A stretch of DNA of 64,000 nt, taken from contig NZ_JAVIWS010000001.1 of NCBI RefSeq assembly GCF_031323975.1, positions 186,001-250,000 on the forward strand. Direction: 5' to 3'. The DNA comes from Escherichia ruysiae. GTDB lineage: Bacteria > Pseudomonadota > Gammaproteobacteria > Enterobacterales > Enterobacteriaceae. The notes beneath the pieces were generated by a model that made no database searches, was not told where the DNA came from, and saw only the letters and a program-made list of their open reading frames with translations. Made by a program: the position numbers and the translations under genes. Below, piece by piece: positions 1-64,000 of the stretch (position 1 is the first letter of the stretch; each line of letters begins with the position of its first letter).

Positions 1-630
<630 letters not shown>

Positions 631-641
631 GGCAGGAATAG

Positions 642-3032
<2,391 letters not shown>

Positions 3033-3036
3033 ACCT

Positions 3037-3336
3037 ATGGCGCTTACAAAAGCTGAAATGTCAGAATATCTGTTTGATAAGCTTGGGCTTAGCAAGCGGG
3101 ATGCCAAAGAACTGGTTGAACTGTTTTTCGAAGAGATCCGTCGCGCTCTGGAGAACGGCGAACAGGTGAAACTCTCTGGTTTTGGTAACTTCGATCTGCG
3201 TGATAAGAATCAACGCCCGGGACGTAACCCGAAAACGGGCGAAGATATTCCCATTACAGCACGGCGCGTGGTGACCTTCAGACCCGGACAGAAGTTAAAG
3301 AGCCGTGTCGAAAACGCTTCGCCCAAAGACGAGTAA
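3037..3336 (+). CDS. ihfA: Integration host factor alpha subunit
   Basis: This 99-residue protein belongs to the HU/IHF DNA-bending family. The N-terminal helices ([20 protein letters not shown]) are followed by the beta-ribbon arm containing [10 protein letters not shown], whose proline intercalates into DNA, and the conserved [13 protein letters not shown] segment. It pairs with IhfB to bend DNA sharply at specific sites in transcription, replication and recombination. It lies four bases behind pheT and is closed by a strong intrinsic terminator, so it is the last gene of the pheST-ihfA transcript. Confidence 0.98.
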
Positions 3337-3348
3337 TCTGATCTAACT

Positions 3349-3374
3349 AAAAAGGCCGCTCTGCGGCCTTTTTT
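3349..3374 (+). terminator. Intrinsic terminator after ihfA
   Basis: AAAGGCCGC and GCGGCCTTT form a 9-bp GC-rich stem with a three-base loop (TCT), followed at once by a T-run and preceded by an A-run. It ends the pheST-ihfA unit; the flanking A and T runs could let it act on both strands. Confidence 0.9.
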
Positions 3375-3436
3375 CTTTTCACTACTGGCGAGTCACCGTA
3401 AAATCAACGAAATGACTCTTCAGCAGAACGGATACC

Positions 3437-4417
3437 ATGCTGACACTTGCCCGCCAACAACAGCGACAAAATGTACGCTGGTTATTTAGCCTGTCAATAT
3501 TAATGCTGCTGGCGCTTCTTTTAAGCCTCTGTGCTGGTGAACAATGGATCTCGCCAACTGACTGGTTTACTCCACGAGGCGAGCTTTTTGTCTGGCAAAT
3601 ACGTCTTCCACGCACGCTGGCTGTATTGCTGGTTGGTGCTGCGCTGGCGTTATCCGGCGCAGTAATGCAGGCGCTATTTGAAAACCCGCTTGCAGAACCA
3701 GGGTTACTCGGCGTCTCTAATGGTGCAGGTGTAGGGCTTATCGCCGCTGTATTGCTGGGGCAAGGGCAATTACCTGAGTGGGCGCTGGGGCTTTGTGCCA
3801 TTGCTGGTGCACTCATTATCACTTTAATTCTCCTGCGTTTTGCCCGCCGTCATCTTTCGACCAGCCGATTATTGCTGGCGGGAGTTGCATTAGGGATTAT
3901 CTGTAGCGCATTAATGACGTGGGCCATTTACTTTTCCACATCGGTTGATTTGCGCCAGTTAATGTACTGGATGATGGGCGGCTTTGGCGGTGTTGACTGG
4001 CGGCAAAGCTGGTTGATGGTGGCGTTGATCCCGGTGTTGTTGTGGATTTGCTGTCAGTCCAGACCGATGAATATGTTAGCTCTTGGCGAGGTCTCGGCGC
4101 GACAGCTGGGGTTGCCTCTTTGGTTCTGGCGCAATGTGCTGGTAGCAGCGACCGGCTGGATGGTCGGCGTCAGTGTGGCGCTTGCTGGTGCTATTGGATT
4201 TATTGGTCTGGTGATCCCGCATATTCTGCGGCTGTGTGGGTTAACCGATCACCGTGTTTTACTTCCTGGCTGTGCTCTGGCAGGCGCTACGGCATTGCTA
4301 CTCGCCGATATTGTCGCTCGTCTGGCACTGATTTCCGCCGAGCTGCCAATTGGTGTAGTCACCGCTACGTTGGGCGCACCGGTGTTTATCTGGCTATTGT
4401 TAAAAGCAGGACGTTAG
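3437..4417 (+). CDS. btuC: Vitamin B12 ABC transporter permease
   Basis: This 326-residue, very hydrophobic protein is of the BtuC/FecCD family, which has ten transmembrane helices. Family landmarks are [23 protein letters not shown] (in shorter form, [10 protein letters not shown] then LALSGAVMQ), [16 protein letters not shown], and the cytoplasmic coupling segment [13 protein letters not shown] that contacts the ATPase. Two BtuC subunits with two BtuD form the inner-membrane cobalamin importer, fed by periplasmic BtuF. btuE and btuD follow in the same direction. The start codon is 78 bases downstream of the T-tract of the ihfA terminator region, so btuC needs its own promoter or read-through. 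Confidence 0.97.
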
Positions 4418-4479
4418 CCGCAAAAAGACGGTCTATGATTAAAAGCTAAGATTTTTACTGACCACATCCAGGAGACACG

Positions 4480-5031
4480 ATGCAAGATTCCATTCTGACC
4501 ACTGTAGTGAAGGATATCGACGGTGAAGTGACCACGCTGGAGAAATATGCCGGTAATGTACTGTTGATTGTCAATGTCGCCTCAAAGTGTGGCTTAACGC
4601 CGCAATATGAGCAGCTGGAGAATATTCAGAAAGCCTGGGCCGATCGAGGTTTTGTGGTGCTGGGATTCCCGTGCAACCAGTTTCTGGAGCAAGAACCGGG
4701 CAGCGATGAAGAGATTAAAACTTACTGCACCACCACCTGGGGGGTGACGTTCCCGATGTTCAGTAAGATTGAAGTTAATGGCGAAGGACGCCATCCGCTG
4801 TATCAAAAATTGATTGCCGCAGCGCCGACCGCAGTCGCGCCGGAAGAAAGCGGATTCTATGCGCGCATGGTCAGCAAAGGTCGTGCACCGCTGTACCCTG
4901 ATGATATTTTGTGGAATTTTGAGAAATTCCTGGTAGGCAGAGATGGCAAAGTCATCCAGCGTTTTTCCCCGGATATGACGCCGGAAGATCCCATTGTGAT
5001 GGAAAGCATTAAACTGGCGTTGGCAAAATAA
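4480..5031 (+). CDS. btuE: Thioredoxin/glutathione peroxidase BtuE
   Basis: The 183-residue product is a glutathione-peroxidase family enzyme: the catalytic cysteine lies in [12 protein letters not shown] (the position of selenocysteine in animal enzymes), followed by [13 protein letters not shown] and the [14 protein letters not shown] motif carrying the conserved Trp/Asn. It reduces peroxides in the cytoplasm or periplasm with thiol donors. It has no signal peptide despite an old suggestion that it was the periplasmic B12 protein; that role belongs to BtuF. A good Shine-Dalgarno (CAGGAGACACG) precedes the ATG. Its stop codon overlaps the btuD start codon by one base (TAATG), which indicates coupling. 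Confidence 0.96.
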
Positions 5032-5780
5032 TGTCTATTGTGATGCAGTTGCAGGATGTAGCGGAATCAACCCGCCTGGGGCCGCTTTCGGGTGAGGTTC
5101 GGGCAGGGGAGATCCTGCATCTGGTGGGGCCGAACGGCGCGGGTAAGAGTACCTTGCTGGCGCGAATGGCCGGAATGACCGGCGGTAAGGGAAGCATTCA
5201 GTTCGCGGGGCAACCACTGGAAGTATGGTCCGCAACAAAACTCGCGCTGCATCGCGCCTATCTTTCACAGCAACAAACACCGCCATTTGCTATGCCGGTC
5301 TGGCATTACCTGACCCTGCATCAGCATGATAAAACGCGTAGCGACCTGTTAAACGATGTCGCCGGGGCGCTGGCTCTTGATGACAAACTCGGACGCAGCA
5401 CTAATCAACTTTCCGGCGGTGAATGGCAACGTGTACGTCTTGCTGCGGTAGTGCTGCAAATCACACCACAAGCCAATCCCGCAGGCCAATTACTGCTTCT
5501 TGATGAGCCGATGAACAGCCTTGACGTTGCGCAACAAAGTGCGTTAGACAAAATTCTGAGCGCGCTGTGCCAGCAAGGGCTAGCGATTGTGATGAGCAGT
5601 CACGATCTCAATCACACATTGCGTCACGCGCATCGGGCATGGCTGCTAAAAGGTGGAAAATTATTGGCCAGTGGACGCAGGGAGGACGTTCTGACACCGC
5701 CGAACCTGGCGCAGGCCTATGGGATGAATTTCCGCCGTCTGGACATTGAAGGTCACAGAATGCTGATTTCGACAGCCTGA
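5031..5780 (+). CDS. btuD: Vitamin B12 ABC transporter ATP-binding protein
   Basis: This is a 249-residue ABC ATPase with Walker [10 protein letters not shown] (about residues 33-41), the signature motif [12 protein letters not shown], Walker B LLLLDEP and the switch histidine in SSHDLNH. It powers BtuC. Its start overlaps the btuE stop. From memory of the K-12 protein there are several substitutions (for example the last residue is Ala rather than Ile), which is one reason to think the strain is not K-12. Confidence 0.97.
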
Positions 5781-5857
5781 TAACAATAGCATCTTGAAAA
5801 TCGGGTAATTTCGACGCTAAATTAATGCAAGAATAAAAAACAGAGGATTCGTACGGA

Positions 5858-6322
5858 ATGCGTTTCTGCCTTATTTTAATCACAGCACTGTTTCTGGTCG
5901 GGTGTAGTCACCATAAAGCGCCGCCACCAAACGCCAGACTTTCTGACTCTATTACCGTGATTGCTGGTTTGAACGATCAACTACAAAGCTGGCATGGTAC
6001 ACCTTATCGTTATGGTGGTATGAGTCGTCGCGGGGTTGACTGCTCAGGCTTTGTGGTCGTAACGATGCGCGATCGTTTCGATTTGCAGTTGCCGCGTGAA
6101 ACAAAGCAACAGGCCTCTATCGGTACTCAAATTGATAAAGACGAGTTGCTGCCAGGCGATCTGGTTTTCTTCAAAACCGGCTCTGGGCAAAATGGTTTAC
6201 ATGTGGGTATTTATGATACCAACAACCAATTTATTCACGCCTCTACCAGTAAAGGGGTGATGCGCTCTTCCCTTGATAATGTCTACTGGCAGAAAAATTT
6301 CTGGCAAGCGAGACGAATCTAG
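5858..6322 (+). CDS. nlpC: NlpC/P60-family lipoprotein
   Basis: A 154-residue predicted lipoprotein: the signal peptide MRFCLILITALFLVGC ends in a lipobox with acceptor Cys16. The remainder is an NlpC/P60 cysteine-peptidase domain with the catalytic Cys62 in GVDCSGFVV, His115 in NGLHVGIY and a third polar residue near His127. Members usually cut the D-glutamyl-diaminopimelate bond of peptidoglycan stems; the natural substrate of NlpC itself is not firmly established. It is followed by a very strong terminator. A second gene of the same superfamily, mepH, lies at the other end of the window. Confidence 0.95.
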   Translation: MRFCLILITALFLVGCSHHKAPPPNARLSDSITVIAGLNDQLQSWHGTPYRYGGMSRRGVDCSGFVVVTMRDRFDLQLPRETKQQASIGTQIDKDELLPGDLVFFKTGSGQNGLHVGIYDTNNQFIHASTSKGVMRSSLDNVYWQKNFWQARRI

Positions 6323-6329
6323 TATGTCG

Positions 6330-6362
6330 AAAAGGACGGTGATGATACATCACCGTCCTTTT
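6330..6362 (+). terminator. Intrinsic terminator after nlpC
   Basis: A perfect 15-bp inverted repeat (AAAAGGACGGTGATG / CATCACCGTCCTTTT) around a three-base loop ends in a T-run eight bases after the nlpC stop codon. The A-run on the other side makes it potentially bidirectional. Confidence 0.92.
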
Positions 6363-6565
6363 ACTTCTGAATGCCGTAGTATTTTTCAGACAAAAATTCC
6401 GTAAATGGAATATTCGTTTATAATTAGAATAATCTAAAAAAGGACCCATGAAAAAGTGGTTAACAAGGAACAAATGAAAGTTATCCCTTCTGTTTTTTTT
6501 ATACTTTATGGCCTCATCCTTTTTAGCCGGATTTGTAAAAATATTTCTGGAGAAGGGCGATTACC

Positions 6566-7279
6566 ATGAAGATTTTACTAGATAATGTTTATCATTCTGA
6601 TTGCTATTTCCTGCCGATAAGAGATAGCCGGCAAAATCTTGTTGGGGTTGAAATAATAACCCATTTCTCCAGTGAAGACGGTATGGTTCGCATCCCGACG
6701 ACGCGGGTTATGGCGCAGCTTTCTGAGGAACAGCATTGGCAGCTATTTGCCGAGCAGTTAGAATTACTTAAATCATGCCAACATTTTTTTATTCAACACA
6801 AAATTTTTGCATGGATTAATTTAACGCCACAAGTAGCAAAATTATTATTAGGTGCTAATAATTACGCAGACCAACTATTAAAATTTCCTTTTATTGAATT
6901 GCGGATTAATGAAAATTATCCACAACTTAATGAGGGGAAAGATAATTGTAATCTCTTGCGCTTATCTCAAATTTGTCCATTGGTGTTGGGGGATTTAGGT
7001 GCGGGTAACAGCACCATGAAAGCAATATTTGATGGTCTTTTCACTCGAGTTATGTTGGATAAAGGCTTTGTTCAGCAACAAATAGCTAATACATCCTTCG
7101 CACCATTTATTCGTGCTATTCATACGCAAATTTCGCCTTGTTGCAGCTATATCATTGCGGCAGGTATCGATACCCCAGGAATGTTGGCGCGAATCACACC
7201 GTATGGTTTTCATGCCCTACAAGGATGCTTATGGCCTGCAGTTCCCGTAAGTCAGGTAACAACGCTGGTTCAGCGATAA
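6566..7279 (+). CDS. ydiV: Degenerate EAL-domain anti-FlhDC factor
   Basis: The 237-residue product is a compact EAL-fold protein that lacks the catalytic EAL signature: the place of the usual E-x-L motif reads VGVEIITHFSS, so it is not expected to hydrolyse cyclic di-GMP. In the family YdiV (RflP) binds FlhD, blocks the FlhD4C2 flagellar master regulator and delivers it to ClpXP. The ATG follows GGAGAAGGGCGATTACC. The gene is clearly more AT-rich (runs such as AAATTATTATTAGG) than selO downstream. The 243 bases before it hold the nlpC terminator and an AT-rich stretch that presumably carries its promoter. Confidence 0.95.
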   Translation: MKILLDNVYHSDCYFLPIRDSRQNLVGVEIITHFSSEDGMVRIPTTRVMAQLSEEQHWQLFAEQLELLKSCQHFFIQHKIFAWINLTPQVAKLLLGANNYADQLLKFPFIELRINENYPQLNEGKDNCNLLRLSQICPLVLGDLGAGNSTMKAIFDGLFTRVMLDKGFVQQQIANTSFAPFIRAIHTQISPCCSYIIAAGIDTPGMLARITPYGFHALQGCLWPAVPVSQVTTLVQR

Positions 7280-7302
7280 CCCTTTTGTTTGCTGGTGTTT
7301 AA

Positions 7303-8778
<1,476 letters not shown>

Positions 8779-8781
8779 ACG

Positions 8782-8973
8782 CTACTTTGTCAGCAGCAGC
8801 TTGCCAGCCTGTGTTTTACGGAGCAGATATTCTTGTCCGTCATGATCAATGATCAGTTTGCCATCCGGACCTAACAGTGTCTGGCTGGTAATCCGTCGAA
8901 CAGGCTGTGGGGAAGAGATCTTCTGATTTGCATCCGTTTTAGGCGTGAGTCTGCTGCTGTCCGTATAGCTCAT
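8782..8973 (-). CDS. hemP: HemP family small protein (YdiE)
   Basis: A 63-residue protein starting [16 protein letters not shown]; the longer frame upstream was not used because this start gives the family length. The C-terminal half, [20 protein letters not shown]...[15 protein letters not shown], is the HemP/HmuP domain. HemP proteins accompany haem-uptake genes in other bacteria; the function in Escherichia is not settled. A Fur box lies 24 bases upstream, consistent with iron repression. No other haem gene is adjacent. Confidence 0.9.
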
Positions 8974-8996
8974 AAAAACTAATAATAATTGGTATA

Positions 8997-9015
8997 ACAA
9001 TGATTCTTATTATCA
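8997..9015 (-). promoter_or_regulatory. Fur box upstream of hemP
   Basis: On the minus strand the sequence reads GATAATAAGAATCATTGTT, which matches the 19-bp Fur consensus GATAATGATAATCATTATC at most positions. It sits just before the hemP start, where repression by Fe-Fur would be expected. Confidence 0.75.
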
Positions 9016-9075
9016 ATACAATCTTGCGCCAGGGCAAGTAATAATTCATTGATAAGACAAGATATTGAGTAGAAA

Positions 9076-9099
9076 TGCCCATTCCCGACGGAATGGGCA
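9076..9099 (-). terminator. Hairpin terminator after aroH
   Basis: TGCCCATTCC and GGAATGGGCA form a 10-bp stem six bases past the aroH stop codon; the minus-strand tail is ATTTCTACTC, only moderately T-rich. It separates aroH from the Fur-controlled hemP promoter. Confidence 0.65.
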
Positions 9100-9104
9100 C
9101 GCAT

Positions 9105-10151
9105 TCAGAAGCGGGTATCTACCGCAGAGGCGAGTTTTTCGATCAGGTGTTCAGTATCTTCCCAGCCTAAACATGGATCGGTAATTGACTGACCGTAGGT
9201 GAGTGGCTGACTGCTAACAATTTTTTGTGTACCTTCACGCAGGAAACTTTCCGCCATAATTCCGGCAATCGCCGTAGAGCCATTGCGGATTTGCTGGCAA
9301 ATATCCTCACAAACTTCTAACTGACGGCGGTGCTGCTTCTGACAGTTGCCGTGGCTGAAATCCACCACCAGATGTTCTGGTAAATCAAATTCGTGCAACG
9401 TATCGCAGGCGGCGGCGATATCATCGGCATGATAATTTGGTTTTTTGCCACCACGCATAATAATGTGCCCATACGGGTTGCCACTGGTCTGGTAGATGGT
9501 CATCTGGCCGTTCTTGTCTGGCGAGAGGAACATATGGCTGGCGCGCGCCGCGCGAATCGCGTCCACGGCAATACGCGTGTTGCCATCAGTACCATTTTTA
9601 AAGCCTACCGGGCATGAGAGCGCAGAGGCCATTTCGCGGTGGATCTGGCTTTCGGTAGTGCGTGCGCCAATCGCGCCCCAGCTAATTAAGTCGGCAATAA
9701 ACTGACCGGTCACCATATCGAGAAATTCGGTCGCGGTGGGGACGCCCAGCTCATTTACCTGTAACAGTAACTTACGCGCCAGTTCGAGGCCGTGATTTAC
9801 GCGATAGCTGCCGTTTAAATCCGGGTCGGAAATTAATCCTTTCCAGCCGACAACGGTTCGTGGTTTTTCAAAATAGGTGCGCATTACGATTTCCAGCCGT
9901 GACTGGTACTGGTTGCGCAGTGCCTGCAGACGGGTGGCGTACTCCATTGCAGCGGTAAGATCGTGGATCGAGCAGGGGCCAATAATGACCAACAGTCGCT
10001 TGTCTTCACCATTCAGTATTTTTTCAATTCTACGGCGGGAATCGGTGACATGGCTGGCGACGCCAGGCGTTACGGGATACCGTAGCGCGAGTTCGGCGGG
10101 CGTTACCAGACTCTCGATACGCGCAGTACGGAGTTCGTCAGTTCTGTTCAT
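9105..10151 (-). CDS. aroH: DAHP synthase, tryptophan-sensitive
   Basis: This 348-residue class I 3-deoxy-D-arabino-heptulosonate-7-phosphate synthase condenses PEP and erythrose-4-phosphate, the first step of the shikimate pathway. Family motifs include RLLVIIGPCSIHD, RTYFEKPRTVVGWKGLI, ARTTESQIHRE, GFKNGTDG and DFSHGNCQK. The paralogue is identified as the tryptophan-feedback enzyme by its position beside ppsR and by the TrpR-type operator upstream. It is a single-gene unit with its own terminator. Two later enzymes of the same pathway, aroD and ydiB, lie 13 kb away in this window. Confidence 0.96.
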   Translation of the reverse strand: MNRTDELRTARIESLVTPAELALRYPVTPGVASHVTDSRRRIEKILNGEDKRLLVIIGPCSIHDLTAAMEYATRLQALRNQYQSRLEIVMRTYFEKPRTVVGWKGLISDPDLNGSYRVNHGLELARKLLLQVNELGVPTATEFLDMVTGQFIADLISWGAIGARTTESQIHREMASALSCPVGFKNGTDGNTRIAVDAIRAARASHMFLSPDKNGQMTIYQTSGNPYGHIIMRGGKKPNYHADDIAAACDTLHEFDLPEHLVVDFSHGNCQKQHRRQLEVCEDICQQIRNGSTAIAGIMAESFLREGTQKIVSSQPLTYGQSITDPCLGWEDTEHLIEKLASAVDTRF

Positions 10152-10297
10152 TACAAGTCTCAGAAATTTGTTGCTTCAACGGCAGGGATGCCAAGAAGTG
10201 ATGCGCATCACGATAAACCAATCCCTGCTGATTTCAAGTGCGAGGCAGGCAACACTTCGCTCAATTGACGGCATAATAACAAAAAAACGAACCTTTA

Positions 10298-10314
10298 TAC
10301 TAGTTCCCTAGTAC
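10298..10314 (-). promoter_or_regulatory. TrpR operator of aroH
   Basis: The minus strand reads GTACTAGGGAACTAGTA, a near-palindrome with two CTAG half-sites spaced as in known TrpR operators (CTAGTTAACTAG core). It lies about 150 bases before aroH, and a TATTAT-like -10 element (minus strand TTGTTATTATGCC) follows about 20 bases downstream, so the repressor would cover the -35 region, as described for aroH. It also spans the stop codon of ppsR. Confidence 0.8.
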
Positions 10315-11141
10315 ATTCGGCGACTAAGACCCATGATATCGAGGATCTTGGTGGCAATCTCTTCTACCGAATAATTGGTACTGTTGATCCACGGGATCTG
10401 ATTTTTACGGTACAACGCTTCTACTTCCGCGACTTCCATCCGGCACTGACGAAGCGAGGCATAGCGGCTGTTTTCCCGACGTTCTTCACGAATAGCCGCC
10501 AGACGCTCTGGGTCGATGGTCAGCCCGAACAGTTTATGCTGTAGCGGTTTAAGTGACGCGGGCAGCACCAGATTATCCATGTCATCAGCAATGAAGGGGT
10601 AGTTTGCCGCGCGGATACCAAACTGCATCGCCAGATACAGACTGGTGGGAGTTTTACCGCAGCGAGAAACGCCGAGCAGGATCACCTGTGCCTGATCCAG
10701 ATTGCGCAACGAAATACCGTCATCGTGGGCGAGGGTGTAATCAATCGCCGCAATACGTGCATCATATTTATTCAGATTATTGGGATTCAGGCCGTGAGTA
10801 CGGTGAGCAATCGGCGTTGGGTCCAGTTTCATCTCTTGTTGTAGCGGTGCAACCAGCGCCTGAACGATATCCTGGCAAAAGCCTTCACTTTGCAAAATGA
10901 TGGCGCGAATTTCCGGCAACACGATGGAGTAGAAGACCAGCGGGCGCACACCTGTCTGCTGATAAATCGCGTCTATTTGGTCTTTCACCGCCCGTGCACG
11001 GCTCTCATTTTCGACAAACGGCAGCGTAATGCTGCTGATAGTAACAGGAAATTGCGACATCACTGCGTGTCCTAATACCTCCGCAGTTATTGCCGTACCA
11101 TCAGAAATATAAAAAACGTGGCGATCAACAGCATTATCCAT
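10308..11141 (-). CDS. ppsR: PEP synthetase regulatory protein (kinase/pyrophosphorylase)
   Basis: A 277-residue DUF299-family protein. It inactivates PEP synthetase by ADP-dependent phosphorylation of a conserved threonine next to the catalytic histidine and reactivates it by phosphate-dependent removal. The nucleotide-binding loop [15 protein letters not shown] is at about residues 153-167, and the N-terminal [17 protein letters not shown] is typical. It is divergent from its target ppsA, which is strong contextual support. Its TAG stop lies within the aroH operator. Confidence 0.95.
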
Positions 11142-11472
11142 TTTGTTCTTCCTGTGATGCAGACATAATTCTATGAAAGCATAAATTAAAAATGCACAGA
11201 AGCGTAGAACGTTATGCCGGGTTTATAAAATGAACCTTCAATTTTATTTTTTATGAAAACAGCATTTCATTTTTCGGTTTCGTTTATACCGATGGTTTGT
11301 GTGGGAATTATCGAAGATAACAGATTTGCGCAACGCTGGGATCAGTCTTAAAAAGTAAAAAAATATATTTGCTTGAACGATTCACCGTTTTTTCCATCCG
11401 GTTAAATATGCAAAGATAAATGCGCAGAAATGTGTTTCTCAAACCGTTCATTTATCACAAAAGGATTGTTCG
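11142..11472. promoter_or_regulatory. ppsR-ppsA divergent promoter region with a Cra site
   Basis: This 331-base AT-rich region separates the divergent ppsR and ppsA. The sequence TTGAACGATTCACC at 11373-11386 matches the Cra (FruR) consensus TGAAWCGNTHHW and lies about 90 bases before the ppsA start, where Cra is known to activate ppsA for gluconeogenesis. A gene-free ppsA leader of roughly 50 bases follows (TAAATATGCAAAGATAAAT is a plausible -10 area). No small reading frame is convincing. Confidence 0.7.
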
Positions 11473-13851
11473 ATGTCCAACAATGGCTCGTCACCGCTGG
11501 TGCTTTGGTATAACCAACTCGGCATGAATGATGTAGACAGGGTTGGGGGCAAAAATGCCTCCCTGGGTGAAATGATTACTAACCTTTCCGGAATGGGCGT
11601 TTCCGTTCCGAATGGTTTCGCCACAACCGCCGATGCGTTTAATCAGTTTCTGGATCAAAGCGGCGTAAACCAGCGCATTTATGAACTGCTGGATAAAACG
11701 GATATTGACGATGTTACCCAGCTTGCGAAAGCAGGTGCGCAAATCCGCCAGTGGATTATCGACACTCCCTTCCAGCCTGAGCTGGAAAACGCCATCCGCG
11801 AAGCCTATGCACAGCTTTCCGCCGATGACGAAAACGCCTCTTTTGCGGTGCGCTCCTCCGCCACCGCAGAAGACATGCCGGACGCCTCCTTCGCCGGTCA
11901 GCAGGAAACCTTCCTCAACGTTCAGGGTTTTGACGCCGTACTGGTGGCAGTGAAGCATGTCTTTGCTTCCCTGTTTAACGATCGTGCCATCTCTTATCGC
12001 GTTCACCAGGGGTACGATCACCGTGGCGTCGCGCTCTCCGCCGGTGTTCAGCGGATGGTGCGTTCCGACCTCGCGTCCTCTGGCGTGATGTTCTCCATTG
12101 ATACCGAATCCGGTTTCGACCAGGTGGTGTTTATCACTTCCGCATGGGGGCTCGGTGAGATGGTTGTGCAGGGCGCGGTTAACCCGGATGAATTTTACGT
12201 GCATAAACCGACGCTGGCGGCGAATCGCCCGGCTATCGTGCGCCGTACCATGGGGTCGAAAAAAATCCGCATGGTCTACGCGCCGACCCAGGAACACGGC
12301 AAACAAGTTAAAATTGAAGACGTACCGCAGGAACAACGTGACATCTTCTCGCTGACCAATGAAGAAGTGCAGGAGCTGGCAAAACAGGCCGTACAAATTG
12401 AGAAACACTACGGTCGCCCGATGGATATTGAGTGGGCGAAAGACGGCCACACCGGCAAACTGTTTATTGTGCAGGCGCGTCCGGAAACCGTGCGTTCACG
12501 CGGCCAGGTCATGGAACGTTATACGCTGCATTCACAGGGCAAGATTATCGCCGAAGGCCGTGCTATCGGTCATCGCATTGGCGCGGGGCCGGTGAAAGTC
12601 ATTCATGACATCAGCGAAATGAACCGCATCGAACCCGGTGACGTTCTGGTCACTGACATGACCGACCCGGACTGGGAACCGATCATGAAGAAAGCATCAG
12701 CCATCGTCACCAACCGTGGCGGTCGTACCTGTCACGCGGCGATCATCGCACGCGAACTGGGTATTCCGGCGGTGGTTGGCTGCGGCGATGCGACCGAACG
12801 GATGAAAGACGGTGAGAATGTCACTGTTTCTTGTGCTGAAGGCGATACCGGTTACGTTTATGCCGAGTTGCTGGAATTTAGCGTGAAAAGCTCCAGCGTG
12901 GAAACCATGCCGGATCTGCCGCTGAAAGTGATGATGAACGTCGGTAACCCGGATCGTGCGTTTGACTTCGCCTGCTTGCCAAATGAAGGCGTAGGTCTGG
13001 CGCGCCTGGAATTTATCATCAACCGCATGATTGGCGTTCACCCGCGTGCACTGCTTGAGTTTGACGACCAGGAACCGCAGCTGCAAAACGAAATCCGCGA
13101 GATGATGAAAGGCTTTGATTCTCCGCGTGAATTTTACGTTGGTCGTCTGACTGAAGGGATCGCGACGCTGGGCGCAGCGTTTTATCCGAAGCGCGTCATT
13201 GTCCGTCTCTCTGATTTTAAATCCAACGAATATGCTAACCTGGTCGGTGGCGAACGTTACGAGCCGCATGAAGAGAACCCGATGCTGGGCTTCCGTGGCG
13301 CCGGTCGCTACGTTTCTGATAGCTTCCGCGACTGCTTCGCGCTGGAGTGTGAAGCGGTGAAACGTGTGCGCAACGACATGGGGTTAACCAACGTTGAGAT
13401 CATGATCCCGTTCGTGCGTACCGTTGACCAGGCGAAAGCGGTGGTTGAAGAACTGGCGCGTCAGGGACTGAAACGTGGTGAGAACGGTCTGAAGATCATC
13501 ATGATGTGTGAAATTCCGTCCAACGCCTTGCTGGCAGAACAGTTCCTCGAATATTTCGACGGCTTCTCTATCGGCTCAAACGACATGACGCAGCTGACGC
13601 TTGGCCTGGATCGTGACTCCGGCGTGGTGTCTGAACTGTTCGATGAGCGCAACGATGCCGTGAAAGCACTGTTGTCGATGGCAATCCGTGCCGCGAAGAA
13701 ACAGGGCAAATACGTCGGGATTTGCGGTCAGGGGCCATCTGACCACGAAGACTTTGCAGCATGGTTGATGGAAGAGGGAATCGACAGCCTGTCTCTGAAC
13801 CCAGACACTGTAGTGCAAACCTGGTTAAGTCTGGCTGAACTGAAGAAATAA
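11473..13851 (+). CDS. ppsA: Phosphoenolpyruvate synthetase
   Basis: The 792-residue enzyme converts pyruvate, ATP and water to PEP, AMP and phosphate for growth on three-carbon compounds. The order is an ATP-grasp nucleotide-binding domain ([30 protein letters not shown]), a swivelling phosphohistidine domain with catalytic His in [18 protein letters not shown], and a TIM-barrel PEP/pyruvate domain ([44 protein letters not shown]). The threonine two residues before the catalytic histidine (GGRTCH) is the site modified by PpsR. Shine-Dalgarno is AAAGGATTG. It is activated by Cra (site above). Confidence 0.98.
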
Positions 13852-13855
13852 AATA

Positions 13856-13886
13856 TAGCCCCGGCGGCATATTGTCGCCGGGGCTA
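13856..13886. terminator. Hairpin between convergent ppsA and fadK
   Basis: TAGCCCCGGCG and CGCCGGGGCTA form an 11-bp perfect stem starting five bases after the ppsA stop. The T-tract is poor on both strands, so it could be a weak terminator or a 3'-end stabiliser. Confidence 0.6.
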
Positions 13887-13906
13887 GCTATTCGCGGATA
13901 CGAATC

Positions 13907-15553
13907 TTATTCAGTAATTCCGCAATGACCCTCGGTTAATCGCTGAATAATATCTTTCCTGAGTAAAAATTTTTGTATTTTACCGGATGCAGTGCGGGGT
14001 AACTTTTCAGTTATCACGATATGTTCAGGGTATTTATATTTCGCGACCCGTTTACGGCTAAAAAATGCTACCACATCTTCCAGAGATAATGAATGATGTG
14101 GCGATTTTAATACAATATAAGCACACGAGCGTTCGCCTAAGCGTTCATCGGGCATCGCAACCACGCAGGCATCATGAATTTTGGGATGCTGCAACAATAT
14201 ATCTTCCACTTCACGGCTGCTAATATTCTCGCCGCCACGGACAATAATATCTTTCTTACGTCCGGTTATTTTTATATAGCCAGCCTCATCCATGCGGCAG
14301 AGATCACCGCTGTAATACCAGCCTTCTTCATCCAGCGCGCGGGCGGTTAATTCAGGTTCATCAAAATAACCCATAAACACATTGGGGCCACGCGAGGCCT
14401 CTTCACCTTCACAACCGGCCGGTAAGGTCTTGCGTGCGTCATCGACGACTTTGATTTCCACGCCAGCGGCAGCGTAACCATCGGTATGCATAAAGCGTGA
14501 CAACGGATCGTCGAGATTCACCACCGCGTGCGGCGAGCTTTCTGTGGAGCCATAAACACTTAACAATTTAATGCCGCGCTGTTGGCATTCACGCGCCACT
14601 TTTTTTGGGATCGTGGTGCCACCGCAAAGGAAGAAACGCAGCGCAGAAAGATCTGCGGGCTGTTTCTCCAGTAAATTCAAAAGGTCATAGACAAACGGCG
14701 TTGCGCCGAGCATACAGGTGCAACGTTGTTGCTCAAGTAGCGAGAGACAGGCTTCAGGGGTGAAAATATCTAACAATACGCTCCGTGCGCCTACCAAAAA
14801 CGGCGCCGTTACGCCATGCAGAAAACCTGTCGCATGACCCAGCGGTGCAGGCATCATAAAAACATCCTGCCATGTCAGATTCAGCCGCGCACAATATGCC
14901 CGCTCGCTGGCGAGAATATTATTATGTGTCAGCATCACGCCCTTTGGCATACCTTCAGTTCCGGAGGTAAACAGCACTGCCGCTAATTCATCGCCGTGAA
15001 CCGATATTGACGTCGTCAGCGGGGTATTATCGGTAATAATCTGGCGTAACGAGAGAGACGATGTGGCGGGAGCCAGTTTGTCCACGCCGACAATTTGTTG
15101 CAGATGTGGAAGCTGATTTTGCAGCGGCAGGATTAAATCTACCGGACGCGTTTGTTTAAACAACGTCGGGGCAAAAAACATTTTTGCCTGGCACTTATTG
15201 AGCACCCACACCAGTTCCGCTTCTCGCCAGGAAGGTAACAGCGGCACGGATACCGCACCGGTTTTCAGGCTGGCGAGATAGATAACGGTAAATTCACACC
15301 AGCCCGGCAGTTGAAATGCGACGCGATCGCCGGCTTCAATACCGTTCGCCAGCATCCAGCTTGCCAGACAGCTCGCGGCCTGATCGAGCGCGCTATAGGT
15401 GTACGATGCACCATGATTATCGACCACAGCTATTTTGTCAGGCATCGCTCGCACAGTTTGCTGCCAGTAGTCAGCCAGCGAAGCATCACCCCATAACCCT
15501 TGCTGCCGATAGGCTGCACGACGCTGCGCGTTAAACGTTAATGTTACTTTCAT
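13907..15553 (-). CDS. fadK: Short/medium-chain acyl-CoA synthetase FadK
   Basis: A 548-residue AMP-forming acyl-CoA synthetase (start MKVTLTFNAQRRAAYRQQ; an upstream in-frame Met was rejected for length). The P-loop LFTSGTEGMPKGVMLTHNN and the conserved YSGDLCRMDEAGYIKITGRKKD region (A8 hinge GRKKDIIVRGGENIS) are present, as is the C-terminal lysine in RTASGKIQKF. It activates short and medium fatty acids and is known to be needed for anaerobic beta-oxidation. It is the last gene downstream of ydiQRST, which supplies electron-transfer proteins, so the cluster probably links fatty-acid activation to an electron sink. Confidence 0.93.
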   Translation of the reverse strand: MKVTLTFNAQRRAAYRQQGLWGDASLADYWQQTVRAMPDKIAVVDNHGASYTYSALDQAASCLASWMLANGIEAGDRVAFQLPGWCEFTVIYLASLKTGAVSVPLLPSWREAELVWVLNKCQAKMFFAPTLFKQTRPVDLILPLQNQLPHLQQIVGVDKLAPATSSLSLRQIITDNTPLTTSISVHGDELAAVLFTSGTEGMPKGVMLTHNNILASERAYCARLNLTWQDVFMMPAPLGHATGFLHGVTAPFLVGARSVLLDIFTPEACLSLLEQQRCTCMLGATPFVYDLLNLLEKQPADLSALRFFLCGGTTIPKKVARECQQRGIKLLSVYGSTESSPHAVVNLDDPLSRFMHTDGYAAAGVEIKVVDDARKTLPAGCEGEEASRGPNVFMGYFDEPELTARALDEEGWYYSGDLCRMDEAGYIKITGRKKDIIVRGGENISSREVEDILLQHPKIHDACVVAMPDERLGERSCAYIVLKSPHHSLSLEDVVAFFSRKRVAKYKYPEHIVITEKLPRTASGKIQKFLLRKDIIQRLTEGHCGITE

Positions 15554-15609
15554 TTTGGACTCTCGAAACAAAACGTCAGGCCCGACGTACAGGCCTGTGG
15601 GATGCGTGA

Positions 15610-15903
15610 TTAACCGTAGCGGAAATCAATACCGAAAGTGCCAGCAGGGTATTGCCATTGTTCGAGGATAGTGTTGCCGCAAAGCACCCGACAGGTTCCG
15701 CATTCGAGACAACCGGCAGAATCAAAATGAATATTTCCTGCGTCATCCTGCTTATAAAGTCCGGCCGGGCAGGCTTTCATTAATTTACGAAATTCATTGA
15801 TATCAGGATTTGCCGCCAGAATGATGTGCGGATGTCCTTCATCAACATGGAATTTATTGACGCCTAATTTGACGTCAACATTAACCGTAGCATTCTGGCT
15901 CAT
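15610..15903 (-). CDS. ydiT: Ferredoxin-like protein YdiT (FixX type)
   Basis: A 97-residue FixX-type ferredoxin with cysteines in CPAGLY and ECGTCRVLCG (CxxCxxxC), expected to hold a [4Fe-4S] cluster. It overlaps the 3' end of ydiS by four bases (ATGA), so translation is probably coupled. In the ETF:quinone oxidoreductase system this subunit passes electrons from the flavoprotein to quinone. Confidence 0.9.
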   Translation of the reverse strand: MSQNATVNVDVKLGVNKFHVDEGHPHIILAANPDINEFRKLMKACPAGLYKQDDAGNIHFDSAGCLECGTCRVLCGNTILEQWQYPAGTFGIDFRYG

Positions 15904-17189
15904 AGTGCGGTTGCTCCCTTAATGCCATCTTTCAGCAAGTTGATCAGCCCAATTTTCTTCGCGTGTCCCATGATCATTTTGCGTACCGGCTGGTTAGGTT
16001 TACCGTCGATGGTGAACATATCGTTCATGATGTCAGCGGCCATTCGTGGGTATTGGCTAAACAGGCGCGGGTTTTCCATCAGCGCCGGGATTTTACGAAA
16101 ATGCAGCATATCGCGCATGACGCAACTCTGTTCCAGCTCACGTTTGTATTGCGCCAGGCTGCTGGTGGAAAAATCCGCGCGTTCTTTGGCGGCAATCACC
16201 GTTGTGGCAGCAGCCTGTGCCGACGCGATGGCTAAATCCATTCCGCGAACCGTAAAGCCAAGATTGAGGCAGAAACCGGCGGCGTCACCGACGATCATCA
16301 CACCGTCGTTAACCAGTTGCGGCACCATCGCCAGGCCACCTTCCGGCACCATATGCGCGGAATATTCAAGCAGTTTGCCACCGCTAATCAGCGGACGTAT
16401 GGCGGGGTGCTGTTTAAAATCTTCCAGCATTTGCGGCACGCTTTTTTGCGCATGGGCGATATCACACAATCCGCAGACCAGACCCAACGATACGGAATCG
16501 TTGTTGGTATAGAGGAATCCACCGCCCATAAGGCCGTCAGAAGGGGCACCGGCAAACAGCCAGGCGGCACCTTCATCGCCGGTGACGTTAAAGCGATCGT
16601 TGATTTGTTCTGGCGTGAGGCCAATGACCTCTTTAACACCAACAGCGTAATGATGCGGATCGGAGGCGGGAACCATGCCCAGCGAACGACCAAGTATTGA
16701 GTTAACGCCATCGGCCAATATGACCACATTCGCTTCGAGAATATCATCCCCGGCCTGAACGCCAGTGACCTTGTTTCCCTCACGAACCAGGGCATCGACG
16801 CGAACGCCCGGGATAAACTGCGCACCCGCCTGTTCTGCTTGTTCCATCAGCCACGGATCGAGGCGGTTGCGCAATACGGTATAAGACGCTTGCTGCGGGG
16901 CATCCGGTTGCTCACGGTGAAAATCGAGGGTAACGGCGCTTTCTTCGGTTAAGAAAGAGATTTTCTCGCGTGTGACCTTGCGTTCAACCGGTGCAGATGC
17001 AGCAAAGCCGGGAATAATAGCCTCAAGCGTGTGGGCATAAAGACGCCCGCCAGTCATATTTTTGCATCCGGCGCTATCGCCACGTTCTATTACCAGGACA
17101 TCCAGCCCGGCTCGCGCCATCACCAGTGCGGCGACGCTACCGGCAACGCCCGCACCGACCACAATGGCATCAAATTTGTCATCCGACAT
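15900..17189 (-). CDS. ydiS: ETF-quinone oxidoreductase-like flavoprotein YdiS (FixC type)
   Basis: The 429-residue protein begins with a Rossmann FAD-binding motif, AIVVGAGVAGSVAALVMARAG with downstream acidic residue VIERG, and carries the second FAD motif VMIVGDAAGFCLNLGFTVRG. It belongs to the FixC/ETF-QO family, which accepts electrons from electron-transfer flavoprotein and delivers them to the membrane quinone pool. It sits between ydiR (ETF alpha) and ydiT (ferredoxin). Its closest paralogue is FixC of the carnitine fix operon. The electron donor in vivo is not established. Confidence 0.92.
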   Translation of the reverse strand: MSDDKFDAIVVGAGVAGSVAALVMARAGLDVLVIERGDSAGCKNMTGGRLYAHTLEAIIPGFAASAPVERKVTREKISFLTEESAVTLDFHREQPDAPQQASYTVLRNRLDPWLMEQAEQAGAQFIPGVRVDALVREGNKVTGVQAGDDILEANVVILADGVNSILGRSLGMVPASDPHHYAVGVKEVIGLTPEQINDRFNVTGDEGAAWLFAGAPSDGLMGGGFLYTNNDSVSLGLVCGLCDIAHAQKSVPQMLEDFKQHPAIRPLISGGKLLEYSAHMVPEGGLAMVPQLVNDGVMIVGDAAGFCLNLGFTVRGMDLAIASAQAAATTVIAAKERADFSTSSLAQYKRELEQSCVMRDMLHFRKIPALMENPRLFSQYPRMAADIMNDMFTIDGKPNQPVRKMIMGHAKKIGLINLLKDGIKGATAL

Positions 17190-17244
17190 GCGTTATGCTC
17201 CCTTCCCGCTGCGTTTACAGCGGGAGATGTGGTTGAAAGGGGAA

Positions 17245-18183
17245 TTAGCGGCTCAACTGGCTAATCAGGGCGGGGACGACTTTGTAGATATCGCCCACCA
17301 GACCGTAGTCGGCATAGTTGAAGATTGGCGCGTTTTTATCTTTATTGATGGCGACAATCACTTTTGCGCCGTTGCCGCCGACCATATGCTGGATCTGCCC
17401 GGAGATCCCCAGCGTCAGGTAGAGTTCGGATTTCAGCAACACCCCGGAGACACCGATATAACGTTCACGTTCCATCCAGTTCTCGCCTTCGGCAATCGGG
17501 CGTGAGCAGCCGACTTCAGCATTCAGTGCCGCCGCCAGTTCGTGAACCATTTTCAGGTCATCCTGCGCTGCCAGACCGCGACCGACGCCGACCACGCGTT
17601 TTGCTTTACTCAGATCCACACTGCTTGCCGCTTTCGCACGGCGTTCGCGACAGAGAATTTCATGACGCGGGGCAACGTAAGGCACCGTTTCAATCGGGCA
17701 TTGATGAGAAGCATTGCTCGTGCACGGTTCCTGAACACCGGGCGCAAGGGTAATTATCGCCAGCGGGCTGGTGATCTTTTCCTGAGCGAACGCTAGCCCG
17801 CCATACATACGGTGTTCGGCGCAAATGTGACCATCGACAATATCCACCGCCGTAGCATCGTTCACCAGCGCCGCATTCAGTTGCACACTTAACCGTGCTG
17901 CCAGAGCTTTACCGCGTTTCGTCGCGGCCATCAGCAACATAGCGGGGTGATTATCTTTAAGCAGGGCAGCAATGCTTTCAGCGTAATTTTCAGTGCGTTG
18001 CAGCGCAGCGTTTTGCTCAAGAACATAAATACATTTTGGGCCATAAGGCATAACCGCCTGCGCCTGGTCGGCATTTTGCACAATGGTATACACCTGTTGC
18101 CCCCATTGCTGCGCACCGCCAAACAGTTCAGCATAACGATCAGGGTTATCGCTAAAGACCCAGACGCTGTTTAATTGACTCAT
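17245..18183 (-). CDS. ydiR: Electron transfer flavoprotein alpha subunit YdiR (FixB type)
   Basis: A 312-residue ETF alpha-subunit homologue. The C-terminal FAD domain shows KAKRVVGVGRGLAAQDDL, AEVGCSRPIAE and the characteristic LGISGQIQHMVGGNGAKVIVAINKDKNAPIF block (read in parts). With YdiQ it would form an FAD-containing heterodimer receiving electrons from an acyl-CoA dehydrogenase such as YdiO. It lies 19 bases after ydiQ. Confidence 0.93.
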   Translation of the reverse strand: MSQLNSVWVFSDNPDRYAELFGGAQQWGQQVYTIVQNADQAQAVMPYGPKCIYVLEQNAALQRTENYAESIAALLKDNHPAMLLMAATKRGKALAARLSVQLNAALVNDATAVDIVDGHICAEHRMYGGLAFAQEKITSPLAIITLAPGVQEPCTSNASHQCPIETVPYVAPRHEILCRERRAKAASSVDLSKAKRVVGVGRGLAAQDDLKMVHELAAALNAEVGCSRPIAEGENWMERERYIGVSGVLLKSELYLTLGISGQIQHMVGGNGAKVIVAINKDKNAPIFNYADYGLVGDIYKVVPALISQLSR

Positions 18184-18202
18184 CGTTTCTTCTCCGTTGG
18201 CT

Positions 18203-18967
18203 TTAGTTCAGGGCTTTCTTCAGGTGTTCCGCCAGCTCGGCAATCGCTTCCGGCGAATCGTTATCGAGAATGATGTGTTTACGTTCTGTTTGCGGCGGTA
18301 CGCGAATGCCGGTCAGTTCAGCAAGTGGCGTGGTCTGGCTCCAGCCGATGTCACTCGCCTGCCACTGGTTCACCGGTTTTTTGCCTGCACCGAGAATGGC
18401 TTTCATGGAGGGGATACGTGGAACGTTGATATCAGACGTGACGCAAAGTACGGCGGGAAGCGAGAGTTCAATAACTTCAACTTCCTCTTCGAGTGTGCGT
18501 TCAACCACCAATGTATCGCCCTGACGCGCAATGGCACTCACTGCATTAATCACCGGAAGTTGCAAGATTTCCCCTACCAGCAGACCAACCTGCTGGGCAT
18601 AGAGATCGCCGGAACCTTCGCCAAAGATCAGTAAATCAAAGCCGATTTTTTCTGCTGCGGTTGCCAGCGCCTTTGCGGTATCGACGGGCAGCGCGTGTTC
18701 AAGTTGGGCATCCTGCACCATATACAGGCTGTGTGGCCCGCGTGATAACACGTCTTTGCGCACCTTCGAGTTCTGCAATAACGAACCGCCAACGGTCAGC
18801 GCGGCTATCTCATCGTCATCTGTTGCAAGCTGGCTTGCAGCTTCAAGGGCATTGAGATCGAACTGGCTGATTTTGGCGTCGGCATTGTCGAAATTAAGGG
18901 TGTATTCGGGAGTGACAACAATGTCCTGTTCTTCAGGCACCAGCTTAAAGCAGGTTATTATTTTCAT
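18203..18967 (-). CDS. ydiQ: Electron transfer flavoprotein beta subunit YdiQ (FixA type)
   Basis: The start MKIITCFKLVPEEQDIV gives 254 residues, the FixA/ETF-beta length; an upstream frame extension was rejected because a good ribosome-binding site (CAGGAGAAATC) precedes this ATG. ETF-beta features include the LNALEAASQLA stretch and the LIFGEGSGDLYAQQVG nucleotide-binding region. It is the first gene of ydiQRST-fadK, transcribed divergently from the regulator gene ydiP. Confidence 0.93.
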   Translation of the reverse strand: MKIITCFKLVPEEQDIVVTPEYTLNFDNADAKISQFDLNALEAASQLATDDDEIAALTVGGSLLQNSKVRKDVLSRGPHSLYMVQDAQLEHALPVDTAKALATAAEKIGFDLLIFGEGSGDLYAQQVGLLVGEILQLPVINAVSAIARQGDTLVVERTLEEEVEVIELSLPAVLCVTSDINVPRIPSMKAILGAGKKPVNQWQASDIGWSQTTPLAELTGIRVPPQTERKHIILDNDSPEAIAELAEHLKKALN

Positions 18968-19282
18968 GATTTCTCCTGTGGGTCGCATACGGAACCATCT
19001 CCGATGGAAGGTAAAAATGGCCTGAAAATAGTGTGCGATAGCGGTGCGGGGTTTTCGACGGAGCAAGCTGTTTTCCTTGCCAACAATCTTGCAAAAAAAA
19101 TGCGATCGCTAAAACAAAAGTGCAGTTAGCAGCAATATTGTTATGCCGTGACCGTACAATCTTGCATTAGGTTTAAATAATCTTGTTTAGCTCTCGCTAA
19201 ACGCGGTTGTATAACCGCAATACACACCGTATTTTATTCGGCATATATTGCTTTTGCTTGCTCATGGAATAGGGAGGTTGTC
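18968..19282. promoter_or_regulatory. ydiQ-ydiP divergent promoter region with AATCTTG repeats
   Basis: The 315-base region contains ACAATCTTGCA twice (19083-19093 and 19156-19166) and a third AATCTTG at 19179-19185. The second and third AATCTTG lie 21 bases apart, two helical turns, in direct orientation, the spacing typical of AraC-type half-sites; the first is 73 bases further upstream. A dyad GCGGTT-GTAT-AACCGC lies at 19203-19218. A role as YdiP operator is inference. Confidence 0.5.
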
Positions 19283-20194
19283 ATGTATCAACGCTGTTTT
19301 GATAATGCCAGCGAAACGCTGTTTGTCTCTGGAAAAACGCCACGGCTTTCACGTTTTGCATTTAGCGATGATCCTAAATGGGAGTCTGGACATCACGTTC
19401 ATGACAATGAAACTGAGCTGATTTATGTCAAGAAAGGGGTGGCAAGGTTTACCATTGACTCCTCGTTATATGTAGCCCATGCCGATGACATTGTGGTGAT
19501 AGAACGCGGCAGACTTCATGCGGTGACTTCTGATGTCAACGATCCAGCAACGACCTGTACCTGTGCGCTGTACGGTTTTCAGTTTCAGGGGGCAGAGGAA
19601 AACCAGCTTCTGCAACCACATTCATGTCCGGTAATTGCCGCAGGGCAGGGGAAAGAGGTCATTAAAACCTTATTTAATGAGCTAAGCGTGATTTTGCCGC
19701 AAAGTAAAAATAGTCAGATATCTTCGTTATGGGACGCATTTGCCTATACATTAGCAATTCTTTACTACGAAAACTTTAAAAATGCGTATCGTTCGGAGCA
19801 GGGGTATATTAAAAAAGATGTTCTGATAAAAGATATTCTCTTTTACCTGAATAATAACTATCGCGAAAAAATCACCCTGGAACAGTTATCGAAAAAGTTT
19901 CGTGCCAGCGTCAGCTATATTTGTCATGAGTTTACTAAAGAATATCGAATCTCCCCTATTAATTATGTTATTCAACGGCGTATGACGGAAGCGAAATGGT
20001 CGTTGACCAATACCGAATTGTCCCAGGCCGAAATCTCCTGGCGCGTCGGTTATGAAAATGTCGATCACTTCGCCAAACTGTTTTTGCGCCATGTCGGCTG
20101 TTCACCCAGCGATTACCGCAGGCAATTTAAAAACTGTTTTGCGGAACAAGAAATCTTATCTGAATTTCCTCAACCCGTAAGTCTTGCCGGATAA
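19283..20194 (+). CDS. ydiP: AraC-family transcriptional regulator YdiP
   Basis: The 303-residue protein has an N-terminal cupin sensor domain (HHVHDNETELIYVKKGVARF at about residues 36-55) and a C-terminal double helix-turn-helix domain (ITLEQLSKKFRASVSYICHEF and the second helix pair ISWRVGYENVDHFAKLFLRHVGCSPSDYR, both read in parts). The GYxNxxHFxxLF and GxSPSxYR signatures are typical of the family. The ligand is unknown; position suggests control of ydiQRST-fadK and perhaps ydiO-ydiF. Shine-Dalgarno is AGGGAGGTTGTC. A strong hairpin follows its stop. Confidence 0.92.
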   Translation: MYQRCFDNASETLFVSGKTPRLSRFAFSDDPKWESGHHVHDNETELIYVKKGVARFTIDSSLYVAHADDIVVIERGRLHAVTSDVNDPATTCTCALYGFQFQGAEENQLLQPHSCPVIAAGQGKEVIKTLFNELSVILPQSKNSQISSLWDAFAYTLAILYYENFKNAYRSEQGYIKKDVLIKDILFYLNNNYREKITLEQLSKKFRASVSYICHEFTKEYRISPINYVIQRRMTEAKWSLTNTELSQAEISWRVGYENVDHFAKLFLRHVGCSPSDYRRQFKNCFAEQEILSEFPQPVSLAG

Positions 20195-20196
20195 AT

Positions 20197-20232
20197 CAGG
20201 CGGCGCAGTTTTGTAAGAAGCTGCGCCGCCTG
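20197..20232. terminator. Bidirectional hairpin between ydiP and ydiO
   Basis: CAGGCGGCGCAG and CTGCGCCGCCTG form a 12-bp stem with a 12-base loop in the 42-base gap between the two convergent genes. The plus-strand tail is CAGATTATTTATTCT. Confidence 0.7.
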
Positions 20233-20236
20233 CAGA

Positions 20237-21388
20237 TTATTTATTCTGGTAATCTTTCAGAATCTGCCGACCTGCAACGTAAATCATAATTTCGTCTGTA
20301 CCGCCGCCGATACGTTCACAGCGAACATCGCGCCAGAAGCGGGAGACGCGCGCCTCATCGGTATAGCCCAGACCACCCATGATTTGAATCGCATCATCAA
20401 TGACTTCCATCGCGGTACGTGCGCAGTACAATTTTGCCAGCGCCGCGCTGGTGCGCAATGACTGATGCTGGTCAGCTTGCCATGCCACTTTCAGCACCAT
20501 ATTGCGCATGTTGTCGATCTTAATCGCCATCAGTGCCAGTTTTTCCTGGATCATCTGGTTATGCCCAATCGGCTTACCAAAAGCGATACGCTGGTTGGCA
20601 TAGAGGGCGGCATCTTCAAAGGCACACTCGGCAAAGCCGGTGCTGCGCGCGGCGTTGATCAGGCGTTCCATCTCAAAGTTGTACATCACATTGAGGAACC
20701 CCATTCCTTCTTCGCCCACCATGTCGCTCTCTTCAACTTCCACGTTGTCGAGATAGACTTCGCAGGTGCTGAGCATATGCCAGCCGATTTTATGCAGCGG
20801 GTTAATCTTAATGCCGGGCTTACTGGAGTCGACCCACCACAGGGTGAAGGCCTTTTTCGGATCTTTCGGTTCTGGATCGCGCGCCAGCACCAGCATATAC
20901 GGGTACTCTTTCGCACCGGTAATAAAGGTTTTCTGTCCGTTGATATAAACCTTGCCATTTTTACGCGTGTAAGTGGTAGTGGCACTGTTGTTGTCTGAGC
21001 CTGCGCCTGGCTCCGTCAACGCCAGGGCATAGGCGGGATCACCCGTTTCCAGTGTGCTTTCTGCCGTTTTGCGTAGCTGCTCCGCAGAACCGAAGCGGCG
21101 CATACTGTGAATACACTGACCGTTGGTAATCAAAAACGCCGGAGCACCGCATTTTGACACTTCCATCAGCGCCAGCATTTGGGTGACGTAATCCGCAGGG
21201 ATACCACCAAATTCTTCCGGCACGCCAAGCATGGAAATTCCGTTATCCGCCAGCGCCCGCATAAACTCACGCGGATATGTACCGTTTTGATCGCAGGTGC
21301 GGAAATACTCTTCCGGAAAGTTAGTCGTAATCAGTTCGCGAATACTGGCCAGCAGCAGTTCTTGTTCTTCAGTTAAAGAAAAATCCAT
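20237..21388 (-). CDS. ydiO: Acyl-CoA dehydrogenase YdiO
   Basis: The start MDFSLTEEQELLLASIREL gives 383 residues, the usual acyl-CoA dehydrogenase length. Family motifs are present: ALTEPGAGSDNNS, the YINGQKTFITGA FAD/substrate loop, the QAFG-type region RIAFGKPIGHNQ, and QIMGGLGYTDEARVSRFWRDVR with IGGGTDEIM near the end. It should oxidise an acyl-CoA to the enoyl-CoA, or run the reverse direction anaerobically, exchanging electrons with YdiQ/YdiR. It lies 13 bases after ydiF and is cotranscribed with it. Confidence 0.92.
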   Translation of the reverse strand: MDFSLTEEQELLLASIRELITTNFPEEYFRTCDQNGTYPREFMRALADNGISMLGVPEEFGGIPADYVTQMLALMEVSKCGAPAFLITNGQCIHSMRRFGSAEQLRKTAESTLETGDPAYALALTEPGAGSDNNSATTTYTRKNGKVYINGQKTFITGAKEYPYMLVLARDPEPKDPKKAFTLWWVDSSKPGIKINPLHKIGWHMLSTCEVYLDNVEVEESDMVGEEGMGFLNVMYNFEMERLINAARSTGFAECAFEDAALYANQRIAFGKPIGHNQMIQEKLALMAIKIDNMRNMVLKVAWQADQHQSLRTSAALAKLYCARTAMEVIDDAIQIMGGLGYTDEARVSRFWRDVRCERIGGGTDEIMIYVAGRQILKDYQNK

Positions 21389-21401
21389 CATTATACTCCT
21401 G

Positions 21402-22997
21402 TTAATGAGCCGCTTCAGGCAGGACAAAACCCATCGCCGCATCGATAAATAATCTCTCATCCATCAGTTTGAGTTCTGGTGAAATAACTGGGGTGAAATC
21501 CATTTTGTCGAGAATATCTTTTTTCAAATCGACACCAGGGGCGATTTCGATTAAATGCAGACCGTCTTCTTTCAGCGTGAAGACGGCACGTTCGGTGATA
21601 TAACGAACATCCAGTCCCCGTTCGAGAGCGATTTTTCCGCTGAACGTGATTTCCGGTAGTTCACGGATAAATTTCTTCACCCGTCCTTCCTGGATAATAT
21701 TTAATTTGCCGTTGGCAATTTCTGTTTTTAAACTTCCTGCGGTTAACGTGCCACAGAAAATAATTTTCTTCGAGGTGGCGCTGATATCAATAAATCCGCC
21801 GGTGCCCATGATTTTGCCATTGAATTTATGCACACCGACGTTGCCGTGCTGGTCGACTTCGGCAAAACTCAAATAACAAACATCCAGACCACCGCCGTGA
21901 TAAAAATCGAACTGGGACGTCATATCCAGAATGGCGCGGGTATTAACATTTGCGCCAAAGGCGATACCTTGCGAGGTAATACCGCCAATCGGACCCGTTT
22001 CCACCGTCAGAATAAAGTCATCAGCACATCCTTCTTCACGGGCGACCAGGCCAATGCCGTCGGCAATACCGACACCGACATTTCCCACCGCGCCTTTGCG
22101 CATTTCGAATAATGCACGCCGCGCAACTAATTTACGTTGGTTTAGGGGCAGACTAAGTTTGGTGCTGTCATCAAGGGTGAAGTCACCAGAAATAAAGCGG
22201 TTAACCGGCGCACCGCCATACAGTTGGGTTTGATCCGGATCGACCACCACAATATCCACCAGATAACCCGGAATACGGACAGATTTAGGATGCAGCGTGG
22301 CTTTCTTAACCATTTTCTGCACCTGCATCATCACAATACCGCCGTTATTGTGCACCGCCTGGGCAATAACCAATGCGTCGAGATACATCACCTCATCTTC
22401 AAAAGTGGCGTAGCCTTCGCTGTCGCAGGTGGTAGCGCGAATAAAAGCGATATCCGGCGCAATCGCTTTGTAATAGAGATATTCTTTATTATCAAACTCG
22501 ACCAGTTTAATCAGCTCTTCTTTGGTCACTTCATTCAGTTTTCCGCCTTGTTGGCGAGGGTCAACAAATGTACCGATACCAATATCGCTAATAATTCCCG
22601 GCTGGTGGGCAGCGGCGGCGCGCAATGTTTGGGTGAGTACACCTTGTGGATAGTTATAGGCAACAATTTTATTTTGTTCTGCAAGGTCAGAAATACGCGG
22701 CGATTGTCCCCAGTGACCGCATAATGCCCATTTCACCAGACCTTCTTGCGCCAGCGGACTAATACCGCGATCGGCGCGATCGCCAAGCCCCGTAGGGCTA
22801 ATAATTGATAAATTACGTGGCGTTTGAGTCTGTTTATATTTATCAGCAAGAGCAGTAATTAACGTGGTGGCTTCCAGAATACCTCCGCCTGCACCTAATA
22901 CACAAAGCGTCGCTTCATCGGGAATATAACTCACCGCTTCCTGTGCCGACAGGACCGGCACTCGTCCATTAATACGAGGTGGTTTTACAGGTTTCAT
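21402..22997 (-). CDS. ydiF: Acetate/short-chain acyl-CoA transferase YdiF
   Basis: A family I CoA-transferase of 531 residues from the start MKPVKPPRINGRVPVLSAQ; an upstream Met would add a non-family tail. Both halves of the fold are fused, with the oxyanion/CoA loop GAGGGILEATTLI, and the catalytic glutamate in TVETGPIGG (near residue 333) matching the known active site. It moves CoA between acetyl-CoA and short-chain acids. With ydiO it would supply acyl-CoA substrates to the ydi ETF system. Shine-Dalgarno is AGGAAAAAATA. Confidence 0.92.
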   Translation of the reverse strand: MKPVKPPRINGRVPVLSAQEAVSYIPDEATLCVLGAGGGILEATTLITALADKYKQTQTPRNLSIISPTGLGDRADRGISPLAQEGLVKWALCGHWGQSPRISDLAEQNKIVAYNYPQGVLTQTLRAAAAHQPGIISDIGIGTFVDPRQQGGKLNEVTKEELIKLVEFDNKEYLYYKAIAPDIAFIRATTCDSEGYATFEDEVMYLDALVIAQAVHNNGGIVMMQVQKMVKKATLHPKSVRIPGYLVDIVVVDPDQTQLYGGAPVNRFISGDFTLDDSTKLSLPLNQRKLVARRALFEMRKGAVGNVGVGIADGIGLVAREEGCADDFILTVETGPIGGITSQGIAFGANVNTRAILDMTSQFDFYHGGGLDVCYLSFAEVDQHGNVGVHKFNGKIMGTGGFIDISATSKKIIFCGTLTAGSLKTEIANGKLNIIQEGRVKKFIRELPEITFSGKIALERGLDVRYITERAVFTLKEDGLHLIEIAPGVDLKKDILDKMDFTPVISPELKLMDERLFIDAAMGFVLPEAAH

Positions 22998-23142
22998 TAT
23001 TTTTTCCTGATTCAGGTGTGAGTTTCCCTGCGCCAGCCAGAAAAATAGCGCGCAGATACTCACGGAATATTATTATTAAATACTCTTAAAACACTTATTT
23101 TTATTTCGGCGGGTGAGGGTGTTCCCGCCGGAACGTTATTGA

Positions 23143-23901
23143 TTATGCCTGATGCAAAATAGTTAATACTGTGCGCAAATCATTCACCGATATTTGTCCA
23201 GGGGCAGAGGTTTTTTTTACTGCGCCAAAGGTTGCCGCCGAACCGAAAACTTCACCAGCCAGACGGGAAATTACGCCAGTTTTTGCCATCGACATGGTAA
23301 TGATTGGACGATCGGCATACTGCTCCTGCATCTCCAGGGTCGCGGCAAGCAACGTCAGCACATCGCTGGTACTTTGCGGCATCAGCGCAATCTTAGGAAT
23401 ATCGGCGTCGAAGGACTGCATTTTGCGCAGACGGGCAATGATTTCTTCGGCTTCCGGCGTTTTATGGAAGTCATGGTTGGACATGACAACTTTCACATCA
23501 TGCGCGTGGGCGTAGGCGACGGTTTCTTTAACCTGATCATCGCCGGTAAATAACTCCAGATCGATCATATCCACCAGACCGCCGTCGATGGCTGCACGAT
23601 TGAGAGCAATATAAGCTTCGGTGGAAATCGCCTGCTCGCCGCCTTCTTTGGCACTGCGGAAGGTAAACAGCAGCGGTTTTTCTGGCATGGTCTCACGGAG
23701 AATTTTTGCCGCCGCCATGACCGACTCCACACAGGTGAGGTCGGCAAAGTGATCCACACGCCATTCCAGAATATCAAAGTCCGCTTCACGATAGACAAGA
23801 GCTTCAGATTTCACGCTGGCGATATCTTTCGCCATCAGCGAGACGATGATTTTTGGTGCACCCGTGCCAATGACGAGATCTTTTACAGTTACGGTTTTCA
23901 T
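23143..23901 (-). CDS. aroD: 3-dehydroquinate dehydratase, type I
   Basis: The 252-residue class I enzyme catalyses the third step of the shikimate pathway, removing water from 3-dehydroquinate. The catalytic His is in [11 protein letters not shown] (position about 143) and the Schiff-base Lys in [11 protein letters not shown] (about 170). The EWRVDHF block is also typical. It lies 30 bases after ydiB. A dyad at 23107-23130 (CGGCGGG / CCCGCCG) sits just past its stop codon but lacks a T-tract. Confidence 0.96.
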
Positions 23902-23931
23902 TTCTTACCCTTTCTGCACGCGGTCAGCCTG

Positions 23932-24798
23932 TCAGGCGCCGAACCCCATGACCTGTTTAACGTATTCCAGAGGGAAATTTTTGCCAGTCCATAACGTGAA
24001 CTGTTCAGCCCCTTGCCACAACAACATGCCGTATCCATCAATCGTTTTGCAACCTGCTTGTTGCGCCTGCTGCAATAACTTCGTCATATGCGGGTTATAT
24101 ACGCATTCGGTGACCAGAAGTCCTGGATGTAACAGACTGATATCATTAACCAATGATTCATTTTCAAGGGGTTTCATACCCACTTTAGTGCCGTTGGTTA
24201 AAATGTCGGCAGAAGCCAGCGCCTCGGCAAAGGCCTGCTGATCGGCGAGATCCGTCACTGTGACGACGCAATCGGTGTTTTCGTTGACCCGTTGCGCGAA
24301 GGCGAGGGCTTTATCGAAAAACTCATCCCGACGGTTAAAGAGTTTAATTTCTTTTAACCCTTCAATCGCACCCTGCGCGCCAATCGCCGTTGAGGCGCCA
24401 CCGGCACCTAACAGCACCATCGTTTTTCCTTTGATATCAAAACCGCTCTCTTTTATGGCGCGAATATGGCCTGTGCCGTCGGTGTTATAACCACGCAGGT
24501 AGCCGTTATCATTAACGATGGTATTGATGGCGCCCACCAGTTTCGCCGCAGGCGTTAATTCATCAACATATTCACACGCCAGTTGTTTGTTCGGCATCGA
24601 CACACCGGTGCCGCGCATTTTGAGGGCTTTTAATCCTTCAATTGCTCCGGCAAAGCTATCGTTATCCACTTCAAAGGCCATATAGGTAAATGGTAATCCT
24701 GCTTTTTCTAAGGCTTTATTCTGCATTTCAGGCGATAAACTGTGGCGGATAGGATAGGCCATCAACCCAATCAATTCGTATTTTGCGGTAACATCCAT
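23932..24798 (-). CDS. ydiB: Quinate/shikimate dehydrogenase
   Basis: A 288-residue AroE paralogue able to use NAD or NADP and both quinate and shikimate. The N-terminal substrate domain has [19 protein letters not shown] and [10 protein letters not shown]; the nucleotide-binding loop is [15 protein letters not shown] at about residues 128-142, followed by FNRRDEF. Next genes are aroD downstream and the MFS genes ydiN/ydiM upstream, so quinate or shikimate import feeding this enzyme is a reasonable inference. Confidence 0.95.
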
Positions 24799-24822
24799 AA
24801 TTCACTCCTTTAACCTCTGTGC

Positions 24823-26064
24823 TTAATTGTGTTTAAAATAACGTTCGCCTAACCGGATATCATTTTTGGGAATAATGAATACGCGGTAATAGCGGATAAA
24901 AACAATAATTGCGGTAATCAAGGCCAGCAGCGCGAAAGTAAAATCGAGAACGATGATATATTGCAGGCCGATATTTGACAGATAACCGGTAATCAGTGGA
25001 ATAACAAAGTTAGCCAGACCGCCCATCATCATATAAATACTGGTGACTTTGGCCTTGCTTTTGGGGAAAAACTCTGACATGACCGAAACGCCGAGTTGTA
25101 AAATTCCGCCAGCCGCTGAGAAACCGATAACAAAGGCTCCGGCATTACACACTAGCGGAGAAGGGTAGAGATAGATAATGGCGGCAGTTACCGTTGCCAG
25201 TGCAGAGTTAAATACGTTAGCCCAGATGGGGCGTACTATTTTTTTCAGTAGCGCGGCAAATATAAAGACACAGACCAGCGAACCCATACTGTAATAAGAG
25301 ATGGTTTTTAATGCTTCGGCTTCCGACATACCGGCAAATGCCATTGCATATTTGGGCATCCACACCACAATCACATAAAAGGTCGAGAATGCGGCAACAC
25401 CGAACAGTACCGACGAAACACCTTCCAGCCAGACTAACGGTTTACTGTTCATTATCGGCAATTCATTGGCAACGCTGGCGTCCACCAACTGGCTGGGGAA
25501 TTTGCTTTTCAACAGCATCAGCGTGATCAGTACAAACAGGATGCCAGGAATAATCAGCCCATAGCCGTACCAGATGTTATTCAGCAGCATATAACTCACC
25601 AGCATTGGATAGAACATTTGCCCGAATGACACCATTGCTTTAACCAGTATTACCGCCGACCCGGAGGCTTTCGGAAAGCATTCCATCAACGCCGGGTAAC
25701 CACCGGTATCCAGCGCCGAGTTAGCGATACCTACGCACACTGCCAGACAGTAAGCGAGCGTTAAATTCGGGCAAGCGGGAATACCAAAGAAGAACAGTAG
25801 ATACATTATTACTGCCATTAATATGACTGCGCGCCGACCAAATTTGTCGGAGATTACACCGAAGAATAAAATACTGATCAGGCGACCCAGGCCAATACCG
25901 GAAATTAAATAAGCAATACCCGCGTTGTCCGTTGAAAATTTTTCTGCCAGAGATGACATGTTCTGTGCAAGTGTAATAACACTAATGCCGTGCAGGAAAT
26001 AGCTGAAGTATATACAAAGAACAGCCAGGATAAATGGCGTGCTGAAAGCCTTATTTTGAGACAT
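24823..26064 (-). CDS. ydiN: MFS transporter YdiN
   Basis: A 413-residue, 12-helix major facilitator. The MFS loop 2-3 signature is visible as GVISDKFGRRAV (about residue 74). The ATG encoding MSQNKAF was chosen because AAGGAG lies eight bases upstream; a GTG two codons earlier is too close to that site. The C-terminus ends GERYFKHN, shorter than and different from the K-12 tail as I remember it. Substrate unknown; position suggests quinate, shikimate or a related compound. Confidence 0.85.
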   Translation of the reverse strand: MSQNKAFSTPFILAVLCIYFSYFLHGISVITLAQNMSSLAEKFSTDNAGIAYLISGIGLGRLISILFFGVISDKFGRRAVILMAVIMYLLFFFGIPACPNLTLAYCLAVCVGIANSALDTGGYPALMECFPKASGSAVILVKAMVSFGQMFYPMLVSYMLLNNIWYGYGLIIPGILFVLITLMLLKSKFPSQLVDASVANELPIMNSKPLVWLEGVSSVLFGVAAFSTFYVIVVWMPKYAMAFAGMSEAEALKTISYYSMGSLVCVFIFAALLKKIVRPIWANVFNSALATVTAAIIYLYPSPLVCNAGAFVIGFSAAGGILQLGVSVMSEFFPKSKAKVTSIYMMMGGLANFVIPLITGYLSNIGLQYIIVLDFTFALLALITAIIVFIRYYRVFIIPKNDIRLGERYFKHN

Positions 26065-26290
26065 TTTCACAGCTCCTTGCTGAAAGATAATATTGTTACT
26101 GTACGTATTGTTCTTCGACGGTTTACATAATCACTATACTGAAGATGATTTTCTCCGGATACATGGCATAAAGTTTATGTTTCCAGGTATATTGCATGAG
26201 ATAGTTTGTTTTGGATCGTGATTTCCCTTAATTAGCGCAGAAAGATTAATTTATCCGTAAGATCTTGCATGTCCTGAAAATAATATTGCA

Positions 26291-27505
26291 TTACCCGTCC
26301 GTGGCGACATTTCCCTTTAGCGATGGATGTTGTGTTTCCTTGTGGCTGCGTAAGCCAATAAACAGCGCCAGTAAAAAACCGACGGCAGCGATGCCAGTAT
26401 CGAACCACATAATATCGGCAATACTTCTTTGTGATAGATGAGCCGTAATCAACGGAATGGTAAAGGTCGCAATACTTCCCGCACTGTAATAAATCCCGGT
26501 TGCTTTACCTTTAGCGTAGGGAAAACGTTCAGCCATTAACGTCAGGCCAATTTGTACAACGCCTCCAGCGGAGGTAAAACCAATAACGAAAGCGAATGTT
26601 ATTACCACATAAAATATGGGATACAGGCAAACGGTGAGCAGGGCAATAAATGAGATAAACGTGTACAGCATCAACAATGTTGTCGGGTGAATCGCTTTAC
26701 GAATGAGCGGTGCACTAATAAATACGCAAAGCAGCGATCCCACGGTGTAGATGCTGAGTAATTTGATCGACATTGTGTATGACATGCCAGCGACAAATTG
26801 TCCGTATTGTGCCAGCCACTGGCTGACCAGATAAAACGTTGCCATTGATATATAGCCATATAAGGTATAACTGGCTAAATCGATTATTGAGCAGCGATGC
26901 CCCGCAGAAGTGGTTGTTTTATTTACTGCCGGTAAGCGACGACCCGGATGCGGTGGAAAGGTACTGCGGTATAAAAACAGACCGTTAATAATCATAATGC
27001 CTGCGGCAATCATAAAAGACCAACCAAACCACAGTTCGGCCCATACCAACAAACTAATGATTAACGGCAATAAAAATTGTCCGCAGGAAACAAACGCTTT
27101 AATTAAAATATTGGCTGTACCCGGTGAATGAGGAAAGGCTTCCATCAGGCTGGGATAAGTACCTGCATCGAGAAAACTGTTTGCCATTCCGGCCAGAAAG
27201 CCAAAAACATAAGCGATAATGATGTTATTGGTGTGCAGGATGCCAAAAAAGAAGGCGATATAGCAGCACATACCGAGAATGATAAACGGTCGGCGACCGA
27301 AGCGATCGGATAATAAGCCAGAAAGAAACAGGACGCTTAGTCGACCAATGCCTAATGATGAGATAACAATCGAGACACCTGCCGCATTGGTATGCCAAAG
27401 CGTCTCCAGCGAGGCCATATTCAGGGTCATCAAAATGACGCCCATACCATGCACCAGGTAATTGAAATACAACCCCAGCGCGGTAGGGAGATAGGGATTT
27501 TTCAT
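26291..27505 (-). CDS. ydiM: MFS transporter YdiM
   Basis: A 404-residue, 12-helix MFS protein clearly paralogous to YdiN: both share the opening YxNYLVHGMGV / YFSYFLHGISV, SGLLSDRFGRRPF / GVISDKFGRRAV, and GFTSAGGVVQIGLTLM / GFSAAGGILQLGVSVM. The ATG encoding MKNPYLPTAL was preferred to a GTG three codons earlier. Its protein shows more substitutions relative to the remembered K-12 protein than its neighbours do. Function unknown; tandem transporter pair beside ydiB-aroD. Confidence 0.85.
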   Translation of the reverse strand: MKNPYLPTALGLYFNYLVHGMGVILMTLNMASLETLWHTNAAGVSIVISSLGIGRLSVLFLSGLLSDRFGRRPFIILGMCCYIAFFFGILHTNNIIIAYVFGFLAGMANSFLDAGTYPSLMEAFPHSPGTANILIKAFVSCGQFLLPLIISLLVWAELWFGWSFMIAAGIMIINGLFLYRSTFPPHPGRRLPAVNKTTTSAGHRCSIIDLASYTLYGYISMATFYLVSQWLAQYGQFVAGMSYTMSIKLLSIYTVGSLLCVFISAPLIRKAIHPTTLLMLYTFISFIALLTVCLYPIFYVVITFAFVIGFTSAGGVVQIGLTLMAERFPYAKGKATGIYYSAGSIATFTIPLITAHLSQRSIADIMWFDTGIAAVGFLLALFIGLRSHKETQHPSLKGNVATDG

Positions 27506-27604
27506 AAGATCCACTTAGCAACTGTGCTTTAAAAAATGTGGCGATATTGCGTCAATATCCGTTCATTATTTTTGTAATGATGACTGTTGATTCCCGTTAA
27601 AATA

Positions 27605-27961
27605 TCAACAAAGACGCTCAAGGTTGTGCGCATATAACTCAGCGGCTACTGATTGATAAATCTTCCAGTCAATAAAATTGCCGTCAGGGTAGACACGTTG
27701 AAACGCGGTTAAGTCAGGGAAAAAACGCATGGTGTTATTGCCGATGCGGTTATTTATTTTCTCTATGATGGCGTGAAGATGTTTTTTTCTTTGCTGACGC
27801 ATAGCCAGCAATTTTTCAACGACGCTATCAGGAATGGCGCTTTTGCCATTTTCCCACCGCCGCCAGCTTTCGCTGTCACCTGTCTGGGCAATCCAGGTCG
27901 CGCATTCATCAACAGTCATGGCAAAAATATGGCGTAGTGCCTGGAGTTCATAAGCGTTCAT
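27605..27961 (-). CDS. ydiL: YdiL, DUF1870-type putative DNA-binding protein
   Basis: A 118-residue protein from MNAYELQALRHIFAMTVDEC; the further upstream Met was rejected for length. The N-terminal half resembles an HTH/Xre-like fold with ITQTGDSESWRRWENGK-type sequence (actual IAQTGDSESWRRWENGK), in which RWE is a common turn after the recognition helix. No catalytic motif is seen. It could be a small regulator of the flanking ydiM/ydiN genes, but this is only a guess from position. Confidence 0.8.
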   Translation of the reverse strand: MNAYELQALRHIFAMTVDECATWIAQTGDSESWRRWENGKSAIPDSVVEKLLAMRQQRKKHLHAIIEKINNRIGNNTMRFFPDLTAFQRVYPDGNFIDWKIYQSVAAELYAHNLERLC

Positions 27962-28098
27962 AGGTAATGGCTGCATCAAAAAATAGAATAAAATATAAAT
28001 AACATTATCAGCCTGCTAACGGCTTGAAGAGAGTCACAGTATCTTGTGCAACATTATTGGAAAGAATGAATGGCGAGGTAAGGAAACGGAAAAATGTT

Positions 28099-28204
28099 AA
28101 AAAAAAGCCCATCGTGGGAGATGGGCAAAGACTACACACAGCAATTCGTTGTTTCACTCAGGGGATTTCCATGCTTATAAATCAATATGTTGATTTATAA
28201 CCGT
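28099..28204 (-). ncRNA. rprA: RprA regulatory small RNA
   Basis: The minus strand from 28204 begins ACGGTTATAAATCAACATAT and ends in the terminator hairpin GCCCATCTCCCACGATGGGC plus a run of T. I recognise this as RprA, which binds Hfq and frees the rpoS leader for translation, and also acts on csgD and ydaM. The 5' hairpin (TTATAAATCAA / TTGATTTATAA) is intact. The expected location between ydiK and ydiL also fits. Confidence 0.95.
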
Positions 28205-28210
28205 GAGCTA

Positions 28211-28252
28211 ATAGTAGGCATACGGACTTTTTGCGTCGATCAGATTCGTCTC
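28211..28252 (-). promoter_or_regulatory. rprA promoter with RcsB-type box
   Basis: A -10 element TACTAT lies at 28216-28211, six bases before the RNA start. The minus-strand sequence GAGACGAATCTGATCGA at 28252-28236 abuts the -35 region and resembles the RcsB box known to activate rprA in the Rcs envelope-stress response. Confidence 0.65.
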
Positions 28253-28360
28253 ATTAGTTTAAAAACTGTAAAGAATTTGCGACAGGTACTACCAGCTGAA
28301 TGGAGGTAAGCAGGGAAATACGAGGTTGAGAAATGAAATATCAATTAGCGATGGTTAACA

Positions 28361-28383
28361 ATCAGGCGGCAGAGCCGCCTGAT
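28361..28383 (-). terminator. Hairpin after ydiK
   Basis: ATCAGGCGGC and GCCGCCTGAT form a perfect 10-bp stem with a three-base loop just past the ydiK stop codon. The minus-strand tail (TGTTAACC) is only weakly T-rich. Confidence 0.6.
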
Positions 28384-28390
28384 GAGAGAG

Positions 28391-29503
28391 TTACTTATTC
28401 GGCTTTTCAATTTCGCCCAGTTCTTCGAGAATTTCTTCCGGCTGGTCAGTCGGTGGCGGGACTTCTTCCACCCACGCAGCAAACAGACGCCAGGAAACGG
28501 CTAACAGAACCGGACCAATAAACAGACCAATCATCCCGAAGGCAATCAAACCACCGATAACCCCGGAGAGGATCAGGATCAGCGGTAAATCGGCGCCCAT
28601 GCGAATTAACATCGGGCGAATCACGTTATCCAGTGTGCCAACCACACCACTCCACACCAGCAATACCGTGCCCCAGGTGGTATCACCGCTCCAGTAGAGC
28701 CAGATAATCGCCGGAATCAACACCGGCAGCGGGCCAAGCTGGACAAGGCAGGAGAGGATCATTAACACCGTCAGCAGCGTTGCGTAAGGAACGCCGGATA
28801 CCGCCAGACCGATACCGCCAAGTACCGCCTGCACCAACGCTGTTACCACTACACCCAGCGCCACCGCGCGGATAGCCTGCGCCGCCAGCAGGACTGCGGC
28901 ATCACCGCGAGCGCCTGCCAGACGAGTTGCAAAATGGCGAATGCCTTGCGCTACCTGTTCACCGCGCCAGTACAGCAGGGCGCTGAAGAGAAGCATTAAT
29001 GCACAATGCACCATAAAGCGCCCGATATGCGCTGCCTGCCCAACAAACCAGGTGGTGGTGGTGCCAATATAAGGACGGACTTTCGCCATGATCGCCGTAC
29101 CCCCCATATCCAGCAAATTGTGCCAGCCTGCATACAGCTTCGCACCAATCACCGGAATGGTATTAAGCCACGCCAGATCGGGTAACGTCATGTCGCCGCT
29201 GGAAATGGCTTTAATCAACGGCCCACTGCCATCGACGATACTGTTAACCAATAAGGCGATAGGGATGATAAACACCATCACTAATAACAGCGTCATCACC
29301 AGAACGGCGAGCGAACGGCGACCAAACATGATCTTTTGCAAGCGTAACAATACCGGCCAGGTAGCGATAACCACCGTACCAGCCCACGCAAAGCCGAGAA
29401 CGAAGGGTTGAACAATCCACAGACATGCCACAATCATGATGGCTAAAAACAGCACCGAAAGCAGAATTTGTGCGACATCCCTGGGCTGACGAACATTTAC
29501 CAT
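28391..29503 (-). CDS. ydiK: AI-2E family transporter YdiK
   Basis: A 370-residue polytopic membrane protein of the AI-2 exporter (TqsA/PerM) family with about eight hydrophobic segments. The typical family block is near the C-terminus: LVWSGVVGTLDNVIRPMLI and the following GVIGGLIAFGMIGLFIGPVL. A short acidic cytoplasmic tail (EEILEELGEIEKPNK) ends the protein. Substrate unknown; YdiK is distinct from the autoinducer-2 exporter TqsA. Transcribed away from ydiJ. Confidence 0.9.
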   Translation of the reverse strand: MVNVRQPRDVAQILLSVLFLAIMIVACLWIVQPFVLGFAWAGTVVIATWPVLLRLQKIMFGRRSLAVLVMTLLLVMVFIIPIALLVNSIVDGSGPLIKAISSGDMTLPDLAWLNTIPVIGAKLYAGWHNLLDMGGTAIMAKVRPYIGTTTTWFVGQAAHIGRFMVHCALMLLFSALLYWRGEQVAQGIRHFATRLAGARGDAAVLLAAQAIRAVALGVVVTALVQAVLGGIGLAVSGVPYATLLTVLMILSCLVQLGPLPVLIPAIIWLYWSGDTTWGTVLLVWSGVVGTLDNVIRPMLIRMGADLPLILILSGVIGGLIAFGMIGLFIGPVLLAVSWRLFAAWVEEVPPPTDQPEEILEELGEIEKPNK

Positions 29504-29676
29504 AACTACTTTTCACCTTTTTTGTGCGTCAAATCGTCGACGCGACGTGAACACGCGAAACTCACCTGCATAATGATGAGCAATTTCAGCGGTTTTTAAC
29601 AGGCCGATTCTGCCCTTAATTCTGATGGGCGTGTAAGAAAAAAATGTGGTACAACAATTCAGGCAACACGCAAACG

Positions 29677-29804
29677 GTTTACTCGTCGTATTTCAAGTTG
29701 CATGTGCTGCGGCTACGTTCGTTCACCCCAGTCACTTACTTTTGTAAGTTCCTGGCGTTCACTCGCTTGCCGCCTTCCCGCAACTCGAAATCCATAGAGT
29801 AAAC
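29677..29804. repeat. ERIC (IRU) element
   Basis: A 128-base imperfect palindrome bounded by GTTTACTC and GAGTAAAC, with inner arms TTTCAAGTTGC and GCAACTCGAAA. Its central sequence CACCCCAGTCACTTACTT matches the well-known ERIC core. It occupies much of the 388-base gap between the divergent ydiK and ydiJ and ends 87 bases before the ydiJ start; the rest of the gap holds the two promoters. Confidence 0.9.
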
Positions 29805-29891
29805 ATACATCACCTTTCAGTGCGCTATTGCAGCTGCCTGAAAGAACTGTGTATCGACCTACATCACAGACCGCAGGAAAGGGTCAATATA

Positions 29892-32800
29892 ATGATTCCA
29901 CAGATTTCCCAGGCACCCGGCGTCGTTCAACTGGTGCTTAATTTTTTGCAAGAGCTGGAGCAACAGGGTTTTACCGGCGATACGGCGACAAGTTATGCCG
30001 ATCGTCTGACAATGTCGACCGACAACAGTATTTACCAACTTCTCCCCGACGCAGTGGTATTTCCGCGTTCGACCGCAGATGTGGCATTAATCGCCCGTCT
30101 GGCTGCGCAGGAACGCTATTCATCGTTGATCTTCACCCCGCGCGGTGGCGGCACCGGCACTAACGGTCAGGCGCTCAACCAGGGGATTATTGTTGATATG
30201 TCCCGTCATATGAACCGCATCATCGAAATTAACCCTGAAGAGGGCTGGGTGCGCGTTGAAGCGGGGGTTATTAAAGATCAGCTTAACCAGTATCTGAAAC
30301 CGTTCGGCTACTTTTTTGCACCAGAACTTTCGACCAGCAACCGGGCAACGCTCGGCGGGATGATCAATACCGATGCATCCGGTCAGGGATCGCTGGTCTA
30401 TGGTAAAACGTCAGATCACGTGCTCGGGGTGCGGGCGGTGTTGTTGGGGGGGGATATTCTCGATACGCAACCTTTACCCGTCGAGCTGGCGGAAACGCTG
30501 GGCAAAACCAATACAGCTATCGGGCGTATCTATAAAACGGTTTATCAACGCTGCCGTCAGCAACGGCAGTTAATCATCGACAAATTTCCCAAACTTAATC
30601 GCTTTCTTACCGGTTACGATCTGCGTCATGTCTTTAACGATGAGATGACCGAGTTCGACCTGACGCGCATTCTGACGGGTTCAGAAGGGACGCTGGCCTT
30701 TATTACCGAAGCGCGACTGGATATTACTCGCTTGCCGAAAGTGCGCCGTCTGGTGAACGTCAAATATGACTCTTTTGACTCCGCGCTGCGTAACGCGCCG
30801 TTTATGGTTGAGGCGCGCGCGCTTTCAGTTGAGACGGTGGATTCTAAAGTGCTGAACCTTGCGCGGGAAGATATCGTCTGGCATTCCGTCAGTGAGTTGA
30901 TTACCGATGTGCCTGACAAAGAGATGCTCGGACTGAACATTGTGGAATTTGCTGGTGATGATGAGGCGCTGATTGACGAGCGGGTAAATGCACTCTGTGC
31001 GCGGCTGGACGAACTTATCGCTAGTCAGCAAGCAGGTGTCATTGGCTGGCAGGTGTGCCGCGAGCTGGCGGGTGTTGAACGTATCTATGCGATGCGCAAA
31101 AAAGCTGTTGGCCTGCTTGGCAATGCTAAAGGCGCCGCTAAGCCAATTCCGTTTGCCGAAGATACCTGCGTGCCGCCAGAACACCTGGCGGATTATATTG
31201 CTGAATTTCGCGCGCTGCTCGACAGTCACGGCTTAAGCTACGGTATGTTTGGTCACGTCGATGCGGGGGTTTTGCACGTTCGTCCGGCGCTGGATATGTG
31301 CGATCCGCAACAAGAGATGTTGATGAAGCAAATTTCTGATGACGTGGTGGCGCTGACTGCGAAATACGGTGGTTTGTTGTGGGGCGAGCACGGCAAAGGT
31401 TTTCGCGCCGAATACAGCCCGGCGTTTTTCGGTGAGGAACTTTTTGCAGAACTGCGCAAAGTGAAAGCGGCATTTGACCCGCATAACCGACTCAACCCAG
31501 GAAAGATTTGCCCGCCAAAAGGTCTCGACGCGCCGATGATGAAAGTGGACGCGGTAAAGCGCGGTACATTTGATCGGCAGATCCCCATCGCGGTACGCCA
31601 GCAGTGGCGCGGTGCGATGGAGTGTAACGGCAACGGTTTATGCTTCAACTTTGATGCCCGCAGCCCCATGTGCCCGTCGATGAAGATCACCCAGAACCGG
31701 ATTCATTCACCGAAAGGGCGCGCAACGCTGGTGCGTGAATGGCTACGTTTGCTGGCTGACCGTGGTGTTGATCCTCTAAAACTGGAACAAGAACTGCCGG
31801 AATCGCGAGCCAGTTTGCGGACGTTAATTGCCCGCACGCGCAATAGCTGGCACGCAAATAAAGGCGAATATGACTTCTCCCACGAAGTGAAAGAGGCGAT
31901 GTCAGGCTGTCTGGCCTGTAAAGCCTGTTCGACCCAGTGCCCTATCAAAATAGATGTGCCAGAGTTCCGCTCTCGTTTCCTGCAACTCTATCACACCCGT
32001 TATTTACGCCCGCTGCGTGACCATCTTGTGGCGACGGTCGAAAGTTATGCGCCGCTGATGGCGCGAGCGCCAAAGACCTTTAACTTCTTCATTAACCAGC
32101 CTCTGGTTCGCAAACTGTCGAAAAAACATATCGGCATGGTCGACTTGCCGCTGCTTTCGGTGCCGTCGCTGCAACAACAAATGGTGGGGCATCGCTCGGC
32201 AAACATGACGCTGGAACAGCTTGAAGCTCTCAATGCAGAGCAGAAAGCGCGCACGGTGTTGGTGGTGCAAGACCCTTTCACCAGCTATTACGATGCGCAA
32301 GTGGTGGCAGATTTTGTCCGTCTGGTCGAGAAATTAGGTTTCCAGCCGGTACTGTTGCCATTTTCACCAAATGGTAAAGCCCAGCACATCAAAGGATTCC
32401 TCAATCGTTTTGCGAAGACGGCGAAAAAGACGGCGGATTTCCTCAACCGTATGGCGAAGCTGGGAATGCCAATGGTGGGCGTCGATCCGGCGCTGGTACT
32501 TTGTTATCGCGACGAATACAAACTCACTCTCGGCGAGGAACGCGGCGAGTTTAACGTTCTGCTGGCGAATGAATGGCTGGCAAGCGTACTTGAGTCACAG
32601 CCAGTGGCTGCGGTCAGCGGTGAACCGTGGTATTTCTTTGGTCACTGTACCGAAGTCACCGCCTTGCCGGGCGCGCCAGCACAATGGGCCGCGATATTTG
32701 CCCGTTTTGGCGCGAAGCTGGAAAATGTCAGTGTGGGTTGCTGCGGTATGGCGGGGACTTACGGACATGAAGCGAAAAATCATAAAAACTCGCTTGGGAT

Positions 32801-32948
32801 CTATGAGTTATCCTGGCATCAGGCGATGCAGCGTCTGCCGCGAAATCGCTGTCTGGCGACCGGATATTCCTGCCGTAGTCAGGTAAAACGGGTTGAAGGT
32901 ACGGGGGTACGCCATCCTGTGCAGGCATTACTGGAGATTATTAAATGA
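29892..32948 (+). CDS. ydiJ: D-2-hydroxyglutarate dehydrogenase, FAD and Fe-S (YdiJ)
   Basis: A 1018-residue fusion protein from MIPQISQAPGVVQLVL (in-frame upstream codons were rejected; a GGAAAGGGTCAATATA leader precedes this ATG). The N-terminal half is a PCMH-type FAD-binding domain (FTPRGGGTGTNGQALN, GGMINTDASGQGSLVYGKTSDH) and FAD-oxidase C-terminal domain with the metal-ligand regions GMFGHVDAGVLHVRP and LLWGEHGKGFRAEY. Two Fe-S motifs follow near residues 577 and 673 (CLACKACSTQCP), then a CCG-type domain with CCGMAGTYGHE near 949. It oxidises D-2-hydroxyglutarate; the electron acceptor in vivo is less certain. Coupled to menI by a four-base overlap. Confidence 0.93.
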   Translation: MIPQISQAPGVVQLVLNFLQELEQQGFTGDTATSYADRLTMSTDNSIYQLLPDAVVFPRSTADVALIARLAAQERYSSLIFTPRGGGTGTNGQALNQGIIVDMSRHMNRIIEINPEEGWVRVEAGVIKDQLNQYLKPFGYFFAPELSTSNRATLGGMINTDASGQGSLVYGKTSDHVLGVRAVLLGGDILDTQPLPVELAETLGKTNTAIGRIYKTVYQRCRQQRQLIIDKFPKLNRFLTGYDLRHVFNDEMTEFDLTRILTGSEGTLAFITEARLDITRLPKVRRLVNVKYDSFDSALRNAPFMVEARALSVETVDSKVLNLAREDIVWHSVSELITDVPDKEMLGLNIVEFAGDDEALIDERVNALCARLDELIASQQAGVIGWQVCRELAGVERIYAMRKKAVGLLGNAKGAAKPIPFAEDTCVPPEHLADYIAEFRALLDSHGLSYGMFGHVDAGVLHVRPALDMCDPQQEMLMKQISDDVVALTAKYGGLLWGEHGKGFRAEYSPAFFGEELFAELRKVKAAFDPHNRLNPGKICPPKGLDAPMMKVDAVKRGTFDRQIPIAVRQQWRGAMECNGNGLCFNFDARSPMCPSMKITQNRIHSPKGRATLVREWLRLLADRGVDPLKLEQELPESRASLRTLIARTRNSWHANKGEYDFSHEVKEAMSGCLACKACSTQCPIKIDVPEFRSRFLQLYHTRYLRPLRDHLVATVESYAPLMARAPKTFNFFINQPLVRKLSKKHIGMVDLPLLSVPSLQQQMVGHRSANMTLEQLEALNAEQKARTVLVVQDPFTSYYDAQVVADFVRLVEKLGFQPVLLPFSPNGKAQHIKGFLNRFAKTAKKTADFLNRMAKLGMPMVGVDPALVLCYRDEYKLTLGEERGEFNVLLANEWLASVLESQPVAAVSGEPWYFFGHCTEVTALPGAPAQWAAIFARFGAKLENVSVGCCGMAGTYGHEAKNHKNSLGIYELSWHQAMQRLPRNRCLATGYSCRSQVKRVEGTGVRHPVQALLEIIK

Positions 32949-33355
32949 TATGGAAACGTAAAATCACCCTGGAAGCACTGAATGCCATGGGTGATGGAAA
33001 CATGGTGGGATTGCTGGATATTCGCTTTGAACATATTGGTGATGACACTCTGGAAGCGACAATGCCGGTAGATTCGCGGACAAAGCAACCTTTCGGGCTG
33101 CTGCATGGCGGTGCGTCCGTGGTGCTGGCCGAAAGTATTGGCTCCGTTGCCGGTTATTTATGTACCGAAGGTGATCAAAAAGTCGTTGGTCTGGAAATCA
33201 ATGCTAACCATGTTCGATCAGCGCGAGAAGGGCGAGTTCGCGGCGTTTGCAAGCCGCTGCATCTTGGTTCACGTCATCAGGTCTGGCAGATTGAAATATT
33301 CGATGAGAAAGAGCGTTTGTGCTGTTCGTCACGATTGACGACCGCTATTTTGTGA
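32945..33355 (+). CDS. menI: 1,4-dihydroxy-2-naphthoyl-CoA hydrolase
   Basis: A 136-residue hotdog-fold thioesterase. The family block FGLLHGGASVVLAESIGSVAG is visible, with the catalytic Glu in the helix after HGG. It releases CoA from DHNA-CoA in menaquinone synthesis; broader acyl-CoA activity is known. Its ATG overlaps the ydiJ stop (ATGA), so translation is coupled with the hydroxyglutarate dehydrogenase. Confidence 0.94.
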   Translation: MIWKRKITLEALNAMGDGNMVGLLDIRFEHIGDDTLEATMPVDSRTKQPFGLLHGGASVVLAESIGSVAGYLCTEGDQKVVGLEINANHVRSAREGRVRGVCKPLHLGSRHQVWQIEIFDEKERLCCSSRLTTAIL

Positions 33356-33454
33356 CGTTGTCACCAGAAAAGTGTGACGCATATTGCCTTTGGTTATTAT
33401 CTGCACAGTAAACGGTGGTATACTGTGCAGGTCTTGTCTAAAAGCGAGGATGCT

Positions 33455-33643
33455 ATGTCTACTCAACTTGATCCCACCCAACTGGCCATTGAATTTTTAC
33501 GCCGTGACCAGAGCAATCTTTCACCTGCCCAATATCTCAAACGTCTGAAACAACTAGAACTTGAATTCGCTGATCTGCTTACTCTCTCTTCTGCTGAATT
33601 AAAAGAAGAAATCTACTTTGCCTGGCGTTTGGGCGTGCATTGA
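33455..33643 (+). CDS. ydiH: Small conserved protein YdiH
   Basis: A 62-residue protein starting MSTQLDPTQLAIEFLRRDQS, with AGCGAGGATGCT ahead of the ATG; a longer in-frame start was rejected. It is predicted mainly helical (SPAQYLKRLKQLELEFADLLTLSSAELKEE has an amphipathic pattern, read in parts), with no signal peptide or metal motif. Function unknown. It is followed by the structured RNA region before sufA. Confidence 0.85.
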   Translation: MSTQLDPTQLAIEFLRRDQSNLSPAQYLKRLKQLELEFADLLTLSSAELKEEIYFAWRLGVH

Positions 33644-33801
33644 TTCTGGCTGAACGCAGTTAGTGTGCCCCATCGACCTGGATTAACTCCAGTCCAGGTC
33701 TGACGACTTTCTTCTGACTTCTCCCATTTTTACCCGCTTGATCTTGTTTAAAAAGAATACAAATCGCAGGTTGTGTTAAAACGCTGGCTTAGCTTTATGA
33801 G

Positions 33802-33869
33802 ATTATTCTTATCACCCCTTCAAGAGCTAAGCCACTGTGAGTGCCGGAGATAAGCGCCGGATGGGGTAG
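33802..33869 (+). ncRNA. rydB: RydB small RNA (probable), part of a larger structured RNA
   Basis: The position, about 330-390 bases upstream of sufA and on the same strand, and the remembered sequence around AGCTAAGCCACTGTGAGTGC fit the RydB small RNA; the exact ends are uncertain. The structure extends beyond it: TGGCTTAGCT (33785-33794) pairs perfectly over 10 bp with AGCTAAGCCA (33825-33834), and ACCCC in the loop (33814-33818) can pair with GGGGT at 33863-33867, giving a pseudoknot. Function unknown. Confidence 0.5.
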
Positions 33870-33910
33870 AAACCCTTAAGCCTGTGTAGCACAGACTTAA
33901 GGGTTTTCTT
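33870..33910 (+). terminator. Intrinsic terminator after the RydB region
   Basis: AAACCCTTAAG (33870-33880) pairs with CTTAAGGGTTT (33896-33906), with an inner CTGTG / CACAG extension, followed by TTTTCTT. It would end transcripts from ydiH or the structured RNA before the suf promoter. Confidence 0.8.
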
Positions 33911-34130
33911 ATTTCTGAACGAGCCACTTTTTTACCTATCTCTTAAATAGTCATTTTCAATACAACTTTTTCTTTTCCATCACAGTCTTAAATGCCCTCC
34001 GGTAATAATCATTAACTAACAATGAGATACCTAATTCTTAGCGTGCCTGTTAAGCCGCATATCAGGGTCTATGCTTATTAAATGCAGGCAAAAAGCATGT
34101 TTTACGGTAAAGCCCCTGCGTTTGCTGGGT

Positions 34131-34149
34131 TGAACTGATAATCATTATC
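34131..34149 (+). promoter_or_regulatory. Fur box of the suf promoter
   Basis: GATAATCATTATC at 34137-34149 matches the distal two-thirds of the 19-bp Fur consensus exactly. It lies 46 bases before sufA, where Fe-Fur represses the operon and apo-IscR competes to activate it. Confidence 0.8.
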
Positions 34150-34195
34150 ACTAACATGCTGTTATACGCTGAAAGCGATGAAGTGAGGTAAATCG

Positions 34196-34564
34196 ATGGA
34201 CATGCATTCAGGAACCTTTAATCCACAGGATTTCGCCTGGCAAGGCTTAACGCTGACACCCGCAGCGGCGGTGCACATCCGCGAGCTGGTGGCAAAGCAG
34301 CCAGGTATGGTCGGCGTGCGCTTAGGCGTGAAGCAAACGGGTTGCGCGGGCTTTGGCTATGTACTCGACAGTGTTAGCGAGCCGGACAAAGACGATCTGC
34401 TGTTTGAACACGACGGCGCGAAGCTGTATGTCCCGCTACAAGCAATGCCGTTTATTGATGGCACGGAAGTCGATTTCGTTCGCGAAGGACTCAATCAGAT
34501 ATTCAAATTTCACAACCCGAAAGCCCAGAATGAATGTGGCTGTGGCGAAAGCTTCGGGGTATAG
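34196..34564 (+). CDS. sufA: Fe-S cluster A-type carrier SufA
   Basis: A 122-residue A-type carrier. The three conserved cysteines are in [10 protein letters not shown] (about residue 50) and the C-terminal NECGCGESF. It receives clusters from the SufBC2D scaffold and delivers them to client proteins. First gene of sufABCDSE, nine bases ahead of sufB. Shine-Dalgarno is GTGAGGTAAATC. Confidence 0.97.
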
Positions 34565-34572
34565 GCGGTACT

Positions 34573-36060
34573 ATGTCTCGTAATACTGAAGCAACTGACG
34601 ATGTCAAAACCTGGACTGGCGGCTCGCTGAATTATAAAGAAGGATTCTTCACCCAGTTAGCCACTGATGAGCTGGCTAAGGGCATAAACGAAGAGGTGGT
34701 GCGCGCAATCTCGGCGAAGCGTAATGAACCGGAGTGGATGCTGGCGTTTCGTCTCAACGCCTTTCGCGCATGGCTGGAGATGGAAGAGCCGCACTGGTTG
34801 AAGGCGCAATACGATAAGCTGAATTATCAGGATTATAGCTATTACTCCGCGCCTTCATGTGGTAACTGCGATGACACCTGTGTTTCTGAACCGGGCGCGG
34901 TGCAACAAACCGGCGCAAACGCTTTTTTAAGTAAAGAGGTTGAAGCGGCATTTGAGCAGTTGGGCGTACCGGTGCGGGAAGGCAAAGAGGTGGCGGTGGA
35001 TGCCATTTTCGATTCTGTTTCGGTTGCCACCACTTATCGCGAAAAACTGGCGGAGCAGGGGATCATTTTCTGTTCCTTTGGCGAAGCGATTCATGAGCAC
35101 CCGGAGCTGGTGAAGAAATATCTCGGCACCGTGGTGCCTGGGAATGACAACTTTTTTGCCGCGCTCAATGCGGCGGTGGCTTCCGATGGTACGTTTATTT
35201 ATGTACCTAAAGGCGTGCGCTGTCCGATGGAGCTTTCCACCTATTTTCGTATTAACGCAGAAAAAACCGGGCAGTTTGAGCGCACCATTCTGGTAGCCGA
35301 CGAAGACAGCTACGTCAGCTACATTGAAGGCTGCTCCGCACCAGTGCGTGATAGCTACCAGCTACACGCGGCGGTGGTGGAAGTCATCATCCATAAAAAC
35401 GCCGAGGTGAAATATTCCACGGTGCAAAACTGGTTCCCTGGCGATAACAACACCGGCGGTATTCTCAACTTCGTCACCAAGCGTGCTCTGTGCGAAGGCG
35501 AAAACAGCAAAATGTCGTGGACGCAATCGGAAACCGGTTCAGCCATTACCTGGAAATACCCAAGCTGTATTTTGCGCGGCGATAACTCCATTGGTGAGTT
35601 TTACTCAGTGGCGCTGACCAGCGGTCATCAGCAGGCTGATACCGGCACCAAGATGATCCACATCGGTAAGAACACCAAATCGACCATTATCTCGAAAGGG
35701 ATCTCTGCCGGACACAGCCAGAACAGCTATCGCGGCTTAGTGAAAATCATGCCGACGGCAACCAATGCGCGCAACTTCACTCAGTGCGACTCAATGCTGA
35801 TTGGCGCTAATTGCGGGGCGCATACCTTCCCGTATGTCGAATGTCGCAATAACAGCGCACAACTGGAGCACGAGGCAACGACATCGCGTATTGGTGAAGA
35901 TCAGCTGTTTTACTGCCTGCAACGCGGGATCAGCGAAGAAGACGCCATCTCGATGATTGTTAACGGTTTCTGCAAAGACGTGTTCTCGGAACTGCCGCTG
36001 GAATTTGCCGTTGAAGCACAAAAACTCCTCGCCATCAGTCTTGAACACAGCGTCGGATAA
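34573..36060 (+). CDS. sufB: Fe-S assembly scaffold subunit SufB
   Basis: A 495-residue beta-helix scaffold subunit; [17 protein letters not shown] was taken as the start rather than an upstream in-frame Met inside sufA. Typical blocks are [36 protein letters not shown] and the cluster region around [14 protein letters not shown] and [22 protein letters not shown]. With SufC and SufD it forms the complex on which sulfur from SufSE and iron are combined. Confidence 0.97.
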
Positions 36061-36069
36061 GGAATAAAC

Positions 36070-36816
36070 ATGTTAAGTATTAAAGATTTACACGTCAGCG
36101 TGGAAGATAAAGCTATCCTGCGCGGATTAAGCCTCGACGTTCGTCCCGGCGAAGTTCACGCCATTATGGGGCCAAACGGTTCGGGCAAAAGTACCTTATC
36201 GGCAACGCTTGCCGGGCGCGAAGATTATGAAGTGACGGGCGGCACGGTGGAGTTTAAAGGCAAAGATTTGCTAGAGCTGTCGCCGGAAGATCGTGCAGGC
36301 GAAGGCATCTTTATGGCTTTTCAGTATCCGGTGGAAATCCCTGGCGTCAGTAACCAGTTTTTCCTGCAAACGGCGCTCAATGCGGTGCGTAGTTATCGCG
36401 GTCAGGAAACCCTCGACCGCTTCGATTTTCAGGATTTGATGGAAGAGAAAATCGCCCTGTTGAAGATGCCGGAAGATTTATTAACCCGTTCGGTTAACGT
36501 TGGTTTTTCCGGTGGCGAGAAAAAGCGCAACGATATTTTGCAAATGGCAGTGCTGGAGCCGGAGTTATGCATTCTTGATGAGTCGGACTCCGGGCTGGAT
36601 ATCGACGCATTAAAAGTGGTTGCCGATGGCGTGAACTCGCTGCGTGATGGCAAGCGTTCATTCATCATCGTGACGCACTACCAACGCATTCTTGACTACA
36701 TCAAGCCTGATTACGTCCACGTGCTGTATCAGGGGCGAATTGTGAAATCCGGCGATTTCACGTTGGTCAAACAACTGGAGGAGCAGGGTTATGGCTGGCT
36801 TAGTGAACAGCAGTAA
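36070..36816 (+). CDS. sufC: Fe-S assembly ATPase SufC
   Basis: A 248-residue ABC-type ATPase without membrane domains: Walker A GPNGSGKSTL (about residues 34-43), the signature SVNVGFSGGEKKRNDI and Walker B CILDESDSGLD. ATP binding drives the conformational change in SufB-SufD needed for cluster assembly. It overlaps sufD by 26 bases. Confidence 0.97.
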   Translation: MLSIKDLHVSVEDKAILRGLSLDVRPGEVHAIMGPNGSGKSTLSATLAGREDYEVTGGTVEFKGKDLLELSPEDRAGEGIFMAFQYPVEIPGVSNQFFLQTALNAVRSYRGQETLDRFDFQDLMEEKIALLKMPEDLLTRSVNVGFSGGEKKRNDILQMAVLEPELCILDESDSGLDIDALKVVADGVNSLRDGKRSFIIVTHYQRILDYIKPDYVHVLYQGRIVKSGDFTLVKQLEEQGYGWLSEQQ

Positions 36817-38062
36817 CGTGCTGCAACAGTGGCATCACTTGTTTGAGGCTGAAGGGGCAAAACGCTCCCCGCAAGCGCAGCAGCATTTACAACAATTGCT
36901 GCGTACCGGTCTGCCGACGCGTAAACATGAGCACTGGAAATATACGCCGCTGGAAGGGCTGACCAATAGCCAGTTTGTCAGCATTGCGGGGGAGATATCC
37001 CCACAGCAGCGTGATGCCTTAGCCTTAACGTTAGACGCCGTGCGGCTGGTGTTTGTTGATGGACGTTACATGCCAGCACTTAGCGATGCAACTGAAGGCA
37101 GCGGATATGACGTGAGCATAAACGACGAACGCCAGGGGCTGCCCGATGCAATTCAGCCAGAAGTGTTTCTGCATCTGACGGAAAGCCTGGCGCAAAGCGT
37201 TACGCATATTGCTGTGAAGCGCGGTCAACGGCCTGCAAAGCCATTGCTGTTAATGCATATTACCCAGGGCGTGGCAGGTGAAGAGGTGAACACTGCCCAT
37301 TATCGCCATCATCTGGAACTGGCGGAAGGCGCGGAAGCGACAGTGATTGAACATTTTGTCAGCCTTAATGATGCCCGCCATTTTACCGGCGCGCGCTTCA
37401 CTATTAACGTCGCAGCGAACGCCCACTTGCAGCATATCAAGCTGGCGTTTGAAAACCCGGTCACTCACCACTTTGCCCATAACGATTTGCTGCTGGCAGA
37501 CGATGCCACCGCATCTAGCCACAGTTTTCTGCTTGGTGGCGCAGTGTTACGGCACAACACCAGTACGCAACTTAATGGCGAAAACAGTACGCTGCGGATT
37601 AATAGCCTGGCGATGCCGGTGAAAAATGAAGTGTGCGATACCCGCACCTGGCTGGAACACAATAAAGGTTTTTGTAACAGCCGCCAGTTGCACAAAACTA
37701 TCGTCAGCGACAAAGGGCGCGCGGTATTTAATGGTTTGATTAATGTCGCGCAGTATGCCATCAAGACTGACGGCCAGATGACCAATAATAATCTGCTGAT
37801 GGGCAAGCTGGCGGAAGTGGATACCAAACCGCAACTGGAAATTTATGCCGATGATGTGAAATGCAGCCACGGCGCAACGGTCGGGCGTATTGATGATGAG
37901 CAAATGTTCTATCTGCGTTCTCGCGGGATCAATCAGCAGGATGCCCAGCAGATGATCATCTATGCCTTTGCCGCCGAACTGACGGAAGCCTTGCGCGATG
38001 AGGGTCTTAAACAGCAGGTGCTGGCTCGAATCGGCCAACGGCTGCCGGGAGGTGCAAGATGA
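36791..38062 (+). CDS. sufD: Fe-S assembly scaffold subunit SufD
   Basis: A 423-residue SufB paralogue with the same beta-helix core; the C-terminal block [20 protein letters not shown] followed by [21 protein letters not shown] is diagnostic. It binds one SufC and is needed for iron entry. Both of its gene ends overlap neighbours (26 bases with sufC and four with sufS), showing tight coupling. Confidence 0.97.
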
Positions 38063-39279
38063 CTTTTTCCGTTGAGAAGGTACGGGCCGATTTTCCGGTG
38101 CTCTCGCGTGAGGTGAACGGTTTGCCGCTGGCTTATCTCGACAGCGCCGCCAGTGCGCAGAAACCGAGCCAGGTGATTGACGCCGAGGCTGAGTTTTATC
38201 GTCACGGCTACGCGGCGGTGCATCGCGGTATTCATACGTTAAGCGCCCAGGCGACCGAGAAAATGGAGAACGTGCGTAAGCGTGCATCGCTGTTTATCAA
38301 TGCCCGTTCGGCGGAAGAGCTGGTGTTCGTCCGTGGCACGACGGAAGGGATCAATCTGGTCGCCAATAGCTGGGGCAATAGCAACGTGCGGGCAGGCGAT
38401 AACATCATCATCAGTCAGATGGAACACCACGCTAACATTGTTCCCTGGCAGATGCTTTGCGCGCGCGTTGGCGCAGAGCTGCGGGTGATCCCGCTTAATC
38501 CGGACGGCACGCTGCAACTTGAGACGTTGCCTAATCTGTTTGATGAGAAAACCCGCCTGCTGGCGATTACTCACGTGTCTAATGTGCTGGGGACGGAAAA
38601 TCCGCTGCCGGAAATGATCGCACTTGCGCACCAGCATGGCGCAAAAGTGCTGGTGGATGGCGCTCAGGCAGTGATGCATCATCCGGTGGATGTGCAGGCG
38701 CTGGATTGCGACTTCTACGTTTTTTCCGGGCATAAACTGTATGGCCCTACCGGCATTGGCATTCTTTATGTTAAAGAAGCCTTGTTGCAGGAGATGCCGC
38801 CGTGGGAAGGGGGCGGGTCTATGATTGCCACCGTCAGCCTTAGCGAAGGTACTACCTGGACCAAAGCACCGTGGCGGTTTGAGGCCGGCACACCCAATAC
38901 GGGGGGGATTATTGGTCTTGGTGCGGCGCTGGAGTATGTATCAGCTCTGGGGCTTAACAACATTGCTGAGTACGAACAGAATCTGATGCATTACGCGCTG
39001 TCACAACTGACAGCAGTGCCGGATCTTACTCTGTATGGGCCACCGGACAGACTTGGCGTTATCGCCTTTAATCTCGGTAAACATCATGCCTATGATGTTG
39101 GCAGTTTTCTTGATAACTACGGTATCGCTGTGCGTACCGGCCATCACTGCGCGATGCCGTTGATGGCGTTTTATAACGTTCCGGCTATGTGTCGGGCGTC
39201 GTTGGCTATGTATAACACCCATGAAGAAGTGGATCGTCTGGTGACAGGATTGCAACGCATTCATCGTCTGCTGGGATAA
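38059..39279 (+). CDS. sufS: Cysteine desulfurase SufS
   Basis: A 406-residue PLP enzyme that removes sulfur from cysteine. The PLP lysine is in [13 protein letters not shown] (about residue 226) and the persulfide cysteine is in [11 protein letters not shown] (about 364). SufE accepts the sulfur and passes it to SufB. Its start overlaps the sufD stop by four bases. Group II desulfurase, also able to act on selenocysteine. Confidence 0.97.
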
Positions 39280-39291
39280 CAGGGAGGCTCT

Positions 39292-39708
39292 ATGGCTGTA
39301 TTGCCGGATAAAGAAAAATTGCTGCGTAATTTTTTACGCTGCGCCAACTGGGAAGAGAAATATCTCTACATTATTGAACTGGGTCAGCGTCTGCCGGAAT
39401 TACACGATGAAGACAGAAACCCGCAAAATAGTATTCAGGGCTGTCAGAGTCAGGTATGGATTGTAATGCGCCAGAATGCGCAGGGAATTATTGAATTGCA
39501 GGGCGACAGCGATGCCGCCATTGTGAAAGGGCTTATTGCGGTTGTTTTTATTCTCTATGACCAGATGACGCCGCAGGATATTGTTAATTTTGACGTGCGC
39601 CCGTGGTTTGAAAAAATGGCGCTTGCTCAGCATCTCACCCCATCTCGTTCACAAGGTCTGGAAGCGATGATTCGTGCAATCCGCGCTAAAGCCGCTGCAC
39701 TTAGCTAA
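39292..39708 (+). CDS. sufE: Sulfur acceptor protein SufE
   Basis: A 138-residue protein whose reactive cysteine lies in [11 protein letters not shown] (about residue 51). It takes persulfide sulfur from SufS and stimulates it. Last gene of the suf operon; 12 bases after sufS with the good site AGGGAGGCTCT. A palindromic repeat follows before ldtE. Confidence 0.97.
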
Positions 39709-39729
39709 ACTAAAGGAACAGCTTTCATC

Positions 39730-39841
39730 TGGATGACTCACATTGCCGGATGGTCGATGTTTACTCTGACCAGCACAGGAGTGTTTCGGCTTCAGGTAAG
39801 CAAAAGCACCATCCGACGTCTTAGCGTGAGTCTCCGGCAAA
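39730..39841. repeat. Degenerate REP-like palindromic region after sufE
   Basis: Nested dyads lie in this stretch: outer GACTCAC (39732-39738) with GTGAGTC, and inner CGGATGGT with ACCATCCG, plus CCGACGTCTTA and CTCCGGCAAATAC, which resemble REP arms. Together they could fold at the 3' end of the suf transcript. It is not a clean REP consensus. Confidence 0.45.
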
Positions 39842-39856
39842 TACAGGAGGTTTACA

Positions 39857-40861
39857 ATGAAACGCGCGTCTCTGCTTACACTGACCCTTATCGGCGCGTT
39901 TAGCGCCATACACGCTGCCTGGGCGGTAGATTATCCGCTCCCACCAACCGGCAGCCGACTGGTTGGGCAAAATCAAACGTATACGGTGCAAGAGGGGGAT
40001 AAAAACCTTCAGGCCATTGCCCGACGTTTTGATACTGCGGCAATGTTGATTCTGGAAGCCAATAACACCATCGCCCCGGTGCCAAAACCAGGTACGACGA
40101 TAACGATTCCTTCGCAACTGTTATTACCTGATGCGCCGCGTCAGGGGATTATCGTTAACCTTGCCGAGCTGCGTCTTTATTATTATCCGCCAGGAGAAAA
40201 TATCGTGCAGGTCTACCCGATAGGCATTGGCTTGCAGGGGCTGGAAACGCCGGTGATGGAAACGCGTGTGGGGCAGAAAATCCCTAACCCAACCTGGACG
40301 CCTACGGCAGGCATTCGTCAGCGTTCGCTGGAGCGTGGCATTAAATTACCGCCAGTCGTTCCTGCCGGGCCAAATAACCCACTAGGACGCTACGCAATGC
40401 GCCTGGCGCACGGCAATGGCGAATATCTCATTCATGGCACCAGTGCGCCGGACAGCGTCGGTTTGCGCGTCAGTTCGGGCTGTATTCGTATGAACGCACC
40501 GGATATTAAAGCCTTGTTCTCCAGCGTGCGGACGGGGACGCCGGTGAAAGTGATCAACGAACCGGTGAAATACTCTGTAGAACCGAACGGAATGCGTTAT
40601 GTGGAAGTACATCGCCCCCTGTCGGCAGAGGAACAGCAGAACGTTCAGACGATGCCGTACACACTGCCAGCAGGCTTTACGCAATTTAAAGACAATAAGG
40701 CTGTAGATCAGAAGTTAGTCGATAAAGCGTTGTATCGTCGGGCAGGGTATCCGGTTTCAGTGAGCAGTGGAGCAACTCCCGCAGCCAGCAATGCGCCTTC
40801 AGTAGAGTCAGCGCAGAATGGTGAACCAGAGCAAGGGAATATGTTACGCGCGACGCAGTAG
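39857..40861 (+). CDS. ldtE: L,D-transpeptidase LdtE
   Basis: A 334-residue exported protein: signal peptide about residues 1-24 ([20 protein letters not shown] then AWA-V), a LysM region ([17 protein letters not shown]), and a YkuD domain with the catalytic pattern [14 protein letters not shown] and [11 protein letters not shown] (nucleophile Cys). In E. coli LdtD and LdtE (YnhG) form 3-3 diaminopimelate crosslinks in peptidoglycan. It converges on lpp, the lipoprotein that the sister enzymes LdtA-C attach to peptidoglycan. Confidence 0.95.
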
Positions 40862-40876
40862 CGGTAAATGGCAGGC

Positions 40877-40910
40877 AAAAAAAATGGCGCACAATGTGCG
40901 CCATTTTTCA
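40877..40910. terminator. Bidirectional terminator between ldtE and lpp
   Basis: AAAAATGGCGCACA and TGTGCGCCATTTTT form a strong stem around a two-base loop with A-run and T-run on opposite sides, ideal for ending both convergent transcripts; it is the known lpp terminator. Confidence 0.93.
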
Positions 40911-40924
40911 CTTCACAGGTACTA

Positions 40925-41240
<316 letters not shown>

Positions 41241-41415
41241 TTTTGATGGGAAGGCACTTATTTTTGATCGTTCGCTCAAAGAAACATCGAACGCTGGGTT
41301 TTAGATAAAAAAATTGAGAGAAAACAGGATGCTTCCATCGGATTCATCTTAGATAAAGTGAGATTATATAGTGAAATCCGATTTGATTTTTTATTGCTTC
41401 TGGTTATCGATTAAA

Positions 41416-41441
41416 TAAAAAAAGCGCCCATCAGGGCGCTT
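41416..41441 (-). terminator. Intrinsic terminator after pykF
   Basis: AGCGCCC / GGGCGCT stem with a four-base loop, followed on the minus strand by a run of T (plus-strand A-run at 41416-41423), 31 bases past the pykF stop codon. Confidence 0.9.
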
Positions 41442-41471
41442 GGATATACAAATTAATTCACAAAAGCAATA

Positions 41472-42884
41472 TTACAGGACGTGAACAGATGCGGTGTTGG
41501 TAGTGCCGCTCGGTACAAGTGCACCGGAAACCATTACTACAACGTCACCTTTGTGCGCCAGACCGCTCTGCAGAGCCAGTTCTTTACCCAGGCGGTAGAA
41601 ATCATCAGTAGAAGTGATCTCTTTAACCAGCTGTGGCACAACGCCTTTGCTCAGCACTAGCTGATGTGCAGTTTTTTCGTTAGTGGTCAGCGCCAGGATG
41701 GTTGCATCCGGGAAGTATTTACGCACTGCACGAGCAGATTTACCGCCCTGAGTTGCTACGACGATCAGCGGAGCATCCAGTTTTTCAGCAGTTTCAACCG
41801 CACCACGGCAAACTGCTTCGGTAATGCGCAGTTTACGGTTGTCGTTGTTGAACTCGAGACGGCTGTTCATCACGCGGTCGGTACGTTCGCAAATGGTTGC
41901 CATGATAGAAACAGCTTCCAGCGGGTATTTACCTTTTGCGGATTCACCAGACAACATTACTGCGTCGGTACCGTCGAGGATGGCGTTCGCAACGTCACCG
42001 GCTTCTGCGCGGGTCGGACGTGGGTTTTTGATCATGGAATCCAGCATCTGGGTCGCAGTGATAACGACTTTACGTGCGCGGATACATTTTTCGATCATCA
42101 TCTTCTGGGCGAAGATAACTTCTTCAACCGGAATTTCTACACCCAGGTCGCCACGTGCAACCATGATGCCGTCAGAAGCTTCGAGGATTTCGTCGAAGTT
42201 GTTGAGGCCTTCCTGGTTTTCGATTTTGGAGATGATTTGGATGTTTTCGCCACCGTGCGCTTTCAGGTGCTCACGGATTTCGATAACGTCAGAACGCTTA
42301 CGGATAAAGGAAGCAGCAACAAAGTCTACGCCTTGTTCGCAACCAAAGATGAGATCCTGTTTGTCTTTTTCAGCCAGTGCCGGCAGGGCAATAGAAACGC
42401 CTGGCAGGTTCACACCTTTGTTTTCGCCCAGGTCACCGTTGTTCAGTACCTTACAGATAACTTTGTTACCTTCAATGGCGGTAACTTCCATACCGATCAG
42501 ACCATCGTCAACCAGTACGGTGTTGCCGACGGACAGGTCAGAAGTGAAACCTTCATAAGTTACCGCAACCATTTCGCTGTTGCCGATAACAGATTTGTCA
42601 GTGGTGAAAGTAAAGGTCTGGCCTGCTTTCAGAGAAACGTCATTACCGCCTTCCAGTTTCATGGTGCGGATTTCCGGACCTTTGGTATCGAGCAGGATAG
42701 CGGCAGTTTTACCTGTTTTGCTCATCACGTTGCGCAGGTTCTGAATGCGCTGACCGTGTTCTGCATAGTCACCATGAGAGAAGTTCAGACGCATGACGTT
42801 CATGCCCGCGTCCAGCATTTTAGCTAACATCTCTTCAGATTCGGTTTTTGGTCCGATGGTGCAAACAATTTTGGTCTTTTTCAT
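41472..42884 (-). CDS. pykF: Pyruvate kinase I
   Basis: The 470-residue enzyme starts [16 protein letters not shown]; in-frame upstream codons were rejected because the family length fits here. Motifs include [25 protein letters not shown], the catalytic-region [20 protein letters not shown] (with active-site Lys) and [16 protein letters not shown]. It converts PEP and ADP to pyruvate and ATP, is activated by fructose-1,6-bisphosphate, and is the glycolytic opposite of ppsA elsewhere in the window. Both genes have Cra sites, with opposite known effects. Confidence 0.98.
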
Positions 42885-43440
42885 GACAGTCTTAGTCTTT
42901 AAGTTGAGAAGGATAGGAGAAACTTGCTTTCTGGGCGCACTGCCGGAAAGCGAATCCGGTATTACGAAAGTGATGGTGCCTCGCTCTAAGGATAGGTGAC
43001 ATCGAAAAAGCGTGCAGAGGAATGTGTGCTTGTGTCTCAGCCCAACGTGAGTGCCTGTTTTTGAGTCGTTGAGTTCTACAGTCCAAAGTGCTGAAACCAT
43101 TCAAGAGTCAATTGGCGCGCATTATACGCTGAAATTAATCCAAAAGGAAAACAAAAACAGCGTTTCAAAAAATATACAAGTCGCCAGACAATAAATTGTT
43201 ATCAAAGATTTGACGTTCCTGGGAAAAGATTACGCAAAAACTTCGTTGTTTGCGCAACATCTGGAGGTGAGGTCGCCAGAGTGGGGAGGAGTGTATGTTC
43301 ATCAGGTGTATAAATACACCATCGCTCAATCGCTACAGTCAAAATAATTTATCGCGTTATTTATATGATTTTATTTGGTTTTTGTTTAATTGATTAGATT
43401 GATATATGCTGATAGTTGGCATGATAAATAGGTATAAAGA
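42885..43440. promoter_or_regulatory. pykF-fumD divergent region with pykF promoter and Cra site
   Basis: The 556-base region carries pykF's TATAAT -10 on the minus strand (43126-43121), which implies a leader of about 230 bases. The sequence TTGAAACGCTGTTTT at 43168-43154 resembles a Cra operator and lies upstream of that promoter, in line with known Cra repression of pykF. The fumD side is AT-rich. Within the leader I see no clear hairpin attenuator. Confidence 0.55.
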
Positions 43441-43650
43441 ATGGGAAATCGAACAAAAGATGACGAACTGTACCGCGAGATGTGCAGGGTAGTCGGTAAA
43501 GTTGTGCTGGAAATGCGCGATTTGGGACAGGAACCAAAACATATTGTCATCGCTGGCGTATTACGCACGGCTTTAGCCAATAAACGCATTCAACGTAGTG
43601 AACTGGAAAAACAGGCGATGGAAACCGTCATTAACGCGCTGGTAAAATGA
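43441..43650 (+). CDS. fumD: Fumarase D (small fumarase)
   Basis: A 69-residue protein, MGNRTKDDELYREMCRVVGK..., formerly YdhZ. It has been reported to have fumarase activity in vitro despite its very small size and unlike known fumarase families; no Fe-S motif is visible (the sole cysteine is in REMCRVV). It precedes the FNR-regulated ydhY operon but is separated by 455 bases, so it is probably a separate unit. Confidence 0.85.
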   Translation: MGNRTKDDELYREMCRVVGKVVLEMRDLGQEPKHIVIAGVLRTALANKRIQRSELEKQAMETVINALVK

Positions 43651-44105
43651 TCGTTCAGGATGAAGTGCAACGCTTCATCCTGATACGTTTCTTTCAATCG
43701 CAGTCACAGCTAATTTTCATAAATAGCAACTGATGAAATTATATCAGTTGCGATATGTATTAAAGTGTATAACGATAATGTTATTTTTATTTTCTGGAAT
43801 GAATATCACAAATAATTGTCGCTTAAATGAAATTAATTTCAGATGATAATAAATATCAGTCCACTTTTAATTTTTCACTTTGTGATTTTAATTGATAACG
43901 ATCAATGTTAAGAGCTCAGAATAATCACATTATTTTTTCTCCTAACCATAAAGGATTAGTTTATCAGCGTTAAATCTTTCTCATACACTATCGGGTTAGG
44001 GAAAATATCTGGTGTTGGGGACAGAGTCAGCAGCGTATTAGTTGAATGCTTAATATCAGGCTGCTGAATTGTCAGCACTGTGTTTGCGAAGAGGATGCGA
44101 AATAA
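43651..44105. promoter_or_regulatory. ydhY promoter region
   Basis: The 455 bases are very AT-rich. The FNR box (separate entry) lies 200 bases before ydhY. If it acts at -41.5, transcription would start near 43940, giving a long leader of about 165 bases. No additional gene is convincing. NarL/NarP control of this operon is known but I did not assign heptamers. Confidence 0.6.
43892..43905 (+). promoter_or_regulatory. FNR box upstream of ydhY
   Basis: TTGATAACGATCAA is an exact match to the FNR consensus TTGATNNNNATCAA. It fits the established anaerobic activation of the ydhYVWXUT operon by FNR. Confidence 0.88.
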
Positions 44106-46855
<2,750 letters not shown>

Positions 46856-46867
46856 GGAATAGGTGAG

Positions 46868-47518
46868 ATGAGCCATCAGGATGAGCTGCCGCTACCCGGC
46901 GTCAGCGAAGTTGATGAGGTGAAGCGTCAATGGTTGCAGGGGATGCGTCACACCGGTGATACGGTCAGTGAAGACATCGCAGAACCAGAACCTACAGACG
47001 TCCTGGCAGAGTTTATCCGCCAGCATTCGGTAGCGGGTCAACTGGTGGCGCGCGGCGTGTTTCTCTCGCCACCCTATTCGGTTGCTGAAGAGGATCTGTC
47101 TGTTTTTCTGGAAGGCATAAAACAGAACGGAGACTACGCGGATATCGCCTGTATCACGGGAACTCACGATGATTACTATTACTCAACGCAGGCCATGAGC
47201 GAAAACTACGCGGCGATGTCTTTGCAAGTTGTGGAGCAGGACATTTGTCGCGCCATTGCTCATGTCGTTCGTTTTGAGTGCCAGACGTATCCGCGACCCT
47301 ACAAAGTCGCCATGCTGAGGCAAGCGCCATATTACTTCCAGGACGCGCAGATTGAAGCCGCGATAGCCGCGATGGATGTTGCCCCTGAATATGCCGATAT
47401 ACGCCAGGTTGAGTCATCGACAGCGGTGCTGTACCTGTTTAGTGAGCGGTATATGAGCTATGGCAAGGCTTATGGCTTATGCGAATGGTTCGAGGTAGAG
47501 CAGTTTCAGAATCCCTGA
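46868..47518 (+). CDS. ydhW: Unknown operon protein YdhW
   Basis: The 216-residue product has no recognisable catalytic or metal motif and no signal peptide. It is acidic with aromatic-rich stretches (THDDYYYSTQAMSENYAAM, PYYFQDAQIE). It is conserved in the operon 12 bases after ydhV. A dedicated chaperone or assembly role for the AOR subunit is possible because such genes often sit next to Mo/W enzymes, but nothing in the sequence proves it. Confidence 0.8.
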   Translation: MSHQDELPLPGVSEVDEVKRQWLQGMRHTGDTVSEDIAEPEPTDVLAEFIRQHSVAGQLVARGVFLSPPYSVAEEDLSVFLEGIKQNGDYADIACITGTHDDYYYSTQAMSENYAAMSLQVVEQDICRAIAHVVRFECQTYPRPYKVAMLRQAPYYFQDAQIEAAIAAMDVAPEYADIRQVESSTAVLYLFSERYMSYGKAYGLCEWFEVEQFQNP

Positions 47519-47581
47519 AATTTCAGGGAAATGTCATGGACAGGGTGGACAGTTGCAGCCACTGCATTAGGGGATAATCAG

Positions 47582-48250
47582 ATGTCCTTCACTCGACGCA
47601 AATTTGTTCTGGGGATGGGAACAGTAATCTTTTTTACTGGTTCTGCGTCTTCGCTGTTAGCGAACACCAGGCAAGAAAAGGAAGTTCGGTATGCCATGAT
47701 TCACGATGAGTCACGGTGCAATGGTTGTAATATTTGCGCCCGTGCATGTCGCAAGACCAATTACGTTCCTGCTCAGGGAAGCCGTTTATCGATAGCACAC
47801 ATTCCTGTCACCGATAACGACAACGAAACGCTGTATCACTTTTTTCGCCAGTCATGCCAGCACTGCGAAGATGCTCCTTGCATTGACGTTTGCCCAACAG
47901 GGGCGTCGTGGCGTGATGAGCAGGGGATCGTGCGGGTAGAAAAATCGCAGTGCATCGGCTGCAGTTATTGCATTGGCGCTTGTCCGTACCAGGTTCGTTA
48001 CCTTAACCCTGTGACTAAAGTAGCGGATAAATGTGATTTCTGCGCCGAGTCCCGGCTGGCAAAAGGGTTTCCGCCCATTTGCGTCAGCGCCTGCCCGGAA
48101 CACGCATTGATCTTTGGCCGCGAAGATAGCCCAGAAATTCAGGCGTGGTTACAGGAAAATAAATACTATCAATATCAGCTACCTGGTGCCGGGAAACCGC
48201 ATTTGTATCGCCGGTTCGGTCAACATTTGATTAAGAAGGAAAATGTATGA
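47582..48250 (+). CDS. ydhX: Tat-exported 4Fe-4S ferredoxin subunit YdhX
   Basis: A 222-residue protein from MSFTRRKFVLGMGTVIFFTG; the twin-arginine motif TRRKFVLG and the following hydrophobic segment with SASSLLA cleavage region indicate Tat export. Four cysteine groups follow (CNGCNICARACR, CQHCEDAPCIDVCP, CIGCSYCIGACP and the CDFCAE/CVSACP pair), typical of NrfC-like carriers. It overlaps the start of ydhU by four bases. It could move electrons between the periplasm and YdhU. Confidence 0.92.
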   Translation: MSFTRRKFVLGMGTVIFFTGSASSLLANTRQEKEVRYAMIHDESRCNGCNICARACRKTNYVPAQGSRLSIAHIPVTDNDNETLYHFFRQSCQHCEDAPCIDVCPTGASWRDEQGIVRVEKSQCIGCSYCIGACPYQVRYLNPVTKVADKCDFCAESRLAKGFPPICVSACPEHALIFGREDSPEIQAWLQENKYYQYQLPGAGKPHLYRRFGQHLIKKENV

Positions 48251-49032
48251 ACCCGTCGCAAAATGCTGAACAGTTTCAGAGCCAGTTGGCGAACTATGTA
48301 CCACAGTTCACCCCTGAATTTTGGCCGGTGTGGCTGGTCATTGCCGGGCTATTGCTGGTTGGGATGTGGTTAGTCCTGGGCCTGCACGCTTTGCTTCGTG
48401 CTCGTGGTGTGAAGAAATCAGCCACCGATCATGGCGAGAAGGTTTATCTTTACAGCAAGGCGGTCAGATTATGGCACTGGTCGAACGCATTACTCTTCGT
48501 ATTGTTGCTGGGAAGTGGGCTAATTAATCACTTTGCGCTGGTGGGCGCAGCTGCGGTCAAAAGTCTGGCTGCTGTGCATGAAGTTTGTGGATTCTTGTTA
48601 TTGGTATGCTGGCTTGGCTTTGTTCTGATTAATGCCGTTGGGGGTAATGGTCGCCACTATCGCATTCGTCGTCAAGGATGGCTGGGGCGAGCGGTGAAAC
48701 AAACGCGATTTTATCTGTCTGGCATTATGCAGGGGGAAGCACACCCTTTTCCGGCGACAATGCAGTCTAAATTTAACCCCTTACAGCAGATAGCCTATAT
48801 CGGGGTGATGTATGGATTACTGCCGTTGTTACTGGTGACGGGGCTGCTGTGTCTCTATCCGCAAGTCGTGGGCGATGTGTTTCCTGGCGTAAGATACTGG
48901 TTATTACAAGCGCATTTTGCTCTGGCATTTATTAGCCTCTTTTTCATCTTCGGTCATCTCTATCTTTGCACTACGGGGCGTACTCCGCACGAAACCTTTA
49001 AATGTATGATCGATGGCTATCACCGACATTAA
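48247..49032 (+). CDS. ydhU: Membrane cytochrome b YdhU
   Basis: A 261-residue integral membrane protein with about five hydrophobic segments. It belongs to the PhsC/cytochrome b561-like family; the histidines in RLWHWSNALLFV, GSGLINHF and AVHEVCGFLLL, and HFALAFISLFFIFGHLYL, are the likely haem ligands. It would exchange electrons with the quinone pool. Coupled to ydhX by overlap. Confidence 0.9.
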   Translation: MNPSQNAEQFQSQLANYVPQFTPEFWPVWLVIAGLLLVGMWLVLGLHALLRARGVKKSATDHGEKVYLYSKAVRLWHWSNALLFVLLLGSGLINHFALVGAAAVKSLAAVHEVCGFLLLVCWLGFVLINAVGGNGRHYRIRRQGWLGRAVKQTRFYLSGIMQGEAHPFPATMQSKFNPLQQIAYIGVMYGLLPLLLVTGLLCLYPQVVGDVFPGVRYWLLQAHFALAFISLFFIFGHLYLCTTGRTPHETFKCMIDGYHRH

Positions 49033-49035
49033 CGT

Positions 49036-49848
49036 ATGATCATTACGCGAGAGAACCTGCGAGAGTGGCGTGTAGGAGCGGTCATATACCGCTGGTTTTT
49101 GCGCCATTTTCCGCAGGACGGCAGCTATGCCGATGTTCACCATGCGCTGATCGACGAAGGGTATACGGATTGGGCAGATAGTCTGGTTGAGTATGCGTGG
49201 AACAAATGGCTGACAGACGAAAACTTTGCCCGCCAGGAAGTTTCTTCTATGCAAAAACTGGTCACAGAACCAGAGGAACCGACATTTTGCCGCCAGTTCT
49301 CCAGTGCCGAGGATAACGCACGCGTCGGGTGTTGCGACGATAACGCCAGAATAGTTACAGCAGGTTATGCGGCGCAAATTGCCAGCACGGGCTACAGCGT
49401 ACGGATGGCTAGTGTGGGTTTTAACAGCCATATTGGCAGCTCAGGCGAGCGTGCCCGCGTGGCAGTGGCGGGTAACTCGACTCGAATCAGCAGTGCCGGA
49501 GATGGTAGTCGTATTGCAAATGCCGGGATGAGAGTACGCGTCTGTACTCCAGGTGAAAGGTGTCATGTCGCCAGTAATGGCGGTCTGGTACAAATTGCCA
49601 GCTTTGGCGCAAACGCGAAAATTGCTAACAGCGGTGATAATGTTCACATCATTGCCAGCGGTGCTAACTCAACAGTAGTCAGTACGGGCGTGGTTGACTC
49701 GATTGTCCTCGGGCTTGGTGGCAGCGCCGCACTGGCATATCATGATGGCGAAAGAGTGCGCTTCGCCGTCGCCATTGAAGGTGAAAACAATATCCGTGCC
49801 GGAGTCCGCTATCGTCTCAATGCACAGCATCAGTTTGTTGAGTGCTGA
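49036..49848 (+). CDS. ydhT: YdhT, protein with a nonapeptide tandem repeat
   Basis: A 270-residue protein with two parts. Residues 1-80 are mixed charged and aromatic (REWRVGAVIYRWFLRHFPQD) with no signal peptide. Residues about 91-216 are a perfect-period nine-residue tandem repeat, xGxx-small-[RQHK]-[IVM]-x-[SN], for example TGYSVRMAS, VGFNSHIGS, AGNSTRISS, AGDGSRIAN, FGANAKIAN; 14 copies can be aligned. A beta-solenoid is the natural prediction. Function unknown; last gene of ydhYVWXUT and abutting ydhS end to end. Confidence 0.88.
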   Translation: MIITRENLREWRVGAVIYRWFLRHFPQDGSYADVHHALIDEGYTDWADSLVEYAWNKWLTDENFARQEVSSMQKLVTEPEEPTFCRQFSSAEDNARVGCCDDNARIVTAGYAAQIASTGYSVRMASVGFNSHIGSSGERARVAVAGNSTRISSAGDGSRIANAGMRVRVCTPGERCHVASNGGLVQIASFGANAKIANSGDNVHIIASGANSTVVSTGVVDSIVLGLGGSAALAYHDGERVRFAVAIEGENNIRAGVRYRLNAQHQFVEC

Positions 49849-51453
49849 TTAATCAACCGAAAGACGCCGACGTGCACGGGATGCAGGTTTTACAATGGCC
49901 TGCGCCATAGCCTCGCCAATTTCTGCACAAGCCGTAAGTCCCTGGACGAAAGGCCGGTTGTGCATCAGCCAGGGTAAAGCACCGAACGCCACGCGACCAC
50001 GAACTTCTTCAGGTTGCTGTAGCGTATAATCTTCACCAACATCAGGGATTTCCTCGCCTGTTTTCTGCAATTGTTCGCGTAGCCCAGGGAAAGGAATATC
50101 TTTCACTTTGAGTGGACGTTGGCCTCGGGCATCAATAAAAACATCAAACGAGTAGCTGTTATCCGCTGTTTTCAGAATTGTGCGCGTTTCGTTGTTTTCC
50201 ATCTCGTAGTCCTCACCGAGGGCGAGAATATGAATGATCCCCGCTTCGCGTAAGGCCAGTAATCGTCTTATAGATTCTGAAGGGATTGCCGCATAATTAT
50301 CGATAAAGACTCTGGCAAGACCTTTACTGAATCGCTTATGGTCGTGTTCATTCAGATGCGGCACAATTTCCTGTACAGCTTCATGCAAACGCAGAATGAC
50401 ATAACGCCAGGGGACGGTATGTTTTTGCCGTTTATGTTGCTCGACTTCGGCTAAGTTTTCTTCCGCCCAGCCAAAAGAGTCATGCTGTTTACGCTCGGCA
50501 AACCAGGTTTGCGCAAAGGTATCGACATTGAGGCGCTCTAACGCTATGCGTTGGCTCCAGTCTGGATCGGCAGAATTAATTTCTTGCTGTATCAATTTGA
50601 ATATCCGATCCAACAGGCCTTCTGCACCTTTTTCTATTTCTGTATTTAAGGCCTGTTCTGTGACGATGCGTAACGGTTCGTAGGGGATGGGGCAATAGAA
50701 ATCGGCTTCCGGTAAAATGCCCGTGCGCGACATCAACGTAATGTGCAGATTTTCACTGTTGCTATCACGTTGAAAGATAACTCGTTGTTTATCTTCTTCA
50801 ATAAACGAACCATGCTGAATAGCCACTGCCATTGCCGCATCCAGTCCGCTCAAGGATGTTCCCATAATGCCCACGTTACAGGCATCGATCTTTGCTTCCA
50901 TCAGACCCGACCACGGGCTGGGAAAATACGTTCGGGTTGCTTCTTCTTCATCAGGCCAGACGTGACCGGTGGCTATTACCGCTAAATCAAACGTCTCTGT
51001 GTGTAAATCCTGATTTGTAGCAAGTATCACGCCAGCATTTGTAATTTGCAGATCGGTAACCTGGCATGATTCATAAATAGCCACTTCAAATTTTTGCTGT
51101 CGCGCCTGATCTACTAATCGTAAAAATCGATCGCGGAAATATTCTCCCAGCAAAATACGCGGTAAAAACTGACGATCGTGCAAGGTTTCTTTTTTAACGC
51201 CGTAACGTTGTAGATGGCTGGCATCTTGCTTTTGTAGCCATTCGAGATACGTACAATAAATCGGCGGTATTTCAATGCTGGCAATATTTGCCAGCATTAA
51301 TTTAGAGTTTTCTTCGTCGTTGTACGGCATTCCGACACCGGCCTCGTCAGCTTGTTCGAAGATGGAAATAGAAAGCGGCGTTGGTTGCTGTAAAAGCGAG
51401 AAGAGAGTGTAGATCCCTGTTGGTCCGGCACCCACAATGGCAATTTTTTTCAT
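49849..51453 (-). CDS. ydhS: FAD/NAD(P)-binding protein YdhS
   Basis: A 534-residue FAD-binding protein; the Rossmann motif AIVGAGPTGIYTLFSLL is at the N-terminus and VIATGHVWP, NVGIMGTSLSGLDAAM provide the second nucleotide-binding features. It belongs to the FAD-NAD(P)-binding family (HI0933/lysine-hydroxylase-like). No substrate known. It converges exactly on ydhT with no spacer and follows ydhR on the same strand after 125 bases. Confidence 0.88.
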   Translation of the reverse strand: MKKIAIVGAGPTGIYTLFSLLQQPTPLSISIFEQADEAGVGMPYNDEENSKLMLANIASIEIPPIYCTYLEWLQKQDASHLQRYGVKKETLHDRQFLPRILLGEYFRDRFLRLVDQARQQKFEVAIYESCQVTDLQITNAGVILATNQDLHTETFDLAVIATGHVWPDEEEATRTYFPSPWSGLMEAKIDACNVGIMGTSLSGLDAAMAVAIQHGSFIEEDKQRVIFQRDSNSENLHITLMSRTGILPEADFYCPIPYEPLRIVTEQALNTEIEKGAEGLLDRIFKLIQQEINSADPDWSQRIALERLNVDTFAQTWFAERKQHDSFGWAEENLAEVEQHKRQKHTVPWRYVILRLHEAVQEIVPHLNEHDHKRFSKGLARVFIDNYAAIPSESIRRLLALREAGIIHILALGEDYEMENNETRTILKTADNSYSFDVFIDARGQRPLKVKDIPFPGLREQLQKTGEEIPDVGEDYTLQQPEEVRGRVAFGALPWLMHNRPFVQGLTACAEIGEAMAQAIVKPASRARRRLSVD

Positions 51454-51547
51454 TGTTACTTACCTGAATGTATTCTTTTGAATTTAGTGTTATCAGATAA
51501 GTTTGGTTGATATTTTTAGAATTTGGGAAATTTCAGACAGAGATGAA

Positions 51548-51566
51548 AAGGGCGCTAACCGCCCTT
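51548..51566 (-). terminator. Intrinsic terminator after ydhR
   Basis: AAGGGCG / CGCCCTT stem with a five-base loop, followed on the minus strand by TTTTCATCT, 12 bases after the ydhR stop. It separates ydhR from ydhS. Confidence 0.7.
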
Positions 51567-51578
51567 CATGGAGACTTG

Positions 51579-51884
51579 TCAGGCGAGTTTTGCTTGATTG
51601 ATTTGACTCAGTGGCTCATTGACATCGAAAACTTTGGCGATAACTTCTGCAACGCCGAGGTTCTTCAGACGGGCAGTATGTTTATCCAGATAGGCAAGGG
51701 CGCTTTTTTCATCAGTGAAAAGGTAGATCCCACCGGCTTCGCGGTTCTTTTCACTTTCCGTCCATACCTTCCACAGAAAACCAGGTTCCTGATTAATCGA
51801 CTCGGCAAGCGGTTTAAGCTGCTCAGCCATTGCGTCGCCAAATGGGCCATTAAAAGCAAAATGAAGTTGTAACAAAGTTGCCAT
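51579..51884 (-). CDS. ydhR: Monooxygenase-like ABM-fold protein YdhR
   Basis: A 101-residue protein, [21 protein letters not shown]..., of the dimeric alpha/beta-barrel (ABM) family known from its solved structure. The [29 protein letters not shown] block gives the pattern of putative monooxygenases; the substrate is unknown. A strong site AAGGAGAATCGCT precedes the ATG. It lies downstream of the two tRNA-Val genes. Confidence 0.93.
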
Positions 51885-51990
51885 AGCGATTCTCCTTCTG
51901 ATAACGCATACGAAGACAGTGTAAATCTTTTAACGTATTGGATACAGAGAAGAAACAGAGGGAAAAGGGAGAAGACCAGATTAAGAAATC

Positions 51991-52067
51991 TGGTGCGTCC
52001 GAGTGGACTCGAACCACCGACCCCCACCATGTCAAGGTGGTGCTCTAACCAACTGAGCTACGGACGC
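51991..52067 (-). tRNA. valW: tRNA-Val (GAC)
   Basis: Minus-strand cloverleaf from GCGTCCGTAGCTCAGTTGG to GGACGCACCA; the acceptor stem GCGTCCG / CGGACGC pairs. The anticodon GAC is at 52033-52031 in loop TTGACAT. The CCA end is encoded. It lies four bases after the first copy. The CCA overlaps a hairpin ACCAGA-TTTCTTAA-TCTGGT (51994-51975) that probably acts as terminator or processing signal. Confidence 0.96.
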
Positions 52068-52071
52068 AGGA

Positions 52072-52148
52072 TGGTGCGTTCAATTGGACTCGAACCAACG
52101 ACCCCCACCATGTCAAGGTGGTGCTCTAACCAACTGAGCTATGAACGC
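52072..52148 (-). tRNA. valV: tRNA-Val (GAC)
   Basis: Minus-strand cloverleaf from GCGTTCATAGCTCAGTTGG to TTGAACGCACCA; acceptor stem GCGTTCA / TGAACGC. The anticodon GAC is at 52114-52112. Encoded CCA. It differs from valW almost only in the acceptor stem and the T-stem, where changes are compensatory. First in the transcript. Confidence 0.96.
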
Positions 52149-52455
52149 AACGTTGTAGGTGACAACGGGGACGAATATTAGCGGCAGAGTGGGAAGGTGG
52201 CAAGAGGCAAAACGTAATTTTCTGCGGTATTTCGACCGTTTGCAGAGCTTTTAAGCAAATTGGCTATATTTTGTTGATTTGCAAGGGCGATTTTTATTCA
52301 GGATCGCATTTACATCTGACACAACCCACTATCTCGCGCATCAGGATATAAACCGAGTCGTTTGCCAGCAAATCAATTCTATCGTGGATAAATCCTCCGT
52401 AGCCTTTACACTTAGGTAGCGATAAGGGCACACAGATGCAGCAAAGGAATAAATC
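52149..52455. other. valV-ydhQ divergent intergenic region
   Basis: The 307 bases must hold the strong tRNA promoter near 52150-52230 (minus strand) and the ydhQ promoter and ribosome-binding site (GGAATAAATC before the ATG). Nothing else recognisable. Confidence 0.55.
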
Positions 52456-53712
52456 ATGGGATCTGATGCAAAAAACTTGATGAGCGACGGGAAAGTGCAA
52501 ATTGTTAAGACCGGCGAGGTCATTAGCGCGACTCAACTTACTGACGGTGAGTTGCTCGTTGAGACAGGCGGAAGAGCAGAAAACACCGTAGTGACAGATG
52601 CGGGTTGGCTGAAAGTGGAAACTGGTGGGATCGCCAAAGGCACACAATATGGCAACAATGGCACGCTATCGGTCAGTGACGGTGCAATTGCCACAGACAT
52701 TGTTCAATCTGACGGTGGAGCAATTAGCCTCTCAACGCTCGCTACTGTTAATGGTCGCCATCCCGAAGGTGAATTTAGCGTTGATAAGGGCTATGCCTGC
52801 GGTTTGTTGCTGGAGAATGGCGGAAATTTGCGCGTACTGGAAGGTCATCGGGCAGAAAAAATTATTCTCGATCAGGCTGGTGGTTTATTGGTCAACGGGA
52901 CGGCTTCATCAGCAATAGTGGATGATGGCGGTGAATTGTTGGTGTATCCGGGTGGGGAAGCCGGCAATTGTGAGATTAATCAGGGCGGTGTCTTTATGCT
53001 GGCGGGGAAAGCCAGTGATACGTTGCTTGCTGGTGGCACCATGAATAATCTCGGTGGTGAAGACGATAATACCATTGTTGAAAATGGAGCCATTTACCGT
53101 CTGGGGACGGATGGCCTTCAGCTTTATAGTTCCGGTAAGACGCAAAACCTGGCCGTTAATGCTGGTGGTCGGGCTGAAGTGCATGCTGGTACGCTGGAAA
53201 ACGCGGTCATACAAGGTGGGACGGTGATCCTGATGTCACCCACCAGCGCGGACGAAAATTTTGTTGTAGAAGAAGATCGAGCACCGGTTGAACTGACCGG
53301 GAGTGTTGCCGTTCTGGACGGTGCTTCAATGATTATTGGCTATGGTGCAGATCTGCAACAATCAACGGTTACGGTACAGCAGGGTGGCGTGTTGATTCTC
53401 GATGGCAGTACGGTAAAAGGTGACAACGTCACTTTAAATGTTGGCAACGTCAATCTCGATGGCGGAAAAGTGTGGCTGATCACGGCAGCAGCCACACATG
53501 TGCAACTGAAAGTGAAACGCCTGCACGGAGAGGGAACGATTTGCCTGCAAACCAGCGCGAAAGAAATTTCACCTGACTTCATCAATGTGAAAGGGGAAGT
53601 TAGTGGCAATATCCTCGTTGAGATAACGGATGCCAGTCGGCAACCAATTTGCAGTGCGCTTAAACTGCAACCTGACGAAGACAGGATTGGCGCAACGCTC
53701 CAGCCCGAATAA
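52456..53712 (+). CDS. ydhQ: AIDA-like repeat protein YdhQ, passenger domain only
   Basis: A 418-residue protein made of about 19-residue AIDA/pertactin-type repeats (LLVETGGRAENTVVTDAGW, LKVETGGIAKGTQYGNNG, LLVYPGGEAGNCEINQGG, AEVHAGTLENAVIQGG), which form a right-handed beta-helix in autotransporter passengers. The N-terminus MGSDAKNLMSDGKVQIV has no signal peptide and there is no C-terminal beta-barrel, so the usual secretion route is absent. Function unknown. It may be a relic or a cytoplasmic beta-helix. Confidence 0.85.
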   Translation: MGSDAKNLMSDGKVQIVKTGEVISATQLTDGELLVETGGRAENTVVTDAGWLKVETGGIAKGTQYGNNGTLSVSDGAIATDIVQSDGGAISLSTLATVNGRHPEGEFSVDKGYACGLLLENGGNLRVLEGHRAEKIILDQAGGLLVNGTASSAIVDDGGELLVYPGGEAGNCEINQGGVFMLAGKASDTLLAGGTMNNLGGEDDNTIVENGAIYRLGTDGLQLYSSGKTQNLAVNAGGRAEVHAGTLENAVIQGGTVILMSPTSADENFVVEEDRAPVELTGSVAVLDGASMIIGYGADLQQSTVTVQQGGVLILDGSTVKGDNVTLNVGNVNLDGGKVWLITAAATHVQLKVKRLHGEGTICLQTSAKEISPDFINVKGEVSGNILVEITDASRQPICSALKLQPDEDRIGATLQPE

Positions 53713-53717
53713 AAACG

Positions 53718-53750
53718 AAGGCGCAATCTGTGAAGGTTGCGCCTTGTTTT

Positions 53751-53752
<2 letters not shown>
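53718..53752. terminator. Bidirectional terminator between ydhQ and mdtK
   Basis: AAGGCGCAA (53718-53726) pairs with TTGCGCCTT (53737-53745), followed by GTTTTTT, and preceded by AAAAACG on the other side. It fills the gap between the convergent genes and just overlaps the mdtK stop. Confidence 0.85.
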
Positions 53753-55205
<1,453 letters not shown>

Positions 55206-55339
55206 TCAGTCTATTGTAGCGAGGATTTATTAATTCTCCAGTGAAAAAATAACCATTCAGCCCCCTTTACTGGTAAGGGTGTTTCCCACCTGCTATTGTG
55301 CTGAACAGAATGCCTTAACTGATTTCAGGAGTTGTAAGT

Positions 55340-55966
55340 ATGTTTACGGGGATAGTGCAGGGCACTGCAAAACTGGTGTCGATTGACGAGAAACCAAATT
55401 TTCGTACTCATGTGGTTGAGTTACCTGACTATATGCTGGATGGTCTGGAGACCGGTGCGTCTGTGGCACACAACGGTTGTTGCCTGACCGTGACGGAAAT
55501 CAACGGTAACCATATCAGTTTTGATCTGATGAAAGAGACGTTACGCATTACTAATCTTGGCGATTTACAGGTTGGGGATTGGGTAAACGTAGAGCGTGCG
55601 GCTAAATTCAGTGATGAAATTGGCGGGCATTTAATGTCGGGTCATATTATGACCACCGCTGAAGTAGCGAAAATATTAACCTCTGAAAATAATCGCCAGA
55701 TCTGGTTTAAAGTGCAGGATAGTCAGTTGATGAAATATATCCTGTACAAAGGATTTATCGGAATCGACGGTATTAGCCTGACCGTCGGCGAAGTAACGTC
55801 AACACGTTTCTGCGTGCATTTAATTCCAGAAACGCTGGAACGTACCACCCTCGGTAAGAAAAAACTCGGTGCACGCGTCAATATTGAAATCGATCCACAA
55901 ACTCAGGCAGTGGTAGATACGGTAGAACGTGTGCTGGCGATGCGGGAAAAGGCGTTGAATCAATAA
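55340..55966 (+). CDS. ribE: Riboflavin synthase
   Basis: A 208-residue enzyme with two similar lumazine-binding halves, [20 protein letters not shown] and the second half from about residue 100 ([17 protein letters not shown]), each with the S-L-T-V motif ([17 protein letters not shown]). It turns two lumazines into riboflavin. The tail [11 protein letters not shown] is shorter than and different from K-12 as I remember it (213 residues). Shine-Dalgarno is CAGGAGTTGTAAGT. Named ribC in older work. Confidence 0.95.
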
Positions 55967-55981
55967 CGGACTGAAATATGA

Positions 55982-56005
55982 TATCGCCCCCAAACGGGGG
56001 CGATA
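55982..56005. terminator. Bidirectional hairpin between ribE and cfa
   Basis: TATCGCCCCC and GGGGGCGATA form a 10-bp stem with a four-base loop between the convergent genes. The T-tract is weak on both strands (AGAATAAC; ATATCATATTTC). Confidence 0.7.
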
Positions 56006-56014
56006 GAATAACAT

Positions 56015-57163
56015 TTAGCGTGCAACCCGAAGACCGTTTTCGACTCCTCGAGAGAACACCACTTGCCAGAGTTGAATATCACGGGCGCGGAAAGCACCAG
56101 CGCAAGCATTCAGATAATAGGTAAACATCCGTTTAAAGCGTTCACTGTAATTATCCGCAATTTCCGGCCAGGCGGCGAGGAATCGTTCATACCAGGCCAT
56201 TAGCGTGGTATCGTAATCGGCGCCAAAGTTATGCCAGTCTTCCATCACAAAGTGTGGTTCGCTGGATTGAGCGATCTGGCGCACAGAGGGCAGGCAACCG
56301 TTCGGGAAAATATATTTATTAATCCACGGATCAACATTCAGATCGGTTTTTTTCGAGCCGATAGTATGTAACAGGAAAATACCTTCCGGTTTCAGATTGC
56401 GATCTACCACCTCAAAATAGGTGTTGTAATTTTTCGGCCCGACGTGTTCGAACATTCCCACTGAAACAATGCGGTCAAATTGATCGTTCAGGTCACGGTA
56501 ATCTTGCAGCAATATGGTGACATCCAGACCTTCGCAGCGATCCTGAGCCATTTTCTGCTGTTCAGCAGAAATGGTGACACCCACCACACTTACGTCATAG
56601 TTAGACGCCATGTAGTGCGCCAGTCCGCCCCACCCGCAGCCAATATCCAGTACGCGCATCCCTGGTTTCAACTGCAATTTTTCACAGATCATTTTAAGCT
56701 TCGCTTGTTGGGCAGATTCCAGATTATCGGCATCTTTCCAGTAAGCGCAGGAATACTGCATGAAGGGATCAAGCATACGGCTGAACAGGTCATTACCCAG
56801 ATCGTAATGCTCTTTGCCGACTATCCAGGCACGTTTTTTACTCTGCAAATTGAAGAGACGAGCGCCTGCGATGCGCAGAGTGTCTTTGAAATGATGGGGG
56901 AGTTGGTTTTCGAGACCTGCGCGTAAGACTTTGCTAAAAAACATATCCAGTCGGTCACATTCCCACCAGCCATCCATATAACTTTCGCCTAACCCCAACG
57001 ATCCTTCCTGCAGAACGCGTTTAAAAAAATCGGGGTTTTTAACACGAATATCCGCCGGGGCAGAACCGTTGATGGCTATACCGGCGCGGCTAAGTAATTC
57101 GTTGGCGATTCTGTACCAGTTGTCATCCGGTACGCTGACTTCTTCTATACACGATGAACTCAT
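56015..57163 (-). CDS. cfa: Cyclopropane fatty acid synthase
   Basis: A 382-residue SAM-dependent methyltransferase that adds a methylene bridge to membrane phospholipid double bonds in stationary phase and acid stress. The N-terminal lipid-binding part is followed by the SAM motif VLDIGCGWGGLAHYM (about residue 170) and the downstream family block VGMFEHVGPKNY with conserved Glu/His near the bicarbonate site. Known RpoS control and sRNA (RydC, ArrS) regulation act in its leader. Confidence 0.97.
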   Translation of the reverse strand: MSSSCIEEVSVPDDNWYRIANELLSRAGIAINGSAPADIRVKNPDFFKRVLQEGSLGLGESYMDGWWECDRLDMFFSKVLRAGLENQLPHHFKDTLRIAGARLFNLQSKKRAWIVGKEHYDLGNDLFSRMLDPFMQYSCAYWKDADNLESAQQAKLKMICEKLQLKPGMRVLDIGCGWGGLAHYMASNYDVSVVGVTISAEQQKMAQDRCEGLDVTILLQDYRDLNDQFDRIVSVGMFEHVGPKNYNTYFEVVDRNLKPEGIFLLHTIGSKKTDLNVDPWINKYIFPNGCLPSVRQIAQSSEPHFVMEDWHNFGADYDTTLMAWYERFLAAWPEIADNYSERFKRMFTYYLNACAGAFRARDIQLWQVVFSRGVENGLRVAR

Positions 57164-57452
57164 AGTTTCTCCATCACTGGTCGGTGATCAGAACCTTAAA
57201 ACAGCGTAGACGCTTTTTGGGCTTTGTGAGAAATCTCGCAGAAAATCCGCGAGTCTATAATCCGACGTAGAACAGAGGGAAAGGAGGAACCCTTGCCGAA
57301 ATGACCATCCATAGCAATCCGGGAACGCTCCTGTCCCCGTAAAAACATAATATTTATCGTAATCTTAACAACTGGAAATTAGTATAGGCCGCTAATTTCA
57401 ATCATACAACAAAATTTTGTTAGCAGCCTAAGTATAAAGATGTCGATATAGA
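57164..57452 (-). promoter_or_regulatory. cfa promoter and leader region
   Basis: The 289 bases between cfa and punC (both minus strand) hold the cfa promoters and the long leader known to be the target of RydC and other small RNAs, plus the punC 3' end. I did not locate a clean terminator for punC. Confidence 0.5.
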
Positions 57453-58664
57453 TCAATGTGATTCGCTATGAGCGACTTCGGCATTACCATGATTCTGGCA
57501 ACCAGGTTCTTCACAACGTTGCATCATGTAACCCAGAGAAGCCAGTACCACGGTCGATAACATCACGCAGGTGGTGGTGAGCAGTGGTGTGCTAACGCTG
57601 ATGAGCCAGGAAACCACAAGGCTTGCGAGGAAGCACAGTCCCAGTTGCAGTGTGTTCTGCAATGCTGCAGCGCGGCCGGTCGCATGTGGGAAGGGGCGCA
57701 GCGCCTGGGCGACAACAATCGGGTAGATTGCGCCGTTAGCAATAGCCATCACACAGAATGGGATCAGGATTTCGACCAGCGAAACATGGCTAATGAAGCC
57801 AGCAGCCCAGGTCGCCACGACACTGACAGCAAACAGCGCCAGCAGCCACGGTAATAATTGTTTGCCTTGCCATTTTTGCAATGCTGCGCGACAGCCATAA
57901 CCACCAATCAGAAACGCGATGGTTTGTGGTACATAACTTAAACCAATGACTGCCGGGCTGTAGCCCATCTCGCTAAGGATGAACGGTGAACCGGTCAGCC
58001 AGGCAAAGAAACTGGCTGAACAGGCCGCATAAATCAGCACGTTGCCGCGATAGGTTTTTGAACGCAGCAGATCGGTAAAGGTCAGTCCATCCTGACTATC
58101 GTTACGTGCTTTAGTCGTGGGTTTAAGCCAGAAAATGGGCAGAATAAGTACTACGGTAATGGCAAACAAGGTGGCGAAAATCGCCTGCCAGGAAAAATGA
58201 ACCAGCAGCCAGCTACCTAAAAGAGGAGCAAGGGCAGGAGAGAGTCCCACCAATGGCATGATCGTGGCGAAAATACGATTCACTTTTTGTGAAGGATAGT
58301 AATCCGTCACCAACGCCTGCCAGATAACTGCGGCGGCACAGACACCAACCGCTTGCACAAACCGTAATACCAGCAGAGTGATGGCGTTATCCACCCATAA
58401 CATCCCCAGACTACCTAATGCAAAAATTGTCAGGCCGATTAATAACACCGGTTTACGACCATAACGGTCGGAGAGCGGCCCCCACAGAAGTTGGGCTGCG
58501 GCAAAACCGGCAAGGAACAGACTAAGGCTGGCACTGACAGCAGACGCAGGCGTTTGCAAATCGGCCTGAATGGCGGCGAAAGCGGGCAGATACATATCGG
58601 TTGCCAGAAAACCGAGTACGCTCAAACCCGCCAGCCAGACTAAAAATCTTTTCCCAGGTTGCAT
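57453..58664 (-). CDS. punC: Purine nucleoside transporter PunC (MFS, YdhC)
   Basis: A 403-residue MFS protein with 12 predicted segments; loop 2-3 signature [12 protein letters not shown] is at about residue 62. It belongs to the Bcr/CflA drug-resistance subfamily but is known as an adenosine/purine nucleoside transporter. It is divergent from its LysR-type regulator punR, with 112 bases between. Ends ...EVAHSESH, a histidine-containing tail. Confidence 0.93.
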
Positions 58665-58776
58665 GTATATTCTCTAAATTTCTCAGTTAAACACCGTCGC
58701 AAAGTGTAGGGAGTGAAATTCCTGTTGTGAAACGGTAATATTTGATGACTGGTTTCAAAAATTTTGCAGGCAAACT

Positions 58777-59709
58777 ATGTGGTCTGAGTATTCTCTCGAA
58801 GTGGTTGATGCGGTAGCGCGTAATGGCAGTTTTAGTGCTGCGGCTCAGGAGTTACATCGCGTTCCTTCAGCGGTCAGCTATACCGTGCGTCAGCTGGAAG
58901 AGTGGCTGGCGGTGCCGCTTTTTGAACGGCGTCATCGTGATGTGGAACTGACCGCTGCCGGGGCGTGGTTTCTCAAAGAAGGGCGCTCTGTTGTCAAAAA
59001 AATGCAGATCACTCGCCAGCAATGTCAGCAGATTGCGAACGGCTGGCGCGGTCAGTTAGCCATTGCGGTGGATAATATCGTCAGGCCAGAACGTACACGG
59101 CAGATGATCGTTGATTTCTATCGCCATTTTGATGACGTTGAACTTCTGGTATTTCAGGAAGTATTTAACGGTGTCTGGGATGCGCTTTCCGACGGGCGCG
59201 TGGAACTGGCGATTGGCGCGACACGAGCGATTCCGGTGGGCGGTCGTTACGCCTTCCGTGATATGGGGATGTTGAGCTGGAGTTGTGTTGTTGCCCGTCA
59301 TCATCCGCTTGCGTCAATGAATGGGCCATTCAGCGATGATACGTTGCGCAACTGGCCATCGCTGGTGCGCGAAGACACCTCGCGGACGCTACCAAAACGT
59401 ATTACCTGGCTGCTGGATAACCAAAAGCGCCTTGTTGTACCGGACTGGGAATCATCGGCAACGTGTATTTCGGCTGGGTTATGCATCGGTATGGTGCCGA
59501 CACATTTCGCCAAACCGTGGCTTAATGAGGGGAAGTGGGTAGCACTAGAACTGGAAAATCCATTCCCTGATTCAGCATGTTGTCTGACCTGGCAGCAGAA
59601 TGATATGTCGCCTGCTTTAACCTGGTTGCTTGAGTATCTCGGCGATAGTGAGACGCTGAATAAGGAGTGGCTGCGGGAGCCGGAAGAGACTCCCGCAACG
59701 GGTGATTAA
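58777..59709 (+). CDS. punR: LysR-type regulator PunR (YdhB)
   Basis: A 310-residue LysR protein: the winged helix-turn-helix [23 protein letters not shown] at about residues 18-40, followed by the substrate-binding domain. It is reported to activate punC in response to adenosine. Its gene overlaps the end of purR by four bases on opposite strands. Confidence 0.93.
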
Positions 59710-60731
59710 CGACGATAGTCGCGGAACGGGCCATCAGCCACGGAGCGACGTTCAATCAACCGTGGATGAACTTCAATTGACTGCGGTTCTTCGCGTTTGT
59801 TGACGATACGATCCAACAGCATATTGAACGCCGTTTCACCCAGCGAATCTTTTGGCTGATGGATAGTGGTCAGTGCCGGGGTAAAGTAGCGAGCGTTGCG
59901 CACGTTATCATAACCGATCAGCGAAACATCCTGCGGGACGCGCAGCCCCATTTCATCAGCGGCACAGAGTGCGCCCATTGCCATAATATCGCCGCCACAG
60001 AAGACAGCGGTAGGTCTGTGTGGTTGCGACAGGATTTGCTGCATGGCGCGATAACCTGATTCAGGCTCAAAGTCACCTTGCACAATCCAGTTTTCCGGCA
60101 CTTTGATCATGGCTTCTTCCATCGCTTTCATAAAGCCCGCCAAACGACCTGCACCGGTGTTACGCTCCAGAGGACCAGGAATAACGCCAATTTCGCGGTG
60201 ACCGCGTTCAATCAGATAGCGCCCGGCCATGTAACCGCCTTCAAAAGCGTTATCGATAACCGCATCGGTAAAGTCTGCTTTTGCTTCACCCCAGTCCATC
60301 ACCACCATCGGGATATGGCGATACTCTTCCAGCATCGCCAGCAACGGTTCCGGATACTCCGAACACATCACCAGCAGGCCATCGACGCGTTTTTGCGCCA
60401 TCATCGACAGATAAGCCCGCTGTTTCTCAAGATTGTTCCACGCATTGCCCAGAATCAGCGTGTAGCCTTTCTGGAAGCAATTTTTTTCTACCGCTTCAAT
60501 GATTTCGGCGAAATAGGCCGCTTCGCTGCTGGTCGCCAGCAAACCGATAGACTTGGTGTGGTTAACCTTCAGGCTACGCGCCACCGCGCTAGGGGAGTAG
60601 TGTAATTCTTTGATCGCTGCCCACACAGCATTGCGCGTTTCTTCAGCGACGAAACGTGTTTTGTTGATTACGTGTGACACAGTTGTAGTGGAAACGTTTG
60701 CTCGTTTCGCTACATCTTTTATTGTTGCCAT
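59706..60731 (-). CDS. purR: Purine repressor PurR
   Basis: A 341-residue LacI-family repressor. The helix-turn-helix is [21 protein letters not shown], with the hinge [19 protein letters not shown]; the ligand domain (binds hypoxanthine or guanine) follows. It represses purine synthesis genes. Two PurR-type operators are present, one upstream and one within the first codons. Confidence 0.98.
60688..60703 (-). promoter_or_regulatory. PurR operator O2 in the purR coding region
   Basis: GAGCAAACGTTTCCAC on the minus strand is centred on the AAACGTTT core of the PurR consensus ACGCAAACGTTTNCGT and lies within codons 10-15 of purR. A second autoregulatory site of this kind is known. Confidence 0.75.
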
Positions 60732-60775
60732 TCCATTTCACTCCAGACCCTAACTTCAGCTCCTGCAAAATCGCA

Positions 60776-60791
60776 AGGTAAACGTTTGCCT
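60776..60791 (-). promoter_or_regulatory. PurR operator O1 upstream of purR
   Basis: AGGCAAACGTTTACCT on the minus strand matches the PurR operator core and lies 45-60 bases before the purR start codon. Confidence 0.85.
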
Positions 60792-61028
60792 TTACACACC
60801 TTACGCACAACAAAAGTGTTGCGGTACGCCGGGAAAATGACACAGAGCGTCAGGAAGGGGTCAATGGCCAGTACGCAAATAATGTAAGCGTGGAATTTTG
60901 GCCGATCTTGATGAAAAGGGGAAGTAGTAAAAACACTTATCATTATAAATGACGGGAGATTTTTTCATCACAGTATGTAAAAATGCGTAATATCACTTTT
61001 TGTGGGGTAATAAAAAGGAGAAAACTTG

Positions 61029-61118
61029 ATGAGCACCGACCTTAAATTTTCACTGGTAACAACCATTATCGTTCTTGGTTTGATCGTGGCCGTGGGTTTG
61101 ACTGCCGCGCTACACTGA
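61029..61118 (+). CDS. ynhF: Small membrane protein YnhF
   Basis: A 29-residue protein, MSTDLKFSLVTTIIVLGL then IVAVGLTAALH, with one hydrophobic transmembrane span and a short N-terminus. I recognise it as YnhF. AAAAAGGAGAAAACTTG gives a strong ribosome-binding site. Too short for ordinary gene finding. Function unknown. Confidence 0.9.
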   Translation: MSTDLKFSLVTTIIVLGLIVAVGLTAALH

Positions 61119-61283
61119 TTTCCCCTCGAGGGAGCGCGTTCTCCCTCACATCTCCTTCCTCTTTGTTAGCAAAATGGCAAAAGTGTTTTCTCTTTTTGTT
61201 ATTTTCATTCTTTTGTGATTGATGTCATGCTTTCGCCACTTTGATGAACATCGCGTGATGACGCGAAGAGGTGGAGATTAGGC

Positions 61284-62453
61284 ATGAAAATTAACTATCC
61301 GTTGCTGGCGCTGGCAATTGGCGCATTTGGTATCGGGACAACGGAATTCTCGCCAATGGGCTTGTTGCCCGTTATTGCGCGTGGTGTGGATGTCTCGATT
61401 CCCGCTGCCGGAATGTTAATCAGCGCCTATGCGGTTGGCGTGATGGTTGGCGCGCCATTGATGACGCTTCTGCTTTCTCATCGTGCCCGCCGTAGTGCGC
61501 TGATTTTCCTGATGGCGATTTTCACGCTCGGTAACGTACTTTCTGCCATCGCACCGGACTATATGACGCTGATGCTTTCACGCATTTTAACCAGCCTGAA
61601 TCACGGGGCGTTTTTTGGTCTGGGGTCTGTCGTGGCAGCAAGCGTGGTGCCAAAACATAAACAGGCCAGCGCAGTTGCAACTATGTTTATGGGCTTAACA
61701 CTGGCGAATATCGGTGGCGTTCCGGCGGCAACCTGGCTTGGGGAAACTATTGGCTGGCGTATGTCATTTCTGGCAACGGCGGGGCTGGGTGTGATTTCAA
61801 TGGTGAGCCTGTTCTTCTCTTTACCTAAAGGTGGCGCAGGGGCGCGGCCTGACGTGAAAAAAGAGCTGGCGGTACTGTTGCGTCCACAGGTGCTGTCTGC
61901 ATTGCTGACGACGGTGCTGGGCGCTGGCGCAATGTTCACCCTCTACACCTATATTTCTCCGGTACTGCAAAGTATCACTCACGCAACGCCGGTGTTCGTC
62001 ACTGCAATGCTGGTGCTGATTGGTGTCGGATTCTCTATCGGTAACTTTCTCGGCGGCAAACTTGCAGATCGTTCAGTTAACGGCACGTTGAAAGGCTTTT
62101 TGCTGCTGCTGATGGTGATTATGCTCGCGATCCCGTTCCTGGCGCGAAATGAGTTTGGCGCGGCTATTAGCATGGTGGTGTGGGGCGCTGCAACCTTTGC
62201 GGTTGTACCACCGTTGCAGATGCGTGTAATGCGCGTTGCCAGCGAAGCGCCGGGTTTGTCTTCATCAGTAAATATTGGTGCCTTTAACCTTGGAAATGCG
62301 CTGGGTGCCGCAGCCGGTGGTGCAGTGATTTCCGGTGGTCTGGGATACAGTTTTGTGCCGGTGATGGGGGCGATTGTCGCGGGGCTGGCATTGTTGCTGG
62401 TATTTATGTCAGCCAGAAAACAACCTGAAGCAGTTTGCGTTGCCAACAGCTAA
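61284..62453 (+). CDS. ydhP: MFS transporter YdhP
   Basis: A 389-residue, 12-helix MFS protein of the AraJ/drug-H+ antiporter 1 family, with the opening MKINYPLLALAIGAFGIGTTEF and SHRARRSALI (loop 2-3). The GFLLLLMVIML and GGVPAATWLGE segments are typical. A putative arabinose-type or drug exporter; substrate not established. Confidence 0.92.
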   Translation: MKINYPLLALAIGAFGIGTTEFSPMGLLPVIARGVDVSIPAAGMLISAYAVGVMVGAPLMTLLLSHRARRSALIFLMAIFTLGNVLSAIAPDYMTLMLSRILTSLNHGAFFGLGSVVAASVVPKHKQASAVATMFMGLTLANIGGVPAATWLGETIGWRMSFLATAGLGVISMVSLFFSLPKGGAGARPDVKKELAVLLRPQVLSALLTTVLGAGAMFTLYTYISPVLQSITHATPVFVTAMLVLIGVGFSIGNFLGGKLADRSVNGTLKGFLLLLMVIMLAIPFLARNEFGAAISMVVWGAATFAVVPPLQMRVMRVASEAPGLSSSVNIGAFNLGNALGAAAGGAVISGGLGYSFVPVMGAIVAGLALLLVFMSARKQPEAVCVANS

Positions 62454-62461
62454 TAAACAAA

Positions 62462-62487
62462 AACGCAGAAGGATAACCTTCTGCGTT
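62462..62487 (+). terminator. Hairpin after ydhP
   Basis: AACGCAGAAGG and CCTTCTGCGTT form an 11-bp stem with loop ATAA, eight bases after the ydhP stop; the tail lacks a clear T-run (ACAGTTT). Confidence 0.6.
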
Positions 62488-62515
62488 ACAGTTTGCAGGC
62501 AAAGTGCGATTTATC

Positions 62516-62575
62516 TTGCCGGATGTGGTGTTAATGCCTCATCCGCGTAGGCCTGATAAGCGTAGCGCATCAGGC
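62516..62575. repeat. REP/BIME element between ydhP and sodB
   Basis: Two palindromic units: CGGATG...CATCCG, and GCCTGATAAGCGTAGCGCATCAGGC, the classic REP form. It lies in the 145-base gap between the convergent genes. Confidence 0.8.
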
Positions 62576-62598
62576 AATGCTGCATTTGCCATCAGTGA

Positions 62599-63180
62599 TT
62601 ATGCGGCGAGATTTTTTGCTACGAATTCCCAGTTTACCAGCGCCCAGAAGTGCTCCAGATAACCCGGACGTGCATTGCGATAGTCGATGTAATAAGCGTG
62701 TTCCCAGACATCAACGGTCAGCAGTGGAGTCGCATCGGTGGTCAGCGGAGTACCTGCGTTAGAAGTGGAAACGATAGCCAGTTTGCCATCGCTGTTTTTC
62801 ACCAGCCAGGTCCAGCCAGAACCAAAGTTTTTGATCGCAGCATCAGTAAACTGAGCTTTGAAATCGGCAAAGCTGCCAAAAGAAGCGGCGATAGCTTCAG
62901 CCAGTTCACCCGTCGGTTCGCCACCCGCGTTTGGCGCCAGGCAGTTCCAGTAGAAAGTGTGGTTCCAGACCTGAGCGGCGTTATTGAATACACCACCTTC
63001 AGAGCTGCGAATAATCTCTTCCAGTGATTTACCTTCAAACGCAGTACCTTTGATCAGGTTGTTCAGGTTAGTGACATAAGTCTGATGATGTTTGCCGTAG
63101 TGATACTCGATAGTTTCCGCAGAAATGTGCGGTGCCAGAGCATCTTTAGCATATGGTAGTGCAGGTAATTCAAATGACAT
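62599..63180 (-). CDS. sodB: Superoxide dismutase, iron type
   Basis: A 193-residue Fe-SOD: metal ligands are in [17 protein letters not shown] (His), [11 protein letters not shown] (His) and the C-terminal [13 protein letters not shown] (Asp and His). The TGELAEAI segment differs from K-12 as remembered. Removes superoxide in the cytoplasm. Translation is repressed by RyhB in iron shortage. Shine-Dalgarno is AAAGGAGAGTAGC. Confidence 0.98.
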
Positions 63181-63206
63181 TGCTACTCTCCTTTATTATT
63201 AATTGG

Positions 63207-63236
63207 CATACGTACAATAGCCTTATTGTGCGTATG
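63207..63236. promoter_or_regulatory. Large dyad in the sodB promoter region
   Basis: CATACG(T)ACAATA and TATTGT(G)CGTATG are inverted arms around an eight-base centre, 27-56 bases before the sodB start. A palindrome in this position is known in sodB; its role is unclear, possibly transcript stability or a regulator site. Confidence 0.6.
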
Positions 63237-63275
63237 GATAGGGTAGCAAATTAAAAGGTGATACAAAAGATGAAC

Positions 63276-63303
63276 TTACCCTGTTGCCGTAACAACAGGG
63301 TAA
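63276..63303 (-). terminator. Hairpin after mepH
   Basis: TTACCCTGTTG and CAACAGGGTAA form an 11-bp stem with a six-base loop, starting five bases past the mepH stop. The tail on the minus strand (GTTCATCTTTTG) is modestly T-rich. Confidence 0.6.
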
Positions 63304-63307
63304 AGTT

Positions 63308-64000
63308 TTAGCGAAGTGTTTTTGGGGTCATCACCCGACGAGCGCCAACATAGTGGCGTTGCCAGTAATCTTCACTTAACGAAGTGATTTTAATTTCCTG
63401 ACCACTGCGTGGTGACTGAATAAATTTGCCGTTGCCGACATACACGCCAACGTGATCGGCGGTTCCGCGCCCCTGAGTGCGGAAGAAGACAAGGTCGCCG
63501 TTTTTCAGTTCGCTGCGATCGATCGGCGCGGCGTCACGCAGGTGATACATTTCGTTAGCCGTGCGTGGAATACGGATCTTCACCAGATCTTTATACGCGT
63601 AATAAACCAGTCCGCTGCAATCAAAACCGGTACGCGGTGAGCTGCCGCCCCAGCGATATGGTTTGCCAATTTGCTGCATCAGCTTATTCATAGCCACTTT
63701 TGTGGCTTTCTGTACTTTTGCTTTATGCGCGTCGGCGATGGTTCCCTGTGTGGCATTCTTGACTTTCACACAACGTGACTTATAGCCTTTACGTTTGGTG
63801 CATTTTTCCGTAAAGCTGACTGACGCCGTTTTATTGACGGCTTGTTTGCTGCGAGTTTTGGCGTTTTTAGAAGCTGTAATGGAGGATTTTTTAACGGAAG
63901 AAGCAGTTTTATTTTTAGTAGTACTTTTACTGGCGGCTTTTTTCGCTGTTTTCTGGCTGGCTTTATTGGTCTTTTTGGTGGTTGCCGTGCTTTTCTTTTT
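63308..64000 (-). CDS. mepH: Murein DD-endopeptidase MepH, 3' part (start outside window)
   Basis: The frame is open to the window edge; about 230 residues are present and the N-terminal signal sequence is missing. The visible N-terminal part is a long Lys/Thr/Ser/Ala-rich linker, then an NlpC/P60 domain with catalytic Cys in GFDCSGLVYYAY and His in ADHVGVYV. MepH cleaves D-Ala-mDAP crosslinks in peptidoglycan to allow insertion of new material. It shares its fold with NlpC elsewhere in the window. Confidence 0.95.
   Translation of the reverse strand, partial: KKKSTATTKKTNKASQKTAKKAASKSTTKNKTASSVKKSSITASKNAKTRSKQAVNKTASVSFTEKCTKRKGYKSRCVKVKNATQGTIADAHKAKVQKATKVAMNKLMQQIGKPYRWGGSSPRTGFDCSGLVYYAYKDLVKIRIPRTANEMYHLRDAAPIDRSELKNGDLVFFRTQGRGTADHVGVYVGNGKFIQSPRSGQEIKITSLSEDYWQRHYVGARRVMTPKTLR

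Follow-up and report, generated by a model that had tools for sequence, protein, structure and literature searches.

YdhT, encoded in the ydh operon, is related to a family of phage nonapeptide-repeat proteins

Results

The ydhT locus

Within a 64,000-nucleotide stretch of Escherichia ruysiae DNA (hereafter the window), ydhT lies behind ydhVWXU, with 3 bases between the ydhU stop and the ydhT start (Table 1). The start region of ydhX shows a twin-arginine-like stretch, TRRKFVLGM, and the excerpts of PMC12096430 and PMC13328260 describe the function of YdhV as not known. YdhT passes the NCBIfam model NF007410 (protein YdhT; cut-off 300) with 454.4 bits over the whole protein, from residue 2 to 270, and shows no difference from the YdhT defined by that model; the window copy, carried by an Escherichia genome, is a plain orthologue. 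Identity to the window ydhT is 80-90% in every one of the 5,350 E. coli records that matched it, while one locus labelled 'E. coli strain E69' encodes a YdhT that is 99% identical to that of the window at the protein level; the window genome thus probably represents another lineage of Escherichia. On the basis of its PF16168 passenger repeats, the neighbouring YdhQ would be a second solenoid-type protein, starting 2.6 kb after ydhT; Pfam returned no match for a YdhQ translocator.

Table 1 Features of the ydhT locus in the window.
Feature	Position	Strand	Description
ydhV	44669..46855	+	AOR/WOR family large subunit
ydhW	46868..47518	+	No Pfam match at E <= 1
ydhX	47531..48250	+	4Fe-4S protein
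ydhU	48247..49032	+	Cytochrome b561-type membrane subunit
ydhT	49036..49848	+	270 aa; NF007410 454 bits
YdhT helical N-domain	49036..49254	+	Residues 1-73; WFxxxFPxGxxY; common to phage proteins
YdhT nonapeptide array	49306..49683	+	Residues 91-216; 14 units, one predicted 4-residue strand each
YdhT last unit-like turn and C-terminal cap	49684..49845	+	Residues 217-270
ydhQ	52456..53712		418 aa; AIDA/Ag43-type passenger repeats (PF16168) and Pertactin match

A gapless nonapeptide array in YdhT

Translation of the array yields exactly 14 gapless nine-residue units, of which 12 have glycine at position 2, 13 have R, H, K or Q at position 6, and all 14 have I, V or M at position 7. The mean BLOSUM score at lag 9 across residues 88-234 is 1.20 per residue, compared with -0.60 ± 0.17 for shuffled sequences, and none of 2,000 shuffles scored as high at any lag between 5 and 39; the scores at lags 18, 27 and 36 are likewise high. 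These scores confirm the 14 gapless nonapeptides that a preliminary description of this DNA had read from the sequence alone. That description had also stated that the 27-base DNA copies have diverged, in agreement with a 27-base lag identity of 0.42 and with the silence of Tandem Repeats Finder, which reported nothing at the array because of this divergence. The nine-residue period holds in homologues, where its breakdown had been named as evidence against the repeat. The array occupies the coordinates first assigned to it, although the solenoid reaches further, with strands predicted from residue 87 and at residues 220-225, into the cap.

We compared the array with known repeat classes. Collagen-like repeats, the label carried by ORF-55 of Edwardsiella phage GF-2, have glycine at every third residue; YdhT lacks (Gxx)x4, and its lag-3 identity is 0.056. 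The GGxGxD motif of RTX nonapeptide repeats is unmatched in YdhT. Pentapeptide repeats follow A[DN]Lxx with a period of 5, and both motif and period are absent from YdhT, which has no Pfam match to this class; unlike the pentapeptide-repeat proteins AlbG, EfsQnr and MfpA, YdhT has a period of 9. The hexapeptide left-handed beta-helix ([LIV]Gxxxx, period 6) finds a single isolated match at residue 127 and no period of 6, while the AGYGST-type octapeptides of the 16-residue ice-nucleation repeat are unmatched and lag 16 is not elevated. As for Ag43/AIDA passenger solenoids, PF16168 matches YdhQ and not YdhT. The earlier statement that this is no standard named repeat holds insofar as no Pfam family names it, the two Pfam matches listed for YdhT both falling under the family cut-offs, but NF007410 has the protein and PHROG 4433 matches it weakly (E 1.6e-4).

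AlphaFold2, run with 46 sequences, returned a model with a mean pLDDT of 91.9, in which a helical N-domain is followed by one short strand per unit and by a C-terminal cap, in line with the solenoid proposed previously. With high confidence, YdhT is thus predicted to be a three-part protein in which a beta-solenoid of about 15 units stands between the helical N-domain and the cap. Comparison of folds leans towards a right-handed beta-solenoid for the modelled repeat, probably with two units per coil; Foldseek found no PDB match to the model at E <= 0.001. No signal peptide is visible by eye, and the protein is probably cytosolic.

Relatives of YdhT in bacterial viruses

A protein search aligned YdhT over its full length with GF-2 ORF-55 (33% identity, E 9e-46) and identified further relatives in Komagataeibacter phage phiKX1, Paracoccus phage Shpa, Pseudomonas phages and others. 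The phage and prophage arrays are near-perfect, with units such as SSGxxARIG, AGFSGxxAR or SAASNTGxx, and lead into the same kind of cap, in which L225, G226, G229, D237, R240, R242, G249, E250, A255 and Y259 are invariant among 13 aligned sequences. Their N-terminus is a YdhT-type N-domain in some and DUF7666 (PF24703) in others. YdhT therefore has in common with the phage nonapeptide-solenoid proteins (PHROG 4433/27197, DUF7666) the gapless period of 9, the glycine at position 2 and the cap, and GF-2-like members additionally have its N-domain. YdhT is kin to a tailed-phage protein family, a relationship that the preliminary description overlooked. The repeat thus already exists in nature, in a phage repeat family that is known but has no name.

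Searching IMG/VR, we found 73 loci with a YdhT-type N-domain, 57 of which continue in frame into at least three nonapeptides; 12 are cut by a contig end, one has an early stop and three lead into a six-residue repeat. The last three combine the N-domain with GIEAGx units and a different C-terminus, as if the N-domain were an adaptor for different solenoids. At loci L147 / L239, the N-domain frame enters the array off-frame and yields a QLRRRRTNR-type nonapeptide, with the usual array in an overlapping frame.

Six of 11 annotated phage records have a repressor, antirepressor or antiterminator gene within about 4 kb upstream of the relative. This gene immediately precedes the relative in GF-2 (N-like gene) and phiKX1 (antirepressor) and lies further upstream in Pseudomonas phages Flu_PA14_4, YA3, phi2 and 5399. 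No regulator label of this kind appears near the relative in the annotated records of Shpa, Dulem virus 31, P7869, phi1 and BF1-TP2. Dulem virus 31 (PP511318.1) is classed under Microviridae, a label that looks doubtful for a record of 35.8 kb with exonuclease and replisome organizer genes.

Operon and phage-like copies form separate groups

We examined 180 loci: ydhU and ydhX adjoin the gene in 65, and ydhV, W, X, U and S are all missing beside it in the other 115. Array identity was compared in 96 proteins with at least eight units (49 operon; 47 phage-like, including L036). The 27-base lag identity is 0.40-0.51 in operon arrays (median 0.44, n=49), in contrast to 0.57-0.91 in 46 phage-like arrays. 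Phage-like arrays, with a median of 0.84, consist of nearly identical copies, and their length varies from a few units to 40. The L036 stretch (CP025887.1, 'Escherichia phage 503046', 15434-21177) carries ydhV (part), W, X, U, T and S (part), and thus looks like bacterial chromosome, making it an operon copy under a phage record. In Candidatus Symbiopectobacterium 'North America', ydhT is split over two overlapping frames and looks broken.

For the tree, 131 proteins were reduced to 126 with both domains and to 102 after identical rows were merged. A single branch separates operon from phage-like rows (SH-aLRT 99; 112 columns, unrooted), and GF-2 is among the phage-like rows nearest the operon group by mean distance. 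With 112 columns, no outgroup and 41 of its 99 forks open, the tree does not prove the direction of transfer. Of 53 phage-like rows, 52 have a cysteine six residues before the conserved WF of the N-domain, whereas none of 49 operon rows has it; we claim kinship with the phage family and not the same function. Conservation across 27 operon sequences is 0.68 in both the repeat and the N-domain, 0.40 in the linker and 0.80 in the cap, residues 217-265 being the best conserved part.

Co-occurrence with YdhV and purifying selection

In 295 Enterobacteriaceae genomes, YdhV and YdhT each exceeded their cut-off in 27, and the two sets of genomes are identical. YdhT is absent from one additional genome, in which YdhV is present only as pieces. 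Weaker matches to the YdhT profile occur without YdhV in 14 more genomes, and the three such loci that were fetched (L028, L029, L030) have no neighbouring ydh gene. A weak profile match (E 2e-4) also lies antisense over the ydhT of one genome (G125:C30:28598-28951, minus strand). Across 394 genomes of the order, YdhV was found in 11, seven of them in another family. These seven loci have an iron-sulphur gene and, in six cases, a YdhW-like gene, but neither YdhU nor YdhT was found at any of the loci, one of which (L206) ends 1.6 kb downstream. This suggests that enzymes of this type do not as a rule require YdhT.

At least 80% of ydhT is present in one place in 5,345 of 5,426 E. coli genomes, and among the E. 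coli matches listed, 39 of 40 ydhT rows are full length. YdhT is under purifying selection: in five Escherichia pairs, dN/dS is 0.067-0.107 for the whole gene and 0.050-0.070 for the repeat region, values that are rough because whole-gene dS is 0.88-1.25. YdhT changes faster than YdhU (dN 0.077-0.095 versus 0.046 in three pairs, L086-L088).

Discussion

The closest relatives of YdhT are found in bacterial viruses, and YdhT therefore looks like a captured viral protein. We favour, with a probability of roughly 0.55, the reading that a phage repeat protein entered the operon in a single capture and was retained as an accessory to the YdhV system, with the phage-to-operon direction being inferred. 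A single capture would have placed ydhT behind ydhU in the ancestor of the ydhVWXUT carriers, after which array expansion may have halted and the N-domain cysteine been lost, leaving YdhT under purifying selection along with YdhV. Present-day YdhT would be a cytosolic, non-catalytic accessory of the YdhVWXU system, whose solenoid may act as a rigid spacer or offer a surface for docking, and whose N-domain and cap may provide the contact sites.

Alternatively, YdhT might retain a phage-type function, such as phage interference, restriction or host regulation, and merely ride in the ydh operon, which we regard as unlikely. The regulator genes near the relatives in 6 of 11 phage records are in keeping with such a role, as is a case in Serratia symbiotica, for which the following rests on the excerpted text and tables of PMC12505973. 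Every LT clone except LT-07 resists phage LASphi; LT-05 is resistant, is absent from the list of clones with LPS mutations, and carries only two mutations, a 54-bp deletion in a gene named ydhT_1 and a dam_4 substitution. By our own reading of the tables, ydhT_1 at 782,372 sits within the mitomycin-inducible MC prophage (at 771,733, 48 kb), and 54 bp is the length of two units. However, LT-05 has the second mutation, LT-06 is resistant as well, with no listed LPS mutation and ydhT_1 unchanged, and in those portions of the paper ydhT appears in a table only. The strict co-occurrence of YdhT with YdhV points instead to the enzyme, operon copies have lost the N-domain cysteine, and neither YdhT nor any of three phage relatives gave a match in PADLOC.

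A stronger version of the capture reading, in which YdhT was domesticated once as an obligate partner of a respiratory-type molybdoenzyme and its solenoid acts as a docking rod of fixed length for YdhVWXU assembly, appears improbable. If it were true, the phage versions would be length-variable docking proteins acting on host respiration or envelope complexes.

Reverse transfer, by which phages acquired YdhT from the operon, seems improbable. It is compatible with an unrooted tree in which one branch divides the two groups, but the phage side is far more varied, with DUF7666 architectures and several unit consensus types, and its members span Pseudomonas, Paracoccus, Komagataeibacter and Bacteroides phages. 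Operon copies, by contrast, were found only in Enterobacterales genera (for example Escherichia, Citrobacter, Budvicia, Brenneria and Proteus), and the YdhV loci of the other family are without YdhT.

Very improbable is the scaffold or sensor working through a continuous basic face that the preliminary description had suggested: 11 of 14 units do have R, K or H at position 6, but position 3 is acidic in six of 14, the net charge of residues 91-216 is only +3, arrays of 107 relatives (proteins with a cap and at least four units) range from -27 to +6, position 6 is less conserved than the glycine in 27 operon sequences (0.65 versus 0.89), two units per coil would put the position-6 residues on two opposite faces, and nothing was found in favour of a sensor.

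As far as the literature tells, what is new is the single, frozen, enzyme-linked YdhT branch in the ydh operon. Searches of open-licence papers showed none tying YdhT to phages or describing the repeat, barring the prophage position in the PMC12505973 tables; the 'ydhT' of PMC5120140 is, from its context, yhdT.

These findings give the least understood operon partner of YdhV a probable source and a predicted fold. They also set a boundary that can be tested, with YdhT present in 27 of 27 Enterobacteriaceae genomes with YdhV over its cut-off and not found at the seven YdhV loci of the other family. The kinship also links a large phage family, PHROG 4433, to a gene open to deletion in E. coli K-12, through which the function of that family becomes accessible.
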